Positions 1-26,499 of a DNA stretch of 26,499 nucleotides are shown in pieces (the stretch's first letter is position 1; every line of letters begins with the position of its first letter). The stretch spans positions 1 to 26,499 of the IMG/VR virus record IMGVR_UViG_3300032297_000006. One strand, written 5' to 3'. Source of the stretch: a virus. The notes beneath the pieces are model-generated. The model ran no database searches and was not told where the DNA came from. It worked only from the letters and a program-made list of their open reading frames with translations. Made by a program: the position numbers and the translations under genes.

Positions 1-3000
1 AAGCCATCTTCGCCATGGTGTTATAGATACCGTTCTGCATGGTGCGCGGCATACCGGCCAACGCACTAAACAGCACAGGATCTTCCACATCAAAGGCAAT
101 GTCCTTGCCGTCCACCTTATAGGTGATGGTGTTCTCTTTCCTCGTGCCGGTTGTATTCTTCTGCCCCAGCTTGGCAAACTCCATCGTTTCTGCGGCGGTC
201 TTCATGGCGAGGTTCTTCAACCCGGCCTTCATGATCGAGTCCGCATTCATGATGATGTTGTCGAACAGATTACCCAGCGGACGCTCACCGCCCTCAAGTT
301 CCCGATTGATGGCGCTCGCTACGTTGGTGAAGCTCTCACCGATCCTTGGGGTTACAGACCGACTCGGCTCGGTAGTGGTGTCTTTTTCCATGACGCGATA
401 GAATGGCGTATAGAAGACATCCCGCAAATTCTGAGCTTGCCTTTTGCTGATAAGTCCGGTGTCAACTGCCCAATCAATAAGGGCGTTGTTAAACTTATCC
501 ATTTCAACGGCGGTCTGTTTCCAGTTGGGATGCTTCGTCTCCGCATCCTTGATGGCATCGAGGACCGCAGCGTCAGTTACATCGAGGAAACCCTTGCGGC
601 CATTCTTACGAAGATCCCGCTCACGCAAAGCTGCCAGATAAACCTGAAGTTCATTCTTCGCTTCTTTGCTTTTAATCCCCGCCTCACGCATGATCGTGAG
701 AAGGGGCTTCACATCCGTCCGACGAGATATGATCCCTGTGGCAGCATCAATCCTACCCATGCCGTGACTTAGCATCTGAGCTATGCGCCCAGAGTTGGTC
801 AACGCCATCTCCATCGCCTTACCAGCGGAGCGTCCGGTGTATCCCTTACCAGCCGCCATCTGATCAGCATTATACAAGGCAGACGCACGATTCACCGAGG
901 TCCGGGCAATAGCCGAGAAAACACTCTCGCCCTTCTTCTTGTCGAATAGGGTTGTAAGAACACGGTCAAGCAGACCAATCTTATCAGCGTCAGCAATTAC
1001 AGACTGATAGAAGTTCTTTGCCGCAGCGTTTTGAGTTGCTGGCTTACGAGAGGCAAGGCGAGCTTCGGGGGCCTGCCGTGCGGAGAACTGGTAATCAGAC
1101 TTTTTGCCATAGGTGGGGTTCTTGGCGAGAACCAAAGGCCCAACCTGAATGACTTCATCGGCAGCAACCACAGGCTCTTTTGTGGTGCGATCATAGAAAT
1201 ACTGATGCCGCCGTGGGTCCATCCCAACCTGAACCCAATCGGGATTATTAATAGCCTCATCGGCACGCGCCTTGGCTTCCTTCGCCGTGGCGGGTTCCCA
1301 TTCGCCGCGCATCACAGCAATGGTAGCCTTGTCTGTTTCGCCAGCAGCAATCTTCATCGCCGCCTTTGGAACAACACCCATCTCAACATTGGTGGCAATA
1401 GCCGTTGGCTCATAGCCAATAGGAGTTCCTGCGTAGAACCCTTTACCTTTGGCGTCATGAACCGAGACAACCCAAGTGTTCTTCTTGGAGTATGCGGGAA
1501 TATCAAGCCTCAGCCCAACCATATCGCCGCGCTCAAGGGTCTCTGAAGGAACGCCGATCTTCTCAACCTTGCGCGGATCAGTCCCCTGCAAGGCATCCAC
1601 GATCTGCTGCTGTGTCGCAGGCTCAGGAACCTTTTCGTATGGTGTTACGGGCTTACGCTCATTCACAAGGTTCTCATACTGCTCACGAGATACGGTGCCA
1701 TCCCGCACCCCACGCGCAGCTTCTTCAAGAACCGGATCTCTGTCAGTTACCTTGCGGGCAGAGAACCTTTCTTCCGGCTTTGCCGCGAACAAAGATAGCT
1801 GATCCCCAGCCTTCATCTTGGTGCTGGGAGCTTTCTCGGTCAGCTTGCCGTCAATGTAGCTCTCAATGAAGTTAGCAACGGTCTGGTCTGGAATACCAGC
1901 ATCGCTAAGAGCATTGACTATCTTCCGGTAAGCCGCCGCGATCCTGGCAAAGAACTTATCAATCAGGGACTGCGGTCGCTCAGATGTCGTAGCCCACCGA
2001 GCTACCTGATCCGCAAACCACTCATCGAATGAACCCCAATAGCTATAGAAGTTAGCGAGTTCAGATGCTGGCCTGTCGCGCAGGGAAGATGCCGCCTCGT
2101 TGACGGTAACTTTACCCATAACCAAGGGGCGCATCAGCGACACATAATTCCTTACGGAGCCGCCTTTGTTTTTCTGATACCACTTCGCGTGAGCATTCAG
2201 AATGCCGTCAACAGTTTCCTTCGGCGCTGTATTGAGGGCAACCTCTTTGAACACATGGCCGACCTCATGGCCCATTGTTTCCATCTGCATAGATGGACGC
2301 AAACCGGACTTAATCTTGATCGCATAAAACTTATTCTGCTGAGACGGATACATCGTCCCATAGTTGCCCGTCTTGATGAACCCTTCCCTAGCGCGGGAGT
2401 AAGGGCCAAACAGATTATACTTGTTGATGAAGTCATTGGCTTTCGTCGTGTCCTTATCAGACACAAAGAAAACCTTAATGTCATTCATACCAAGTAACCG
2501 AACAAGACCTTCGCCAAACCCACTTAGGTTCTTTGGCATATTTTCGGTTGATGCAAACTTACTGGTGCCAACAAAAGGTCCGTTTGGATTCTTTTTGAAT
2601 GCCTCTTCGTCGCGCTTAATTTTGCTCTGCTTTTCTTTTCTCAGAAGATCAAGTTGATCCTTTGTGAAAAGATTGCTGTCCTTGCCGTCTATATCAAAGA
2701 CAGTCCTTCTGCCCTTGTCATAGTTGACACCAACATAGACAGGCTCGCCCCTTGCATTGACCGCTTCGATCAATGCCACATTGTTGTCAGCATAAACTAC
2801 AGGAGCGCCACCTAAATCCTTGGAGAACGCCTCGTAGTCATCCATGATTTCTTTAGGCACCGCCCGCGCTGAGAATGAAGCTGCCCCAGACTTAGGGGCT
2901 TGTTGCTCAAAGGACGCGGCACGTTCAGTTGCGCTAGTCAACAACGAAGCTGGGGTTCGGAAGCCATCACCACGGAAACCAGAGCGGAGGGCAGAGAAGA

Positions 3001-6000
3001 AGTCCTTGGTGAAGTTGAAGAATCGCTGGATGGGAGCGGTAAGGCCAACGATCTTCTGCCCACGATTAGAGGCATCAAGCAAAGCGCCAAACGCATAAGC
3101 CTGAGCTTCCTTGGCGCTAATCTTATTGTCCCCAACGCCACTCTTGAGGCTCTGCCAGTAAGTCACGTTAGACCCTGGCGGCTTCATGATCTGAAGACGG
3201 CGCTTAATAGACGGCTCTAGCTCGTCTATCGTCATGTCGTCTTTGAAGTGCTTGTCAATTTGCTTCGCAAAAGACTGATCATACGCAGCGAAGTAATCCT
3301 GTAGGACATGGAACGCTTCATGAGCGCCAGTTTCCCGCAGAATGGGCAGCATATCTTCAGCAAGAGAGATATTAACAAACCCAGGAAGGCTCTCTGTCGG
3401 AGGCTCAATAAGACCCTGCGCCCGATCACCGACCTTGGCCCCGCTTGCACGAGCGGCTTCAGCCTGCGCTTCGGTAATCACAATGTCCTCAAGGAAGCGG
3501 AACTGATAGTTGGCTCCCTTTGGCATCGTCTTGAGAAGCGCCTCATGGATCATGAACGCTTCATAGATTTGGTTTGCGTTGAACTTTTTGTTCTTCAGCG
3601 CAGCTTCAAGCGCATTCGCAAGAAGCCTGCCGGTCTTTCCTTTGGCGCGAAGATCATCCAAGAACTTCTTAACAATCGCCTGGGCCTTCTCTAGGTTCGG
3701 CGGCTCTTGTTCTTCCTTGGCTTCTGCCTGAGTTTCTGTGTCAGCTTTCTCGCCAACACTCCGGGCAGAGAACGCGATGCGGCGAGCTTCATCTTCACGC
3801 TCAATGTCTTCGAGGGTTCGAGGCTGCGCTTCGGCTTCAAAGCCAAGTGCGCGAGCTATGTCCTCGTCTGAATCTTGCAGAGACACGCCCGCAATAGACA
3901 TTTCGCGGTCAAGCTGACGGGCAGCTTCAGAAAGCTCCTGCCCCCGAATGTCTTCCGTTGGGCCGTAATTTACAGCGCGGCCAGACAACTCTTCGTTGAT
4001 TGCATCAAGAAGCTCCGCGTCCGTTGGGATGTCTATGAAGTATCCCTCGCCCGCCAAAAGCTCCGCCGCTTGGTCTAATTGCAGACCACCAGCCCAAGCT
4101 GGCTTCCCACCCTTGGTCGTTACAGTCCGTCTGGCCTTATTGATAAGGCCAGGGCGATTCCTCACATTGCCGCCAAGCGATTGAAGAACCTCGCCGCCCG
4201 TATCGCGCAAGCCGCCAGCCTTCACGATCCGCTGAACCAAGCTAACCTGACCTTTTGCTTGGGTTCTGCCCCTCCTCATCGAGGAAAGAAGCTCTTTGAT
4301 GTTCTGCGGCAAGGGTGCGGTTGCTGGCATCTCTGGCGCAGCGCCAACCTGTTCGCCCAAACGCCAATCCGGCCTGAACTCTTCTTGCGTCTCGGGGATT
4401 TGCGAAGTCCGGTCAGTAACCCTGCGCGGCGTGAGGGACTGACCCCTGGGATCTACACCAGCCCCACGCTTGCCAGCCACCTGTTCTGGGCCAACGCGCG
4501 CAGCGATTGATTCCTGCGTTGACCTTGCGGTTTCCCGCATCGGGAAACTGTAGATCTTATCCGGGTTTGTCTCTACCGGAACTTCCTGAACGACACCATT
4601 AACTTCACGATTAACGGTGGCAAAAACAGTCCCTTCAGGCGTTACCCCGGTGATCGCAATAATACCCTCGCCGCCAACCAACCGATTGTTCTTGTCGAAC
4701 TGCGGGTTCAGAACCATTCTCGGACGCCCGGCTTCTGGGGCGCCAGCGCGGAGATCGGTAACTGATGGGCCAGCCCGGCCAGCCCTTTGCTGCGCTACAT
4801 CGAATGCTTCTTGGGCAGAGAGATTGAGGTTTTCCCGCTGAGTAATACCCCTTTGAGACTCGGGGATTTCAGACCTTAGATCAGCGATATTGCGCTGCTC
4901 ATCGGCAATCTTCTGACGAAGATCAGCAAGCGAATCGCGTAAACCCTCGACCTCAACAGCATCAACCACACGCCTATTTTGCGCTGTCAAAAGCTCCCTG
5001 CGAGTGTCCGCAAAGTCTTCCTCAAACCTAGCTAGGCGCCTTTCAGCCGACCGTATTTCAGCAATAGGCCCAAGGGCTTCTTCATCTGGGCGAATGCCAG
5101 TTTGCCGCTGCAATTCAGCAAGGCGGAATGCTTCTTCCGTCTCGGGGCTGAAAGCAAGCTCGTTTCGGATCAAGGATTCCTGTTGTTGCTGGAAACCCTG
5201 CTGAACCCTCTCCTGTTCGTCTTGAAGCTTAACCTGAGCATACCGCAGTCGGGTATCAAAGTCTCCGCGAGCATCCTCGGTGCCACCGCCAACAAACCTT
5301 AGCTCAGGGAACCTCTCTTCAAGGCTGACAAGATAGTTCTCAGCCTGCGTACGGGTAAGCATCCCACCAGGGAAGTCCACGGTGGCGCGTTCCCGTGGCA
5401 GAGCCAAAGGAGCCTCGGGTTCAGCGGGGCGATTAGCGACAATATCCCCAATAGCCGAGCGAAGCTCTTCATTTTCACCGCGCTCTGGGGGAATTGGGCT
5501 GCGTCTGATATTGCCAGCCGCGCCCATGGCGCCGCCGCCCAGGATTTCAGCCGCTACTTCAACAGGGTCAATCTTCCCTTCAGTCGCAAGCTGGGCAGCA
5601 GCTTCACCAACACCACCGCCGCCTCCTTCAATAGCAGCAGCGCCGCCAACACGACCCACAGCACCGCGAGTAACAAGGCGACCAGCCCCATACCCAGCCA
5701 ACGCATCAACCGACGAAATAATGCTTGCACGAGTGAGGGCATCATCGCGCATCTTCTGCTTGAGTTCTGGGTTGTCATTAACTGCCCGAATAAGTTGGGC
5801 TAGTTCCTCTGGCTTGCCAGGATCAACACCCTGATCTTGCGCCGCCTTGAGGAGAGAGTCCCCCATGGACGTTGCAAATTCCGTGGGGAAGTTCAAAGCC
5901 CCGGCCAGCGCGCCAATAAGCTGACGAAGAACAGGAACCGGAGTTACGTTAGCAAGAATGCCAACAGGTGCAGCCAGGGGGTTTGCGCCAAAGCTTTCAC

Positions 6001-6469
6001 CAGCAATATCGCCAAGCGCGCTTGATGATTGAGCAAGACGACCAGCGGCACCAGCGACACTTTCTGTCTTTGCTGCCTCTTCAAATGCGCGTTGAGACGC
6101 TTCAGTCCGTGGGATTTCCTGAAGCCTTCTCAGACGCGCGGCAATATCCTTCGCGGCATCTTCTGGGCTTAGGCCATAGAACGAATCTGGGGATCTGGCT
6201 CGAAGCGCGCCAATCCCAAGCATGAGGTTTTGATACCCGCGCTCACCAACATCCAAAATGTTCCGCTCTAAAAAGGAGCGATTTAAGGATTCAGCCGTTG
6301 GTTGCGGCGCCCTTTGAGGCACATCAGGCCCCATAGGTTCGTCTGATACCTGTCTTGAATTACGGATCTGAGGGAGAATATCGCGCTCAATAGCTTGCGT
6401 GATCTGCTCACGCGACATCGAGTCGTCAAAGTTAATTAGACCAACGCCCTCGACATTAATTAAAGGCAT
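1..6469 (-). CDS. Giant polyvalent virion protein with two HExxH zincin-like domains (3' end outside window)
   Basis: The frame starts at ATG 6469 and stays open to the left edge (2156 codons, C-terminus missing); I translated it line by line and found no stop. By residue: N-terminus MPLINVEGVG; hydrophobic Gly-rich stretches about 155-200 and 250-300; coiled coil rich in Gln/Glu/Arg about 395-535; beta-rich segment about 583-643; HEAFH at 1050-1054 with E1121 in EAQAYAF; HEVGH at 1401-1405 with E1483 in FDEWFAD; a conserved domain with HQYFYDR and VGPLVLAK about 1640-1790; and an LPD38-like region (FYTPFYRV, YKVDGKDIAFDVEDP) about 1850-2156. FSAR occurs at 900, 1199, 1569 and 1795. Giant multidomain proteins of this kind are usually virion-borne and injected with the genome. 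The HExxH plus downstream Glu pattern indicates zinc metallopeptidase folds; activity and substrates are unknown. It is the last gene visible in the operon, 12 nt after the preceding stop. Confidence 0.93.
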   Translation of the reverse strand, partial: MPLINVEGVGLINFDDSMSREQITQAIERDILPQIRNSRQVSDEPMGPDVPQRAPQPTAESLNRSFLERNILDVGERGYQNLMLGIGALRARSPDSFYGLSPEDAAKDIAARLRRLQEIPRTEASQRAFEEAAKTESVAGAAGRLAQSSSALGDIAGESFGANPLAAPVGILANVTPVPVLRQLIGALAGALNFPTEFATSMGDSLLKAAQDQGVDPGKPEELAQLIRAVNDNPELKQKMRDDALTRASIISSVDALAGYGAGRLVTRGAVGRVGGAAAIEGGGGGVGEAAAQLATEGKIDPVEVAAEILGGGAMGAAGNIRRSPIPPERGENEELRSAIGDIVANRPAEPEAPLALPRERATVDFPGGMLTRTQAENYLVSLEERFPELRFVGGGTEDARGDFDTRLRYAQVKLQDEQERVQQGFQQQQESLIRNELAFSPETEEAFRLAELQRQTGIRPDEEALGPIAEIRSAERRLARFEEDFADTRRELLTAQNRRVVDAVEVEGLRDSLADLRQKIADEQRNIADLRSEIPESQRGITQRENLNLSAQEAFDVAQQRAGRAGPSVTDLRAGAPEAGRPRMVLNPQFDKNNRLVGGEGIIAITGVTPEGTVFATVNREVNGVVQEVPVETNPDKIYSFPMRETARSTQESIAARVGPEQVAGKRGAGVDPRGQSLTPRRVTDRTSQIPETQEEFRPDWRLGEQVGAAPEMPATAPLPQNIKELLSSMRRGRTQAKGQVSLVQRIVKAGGLRDTGGEVLQSLGGNVRNRPGLINKARRTVTTKGGKPAWAGGLQLDQAAELLAGEGYFIDIPTDAELLDAINEELSGRAVNYGPTEDIRGQELSEAARQLDREMSIAGVSLQDSDEDIARALGFEAEAQPRTLEDIEREDEARRIAFSARSVGEKADTETQAEAKEEQEPPNLEKAQAIVKKFLDDLRAKGKTGRLLANALEAALKNKKFNANQIYEAFMIHEALLKTMPKGANYQFRFLEDIVITEAQAEAARASGAKVGDRAQGLIEPPTESLPGFVNISLAEDMLPILRETGAHEAFHVLQDYFAAYDQSFAKQIDKHFKDDMTIDELEPSIKRRLQIMKPPGSNVTYWQSLKSGVGDNKISAKEAQAYAFGALLDASNRGQKIVGLTAPIQRFFNFTKDFFSALRSGFRGDGFRTPASLLTSATERAASFEQQAPKSGAASFSARAVPKEIMDDYEAFSKDLGGAPVVYADNNVALIEAVNARGEPVYVGVNYDKGRRTVFDIDGKDSNLFTKDQLDLLRKEKQSKIKRDEEAFKKNPNGPFVGTSKFASTENMPKNLSGFGEGLVRLLGMNDIKVFFVSDKDTTKANDFINKYNLFGPYSRAREGFIKTGNYGTMYPSQQNKFYAIKIKSGLRPSMQMETMGHEVGHVFKEVALNTAPKETVDGILNAHAKWYQKNKGGSVRNYVSLMRPLVMGKVTVNEAASSLRDRPASELANFYSYWGSFDEWFADQVARWATTSERPQSLIDKFFARIAAAYRKIVNALSDAGIPDQTVANFIESYIDGKLTEKAPSTKMKAGDQLSLFAAKPEERFSARKVTDRDPVLEEAARGVRDGTVSREQYENLVNERKPVTPYEKVPEPATQQQIVDALQGTDPRKVEKIGVPSETLERGDMVGLRLDIPAYSKKNTWVVSVHDAKGKGFYAGTPIGYEPTAIATNVEMGVVPKAAMKIAAGETDKATIAVMRGEWEPATAKEAKARADEAINNPDWVQVGMDPRRHQYFYDRTTKEPVVAADEVIQVGPLVLAKNPTYGKKSDYQFSARQAPEARLASRKPATQNAAAKNFYQSVIADADKIGLLDRVLTTLFDKKKGESVFSAIARTSVNRASALYNADQMAAGKGYTGRSAGKAMEMALTNSGRIAQMLSHGMGRIDAATGIISRRTDVKPLLTIMREAGIKSKEAKNELQVYLAALRERDLRKNGRKGFLDVTDAAVLDAIKDAETKHPNWKQTAVEMDKFNNALIDWAVDTGLISKRQAQNLRDVFYTPFYRVMEKDTTTEPSRSVTPRIGESFTNVASAINRELEGGERPLGNLFDNIIMNADSIMKAGLKNLAMKTAAETMEFAKLGQKNTTGTRKENTITYKVDGKDIAFDVEDPVLFSALAGMPRTMQNGIYNTMAKMA

Positions 6470-6481
6470 ATTGCTGCCCCC

Positions 6482-7801
6482 CTATTGATTCCACTGCATT
6501 CCCGATGAAGAGCTATAGGTACCAGCGACAGGGCCGCTTCCACCGGATTGTGAAGTAGATCCACCACGGGGAGTCCTGCCTGTTTCGTTTAGCTGCCTAA
6601 GCTGCGTGAGACGCCGCTGGCCTTCCTCGATTTGCCTCGTCAGCGCATCCCGCTGCGCTTTGTAGGTATCGAAGGCAGGATTGCGCCTAGGGGTTCCGAA
6701 ACCATAATAAGTGGGAATTTCTTCTCTTGGCGCAGGGCCAAGCTCATTAAGCTGCTTGTTTAGGTCGTTTAGGTAGCTCCGTGTGGCAGAAATTTCACCA
6801 GAAATACCAGCAACATCCAGCCTTGGTTCATTCCTGCGGATGCGAAGCATATCTTCCACCGCAGCGCGCCGCTCTGGAGACATGTCGTTCCATTCTTCGG
6901 CAGTGTAATATCCCTGTTGTTGAAGGCGCTCACGATCTCTTTGAGAGGCATTGGCAGCGCGCCTATCCTCAAGCTCCAAAGCTCGCCTACTTATTTCTTC
7001 CTGCGCCCTAATCGTCCGATCAGTATTAGCGGCCTGACCGGCAAGCTGTGCGCGCAGTCTGTTATTCGCACCAATCTCGGCGGTTAGGTTGCGATGCTCC
7101 GCAGCACTAATCTGCCCCACCATATACTGACGGGTGATTTCTTGCTTCGCCAGATCCATCTCATCCCGCAGACCCTGACGCTGTTCAGCGCGTATTTGAC
7201 CGGCTTGCTGTGTGTAGGACTGAACCGCAGGGGCGGCACCCTCACCAACTGCCCCAAGGAAGCTTGGGTTCTTACTCGCGGCCATGCGAAGGCCAGCTTC
7301 AACCAACGCAAGGTTGATAGCCTCGTTCTTTCGGGCAGCAGGATCAATCCGCTCTTTCTGCATCCGCTCACGCAGACCGCCCATCATATCTGGGAACAGA
7401 CCGGCATTGCGCTGATAGACTTCAGCCAAGGTCGGAACGCGATCCCCGGGGGCATAAGACGCGGCAGGATCAGCCTGAACCACATCGCCTTCAGCCATGC
7501 GAACAATACCGCCGCTACGGAACTGCTGGGCTTCTTCGGCAGCTTGTTCTTCTGCCTCGTAGCCAGGGGTGCGTAGAGAACGAATGCCCTGCTCGTCCGC
7601 GTATGTCTGAGGAGGTGCAGCCAGATCCTCGGCAACGGTAGTTTCTGGCTCTTGCTGCTGCTGCGCTCGCATATCCTTGCGGCGGCGAATCTCAGATAGA
7701 ACCAAGTATGAAGGCGCAGAGCTATCAGGCGCCTGCATCAACTGCATAAGCTGATCGTCTGATGCGTTCTTGAGGGCGTCTTGGATCTTGAGGAGGTTCA
7801 T
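6482..7801 (-). CDS. Probable internal virion protein (439 aa)
   Basis: The start is ATG, 12 nt after the previous stop. The N-terminal 45 residues (QLMQLMQAPDSSAPSYLVLSEIRRRK) resemble a short domain I have seen in many environmental phage structural proteins, where residues near ASDDQLMQLM and YLVLSEI are conserved. SGGIVRMAEGD follows near residue 95. The centre and C-terminal half are long, charged and helical (Arg/Gln/Glu/Ala rich), consistent with coiled coils, and the tail is Ser/Gly-rich. No enzymatic motif or membrane segment is visible. Its place between another Gln-rich virion protein and the giant polyvalent protein matches the position of T7 gp15, an internal core protein. That role is inferred from order and composition only. 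Confidence 0.85.
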   Translation of the reverse strand: MNLLKIQDALKNASDDQLMQLMQAPDSSAPSYLVLSEIRRRKDMRAQQQQEPETTVAEDLAAPPQTYADEQGIRSLRTPGYEAEEQAAEEAQQFRSGGIVRMAEGDVVQADPAASYAPGDRVPTLAEVYQRNAGLFPDMMGGLRERMQKERIDPAARKNEAINLALVEAGLRMAASKNPSFLGAVGEGAAPAVQSYTQQAGQIRAEQRQGLRDEMDLAKQEITRQYMVGQISAAEHRNLTAEIGANNRLRAQLAGQAANTDRTIRAQEEISRRALELEDRRAANASQRDRERLQQQGYYTAEEWNDMSPERRAAVEDMLRIRRNEPRLDVAGISGEISATRSYLNDLNKQLNELGPAPREEIPTYYGFGTPRRNPAFDTYKAQRDALTRQIEEGQRRLTQLRQLNETGRTPRGGSTSQSGGSGPVAGTYSSSSGMQWNQ

Positions 7802-7813
7802 GTCTAAATCCTA

Positions 7814-8782
7814 TCAGCGCATCAAGCCAAGACCAGCGATGCCAAGCCCAGCAAACTGGGCAAACGGATTCGGGTTTGAGTATTGGTTTTGCACGGTGGA
7901 TGGCTGAACTGGGATACCGCGCAAAATGCTCGACAAGAAATTAAGCTGCTGCTTGTCGAAATCACGCTGGTTCAAGAAGTCCTGATACCCAATATCAAGA
8001 CCCTTCTGCTCCTGACCCTGCTGCACACCACCCTGCTGCTGCAGCGCCTGAGCCTGTTGCAGGGTAAGACCCTGACGCATGGCACCAAGCTGCCCCAAGC
8101 CAGTGCCAGCCTGTAACCCAAGGCCCGCGCCAGCTAGACCGTATTGCTGACCAGCGAGGCGCTGCTGTTCGGTCTGAGCCTGAGCGGTCATAGAAGCTGT
8201 ACGATCCCGCTCAAACTGCCCCTGTGCGCTTTCATAAGCTTTCTGCTGGCCCATGGCTTCAATGTCAGCAAGGCGATTCTGCAACCCACGTTGCGCCACA
8301 CCTTCCTGAATCGCCTGACGGTAGCCACCAAACGCACCAGACTTGATCGCCTGTGTCTCGCGGGAAGGGCGACCCTCATCATAGTTACGGATCTCAGCCT
8401 GTCGCTGACGCTCAATCACATTCTGCGTGTAGGGCGACATATACTGAGCCGCCTGCTCTTGCCCGAATGCTGTTTGCTGAATAGGGGTTGATGCGTAGTT
8501 ACTAGCCTGGAAGCCGCGCTGCGCTGCGGCACCCAAAATTCCAGTGCCAGCAGCAAGCTCAGGATTGCCCTGGGCAGCTAGATTACGGGTGATGTTAAAC
8601 CCAGCCTGAGTATCGGGTGTAAAGCCAGCCAACCTCTGATCCTGATAGCCAACATAAGGCTGATTGCTCTCAGCCTCAGCGCGACCCATCATCCGCTCGA
8701 AATATGGCCGAGCGTACTCAGGAAGGTTCGAGGTATAGGTTGTGCTTTGGGTAGGCCCGCCGCCGCCAGAACCGCCGCCCAT
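7814..8782 (-). CDS. Probable internal virion protein, Gln/Ala/Gly-rich (322 aa)
   Basis: I chose ATG at 8782, giving MGGGSGGGGPTQSTTYTSNL. An in-frame TTG six codons upstream overlaps the previous gene, and AAGGA sits about 8 nt before the ATG. The first ~60 residues (LPEYARPYFERMMGRAEAES, then GYQDQRLAGFTPDTQ) match a recurrent pattern in podovirus-like environmental phages. The rest is Gln/Ala/Gly-rich with repeated short amphipathic segments and no hydrolase motif. The last 20 residues (FAGLGIAGLGLM) are hydrophobic and could insert in a membrane. Low-complexity, membrane-active proteins are typical of the small core protein T7 gp14, and this gene holds the equivalent position after a GNAT-like gene. 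The function is an inference. Confidence 0.85.
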   Translation of the reverse strand: MGGGSGGGGPTQSTTYTSNLPEYARPYFERMMGRAEAESNQPYVGYQDQRLAGFTPDTQAGFNITRNLAAQGNPELAAGTGILGAAAQRGFQASNYASTPIQQTAFGQEQAAQYMSPYTQNVIERQRQAEIRNYDEGRPSRETQAIKSGAFGGYRQAIQEGVAQRGLQNRLADIEAMGQQKAYESAQGQFERDRTASMTAQAQTEQQRLAGQQYGLAGAGLGLQAGTGLGQLGAMRQGLTLQQAQALQQQGGVQQGQEQKGLDIGYQDFLNQRDFDKQQLNFLSSILRGIPVQPSTVQNQYSNPNPFAQFAGLGIAGLGLMR

Positions 8783-8783
8783 C

Positions 8784-9197
8784 TTACAGTTCCTTCTCAA
8801 ACATGATCAGGTTCTCTTTCACCCCGTAAGGCTCCAGCATTTTAATCCAACCTTTTCTACCATAGCCCTCAATCCCTGTGCATTCATTATCTTCTGCCCA
8901 GCGAATAAGAACACCCATCATTTCATCTCTCCATTCCCGGAGCCTTTTACCTCCGGTGAACCAAGAGGTGAGAAGGCGCCTGGAGGGGTAGTCCGTGACC
9001 GTAGTTACCTGACAACCAAGGATCTCATTCTGGTCATCAAAGGCAATCCACAACTGCATCCTACCTTGTTGCACTGCAACATAAACATCGTACAACATAT
9101 ACCTGCCATTTGTAACCTTTACAGCAGGTAATAGGTATTCCTTAACCTTATCCCACACATCATTGACATGATCTATGGGAACCAAACTCACATTCAC
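8784..9197 (-). CDS. GNAT-like acyltransferase-fold protein (137 aa)
   Basis: This is a small single-domain protein. A central beta segment (QLWIAFDDQNEILGCQVTTV) is followed by a helix (EWRDEMMGVLIRWAEDN) and a terminal strand-helix-strand with GYGRKGWIKMLEPYGVKE. That layout is typical of the C-terminal half of GNAT N-acetyltransferases, where the GR-x-GW-x-x-x-L-x-x-x-G stretch packs near the cofactor. The canonical Q/RxxGxG/A acetyl-CoA loop is not clear, so catalytic activity is doubtful. ATGA overlap with the upstream 424-residue gene implies coupling. T7 gene 13 has a comparable fold and lies just upstream of the internal core genes 14-16; the same order is seen here. An assembly role for the core is therefore as plausible as acetylation. 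Confidence 0.8.
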   Translation of the reverse strand: MNVSLVPIDHVNDVWDKVKEYLLPAVKVTNGRYMLYDVYVAVQQGRMQLWIAFDDQNEILGCQVTTVTDYPSRRLLTSWFTGGKRLREWRDEMMGVLIRWAEDNECTGIEGYGRKGWIKMLEPYGVKENLIMFEKEL

Positions 9198-10468
9198 AGG
9201 GTGATCTTTCCGCCTATGGATTTTGGTTGCGTTGTTTTGCCAGTTCGTTCCTGACGAACCTTCCGCATCATCTCATGCAGGCGGCGCACACCCTGGTCTG
9301 TAGAACCGTCCCCCAAACCAGAAACCACATCCGCCGGTATCACAAATTCAGAATCCGCAAGGCGAACCTGTTGGCGACCTTCAATGGTGCCGGGAACAAG
9401 GTCATCCATACCACCCCCTGCCCCACGAACCCTACCGCCAGTTACCTTGTCACGGAGAACATCCAGGGCATCTTCCCCAAACATATTCCTGAACCGCCCC
9501 AGAGCCTCGCTTGGGCGGGGATGCTCACCAAGCAGAGCAGCCTTGGCTTCGTTCATCACATTGGCGGTGACACCATCTTCCTTGCGGAGATTAGCCAAGC
9601 CGCCCTTGGCGAAATACCGATACTCAGGTGAATAGCCCGGCTGATACCCGGCACCTGGGGCATTCCATGTGCGGGGGTTTGCCGGAAATTGTTCCGGATA
9701 TTTGCTGGGGTCGTAAGGCTCTTCACCCGGCATCTTAGGTGGACCCATTGCGTCCATAGCAGTTGTATAAGCCCCACCAGCAGTAAGAAGCGCAGCCATC
9801 TTATTGTTTGAGACATTTTCACTGAGTTTTGAAAATGCCGCTCCAGGGTCAGATGCGATGTTTGAGAGGCGACTTCCAAATTGCATCCCTCCCTCGCCAG
9901 CAGCAGCCAGATTTCCTTCTATTCCTGTCGCTGGGCCAAGAGCGCCTTGATAACCAGCCGCCTGACCAACGCTTTCGGCGCCAGCGTAAGCTGCGTTACT
10001 TGCCATTGGGTTTAGTGCTGAAGCAGCTTGAGTTGCGGCTTCAGTTCCTCCCTGAGCCGCTCCTTGAGTTGCCCCCTGTGCCGCCGCCGCAGTGGTCTCG
10101 CCAGCCGCACTACCTACCCCAGACAGCAACTGCCCGCCAGCATAGCTAGTCACGCCACTAATCAAGCCCTGGGTCAAAGCCTGTTCGTTTGATTTGCCCT
10201 CGATCTTGGCCTTCCCCGCACTGGTTGCCCCAGCGGCAGCGGCTCCAACCAGGGGGTTCCCGCCACTCAAAACGGTGCCAGCAATACCAGCAGCCACGGG
10301 AATTAGAGAGGACCAGTTAAACGCCTCCGGCAAACCTGTATCTGGATTGCGTGTGAACTTCTTTCCAGACAGAAGCTCGATGCCACGAAGCTCCTGATCG
10401 CTGACATGGAGGAGGTTGTTATCCCCGTGCCGCCCGTACCCAGCTAAAGCTCGTGCTGTGCGTTCCAT
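9194..10468 (-). CDS. Conserved virion-associated protein, Gly/Ala-rich (424 aa)
   Basis: The N-terminus contains ALAGYGRHGDNNLLHVSDQE and then NPDTGLPEAF, a signature I recognise from many uncharacterised phage structural proteins. Residues ~55-90 are hydrophobic (IPVAAGIAGTVLSGG, LVGAAAAGATSAG). Residues ~115-165 are low-complexity Ala/Gly/Gln/Thr, consistent with amphipathic helices. A KGGLANL motif is near residue 287. The C-terminus carries VRLADSEFVIPADVVSGLGD and a basic tail, another motif shared by environmental phage proteins. No catalytic residues are evident. It sits upstream of the GNAT and probable core genes with a 4-nt overlap, so I infer a virion component, perhaps internal or membrane-interacting; the exact role is unknown. 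Confidence 0.85.
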   Translation of the reverse strand: MERTARALAGYGRHGDNNLLHVSDQELRGIELLSGKKFTRNPDTGLPEAFNWSSLIPVAAGIAGTVLSGGNPLVGAAAAGATSAGKAKIEGKSNEQALTQGLISGVTSYAGGQLLSGVGSAAGETTAAAAQGATQGAAQGGTEAATQAASALNPMASNAAYAGAESVGQAAGYQGALGPATGIEGNLAAAGEGGMQFGSRLSNIASDPGAAFSKLSENVSNNKMAALLTAGGAYTTAMDAMGPPKMPGEEPYDPSKYPEQFPANPRTWNAPGAGYQPGYSPEYRYFAKGGLANLRKEDGVTANVMNEAKAALLGEHPRPSEALGRFRNMFGEDALDVLRDKVTGGRVRGAGGGMDDLVPGTIEGRQQVRLADSEFVIPADVVSGLGDGSTDQGVRRLHEMMRKVRQERTGKTTQPKSIGGKITL

Positions 10469-10478
10469 GACATGATCC

Positions 10479-11054
10479 TCAGATTGCGATTGCTGTAGCT
10501 ATAACAGAAGGGATTGCAGGACAGAAGGCTGTTGCTGGGGCAGCTACAATCTTTACCGCCGTGTTACTGACAGCCCACATGATCTCAATGTAATCACCCC
10601 CAAGGACGGTGATCACAAAGTTCCAAGCTGCCACCAACTCAGCGGTTGAACCCTGGATGGCGACAACAGACGCGGAATTAGCAATATCAACACCGTTCTT
10701 CCTGAACCATATAAAGATGTTATGGCTGGCACCTGATGTCTGATCCAACTGTGCGGAGAACTGAATGTTGTATGTCCCACGGTTCTTGAAGGTGATGCGA
10801 GAATTGTTTGTCACGGCAATCTGATTTGACTCAGCCGTGCTATTCAAGGTCATCGCATAGGGGGTGTTGATCGCCGCAGCACTCTGAGTGGTGGTGTCAT
10901 AGAACGACCCGTAATACCCCGTTACCGCAGCGGCATTCTCAATGTTCGCAAATGACGCATCAAAGTTCTGATCAATCGCCCGGATAAGCTGATTGCCCCA
11001 CTCCCGCTCAAAGTCAGGAGGCGGAATAGGGAGGCGTGTTCTTCCCAGCCTCAT
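10479..11054 (-). CDS. Virion protein with TNF/C1q-like jelly-roll fold (191 aa)
   Basis: A short N-terminal adaptor ([20 protein letters not shown]) is followed by a beta-rich domain: [55 protein letters not shown], and [20 protein letters not shown], ending with [10 protein letters not shown]. The strand order, the [10 protein letters not shown] centre and the GDYIEI segment resemble C1q/TNF-like trimeric jelly rolls found at tips of phage fibres and on decoration proteins. The protein is common in environmental phage contigs and, to my knowledge, uncharacterised. It overlaps the gp10-like gene by 4 nt (ATGA), so it may be made in stoichiometric relation with the tail hub protein. Receptor binding or tail closure is inferred, not shown. 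Confidence 0.85.
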
Positions 11055-13132
11055 CTCCGGCCATCCGACCTAATATCAACGCGCGGCACACCAAGTCGCC
11101 AAGCCACTCCAACGCCATCGCTCTCAACCCGCAAGCTCATCATGCGGCCTCTGAGGCGGAAGTAGGTCTGATTGGTGAATTGTTCCACGGGAAACGTAGC
11201 CGTCCTCGTGGTGTCGTTGTTCTGAGATTGCGTGAAGTTTTCGCCTGAGTAATCCTGTGCCTCAAGGACAAAGTTCACCGTTGGGTTGGCGGCACTGCTG
11301 TTCCTGAAGGTCAAGTCAGGGATCATACGCCAAGCAAACCCAAACTGTTCACCCTCACCAATCTCGATTGGCGCACTCTCAATGTATGCCTCGATAGGAG
11401 AGTATGGATTAGTTGACCCGTCATCCTGACCGATTTCATGGAAGTAGATGTACCCATCCACACCAGCCGCGCGCGGGTAATCCTCAATACCACGGTCAAT
11501 CCACGCAGTACGAACAATCGTCCCTACGCTCCAAACCTTTTCATTGTAGTTGTAGAGAACATACTTGTCATTCTCATTTGAGTTCAATGATGGATAGAAC
11601 CACCAGACCTCATTGAACGACATATTGGAACCGCCAGTAATTTTCTCAGCTTGATCCCAATTAAGATCATTGAACACATAGTCTTTCACTGAGCATGGTA
11701 ATCCAGACAGGCGACCATCCCAGGTGAAGAACCCATTTGCACCCATCCAGAACACAATGTCGTTGGCAGAAATCACAGCATTTGGCGCCGCAAGAGATGT
11801 CATACCAATACGCGCGATTGTGTATTCAAAAGGCGCACCGACATATCGAAGCGAATGAACGGAGTCATCCGTCCAAACCAAGATCTCCTGCTTGGTTTCA
11901 GACGCCGCCAGAAACTCTGATCCTGTTGGAATACGCAATCCACCCGCAGAATTGGTTTCAGATGGCGTCCATTGCGCCGGGTTTTCTGTGTCAGACCAAC
12001 GGATTAACAAACGATCCTGAACGCCTGTGATAATGTCTGAACACCCGAAAGCAATAACCTTCCTGTCCAAATCAGACACAATGATCTGGCGGGAAACTGC
12101 CGGGGTATCTGACGCCCCAGGAAGAGAAGAAAGCTCAACAGCCCTGCCGCCAAGACCAATGGCGTTTGACCAGTAGTAAATCCCGGCATCGCGTGGGTTG
12201 ATAATCAAATCCTGCCCGAAGTTATCAGCAGACCACAAACGAAGTCGTGTACCGGAAACCTCGGTGTCAGATGCCGCCCCCCATCCAGTTCCAGTAAGCG
12301 CATTCATTGAAGTAGAGGAAACTGTTTGAGAAACCCCCACCGTGTAGGTGCCAACACCGCCCGTTCCTGTGCCGAGAGCGGTAATGTATGTGGCACTTGA
12401 ACCCGGAGGGCTGGCAGAAACTCCAGTACCTGTAATCAACTGCCCAACAGCCAGGGTTCCAGACACAACAGCACTTACGGTCAGCGTTGTGCCGCTGATA
12501 GACCCGGTAAATGTGACGCTAGAGCTAGCAATGATCCCACCCCATGTTCCGGCACCCCAGCCATTCGCATAAAGGGTTGAGTCAAGGCCAGTGTTAAGCT
12601 GAAAGACAGCAGTGACACTACCTCCGCCCGTTGCGGTTGAGCTTGCAGCAGAAGGCGCAGTAATAGTGAAGGTTGAAGATGTAATAGAATCAACGACCTG
12701 AAACTCACCATTCAAGGTGAGACCACCAACAGCGCTCGCCCCTGAAAATGTCACGAAATCATCGGCAAAAGCACCGTGATTTGGAATAGTGACGAGAACA
12801 GTTGTTGATCCATTCGTTGTAGAGAATGGATTTGATTGAGTAATTGTCGTGCGAATAGGCGTGATGTCATAAAATCTGCCGCCACGCTCGATGTAGTATT
12901 TAAGATTTGTGCCAACACCTAGAAAGTAGTTTCCGGTTAAATCTGAAAACGGCAATAAGTTACGGCAAGTTCCAACAAATGTTTCCGTCACTGCCTGTTG
13001 CCAGCCACCAATCTTTTCAGGCGCTCCAGCACGGAATCGCACCTTATCCGCATCAGACCATGAGCCAGATGACGAGTAACGAGACCCGTCATGCTGAACA
13101 CCTGGAGTGAATTGGAGTTTCTTTAGTGGCAT
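11051..13132 (-). CDS. Tail stabilisation protein, P22 gp10-like beta-propeller (693 aa)
   Basis: The start ATG is preceded by GAGG at 13141-13144 with 8-nt spacing. The N-terminus ([20 protein letters not shown], then [20 protein letters not shown]) and the centre ([42 protein letters not shown]-like strands, [14 protein letters not shown]) form the repeated beta-blade pattern of the podoviral tail-hub/DNA-stabilisation family related to P22 gp10. In P22 this protein helps close the portal channel and binds tailspikes. Residues about 203-280 form a Thr/Gly/Ser-rich module that interrupts the normal GWGAGTWG-to-RLWS stretch and looks like an insertion. The fold assignment is from memory of the family; the insertion is seen directly. 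The downstream jelly-roll gene overlaps by 4 nt. Confidence 0.9.
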
Positions 13133-13186
13133 ATCATGGGCCTCGAATGATTTGAGTCATTCAGTTTCGCAGAGAATTGTTTTGCC
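13133..13186 (-). promoter_or_regulatory. Short spacer before the gp10-like gene with a small hairpin and RBS
   Basis: This 54-nt spacer is the longest region without coding potential in an otherwise seamless operon. It contains an inverted repeat, GAATGA and TCATTC with a 6-nt loop, at 13145-13162, and directly after it (in transcription sense) GAGG at 13141-13144, 8 nt before the ATG. No U-run follows the stem, so it does not look like an intrinsic terminator. It may modulate translation or be an RNA-processing site; the stem is short and could be chance. Confidence 0.35.
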
Positions 13187-13786
13187 TCACTCGTACAGGA
13201 TGTTGATGGACCCGGCGTCAAACGCATCGGTGCCATTGACAGTTGTGATGCGAACACGGTCAAGAGTAGCGGATAATGCTTTAGCGCCACCTACGAGATA
13301 TCCGGCTCCGCGCGAAGAATCAGTCAGCGCGCCTTGAGCGACCCAAGTGTTGCTGGTTAGGTTTGTGATGACCACAGCACCATTTATCGTGTCAGCAGCA
13401 AGAGCAGATCGGATACCAAAACCTGTTGTAATTGTTGCCGCATTAACTGACGTGGCATCAGTTAATTGAACACCTGTACCTAAATAACCTGTCGTTTCAA
13501 CCCCACCAGAGTCCCCAAGCTGGATTTGCTTGATACTCGTGCCGCCCGTGCTGACGCCATTAAACATAATCGTGATGCGTTTTACCCAAGACGGGATTCC
13601 AGTAAAGTCAATAGACGTACCGCTGGTGCTGGCTTGCGAGGTTCCAGAAACCAGAGGATAAATGTTCGTAGCCACTCCGCCAACCTGTAACGTGCCTTGA
13701 ATTGCGGTATTTCCACTCGCATCCAGGACAATGTTGTTTGTCGCAGAAGATTCATGCTTCAGGTTGGTGGATTGTAGGGTGGACAT
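13187..13786 (-). CDS. Tail-fibre-like protein, paralogue of the 194-aa protein (199 aa)
   Basis: The N-terminal ~40 residues (NLKHESSATNNIVLDASGNT, then TLQVGG) are a fibre-type connector. The C-terminal ~150 residues carry SGTSIDFTGIPSWVKRITIM, FNGVSTGG, TGFGIRS, NTWVAQG, and end LDRVRITTVNGTDAFDAGSI. This domain is shared with the gene at 14772-15356, including its first and last blocks almost unchanged. Beta-rich composition and the neighbourhood of fibre genes suggest a receptor-facing or fibre-tip module; the binding target is unknown. Translation is probably coupled to the preceding gene, because its AGGAG lies inside that gene's final codons. Confidence 0.87.
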   Translation of the reverse strand: MSTLQSTNLKHESSATNNIVLDASGNTAIQGTLQVGGVATNIYPLVSGTSQASTSGTSIDFTGIPSWVKRITIMFNGVSTGGTSIKQIQLGDSGGVETTGYLGTGVQLTDATSVNAATITTGFGIRSALAADTINGAVVITNLTSNTWVAQGALTDSSRGAGYLVGGAKALSATLDRVRITTVNGTDAFDAGSINILYE

Positions 13787-13787
13787 T

Positions 13788-14021
13788 TTAAACTCCTAAC
13801 GCAGCCTTGATTTCATCTGGTGTCGTAGCCGCATCAATGGCAATTTGCACCGCCGCATACTTATCACGAATTGCCTGCCGGGCGGCTTCTGCATCTGCTT
13901 CCGCAGTGCCGGGGATGCGCTTGGCAATCACCTCATCATGCGGAGCAAACTCAACAGCACGGGCCGCACGGCGCATATCATGCGCGATGACCTTGGCTTT
14001 GGTGATGTCAATTCGGATCAT
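13788..14021 (-). CDS. Small conserved phage protein beside fibre genes (77 aa)
   Basis: This is an all-helical, charged protein: ITKAKVIAHDMRRAARAVEF, IPGTAEADAEAARQAIRDKY, and a C-terminal helix DAATTPDEIKAALG. The layout and sequence resemble small proteins found downstream of fibre genes in many environmental phages, sometimes annotated as tail-fibre assembly or as hypothetical. It overlaps the preceding 70-aa gene by 4 nt (ATGA), so the two are likely made together and may act together. A chaperone or assembly role for adjacent fibres is possible, but no defining motif is present. Confidence 0.85.
   Translation of the reverse strand: MIRIDITKAKVIAHDMRRAARAVEFAPHDEVIAKRIPGTAEADAEAARQAIRDKYAAVQIAIDAATTPDEIKAALGV
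13793..13797 (-). promoter_or_regulatory. Ribosome binding site AGGAG inside the previous coding sequence
   Basis: AGGAG is located in the last codons of the 77-aa gene, 6 nt before the ATG at 13786. The preceding gene's TAA lies between the two. This confirms the start of the 199-aa tail protein and implies reinitiation by terminating ribosomes. Confidence 0.7.
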
Positions 14022-14230
14022 TGTTCATCCTCCACATAGGTCCAAGCGTTGCGGAAGGTGCGGTCTGATGGAATGTCAGTGACATCCACAATCTTGTATG
14101 GCTTACCCTCCGGCACAACTTTTCCCGCCAGCAGCGCCATGGTGTTGCCTTCCTGCGCCAGCCACTCAGGGGCTGGGATAACCACCACAACACCACCGTC
14201 ATCTTTGGGATATATGATCCGGTTATTCAC
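14018..14230 (-). CDS. Small conserved phage protein, GTG start (70 aa)
   Basis: The first codon is GTG at 14230. AAGGA at 14237-14241 with 6-nt spacing supports it, and no ATG lies near the front of the frame. The sequence begins NNRIIYPKDDGGVVVVIPAP, contains PEGKPYKIVDVTDIPSDRTF and ends RNAWTYVEDE. The RIIYP, PYKIVD and IPSDRTFRNAW blocks recur in short phage proteins encoded beside fibres and next to a helical partner like the overlapping 77-aa gene. I infer a fibre-associated or assembly function with low certainty; the family is, as far as I know, uncharacterised. Confidence 0.83.
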   Translation of the reverse strand: MNNRIIYPKDDGGVVVVIPAPEWLAQEGNTMALLAGKVVPEGKPYKIVDVTDIPSDRTFRNAWTYVEDEQ

Positions 14231-14241
14231 TGTTTTTCCTT

Positions 14242-14763
14242 TCAGCGGAAAATTGCAAGATCAACCAAAGTCGGGTCCAAATCAGTCAATGTTGTCGCGT
14301 TTGTGTTTGATGCGACAAAAGTTCTTAGCTGAGCGGTTCCTGAAGTTCTATTGTCAATAGTGAAAAGACCAAGTCTGGAAAACTGATCTAGGATTTTGTT
14401 GTGCATCACAGCGGTAAAGTTGGCATCAGGCAAAGCGGTGTTAAAATTTACCGTGTAATTTCCCGCGCCGTTATCAGTAATACTCTGGACATTACCGCTG
14501 GCCCGAATTGCCACCGTACCCTGCCCATTGAAATTCACCCAAGCCCGGCATCCATACGCTGTGGCAACGGAGCCGTAGCCGGAGTTAAATTGGAAATTTG
14601 CGCTACTATCAAACTGCCCAACAACGGCTCCACCCTCAGAGAAGGAAATCGTATCAGCGCCAAAATAAACGCCAGTGTTTGTGTCGGTTCCTTGAAGGGC
14701 TGGAGTGGAGGCAGAGCCGTCAACACCCGCGATACCTGTGGAGCCTGAGATGGTGATGGGCAT
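14242..14763 (-). CDS. Short tail-fibre protein (173 aa)
   Basis: The N-terminus has ASTPALQGTDTNTGVYFGAD followed by TISFSEGG, the knob motif seen in many phage fibres and also in the 515-aa fibre of this window (TGDTNTGIFFPAADTIAFSE). The C-terminal ~100 residues contain CRAWVNFNGQGTVAIRASGN, then VQSITDNGAGNYTVNFNTAL, a compact beta domain widely distributed in tail fibre proteins. Length is short for a whole fibre, so it is probably a fibre tip or an accessory trimer attached to another fibre. Its stop is 11 nt before the GTG of the 70-aa gene. Confidence 0.87.
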   Translation of the reverse strand: MPITISGSTGIAGVDGSASTPALQGTDTNTGVYFGADTISFSEGGAVVGQFDSSANFQFNSGYGSVATAYGCRAWVNFNGQGTVAIRASGNVQSITDNGAGNYTVNFNTALPDANFTAVMHNKILDQFSRLGLFTIDNRTSGTAQLRTFVASNTNATTLTDLDPTLVDLAIFR

Positions 14764-14771
14764 ATTTTACC

Positions 14772-15356
14772 TCACTCGTAAATGATGTTGATGCTACCCG
14801 CATCAAAGGTGTCGGTGCCGCCGACAGTCGTGATGCGTACGCGATCTAGGGTGCCGGAAAGAGCAATAGTTCCAGCAGTTGATATAAATGCAGCTCCATC
14901 TGATCTTGCGAGAGTACCTGCTGCAACCCAAGTATTTCCGGTCACGATACTGATAACTACAGTCCCGTGGAATACTGCGGCGGCAGACCCTGCTCTGACT
15001 CCAAAACCAGTGGAAAATAATGTTGCCGTTAATGCCGGGCCATCTGTAGATGATCCTAAGTATCCGCTAGTTGTAAAACTGGTAGAACCAATTTGGATTA
15101 AGAGGTTATTTGTCCCATTTGTACTCACCCCGCTGAAGATCACCGTCACCCGCTTTACCCAAGACGGAATGCCAGTAAAGTCAATGCTGGTGCCACTGGT
15201 GCTGGCCTGCACGGTGCCTTGAGTCAAAGCACTAGAGCTTCCTGCCACCACCACGTTGCCAGTGCCTGCCGGGAAGGTGGCAGTGTAATCTGTTGCCGTG
15301 CTGGGCGTGGTCAGGGTGACAGAGCCACCGCCAGTTGAATTGAGCTTTACGGGCAT
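14772..15356 (-). CDS. Tail-fibre-like protein, paralogue of the 199-aa protein (194 aa)
   Basis: The N-terminal ~45 residues (VKLNSTGGGSVTLTTPSTAT, TFPAGTGNVV) match the fibre-shaft start common in phage structural proteins. After TQGTV begins the domain shared with the protein at 13187-13786: TSIDFTGIPSWVKRVTVIFS, GVSTNG, STGFGVRAGSA, GNTWVAAGTL and LDRVRITTVGGTDTFDAGSI. Different N-termini on a common C-terminal domain suggest module exchange, with the shared part as the adhesin or trimerisation unit. It lies 1 nt after the upstream fibre gene's stop, in a single fibre operon. Confidence 0.87.
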   Translation of the reverse strand: MPVKLNSTGGGSVTLTTPSTATDYTATFPAGTGNVVVAGSSSALTQGTVQASTSGTSIDFTGIPSWVKRVTVIFSGVSTNGTNNLLIQIGSTSFTTSGYLGSSTDGPALTATLFSTGFGVRAGSAAAVFHGTVVISIVTGNTWVAAGTLARSDGAAFISTAGTIALSGTLDRVRITTVGGTDTFDAGSINIIYE

Positions 15357-15357
15357 C

Positions 15358-16803
15358 TTATGTCACCGTCCATGTTGAGCCAGAGGGTATTGTCACCGTT
15401 GCACCGCTGTTGATCGTGATGGGTCCGAATGTACCAGCATTCTGCCCAGAAGGAATAGAATAATTTGTCGTTACCGTCTGGTCGTTTAGGTAGAAGATTT
15501 TGTCGGCCCCGCCGCCAGCAGCACCGCCGCCAATACTTCCCCAGAGCGTTCCATTATACCCCTCAAACGAGGCGCTGGTGCTGTTGAACCGAATATACCC
15601 AGCAGCCGGAGTTGGCCGCTGCGCCTCCGTCCCAACGGGAAGAAGCATTGCATTGGTCGAGAGTACAGAAAGGGTTGCTGCCCCGTTAGAAACCCTCACC
15701 CGCTCAGTTGGAGTTCCAGATCCATCACTTGTAACGCTGAAAGACAAACCACCCGGCATATCCCCTGTCGTGAGGATTGCGGTGCCAGTTCCAGTGCCAG
15801 CGCCAGTTGCTGTGAAAAGCGCACCAACAGTATTTGATGCGGCCCCAATAAGCGTGAAGTCAGTGGTCCCAATCGTCAGGATGCGATACGAAAGGCCAAC
15901 CACAAATGTTCCTGCGGTCTGACCGGGAACGCCATCCACAAACCCGCTAATTGCAGCAGCGGGTCTGAAATCAGCTCCATCATCACCATTGAAAACAATA
16001 GACCCAAGGCTATCACCATTGGTGACAATCCCTTGAGTTCCTATCGTTCCAGATTTTGATTTCGCAAGATACAGAAACGCAGGGCTTGTTGCGGAGTTTG
16101 ACCAATCAACAATCGCCTCACCCGAAGTAGATGGCGTTGTACCTTGAATCTGAACCTGGGGAGTTCTTGATGTCCCGCCAGTATCCTTGATGTTTGTTGA
16201 GGCAGAGGTGTAGCCCACAACAACCCTGCCGCTCGCGTCTATGATAAACGGCGATGAGTCAGGATTGGCGCTATCCTCAACCAACAAAGCATTGCCAGTG
16301 CCTGTCTGGGTGATGCGAAGAAGCTCTGATGCGGAGCTATCTGCAATCACCACCTTGGTAGCAGTAATGCTGCCCAACGAAGCGTCACTTGCCCTGATAG
16401 GAACGGAAGCAAGGACAACATTGGTGCCGTCACAATACATGACTTGCGTAAAGCCATTCGCAAGCGTCACGCCAGTTCCGGCTGATGTCTTTACCGTAAC
16501 AGAGTAGCCGCCTGTTGTGGCGTTGCGAACCACATAAAGCTTATTGACTGCTGGAACGATAAGATTTGCGTTTGCGCTTAATGTGCCACCAAGAACCAAT
16601 ACGGCATTTCTGGATTGATCTGATACACCATTTGCCACAGATAGGGTGGTAGATGCGCCAGACATAGTGATGTTGACAACACCAGTAATTGCCTGCTCAA
16701 GCAGGGTGCCAAGGTTGGTGTTGGTCGTGTTGCCCCAGTTAGCAGCCTGCTCACCGTTGCCGATAAGCTCAAGCCGTAGGGACGTTGAAAAGGTACTGGG
16801 CAT
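15358..16803 (-). CDS. Tail fibre protein (481 aa), mosaic
   Basis: N-terminus FSTSLRLELIGNGEQAANWG then TNTNLGTLLEQAI is a virion-attachment domain common to phage fibres. Residues ~160-200 (LLRITQTGTGNALLVEDSAN, GRVVVG) are shared with the 515-aa fibre. About 296-346 is a Thr/Gly-rich module (YRILTIGTTDFTLIGAASNT, then TATGAGTGTGT) lodged inside the DGVPG...DMPGGLSFS motif. About 395-425 (QRPTPAAGYIRFNSTSASFE) is a typical fibre knob. The C-terminus repeats the other fibre's end: NYSIPSG, GPITINSGATVTIPSGSTWT. The protein probably forms trimeric fibres that bind the host; the receptor cannot be read from the sequence. Confidence 0.9.
   Translation of the reverse strand: MPSTFSTSLRLELIGNGEQAANWGNTTNTNLGTLLEQAITGVVNITMSGASTTLSVANGVSDQSRNAVLVLGGTLSANANLIVPAVNKLYVVRNATTGGYSVTVKTSAGTGVTLANGFTQVMYCDGTNVVLASVPIRASDASLGSITATKVVIADSSASELLRITQTGTGNALLVEDSANPDSSPFIIDASGRVVVGYTSASTNIKDTGGTSRTPQVQIQGTTPSTSGEAIVDWSNSATSPAFLYLAKSKSGTIGTQGIVTNGDSLGSIVFNGDDGADFRPAAAISGFVDGVPGQTAGTFVVGLSYRILTIGTTDFTLIGAASNTVGALFTATGAGTGTGTAILTTGDMPGGLSFSVTSDGSGTPTERVRVSNGAATLSVLSTNAMLLPVGTEAQRPTPAAGYIRFNSTSASFEGYNGTLWGSIGGGAAGGGADKIFYLNDQTVTTNYSIPSGQNAGTFGPITINSGATVTIPSGSTWTVT
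15766..15918 (-). other. Inserted Thr/Gly-rich module in the 481-aa fibre
   Basis: Approximately residues 296-346 (YRILTIGTTDFTLIG, SNTVGALFTATGAGTGTGT) separate DGVPG from DMPGGLSFS. In the 515-aa fibre the corresponding motif is continuous (VDGTPAVNDMPGRILFSTTP), so the block looks like a clean domain insertion. I recognise the block as recurrent in environmental phage fibres; borders are approximate. Confidence 0.65.
16259..16320 (-). repeat. Duplicated fibre module, copy A
   Basis: By direct comparison, 57 of 62 bases match 19702-19763. The segment encodes part of LRITQTGxGNALLVEDSANPD in both fibre genes. The similarity at nucleotide level points to recent duplication or recombination rather than only ancient homology. 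Confidence 0.8.
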
Positions 16804-16814
16804 CTACCCTACCC

Positions 16815-17363
16815 TCAGCAAGAGATGGAGTAAGTGACGGTCAAAGTGTCGCCGCTCAACACGGAGCGAGCCACAGCAAAGTCAGCGGCTGAGAACAGGA
16901 TGCCCGTGGTGCCGCCCTTGGTGTTGTTGGTGGTGATAAAGCATCCACCCACCGTAGCCGTGCCGTTGATGTTAAACACCGCAGGGGAAGCATTGTTGTT
17001 CGTGGCGCCAGCAGAAGCCGAGGCGGCAGTGTATGTCGGGCGATTGGCATTTGAATACGCCGTGATCTCGGTCCATGACTTCGATGACATCGTGTCAGCC
17101 GCGCTGATCGAACCAGCGGTCTTCAAGCCAACAAAGAAGGCGGCGGTGTAACCAGACCCAAGGAAATACTTATCCAACAGGTCGTTCTTACCAACCGTGA
17201 CGACAAGGTTGTTGAAGTCATCTTCCCATCGAATAGAGCCATCAGCAGCCCGGCACACCACCTTGAAGGTGCCGCCAATACCAATGACATCCGAGACAGC
17301 ATGACGGGCCACTAGACCCGCAGCAGCCCCGTCAGTGATCTCGATAGTGTCTTTGGGGTTCAT
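16815..17363 (-). CDS. Conserved phage structural protein, beta-rich (182 aa)
   Basis: After a polar start (PKDTIEITDGAAAGLVARHA) comes GTFKVVCRAADGSIRWEDDF, then NLVVTVGKNDLLDKYF, SKSWTEITAYSNANRPTYTA, and a Thr/Ser/Gly-rich C-terminus with FNINGTATVGGCFITTNNTK and TYSISC. The pattern of a wedge of W-E-D-x-x-x-N-L-V followed by a long beta region is one I recognise from uncharacterised podovirus-like virion proteins near fibres. There is no enzymatic motif. Placed between the repeat protein and a fibre gene, it is probably a minor tail or fibre-base component; this is inference. Confidence 0.85.
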   Translation of the reverse strand: MNPKDTIEITDGAAAGLVARHAVSDVIGIGGTFKVVCRAADGSIRWEDDFNNLVVTVGKNDLLDKYFLGSGYTAAFFVGLKTAGSISAADTMSSKSWTEITAYSNANRPTYTAASASAGATNNNASPAVFNINGTATVGGCFITTNNTKGGTTGILFSAADFAVARSVLSGDTLTVTYSISC

Positions 17364-17364
17364 G

Positions 17365-18078
17365 TTAGCTATTCCCTATAGGTGTCCATGTTGCAGTAAC
17401 GGCGGGGACGGGCGTCCAAGGATCGAACACTCCCGGCATGATAGGCGTCCAGCCAGGGTTCGGATTCGGTATTGGGTCCCATCCTCCATATCCTGCCCCA
17501 ACATCCACAAGCACGATTGTATCCGAAGCAGAGGCAACCATGCTAGCGATATTTGCGGCAAGATCCGTGAAACTAAGGGCGTCAGAAGCAGAAGGAAATG
17601 CAGACAATATACCAGTTGCGGTGTCAACAAATGTTATTGAGTCAGATGCACTGGCAGATGCCGCAAATGTTCCTGCTGCAATTTCTGTAAATGTTAATGT
17701 GTCGGATGCGTTGTCAAAATAGGCTGTGCCGCCAGCGCCAACATCCGTGAAAGTGAGGGTGTCAGATGCTGCCCCAAGGAAGTTGTAGGCGATATTGGCC
17801 GCATCAAGGAATGCCAGGGCGTCAGAAGCAGAGACCGAAATGCCCGTCACCCCAACCCCGGTATCAGCCAGGGTCAGGATGTCAGAAGCAGACACTAGAG
17901 CGGCAAAGGTGCCAGTGGCCGTATCGCTTAGGACAAGGGCGTCAGAGGCCGAGGCAACACCCGCAAGGGTGCTTGTGGCAGTATCAGACAGTGTAATGGC
18001 ATCAGACACACTCTCAGCAAAAAAAGCATTAGCAAGACCGCTAAATGCTGCCGCGCTGAAAGAGTAGAAGCCAAACAT
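17365..18078 (-). CDS. Repeat-containing probable tail protein, nine 20-residue repeats (237 aa)
   Basis: Residues 1-21 are hydrophobic (MFGFYSFSAAAFSGLANAFF). Residues 22-201 are nine uninterrupted 20-residue repeats. Position 4 is Ser and position 5 Asp in all nine; position 11 is Asp in eight and Glu in one; positions 7 and 9 are hydrophobic (typical unit ASASDALVLSDTATGTFAAL). The last 36 residues hold W-[DT]-P-[IV] four times. I do not recognise a named family. Regular SD-x-[LI]-x-[LF]-x-D repeats suggest a beta-solenoid or elongated beta fibre, perhaps cation-binding; the hydrophobic start could be a membrane or virion anchor. The gene lies inside the fibre cluster, so a spacer or adhesive fibre is likely. 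Confidence 0.88.
   Translation of the reverse strand: MFGFYSFSAAAFSGLANAFFAESVSDAITLSDTATSTLAGVASASDALVLSDTATGTFAALVSASDILTLADTGVGVTGISVSASDALAFLDAANIAYNFLGAASDTLTFTDVGAGGTAYFDNASDTLTFTEIAAGTFAASASASDSITFVDTATGILSAFPSASDALSFTDLAANIASMVASASDTIVLVDVGAGYGGWDPIPNPNPGWTPIMPGVFDPWTPVPAVTATWTPIGNS
17476..18015 (-). repeat. Nine tandem 60-bp coding repeats
   Basis: Units recur at exact 60-nt spacing with no insertions or deletions; the conserved core on the plus strand is [AG]TC[AC]GA, at 17521, 17581, 17641 and so on to 18001 with slight variation. Codons within units have diverged, while the Ser-Asp and Asp positions remain, so protein-level selection rather than recent slippage maintains the period. 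Confidence 0.9.
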
Positions 18079-18082
18079 CTAA

Positions 18083-18409
18083 TTACCCCCAAGGAAGAGG
18101 AGGAGTGACCACAGGCGGGTTTACCTGATTGGCAATCTGCTGATCAAGGTTCGCCGCCAGTTCCGCGCACTGATCGAAGCCAAGCGCACCCTGCACCCAG
18201 CCAATGACTTGATCCTGCGTCAAGTCAGCATACGGCGTGAACGGGGAACCCGGCGTGTAGGTCAGACCAACAGTGCCATACACAGTGGCGTTGTATGTGC
18301 CATCGGTAGCGTTCTGACGCCAATGCACCGTGATCACCACATCAGTCTGGCCGTCTTCTTGAGGCACGCAGTCCATCGCCTCAATGACCCAGGTGTAGGT
18401 ATTAGCCAT
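18083..18409 (-). CDS. Small conserved phage protein (108 aa)
   Basis: The N-terminal half is a beta domain (YTWVIEAMDCVPQEDGQTDV, then VITVHWRQNATDG, YNATVYGTVGL), followed by FTPYADLTQDQVIGWVQGAL and a helix ending in a Pro-rich tail (NPPVVTPPLPWG). It matches a family common in environmental phages that may now be catalogued as DUF7936; I am unsure of the accession. The role is unknown. It overlaps the 48-residue gene by 8 nt, so the two are probably coupled and both belong to the tail-fibre locus. Confidence 0.87.
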   Translation of the reverse strand: MANTYTWVIEAMDCVPQEDGQTDVVITVHWRQNATDGTYNATVYGTVGLTYTPGSPFTPYADLTQDQVIGWVQGALGFDQCAELAANLDQQIANQVNPPVVTPPLPWG

Positions 18410-18548
18410 TTGTTTGCTCCGCTGCCTGCATCTGAGATTGTGCTTGAGTGCGAATTTTATCTACGAGTTCAAACACCTGCGCGTAAGGCATATTGCCCAG
18501 CGATTGAAGCAGTGTGTTTATCTCATTGATTGTAAGTTCGATTTTCAT
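18402..18548 (-). CDS. Very small helical phage protein (48 aa)
   Basis: Frame from ATG 18548 to TAA 18402, translated by hand: MKIELTINEINTLLQSLGNM, then PYAQVFELVDKIRTQA and a Gln/Ala-rich end. It fills the only otherwise empty gap between the 515-aa fibre and the 108-aa gene, and its stop overlaps the next start by 8 nt. Upstream GGA at about 9 nt is a modest RBS. The alternating first strand and the NMPYAQVFELVDKI stretch resemble small proteins I recall from phage fibre regions. Function unknown; it could act with the overlapping 108-aa product. Confidence 0.8.
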   Translation of the reverse strand: MKIELTINEINTLLQSLGNMPYAQVFELVDKIRTQAQSQMQAAEQTNG

Positions 18549-18569
18549 ATCTCGTTCCGTCAGATTTTT

Positions 18570-20117
18570 TTATGTTACAGTCCATGTAGATCCAGATGGG
18601 ACAGTAACTGTCACACCTGAATTTACAGTAATCGGTCCTGCCGTCATGGCGTTGTAGTTGGTTGGGATTGTGTAATTCGCAGACACGGTTGTTGGGTTCA
18701 CAAAGAACGTGCCAGCAATATCGCCATTTACTGTTAGCTTGGAACCAATGGTTGTAGTCCCAATCCCCACGTTGCCGCTGCTGTTGATGCGCATAGATTC
18801 TGCGCCGCCTTCAGAGAAGGCAATCGTATCGGCGGCAGGGAAGAAAATGCCAGTGTTGGTGTCGCCCGTGGTGCTAAGTGCCGGAGCAGCAGCAGTGCCA
18901 GCGCCAAGCTGAACCTGACCAGCAAAATAATTGTCAGCAGTGCCATTGGCGTAGAAATTCCAACGCCCGGTGCCGGAGGCAATGTTGGAATGAAAGCCGT
19001 AGTTGTTGGTTGCTGCGGTTAGTCCACTACCAGCCGAGAATCCATATTGGCTTGTAACTGATGAACCAGCGCCAACACTTAAAGAAGCTGCAACATAATG
19101 ATACACATTACTAAGAGTGAATGCAGTAGCTTGCGTTGTTGGCGCAGTGTGGTTCACATAGGCATTGGCAGTAACCGCTGATTGTATTTCGCCGCCCTGA
19201 GAAATACCATAAGCACTTGTTGCGCCTGAGAAGTTTCGGAGATTTCTGATGGTAAAAGGCTCAGTTCCAGCAGTACCAATGCCGATATTCCCCGTGCTAC
19301 CAATACGCATACGCTCTACCGGCGTGGCGGAACCAGCGGGGGTGGTGCTAAACAATATACGCCCAGGCATATCATTAACGGCTGGAGTGCCATCTACTTC
19401 AGACCAAATGCGGGCAGCTTCAACAAATTGGGTTCCATCATCCCCAATAAACTTGATGTAACCAAGATCGTCGGCGCTGGTTACGATAGAGAAAGTCCCA
19501 GGCGTTGTGCTTCTTGATTTTGCAAAGTTAAAAAAACTTCCAGTTGTTGATGCGGTGTATGAATAATTCCCAAAACCATTGTTTGATGCACTATTCCCAA
19601 AAACACCAATCGAAGGCGTATTTGATGCGCCTAAAGATGGTTGCGTTTGCGTGCTGCCAACAATTAAGCGGCCCTCTGCATTCACCACAAACGGTGTAGC
19701 ATCAGGATTGGCGCTATCCTCAACCAGCAGCGCATTGCCAGCGCCTGTCTGGGTAATGCGAAGGGCCGCTGAAGAACTATTGACCTCAATCAGATTAGGC
19801 TGATCTTCAACATTCGTTTTGCTGGCAGGAAGGCTGATGAACACATCCTTGGTGCCAGCGCCAAAGGTGACAGCGCTGCCGCCATTGCTGGATGATAGAA
19901 TGGTGGTGCGCGCCAATGTAGATGGGCTGGTGAATGTACCAATACCCACTTCCCAATTAGCGCCACCCTGGTCAGCAATGGTGTAGTATGTGGTATCGCT
20001 TGTTGCCATAACAGACGCAAAGGTCTGATAGCCAGTTACTGCCCCACCAAGCGTGAAGTTTCCCGTGCCTGTGCTTACGCTGCTTTCACGAACCCGGTCT
20101 GCAATCACAAAGGCCAT
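18570..20117 (-). CDS. Large tail fibre protein (515 aa), mosaic
   Basis: AAGGAT lies just before the ATG. The N-terminus ADRVRESSVSTGTGNFTLGG then TYYTIADQGGANWEVGIGTF, TSPSTLARTTIL and GAGTKDVFISLPASK is a virion-attachment region ubiquitous in environmental phages. Residues ~120-155 hold LRITQTGAGNALLVEDSANP, shared with the 481-aa fibre. The centre contains VDGTPAVNDMPGRILFSTTP and ERMRIGSTGNIGIGT, and the end TGDTNTGIFFPAADTIAFSE and GPITVNSGVTVTVPSGSTWT. Repeated SSGNVGIG-type knobs indicate a trimeric fibre with several beta modules. Its role in host recognition is inferred from these modules. No intramolecular chaperone domain (S74 type with catalytic Ser) is apparent at the C-terminus. 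Confidence 0.9.
   Translation of the reverse strand: MAFVIADRVRESSVSTGTGNFTLGGAVTGYQTFASVMATSDTTYYTIADQGGANWEVGIGTFTSPSTLARTTILSSSNGGSAVTFGAGTKDVFISLPASKTNVEDQPNLIEVNSSSAALRITQTGAGNALLVEDSANPDATPFVVNAEGRLIVGSTQTQPSLGASNTPSIGVFGNSASNNGFGNYSYTASTTGSFFNFAKSRSTTPGTFSIVTSADDLGYIKFIGDDGTQFVEAARIWSEVDGTPAVNDMPGRILFSTTPAGSATPVERMRIGSTGNIGIGTAGTEPFTIRNLRNFSGATSAYGISQGGEIQSAVTANAYVNHTAPTTQATAFTLSNVYHYVAASLSVGAGSSVTSQYGFSAGSGLTAATNNYGFHSNIASGTGRWNFYANGTADNYFAGQVQLGAGTAAAPALSTTGDTNTGIFFPAADTIAFSEGGAESMRINSSGNVGIGTTTIGSKLTVNGDIAGTFFVNPTTVSANYTIPTNYNAMTAGPITVNSGVTVTVPSGSTWTVT
19702..19763 (-). repeat. Duplicated fibre module, copy B
   Basis: Counterpart of 16259-16320 with five mismatches in 62 bases, located inside the 515-aa fibre gene. 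It marks the best-conserved part of the fibre paralogy in DNA terms. Confidence 0.8.
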
Positions 20118-20118
20118 A

Positions 20119-20556
20119 TCAGTTGATCCTTATAATCGCGCTAAGATCAGTGATCTGCGGAAACTGAACGCTAAAGCTATTGTTCACAGCAAACCGGGTG
20201 GTCCCGAAATCAAGAACCAAGCACACGGGGTTTGTGTATGTGTGGGCAGGGGTGGTGTTGTAGATCAAAGCACCACGCGCCGAGAACGAAGCGCCAGCCC
20301 ATGTGGCAGTCTCAAACGAACACACCCCAGCTAAATTGTATTCAGACGGAGCAATGTTGGTCAGCGTCAAGCCACCAGCGGTGTAGCCAGTGCCACTAAT
20401 CTCGCCAGTGGTGGTGTATTGAGAGGTCGTTACATTGATGTTCGCAGCCTCAGTGTACAGCGCAATCTTAAAGACATCGCCGCCAACGACCCGAAAATCA
20501 TGCACCCCTTCCAGAAGCTGCTTCTTGAAGCTTGTGCAAAACGCCTGAACAATCAT
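20119..20556 (-). CDS. Conserved phage virion protein near tail adaptors (145 aa)
   Basis: N-terminus MIVQAFCTSFKKQLLEGVHD, then FKIALYTEAANINVTTSQYT, TTGEISGTGYTAGGLTLTNI, WAGASFSARGALIYNTT and a final beta block LVLDFGTTRFAVNNSF. The VVGGDVFKIALYT and SGTGYTAGG blocks recur in many uncultured phage genomes upstream of tail fibres. The composition is beta-rich with no enzymatic motif or membrane segment. I infer a small tail or decoration-type component. Its stop is 1 nt from the fibre start, so their expression is coupled. An FSAR sequence occurs here inside the domain and is presumably coincidental. Confidence 0.86.
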   Translation of the reverse strand: MIVQAFCTSFKKQLLEGVHDFRVVGGDVFKIALYTEAANINVTTSQYTTTGEISGTGYTAGGLTLTNIAPSEYNLAGVCSFETATWAGASFSARGALIYNTTPAHTYTNPVCLVLDFGTTRFAVNNSFSVQFPQITDLSAIIRIN

Positions 20557-20564
20557 CGTTCATC

Positions 20565-21200
20565 CTATGTCGGCATGATCCGAGGCAGATCAAGGCGGAA
20601 GTTATCCCGCTTATCCTGACCTTCACCCAGAACCTTCAGCCGTCCAAGAGCTTCATCATACCGCGCACGATACAGGGCAGTCAGATCAGCGTCACCCTTC
20701 ATGTAGGTGTACGCCTCAGACAAACACCCATAGAACAACACACTCTCAGTGTTATCCCCAAGCCAAGAATTACCAGCCTCCACAATGCTGGGAGGCTCAT
20801 AGAAGTAGTGAAGTTCTACTTCATAGAAGTCATTTGGCGTGGGAGACACCACAAAGGTAGCATCATTGAATAAGGCATAATACCTCGGCACCCCCGTTGC
20901 AGATGGGTTTGGAAACGCCTCATTGATGTACCCAACCTCCTTCTCAAGAAGGTATGAATAAACCCCTGTTGCGCTCTTAGCCGCCATTGAATAGGCCGCA
21001 AGGAAATCCGTGGGAGCCGCCAGATACTTATTGCCCGAAACAAAGTTTGATGTGGCATTACGCTTGAGAGCCGGGATCTGAACCGATTGATAGATTCGAT
21101 CCTCAGCCAGCTTCACAATCTCAGGAATAGCGGCAATGAACTCAGACGAAGAGTTCTGCGTGTAATCCTGTAATAGGGTTACAAGAGTTGCGTAGTTCAT
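20565..21200 (-). CDS. Phage adaptor protein, SU10-adaptor/T7 gp11-like (211 aa)
   Basis: The N-terminus MNYATLVTLLQDYTQNSSSE then FIAAIPEIVKLAEDRIYQSV and NKYLAAPTDFLAAYSM is the pattern of the phage SU10-type adaptor family, related in role to T7 gp11, which docks below the portal and joins head to tail. The middle has ATGVPRYYALFNDATFVVSP and ELHYFYEPPS. The C-terminal helices (ESVLFYGCLSEAYTYMKGDA, YRARYDEALGRLKVLGEG) form the helical bundle expected for an adaptor. Full length. It follows the gp4-like gene by way of two small genes, giving the connector part of a podovirus-like tail. Confidence 0.87.
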   Translation of the reverse strand: MNYATLVTLLQDYTQNSSSEFIAAIPEIVKLAEDRIYQSVQIPALKRNATSNFVSGNKYLAAPTDFLAAYSMAAKSATGVYSYLLEKEVGYINEAFPNPSATGVPRYYALFNDATFVVSPTPNDFYEVELHYFYEPPSIVEAGNSWLGDNTESVLFYGCLSEAYTYMKGDADLTALYRARYDEALGRLKVLGEGQDKRDNFRLDLPRIMPT

Positions 21201-21213
21201 TGCTGCCTATCCC

Positions 21214-21495
21214 TCAGCCCATCGGGCCGCGAGCCATAGTACCCTTTGTGGCCGCGCCTGTCCCGCGAATTTTCGTGGGCTTGTAGGGGGCAACACCCTC
21301 ATCCACAATGGCTTGATCCGGGGCCTTGGCGTTCTTGACCACCTTGCCAACCGCGCCAGTATTGGAACCCTGGTCAGCCGAAACCGACTTGAATGGGTTG
21401 CCAGTGCTGGGGCCTTTGGCCCGGCCACTCTGGTTCATGGCACGAGCGATATTCCGCCCGTACTTCTTCATGTTTTCGCTTGTCACTCCAGCCAT
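21214..21495 (-). CDS. Small basic phage protein, unknown (93 aa)
   Basis: ATG 21495 has AAGGA upstream. Sequence: ENMKKYGRNIARAMNQSGRA, KGPSTGNPFKSVSADQGS, VVKNAKAPDQAIVDEGVAPY and a Gly/Thr-rich basic end GTGAATKGTMARGPMG. I do not recognise a named domain. The MKKYGRN[IL]ARA and KIRGTGAATKG patterns recur in short proteins from environmental phages. Its tail recalls, in a looser form, the GKTKGR tails of genes at 23-24.5 kb. It lies between adaptor genes and is probably a minor structural or assembly protein; function unknown. Confidence 0.8.
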   Translation of the reverse strand: MAGVTSENMKKYGRNIARAMNQSGRAKGPSTGNPFKSVSADQGSNTGAVGKVVKNAKAPDQAIVDEGVAPYKPTKIRGTGAATKGTMARGPMG

Positions 21496-21506
21496 TTGCT
21501 TCGTCC

Positions 21507-21821
21507 TTATGAGATGTAAATGCTGACAATGCCAACATTGCCGTTTGAGGTGGTGGCTGAATTGCCCACAGGATTCCAGCCAGGAAGGCTCCTGCCCGGA
21601 TTGATGTCGGGCCGTGGGTCTTGAAGAGCTACAGGATCATTGATTGGGAACTTGCCCAACTGATACTGAGGATGGTCAACGTCATTGCACTCATTGCAAA
21701 CCTTCAGCCCCGTTGGCTTCTGGTTGACAACTTGCCAAGTCAAATCCTTCAGGTCTGCGCGCTGATAACAGCGATCACAAAAAGCATATGCTTTATTGCC
21801 TCTTGCAAACTTGACCGCCAT
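21507..21821 (-). CDS. Zinc-ribbon virion-region protein (104 aa)
   Basis: The protein carries CDRC at residues ~15-18 and CNEC at ~42-45, the two knuckles of a CxxC-x23-CxxC zinc ribbon, followed by DVDHPQYQLGKFPINDPVAL and QDPRPDINPG. The C-terminus is Pro/Ser/Asn-rich and beta-like. Short proteins with CDRC, a DHPQ-x-x-LG box and an NDPxALxDPRPD box occur in many tailed phages between adaptor genes. Zinc binding is predicted from Cys spacing; a structural role at the head-tail region is suggested by context. No DNA-binding or catalytic residues beyond the Cys pairs are visible. Confidence 0.87.
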   Translation of the reverse strand: MAVKFARGNKAYAFCDRCYQRADLKDLTWQVVNQKPTGLKVCNECNDVDHPQYQLGKFPINDPVALQDPRPDINPGRSLPGWNPVGNSATTSNGNVGIVSIYIS

Positions 21822-21832
21822 AAACCGCTACC

Positions 21833-22507
21833 TCACGGGTAAGAAGACCAAGGCACAAACCTAGCTGGTTCACGCCCACGGTCTTCATCTGAGGCAAGCT
21901 TCCACTGCTCCTCATAATCAGCCTTGAGGATCTGCAACCTCCCTGTGGCTTCTGGTCGCTTCAGGGCAATCTGATACGCCAACGCAGCCGACAGTGCCGG
22001 AACAAACCGGACGGGCATATCCATAACATCGGTGGCAGATGTGGCATCCTGAATGCGCCTCATCGTCCAGTATAGGATGGTGTAAGGAAGATCCGGCACA
22101 GGCCAGAGGGTGTACTCAGGATCAACCTGACGGTTCACATAAATCTGAAGGGGACGACCCGTGGTGTTCTTGTTTGGCAGGGTGGCATAATCCCCCACGC
22201 CAATACGAGACACCGTGTAATCAAGAGCAGATCCGCTGGTATTAACCCGGATCATGGTCTCGATAATATCAATGGTATCAGCAGGCAATGAATACGTCTT
22301 AACCCCAGGTGTTAGAACCAGGGTGTTCTCCTGAACGGTCCAGAGGTTGAGGCCCCTATTGGACCACTCAGCGGAGATCATGTTCAGGGACCGACGAGCC
22401 GTGCGGAAATCATAACCCGTCCGGGCTTCAAGGCCCGCGCGTTCATACGCCTCCTCAATGAGGTCAGCGATGTCGAGATTCCAGACTGCGGTGCCAGAGG
22501 TTGTCAT
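21833..22507 (-). CDS. Head-tail connector, P22 gp4-like (224 aa)
   Basis: I chose ATG 22507 because it forms a TAATG junction with the upstream stop; a longer frame to 22540 overlaps that gene. The N-terminus (WNLDIADLIEEAYERAGLEA, TARRSLNMISAEWSNRGLNL) matches the helical start of P22 gp4-type tail accessory factors, which bind the portal and complete the head. The centre (LVLTPGVKTYSLPADTIDII, NRQVDPEYTLWPVPDLPYTI) is the usual beta region and the end (FVPALSAALAYQIALKRPEA, LKADYEEQWKLASDEDR) is a helical bundle. In P22 gp4 also has muramidase activity; I see no reason to claim that here. Confidence 0.86.
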   Translation of the reverse strand: MTTSGTAVWNLDIADLIEEAYERAGLEARTGYDFRTARRSLNMISAEWSNRGLNLWTVQENTLVLTPGVKTYSLPADTIDIIETMIRVNTSGSALDYTVSRIGVGDYATLPNKNTTGRPLQIYVNRQVDPEYTLWPVPDLPYTILYWTMRRIQDATSATDVMDMPVRFVPALSAALAYQIALKRPEATGRLQILKADYEEQWKLASDEDRGREPARFVPWSSYP

Positions 22508-22734
22508 TACTTCTTCTTCCCGCTGGGAGTTATGGGCCAACTCTTACGGGCTGGTCCAGTTTTCTTTTGAGCCATGGTCGCCTTCTGGCTCGATGACATC
22601 TTGGCAGCAGCGGCAGCAGGACGACAAGCGGGATACCCCCGCTTCGACTTCTCAGAACCGCTACGCCCACAAGGCTTCCCGGTCTTTACATCAACCCACT
22701 TCTCATCAAACCACTTGCCGAGACCGCCCTTCAT
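22507..22734 (-). CDS. Small basic Cys-containing protein, DUF5872-like (75 aa)
   Basis: The N-terminus KGGLGKWFDEKWVDVKTGKP then CGRSGSEKSKRGYPACRP has conserved Trp, Cys, and Gly-Arg positions. The tail is Ala/Ser/Lys-rich (KMSSSQKATMAQKKTGPARK). I recognise the CGR...YPACRP arrangement from short proteins of environmental phages and, I believe, of large algal viruses, catalogued around DUF5872; the name is uncertain. Function unknown. Two Cys and many Lys/Arg might mean nucleic-acid binding, but that is speculation. Overlaps the upstream gene by ATGA and the next start by TAATG, so it is tightly coupled. Confidence 0.8.
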   Translation of the reverse strand: MKGGLGKWFDEKWVDVKTGKPCGRSGSEKSKRGYPACRPAAAAAKMSSSQKATMAQKKTGPARKSWPITPSGKKK

Positions 22735-23039
22735 TTCTTTGTGACCCTGTTGTCAGGTCCACGCCAAGTGCCACCCTTCTTCTTGTACTCCTTTGATGCC
22801 CAGGCATTCGCATAGGCAGAGGGGTACACATCGAACTTGGCCTTGGCGGCACTCTTTGCCGCAGCCCATAGCTTTGGGTTCTGCGGCTTTACCCGCCCGC
22901 CCTCTCTCATGCGGGAGGCTTCAGAGAGCGCAATCGCCACAGCTTGCTTCCGGTTTGTCACCTTCTGCCCGCTGGATGATTTAAGGTCGCCTTCCTTAAA
23001 CTCCCGCAGAACCTTCCGAATTTTCTCCGGCTTCTTCAA
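22731..23039 (-). CDS. DUF6496-like protein with C-terminal conserved module (102 aa)
   Basis: Two modules are visible. Residues 5-43 (KIRKVLREFKEGDLKSSSGQ, VTNRKQAVAIALSEASR) match what I know as DUF6496. Residues ~54-95 (NPKLWAAAKSAAKAKFDVYP, SAYANAWASKEYKKKGGTWR) match a separate small conserved module shared with proteins in phages and, as I recall, large DNA viruses of algae. Both are helical and strongly basic. No function is established; a chromatin- or DNA-binding role is sometimes suggested for such basic helices, but nothing here shows it. ATGA overlaps on both sides place it in the coupled small-gene block. Confidence 0.83.
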   Translation of the reverse strand: MKKPEKIRKVLREFKEGDLKSSSGQKVTNRKQAVAIALSEASRMREGGRVKPQNPKLWAAAKSAAKAKFDVYPSAYANAWASKEYKKKGGTWRGPDNRVTKK

Positions 23040-23386
23040 ATCATCCGGCCCTTGGTCTTGCCACGAGAGGCAATCCCGTCACCACGGGTGCAGCCGCCGC
23101 CAGCCATCTTTACAGCGCCACCCTTAGCCATACGCCGGGGAGGCATAGGCGGGGGAATGGGTGGAAGGGGCATAGGCTCACGGGATGGCCGCATCATACC
23201 GCGAGGAGGCGTAATGTCCTCTTCATAGGATGGGATCTCAACTGGCGCACGGCGGCGCGCAGCAGGCTCCTCGCCACCCGGCAGGGTGCGGGGGCGGAAG
23301 TTACGCATCCCAGGAGGGGGCGTCATGTCTTCTTCATAGCTTGGGGCAGAACGAGTGCGACCACCATCGGCGTATTTCTTTTTCAT
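23036..23386 (-). CDS. Pro-rich basic protein with RGKTKGR tail (116 aa)
   Basis: I chose ATG 23386, which forms an ATGA with the upstream stop; a longer frame to 23422 intrudes on that gene. The N-terminus is MKKKYADGGRTRSAPSYEED. The block PSYEED[MI]TPP-x-GM occurs twice (about residues 16 and 53). A Pro-rich stretch (PMPLPPIPPPMPPRR) follows. The C-terminus (MAKGGAVKMAGGGCTRGDGI, RGKTKGRMI) is nearly the same as that of the adjacent 289-aa protein. No known domain fits. The disordered middle and basic tail suggest a linker protein or a small virion component; the shared tail suggests a common destination. Confidence 0.82.
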   Translation of the reverse strand: MKKKYADGGRTRSAPSYEEDMTPPPGMRNFRPRTLPGGEEPAARRRAPVEIPSYEEDITPPRGMMRPSREPMPLPPIPPPMPPRRMAKGGAVKMAGGGCTRGDGIASRGKTKGRMI

Positions 23387-24252
23387 ACCATTCGACCTTT
23401 CGTTTTGCCACGAGCGGCACATCCATCACCACGGCGAGAAGCAGAAGGAGCCTTAACGGCACCGCCTTTAGCCATCTTTTTGACCTTACCGCCCTTCTTA
23501 AACCCAAGCGACTTGCCAAGCTGGCGAAGGTCTTCACGGAAATCACCCGTGCTTGGGCGACCTTCCCCGGTCTCATTGGTGCGGCGCAGGCCAAGGCGCT
23601 CCAAGAAAGAACGCTCGGCAGGAGGTTGAATATCCCCGCCTTTCATTATGTCACCCAACTGATTGCCAAGGGCAATCCGATCAAGCTCACGCTGATTGAG
23701 TGCATCCGCTGGAGATGGAGTTGCGGTCATGCGGGTATTAGGACGATTACGCTGCCGTTGCTGCTCCATCCTTGTCCGAGACATGGCTTCCTGAATTTCA
23801 GCCTGCGAAACAGGCGGAAGATTGCCCGGCATATCTGCATTCTGCATATCCTCCGCGCGCATGATGCCCTCACGCGCACGTTGAATATCAGCCTGAGATA
23901 CGGGAGGAATGTTCCCCGGCATATCTGCCTCTTGCATGGCATTATACCGCATGAGGTCATCTCGCGCTCGACGAACAGATGCCGCGCTCGGGCTAGATGG
24001 AATGTTGCTCGGAACATCCGCCATTTGCATATCAGACATGACAGCGCCACGCTGAACAGCAGGAGGAACGCGAGTAGAAGTGCGAGCAGCAGCGGCTCTT
24101 CGAGCGCGAAGTTCTTCTACTGGAATGTTAAGGCGATAAGCTTCTTGCAGATCTGCCCTTTCATTCGTTGGCAAGGTACCTTCATCGCGCATCCGGCGAT
24201 ATTCGCGGACATCTAGCCCACGACGATATGCCTCACGAACATCATCTGCCAT
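23383..24252 (-). CDS. Repeat-containing disordered protein with RGKTKGR tail (289 aa)
   Basis: The N-terminal 50 residues hold two similar helical units starting EAYRRGLDVREYRRM and EAYRLNIPVEELRAR. Residues 75-165 hold three imperfect repeats of 30-31 residues (MQEADMPGNIPPVSQADIQR is typical; units start at 75, 106 and 136). The C-terminal third is charged, with FKKGGKVKKMAKGGAVK, RRGDGCAARGKTKGRMV. No enzyme or membrane motif is visible. The protein looks like a disordered scaffold with short interaction motifs plus a basic tag. It shares one base with the upstream stop (TAATG) and overlaps the downstream gene by ATGA. Role unknown; structural or DNA-associated functions are possible. Confidence 0.83.
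   Translation of the reverse strand: MADDVREAYRRGLDVREYRRMRDEGTLPTNERADLQEAYRLNIPVEELRARRAAAARTSTRVPPAVQRGAVMSDMQMADVPSNIPSSPSAASVRRARDDLMRYNAMQEADMPGNIPPVSQADIQRAREGIMRAEDMQNADMPGNLPPVSQAEIQEAMSRTRMEQQRQRNRPNTRMTATPSPADALNQRELDRIALGNQLGDIMKGGDIQPPAERSFLERLGLRRTNETGEGRPSTGDFREDLRQLGKSLGFKKGGKVKKMAKGGAVKAPSASRRGDGCAARGKTKGRMV
23758..24030 (-). repeat. Three degenerate ~90-bp coding repeats
   Basis: The repeats encode MQ-x-AD-[MV]-P-[GS]-N-[IL]-P-P-VSQA-[DE]-IQ units at residues 75, 106 and 136 of the 289-aa protein. The second and third copies are closest (ADMPGN, PPVSQA identical); the first is diverged, with a Ser-Ala insertion giving a 31-residue step. This points to a coding expansion with later drift. 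Confidence 0.75.
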
Positions 24253-24539
24253 TAGATGAACTTCCCTTTGGTCTTTCCTTTGGTCTCAACGCCGCCACCG
24301 CGAGCCATCTTAACCTTACCGCCCTTCTTCATGCCTTCGGACTTCTCTTCCATCTTCTCGGCACGAGCAATTTCTTTGCGGATAAGCTTCTTGTCCATGG
24401 CAGCATCAGCATGGGCCATGCCGCCCTTCTTCATGCCGCCCGGACGCATGGCGCGAGAGCCAAACTTAGGCATATCCATGCCACCCATATCGGGCGCCAT
24501 CTTTGGCATCTTGGGCTTCTTCATCTTCATACCGTTCAT
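24252..24539 (-). CDS. Small Met/Lys/Gly-rich protein with KGKTKGK tail (95 aa)
   Basis: Fifteen of 95 residues are Met, and Lys and Gly dominate the remainder: MNGMKMKKPKMPKMAPDMGG, then MKKGGMAHADAAMDKKLIRK and a helix EIARAEKMEEKSE. The C-terminus MKKGGKVKMARGGGVETKGK ends GKTKGKFI, the third and most divergent version of the tail on the next two proteins. No recognised domain. The extreme Met/Lys bias may reflect a nucleic-acid-binding or membrane-surface role, but nothing specific can be claimed. It overlaps the endolysin gene by ATGA and shares one base with the 289-aa gene. Confidence 0.82.
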   Translation of the reverse strand: MNGMKMKKPKMPKMAPDMGGMDMPKFGSRAMRPGGMKKGGMAHADAAMDKKLIRKEIARAEKMEEKSEGMKKGGKVKMARGGGVETKGKTKGKFI

Positions 24540-25057
24540 GATTGATCTCCTGTCATTTCAAAGGCTTTGGATTCACATTCATCAGTGCGACGAAGCCAGC
24601 CACGCCCAAATGTCTCAAAGGCTTTCAGTCCTTTATAGAACAAACGGCGCTGTTCAGAGAAGCGAATTATCATCTGCTTCACTGGTACTTGCGTAACCAG
24701 AGCCATGGTTTTCGGGCCAATAGCTCCGTCTTCTACTGCCCCAACGCAACGCTGAAGGATCTTGGCCGCGCGACCCACGCCACCATTCACGGCAAGGTCA
24801 AACACCACCAGATCAAGCCCGGCACCCAGGTCATCGCACCTAGCCTTATCCCAATACCGGGTCTTGTAGAGGTCCATAAGATGCTTGTCTGGAATGTTCC
24901 GCAGTTCATCCTTGCTGGCATCCCGGCCAAGGTATTCCCTATAAACCGCCAGGGTCACGCCTTTCATAGTGGCGCCGCCCGGATCTCGCGGATCATCGGA
25001 CCACAACCCCTCGTGGTGTAGGACAAACTCAAGACATGGCTCAAAGTTGCTTTTCAT
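24536..25057 (-). CDS. Endolysin, GH108 muramidase with C-terminal PG-binding domain (173 aa)
   Basis: The N-terminal signature FVLHHEGLWSDDPRDPGGAT then MKGVTLAVYR is that of glycoside hydrolase family 108 N-acetylmuramidases, in which the Glu of the HEG segment (E16 here) is the catalytic acid. RYWDKARCDDLGAGLDLVVF-DLAVNGG is the second conserved block. DGAIGPKTMALV, near residue 113, followed by IIRFSEQRRLFYKGL, is the C-terminal peptidoglycan-binding domain of this family. Length matches the family. No signal peptide is present, so release depends on a holin; the three-TM holin overlaps its start by ATGA. Cleaves beta-1,4 MurNAc-GlcNAc bonds at the end of infection. Confidence 0.95.
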   Translation of the reverse strand: MKSNFEPCLEFVLHHEGLWSDDPRDPGGATMKGVTLAVYREYLGRDASKDELRNIPDKHLMDLYKTRYWDKARCDDLGAGLDLVVFDLAVNGGVGRAAKILQRCVGAVEDGAIGPKTMALVTQVPVKQMIIRFSEQRRLFYKGLKAFETFGRGWLRRTDECESKAFEMTGDQS

Positions 25058-25572
25058 TTCCGCACCATCCGGTTCATAGCCTCGGTCTTTTCTTTAGACC
25101 CAGCGGAAGAACCAAAGTAATAAGCCACAACCCCACCCCAAGCCGTACCCAAAGCGCCAAGCATAACCAGAAGCGCCTCTGAGCTTCCGGTATTTGGCAA
25201 GCCAAAACGAAGCATCCAGAACAGAACTCCAAAGTACCCAACGGTAATCAGACCAGCCAAAACTCTAGGCGTCCAATCCCTTAAAGATACTTCCCGGCTT
25301 CGTGCGCTGTCGCGGTCCTCATTTGAGATACGCTCAAGGTCAATGTCCAACTCGCGCATCTTCACGGCAAACTCTTGTTCAGCCTTCTTTAGAGCCAACA
25401 ACTGCTCCGGGGTGGCAGAAGCAACAGCATTCTCAAGCTCCTGCTCAGTCCCATCCGGCTTGCCAAGCAAAGCTTCCGAAATGGCACGAGTAGCCATACC
25501 CGCAAGAGGACCACCAACAGCACTCGCAATGGATGGAGCAACAGTACGGACAAGATTTAGAATTGCTTCCAC
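25054..25572 (-). CDS. Holin, three-TM family (172 aa), GTG start
   Basis: The start is GTG 25572, supported by GGAGAG at 25578-25583 with 5-nt spacing and the absence of an earlier in-frame start after the previous stop. The N-terminal segment (LNLVRTVAPSIASAVGGPLA) is hydrophobic, a coiled-coil linker rich in Glu/Arg follows, then two clear TM helices (VLAGLITVGYFGVLFWMLRF and LVMLGALGTAWGGVVAYYF) and the conserved ending FGSSAGSKEKTEAMN, typical of the Holin_3TMs family. It would form the inner-membrane lesion that lets the GH108 enzyme reach the wall. ATGA overlap with the endolysin fits a lysis pair. Confidence 0.9.
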   Translation of the reverse strand: MEAILNLVRTVAPSIASAVGGPLAGMATRAISEALLGKPDGTEQELENAVASATPEQLLALKKAEQEFAVKMRELDIDLERISNEDRDSARSREVSLRDWTPRVLAGLITVGYFGVLFWMLRFGLPNTGSSEALLVMLGALGTAWGGVVAYYFGSSAGSKEKTEAMNRMVRK

Positions 25573-25573
25573 A

Positions 25574-26038
25574 CTATCTCTCCAACATGAATGTCAGATT
25601 TTGGTGCCGAGGATACGTTACCGTGCGTTCACCTTCTGGACATTTATACTTGATGGTCGCCAACAAAGTTGCCTTTCCGGGAGCGGTGGATTCTTTGTCT
25701 GAAATGTCCAGAAGATAAGTGAAGGTATCAATGTCAGGGCCAGCAGGCCCTGTGAAACGCGTCATGCTTGGTGTCGCCTGATGAATAACACCAGCCCCAT
25801 CACGCACTGTCACCTCAAAATTCTCAACCGAACAGTCATCCCGCTTCTTGATCCGAGCTACTGTTACGGTAACAGGATGACCAATCTTAGCTGGCTCAAT
25901 CCTGAAATGCTCAGGAGACCAAACCAAGATCTCATTCTTGAACCACCCAAACTTCTCACCCGCGCTATAGCCTCCAACTGCCAACGCAAAAGCTGCGGTA
26001 GCAAGCTGAATTACCGGGGTGATTTTGGGCAGTTCCAT
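25574..26038 (-). CDS. Anchored beta-rich protein in the lysis region (154 aa)
   Basis: Residues ~8-26 form a hydrophobic segment (VIQLATAAFALAVGGYSA) consistent with a membrane anchor or uncleaved signal. The rest is beta-rich (HPVTVTVARIKKRDDCSVEN, FEVTVRDGAGVIH, FTYLLDISDK, ATLLATIKYKCPEGERTVTY), suggesting an Ig-like or FN3-like sandwich. The two Cys (DDC and KYKC) could pair in the periplasm. I do not recognise a family. The position between a small membrane protein and the holin suggests a lysis-associated or envelope-modifying role (lysis control or superinfection exclusion); it lacks the coiled coil and lipobox expected of spanins. Confidence 0.82.
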   Translation of the reverse strand: MELPKITPVIQLATAAFALAVGGYSAGEKFGWFKNEILVWSPEHFRIEPAKIGHPVTVTVARIKKRDDCSVENFEVTVRDGAGVIHQATPSMTRFTGPAGPDIDTFTYLLDISDKESTAPGKATLLATIKYKCPEGERTVTYPRHQNLTFMLER

Positions 26039-26056
26039 GAGCTTTGCCCAGCCAAC

Positions 26057-26254
26057 TCAGTCTGGGCTAATCTTGGGAAATGTCTTCTTTCCCAGAAGCT
26101 TCTGAACCGTATCGGTCTCATAGATGCGTATAACAGTCCAAACAATCGTGAAGATCGCAGCAATGCTAGGTAGAATGCCAGCCAATGTAGCCACCACAGT
26201 CCCTATTGAAAGGGCGTCCACCACATTCTTTGCCGCTTCATGAGTGTCAGTCAT
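26057..26254 (-). CDS. Small membrane protein, possible holin (65 aa)
   Basis: I chose ATG 26254 (MTDTHEAAKNVVDALSIGTV), 1 nt after the preceding stop; an upstream in-frame alternative would run into that gene. One hydrophobic stretch of about 30 residues (IGTVVATLAGILPSIAAIFT, then IVWTVIRIYE) may make one long or two short TM helices. The C-terminus is charged (TVQKLLGKKTF). A short N-terminus, TM core and WTVIRIYE end resemble small holin/antiholin-like proteins of podoviruses. A second holin or antiholin beside the three-TM one is plausible; it could also be an unrelated membrane protein. Confidence 0.78.
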   Translation of the reverse strand: MTDTHEAAKNVVDALSIGTVVATLAGILPSIAAIFTIVWTVIRIYETDTVQKLLGKKTFPKISPD

Positions 26255-26255
26255 G

Positions 26256-26499
26256 TCAGCACTTCCATGCTCGCAGAGATTTATTAATCCTGCTGTTTGG
26301 ATCATTGGCGGTCTTAGCTGAGGTAAGCTTCTTCTTCATGCCCTTCATCCTGGCACAGAAGCTATCCCGCCGAGATCCGCCCTCTGGTTGCGGTGGCTTC
26401 AACCCAGGCTTCCCTGGATTGGCCCGGTTATAAGAAGTCCTGCCTTTGGCATTCAAGCCGCCAGCAGGGTTCTTGCCCTCTTTCCTCTGCCATGCAGGG
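26256..26499 (-). CDS. DUF6321-like conserved protein (5' end outside window)
   Basis: The frame is open to the right edge (WQRKEGKNPAGGLNAKGRTS) and ends RINKSLRAWKC at 26256. The blocks GLNAKGR-x-SYN, NPGKPGLKPPQPEGGSRRDS, FCARMKGMKKKLTSAKTAND and PNSRINKSLR are near-invariant in the family I know as DUF6321, found in many phages and in some large DNA viruses, always small and basic. No function is established. Single frame translation of the edge shows at least 80 codons in total; a TTG inside (position 26456) should not be taken as the start because the family extends further upstream. Confidence 0.85.
   Translation of the reverse strand, partial: PAWQRKEGKNPAGGLNAKGRTSYNRANPGKPGLKPPQPEGGSRRDSFCARMKGMKKKLTSAKTANDPNSRINKSLRAWKC

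Follow-up and report, generated by a model that had tools for sequence, protein, structure and literature searches.

A shared C-terminal tag on unlike, exchangeable proteins in the head/neck gene block of a podovirus clade

Why should three adjacent genes of a virus encode unlike proteins that close on the same short basic peptide? The window, by which we mean the whole stretch of DNA analysed, comprises the 26,499 bases of one IMG/VR virus record, and the three genes lie on its (-) strand. By ORF calls and in coding order, slot 1 (24252-24539) encodes a 95-aa protein with the tail ARGGGVETKGKTKGKFI, slot 2 (23383-24252) a 289-aa protein with the tail RRGDGCAARGKTKGRMV, and slot 3 (23036-23386) a 116-aa protein with the tail TRGDGIASRGKTKGRMI, the stop of each gene overlapping the next start. 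For slot 3, the ATG at 23386 gives 116 aa and an upstream ATG at 23422 gives 128 aa. The tag spans 17 residues in each protein, at 24255-24305 (-) in slot 1 (from sequence and codon bias), 23386-23436 (-) in slot 2 (from sequence and model) and 23039-23089 (-) in slot 3 (from sequence), and KKGG or AKGG motifs precede all three tails. Its variants in the window are summarised by [RK]xDG[CI]AxRGKT[KR]G[RK][MIF][VI], about 17 residues. Within the slot 1 tag, AAAGGGAAG is Shine-Dalgarno-like and precedes the TAATG start of slot 2. An initial annotation made from the letters alone had described three adjacent proteins with a common C-terminal tag, and its ORFs, tails and motifs are confirmed; it had also called the upstream parts unrelated, and the three bodies do indeed not form one BLAST cluster. 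The three proteins had no match in Pfam, PHROG or NCBIfam. AlphaFold predicted short helices of modest confidence for the 289-aa protein, with residues 253-289 unstructured (pLDDT about 40, only 6 sequences), a model too weak to base a fold search on. Residues about 75-160 of this protein (23383-24252 (-)) carry diverged internal repeats of about 35-40 residues (MQ.ADMPGNIPPVSQADIQRAR...), a part that differs among relatives.

The tag is widespread. A degenerate-codon pattern for RGKTKGRM plus one residue and a stop occurs in at least 120 IMG/VR stretches, and a second codon pattern, for ADGIAQRGKTRG, likewise in at least 120. When the order of these codons was scrambled as a control, IMG/VR yielded 0 matches; by our own estimate, ~0.02 matches to the tag pattern would be expected there by chance. 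Chance or low-complexity similarity is ruled out by the scrambled-pattern control. In 84,980 bacterial and archaeal genomes, the pattern search picked up six stretches. The initial annotation had mentioned similar tails in other aquatic phages, which holds for many uncultured phages; among 50,697 GenBank phages, tblastn of the tail gave only three matches, all weak (E about 1), to Pag-Yong1, MinM2 and Pra-JY27. The tag is clear at the C-terminus of the Pag-Yong1 protein UMO75986.1, whose end is given as RDGCAKRGRTKGRFI / YASGGMIGRDGCAKRGRTKGRFI and whose gene sits between the minor capsid and portal-adaptor genes. The records OQ594354.1 (Synechococcus phage MinM2), OL906435.1 and PP438419.1 (Planktothrix phages Pag-Yong1 and Pra-JY27), each of 65,014 bases and with different named cyanobacterial hosts, look like one phage. 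A literature search found no paper with RGKTKGR or RGTGAATKG. The fetched loci hold 213 distinct tagged proteins, and 99 ORFs other than the search bait carry the tag; ORFs were called mechanically and only identical proteins were removed, so the loci are not fully independent.

The tagged genes have a fixed place. There is strong support that the tag is confined to the head/neck gene block of one podovirus clade, where the tagged genes are flanked by the genes for the major capsid protein and a P22-gp4-like adaptor. Of 122 loci, 121 carry one or more markers of this clade. Upstream of the tagged ORFs comes the capsid gene, in 98 of 98 cases and at a median of 3.0 kb; downstream, 98.3% of 234 have the adaptor gene, at a median of 1.5 kb, and the strand never changes in between. 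Where covered, the order in ten long contigs is terminase, portal, GroES, scaffold-like, capsid, DUF6321, tagged genes, gp4-like adaptor, zinc-ribbon gene and RGTG gene. In the window, the adaptor (21833-22540 (-)) serves as the fixed downstream marker of the array; it was assigned from structural/tail PHROG matches, homology to genes annotated as adaptors in Pag-Yong1 and CRP-901, and synteny, and a comparison with solved structures gave no useful match. Between it and slot 3 lie two untagged genes, one for a DUF5872-type protein recognised by a domain match (22507-22734 (-)), which forms the downstream border of the array, and one for a DUF6496/DUF5872-type protein (22731-23039 (-); PF20106, 1.4e-9). 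The upstream neighbour in the window's subclade is a GH108 endolysin (24536-25057 (-); PF05838, 1.1e-25). A DUF6321-type protein cut by the window end (26256-26498 (-)) is untagged here and tagged in loci L008 and L041. Between its gene and the array, the window (24536-26305 (-)) places the endolysin, a holin-like gene and two more small genes; in other contigs the lysis genes follow the tail genes. Because lysis genes share the block in the window, late operon position alone is no proof of particle localisation. Among the relatives of a 693-aa protein are DSL-LC04 proteins annotated as stabilization proteins (P22 gp10-type) and counterparts in Pag-Yong1, HTVC023P and CRP-901; against solved structures it gave only weak nozzle-protein matches. 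At the other end of the window, 2-6469 (-) encodes over 2156 aa of a large multidomain-type protein that is truncated at the window edge; its relatives in clade contigs measure 2300-2960 aa.

The array itself is variable. The initial annotation had pointed to differing numbers of tagged genes as worth checking, and in a sample drawn by the adaptor rather than by the tag, 36 of 42 loci carry 1-4 tagged genes and 6 of 42 carry none. Since some clade relatives carry none, the tagged genes are not essential. We compared relatives whose adaptors are about 91-100% identical. Slot 1 orthologues with the same tail occur in L092 and L375-L379. In L376, both flanks are kept (94% and 97% DNA identity) around an unrelated slot-3 body with the tail kept, and homology to the window returns 90 nt before the stop, which is the tail region. 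The slot-2 N-terminus differs in L377, and slot 2 relatives in general have different N-terminal bodies and the same tail. L379 holds an additional cassette after slot 3, with tail DNA at both its ends, and further additional cassettes are found in L415 and L384. A single tagged gene just before the adaptor gene is present in L442 and L433 and absent from L427, L429 and L430. Near-identical relatives have bodies swapped, inserted or lost and tags kept, the breakpoints falling mostly at the tags, and each slot retains its own tail type. Free variation of tails among close relatives, which the initial annotation would have counted against a common signal, is the opposite of what we see: tails are kept and bodies change.

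Tag, array, synteny and the exchange of bodies with retention of the tag are observations. We consider that they may, with about an even chance, reflect a docking tag at the C-terminus by which exchangeable accessory proteins are recruited to the head or neck of the virion. Unlike proteins with one terminal peptide, in one head/neck locus and encoded by dispensable, exchangeable genes, are what one would expect of cargo that bears a loading signal. The tail would be read by one conserved particle component, a putative receptor common to all tagged proteins and itself part of the virion, whose docking site would most likely lie inside the head or at the portal/adaptor. The cargo would be a variable collection of small basic proteins, most of them disordered, which would be carried in the virion as accessories and would probably enter the host together with the DNA, where the bodies may act. 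Each gene would be a cassette of variable body and constant tail, and the tail DNA would provide both the ribosome-binding site of the next gene and the homology for cassette exchange, insertion and loss. Loading of the tagged proteins into virions, taken as a step of its own, could prove right about as readily as wrong. The full proposal we put forward more tentatively, as somewhat short of an even chance: an undescribed, widespread C-terminal address system of uncultured podoviruses, in which a particle component would read the tag and load an open-ended, recombining library of host-directed proteins, the tag DNA acting as address, ribosome-binding site and exchange site at once. The initial annotation had suggested sorting, packaging or DNA association; a shared protein-level tag on unrelated bodies has strong support, and each of these functions would be an interpretation of it.

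DNA association deserves to be weighed first. The tagged proteins could be basic in the manner of protamines and coat or condense the DNA of the phage or of its host, with the tail as a nucleic-acid-binding peptide and not an address read by a protein. The bodies suit such a role. We find 98.5% of them to be basic, compared with 45% of 85 untagged small proteins from the same phages, and 86% are predicted on the disordered side of a Uversky plot, compared with 27% of these controls; the tails carry about +5 net charge, and the DUF6496, DUF5872 and DUF6321 neighbours are also small and basic. The anatomy of the tag argues the other way. Four positions, G(-4), G(1), T(3) and G(5), never vary in the 213 distinct tagged ORFs, D(-5), R/K(0), K(2) and C/I(-3) hardly do, and the last two residues are mostly hydrophobic with the stop directly after; the RGKTKG stretch was partly fixed by the search, D, G(-4) and C/I lie outside the bait, and the 99 non-bait ORFs show the same conserved columns. 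Simple charge requires neither the fixed two-residue hydrophobic end nor the conservation of D, C/I, A, T and G, which is as strict as that of R and K. Since the uncharged G, T and A and an Asp are kept no less strictly than the basic positions, charge by itself is unlikely to be the signal. We regard DNA association as unlikely, though it could hold together with a docking tag. Upstream of the tag there is a [YM]-K-x-GG stretch, often with SSAS too. Two tandem tails at one C-terminus (GGGIEVRGKTKGTMVKMARGGGIEVRGKTRGKII) occur in L063 (2955-3410 (-)) and L098 (2277-2762 (+)), which indicates that the unit can duplicate by itself.

A second alternative, which we hold to be quite improbable, makes the tail the active peptide, for example one that binds a host target, with the bodies as minor carriers and several genes giving dosage. 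The free exchange of bodies would fit, as would the stronger conservation of tails (81% median identity in homologous pairs, against 62% for bodies). The bodies do not behave as mere carriers: they are under purifying selection (pN/pS about 0.39, weaker than the 0.23 of tails), they recur as types across distant contigs, and they include the known domains DUF6496 (in a tagged protein at L077:4036-4275) and DUF6321. Tabulating the tag-bearing bodies, as the initial annotation had proposed, covered the 213 distinct tagged proteins; BLAST clustering of 205 bodies gave about 118 clusters, an approximate count, as single linkage can chain short repeats and short bodies may be missed. Alignment of the largest cluster showed unlike bodies chained in this way, and it was left unfolded. 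A few body families have both tagged and untagged forms, namely DUF6321 (74% identity, L008 and L035) and a 57-aa protein (89% identity, L076 and L051). One body type, with PHROG matches, is presumably DUF3008-like. This type is also the N-terminus of CBB_322, of which 30 peptides were found by mass spectrometry in phage CBB virions (PMC5259590); this counts in favour of a docking tag, although the link concerns the body domain and not the tag.

Could the tail instead be kept for its DNA, which would supply an anchor for recombination and a ribosome-binding site when cassettes are shuffled, with passive amino acids? Its last codons do double as the Shine-Dalgarno site of the next gene, as far as codon usage tells. 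Codons 4-6 are biased to AAA-GGA-AGG, with GGA/GGG and AGG/CGG preferred there, in contrast to GGT/GGC at G(1) and CGT/CGC at R(0). A start codon lies near all 213 tails, within 12 nt in 207 of 213, mostly as TAATG, TAANNATG or ATGA; nearby open-frame starts are partly expected by chance, and such sharp positions are not. The codon bias together with these starts indicates that the tail also holds the next gene's Shine-Dalgarno site, and the breakpoints at tails likewise favour a role of the DNA. A ribosome site, however, accounts for KGR at most and not for RADGCAQRGKT. Apart from codons 4-6, synonymous sites approach saturation, yet the residues are conserved (tail pN/pS 0.26-0.36; on different bodies, tails show pS about 0.7 and pN about 0.2), which places the conservation at the protein level. 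A pure DNA element as sole cause is disfavoured by the restriction of the bias to codons 4-6 together with pN/pS, and we judge this alternative very improbable overall. Tails within a genome are 67% similar, compared with 61% for random partners (0 of 200 draws reached the former value), which counts in favour of a docking tag. Recent gene conversion of tails is ruled out, since synonymous sites are near saturation even within genomes.

Hardly credible is a degradation tag that sets late-protein lifetime via a host protease: the tail resembles the C-terminal ClpX motif of MuA, in which basic residues are followed by two hydrophobic ones, but its conservation spans about 15-17 residues, far longer than a degron, the genes are limited to one head/neck locus, and some tags are not terminal, one recurring gene type having an internal tag version followed by ...KMxGGKC.

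A docking tag has precedents in known systems. In T4, small internal proteins reach the head by means of a targeting peptide of about 10 residues at the N-terminus; T4 relatives carry other basic proteins with similar sequences, and some of this cargo acts on the host (PMC9026906). Like the proteins described here, the T4 internal proteins (IPI, IPII, IPIII, Alt) are small and basic with divergent bodies and one short terminal peptide, the set varies by phage, and the genes are not essential (PMC9026906). The T4 peptide is N-terminal, about 10 residues long and cut off by the protease gp21 (PMC9026906), whereas the present tag is C-terminal, about 17 residues long, unrelated in sequence, has no known cleavage and belongs to P22-like podoviruses; in 29 of 30 cases its core, in the looser form defined below, belongs to the last 35 residues. 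Encapsulins recognise short C-terminal peptides on cargo, and there, as here, a short conserved peptide ends different proteins encoded near the shell-protein gene (PMC8346489). Encapsulins are cellular compartments with enzyme cargo and TVGSL-like motifs (PMC8346489), in contrast to a phage tag that has another consensus, lacks a GSL-type ending and would be read by a putative receptor. Because position or consensus differs, we do not class the tagged proteins as T4 or encapsulin members. The P22 scaffold binds coat via a positively charged C-terminal segment and directs fused cargo into particles (PMC9962691), which resembles the tag in charge, position and related phage type; that segment is a helix-turn-helix of a single protein (PMC9962691), whereas the tag sits on several proteins and is modelled as unstructured, at the low confidence given above. 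We rejected the tag as a copy of the same phages' scaffold C-terminus, as the scaffold-like proteins end KKIxLTxxQxxxAKRLGVPLExYAK... and show no resemblance. Should the tag prove to be a loading signal, sequence alone would identify the cargo proteins of a widespread group of uncultured phages, hundreds of unannotated small genes would gain a common role and a reason for their variability, and a short genetic tag would become available for putting foreign proteins into phage particles. The T4 scheme, in which a single terminal peptide serves many exchangeable cargos, would then have a second, independent example. Three uses of one set of codons would be a compact example of cassette shuffling without operon breakage.

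A looser core, R[AGI]xG[ACIV][ACE]x[RK]G with R or K as first residue, extends the picture. We counted 30 occurrences in ten contigs with 812 predicted genes and 164,359 residues, RGTGAATKG proteins being included among the C-terminal cases. In the window, a 93-aa protein (21214-21495 (-)) ends in KIRGTGAATKGTMARGPMG, a second C-terminal signature that shares the core RGxGxAx[RK]G. The cultured SAR11 phage HTVC023P, a Pelagibacter phage, has two unrelated proteins of the same module that end in RGGGAAVRGMGFKGVF and RGVGAAIRGHKFIGVK, which we read as a lineage-specific version of the tag in an isolate. A 75-aa protein of DSL-LC04 starts with MAGRGMGCATRGG. We read the core, RGTG, HTVC023P and DSL-LC04 forms as probable variants of one address, which may share a common origin. 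In both HTVC023P proteins, gp32 and gp51 (L170 5656-6393 and L133 7481-7864), the C-terminus comes 16 residues after the point at which RGxGAA[VI]RGxxFxGV begins. In many loci, such as L003, L004, L006 and L007, KIRGTGAATKG[VT]MARGPM[AG] ends one gene per genome, which has a variable N-terminus and lies beside the adaptor gene.
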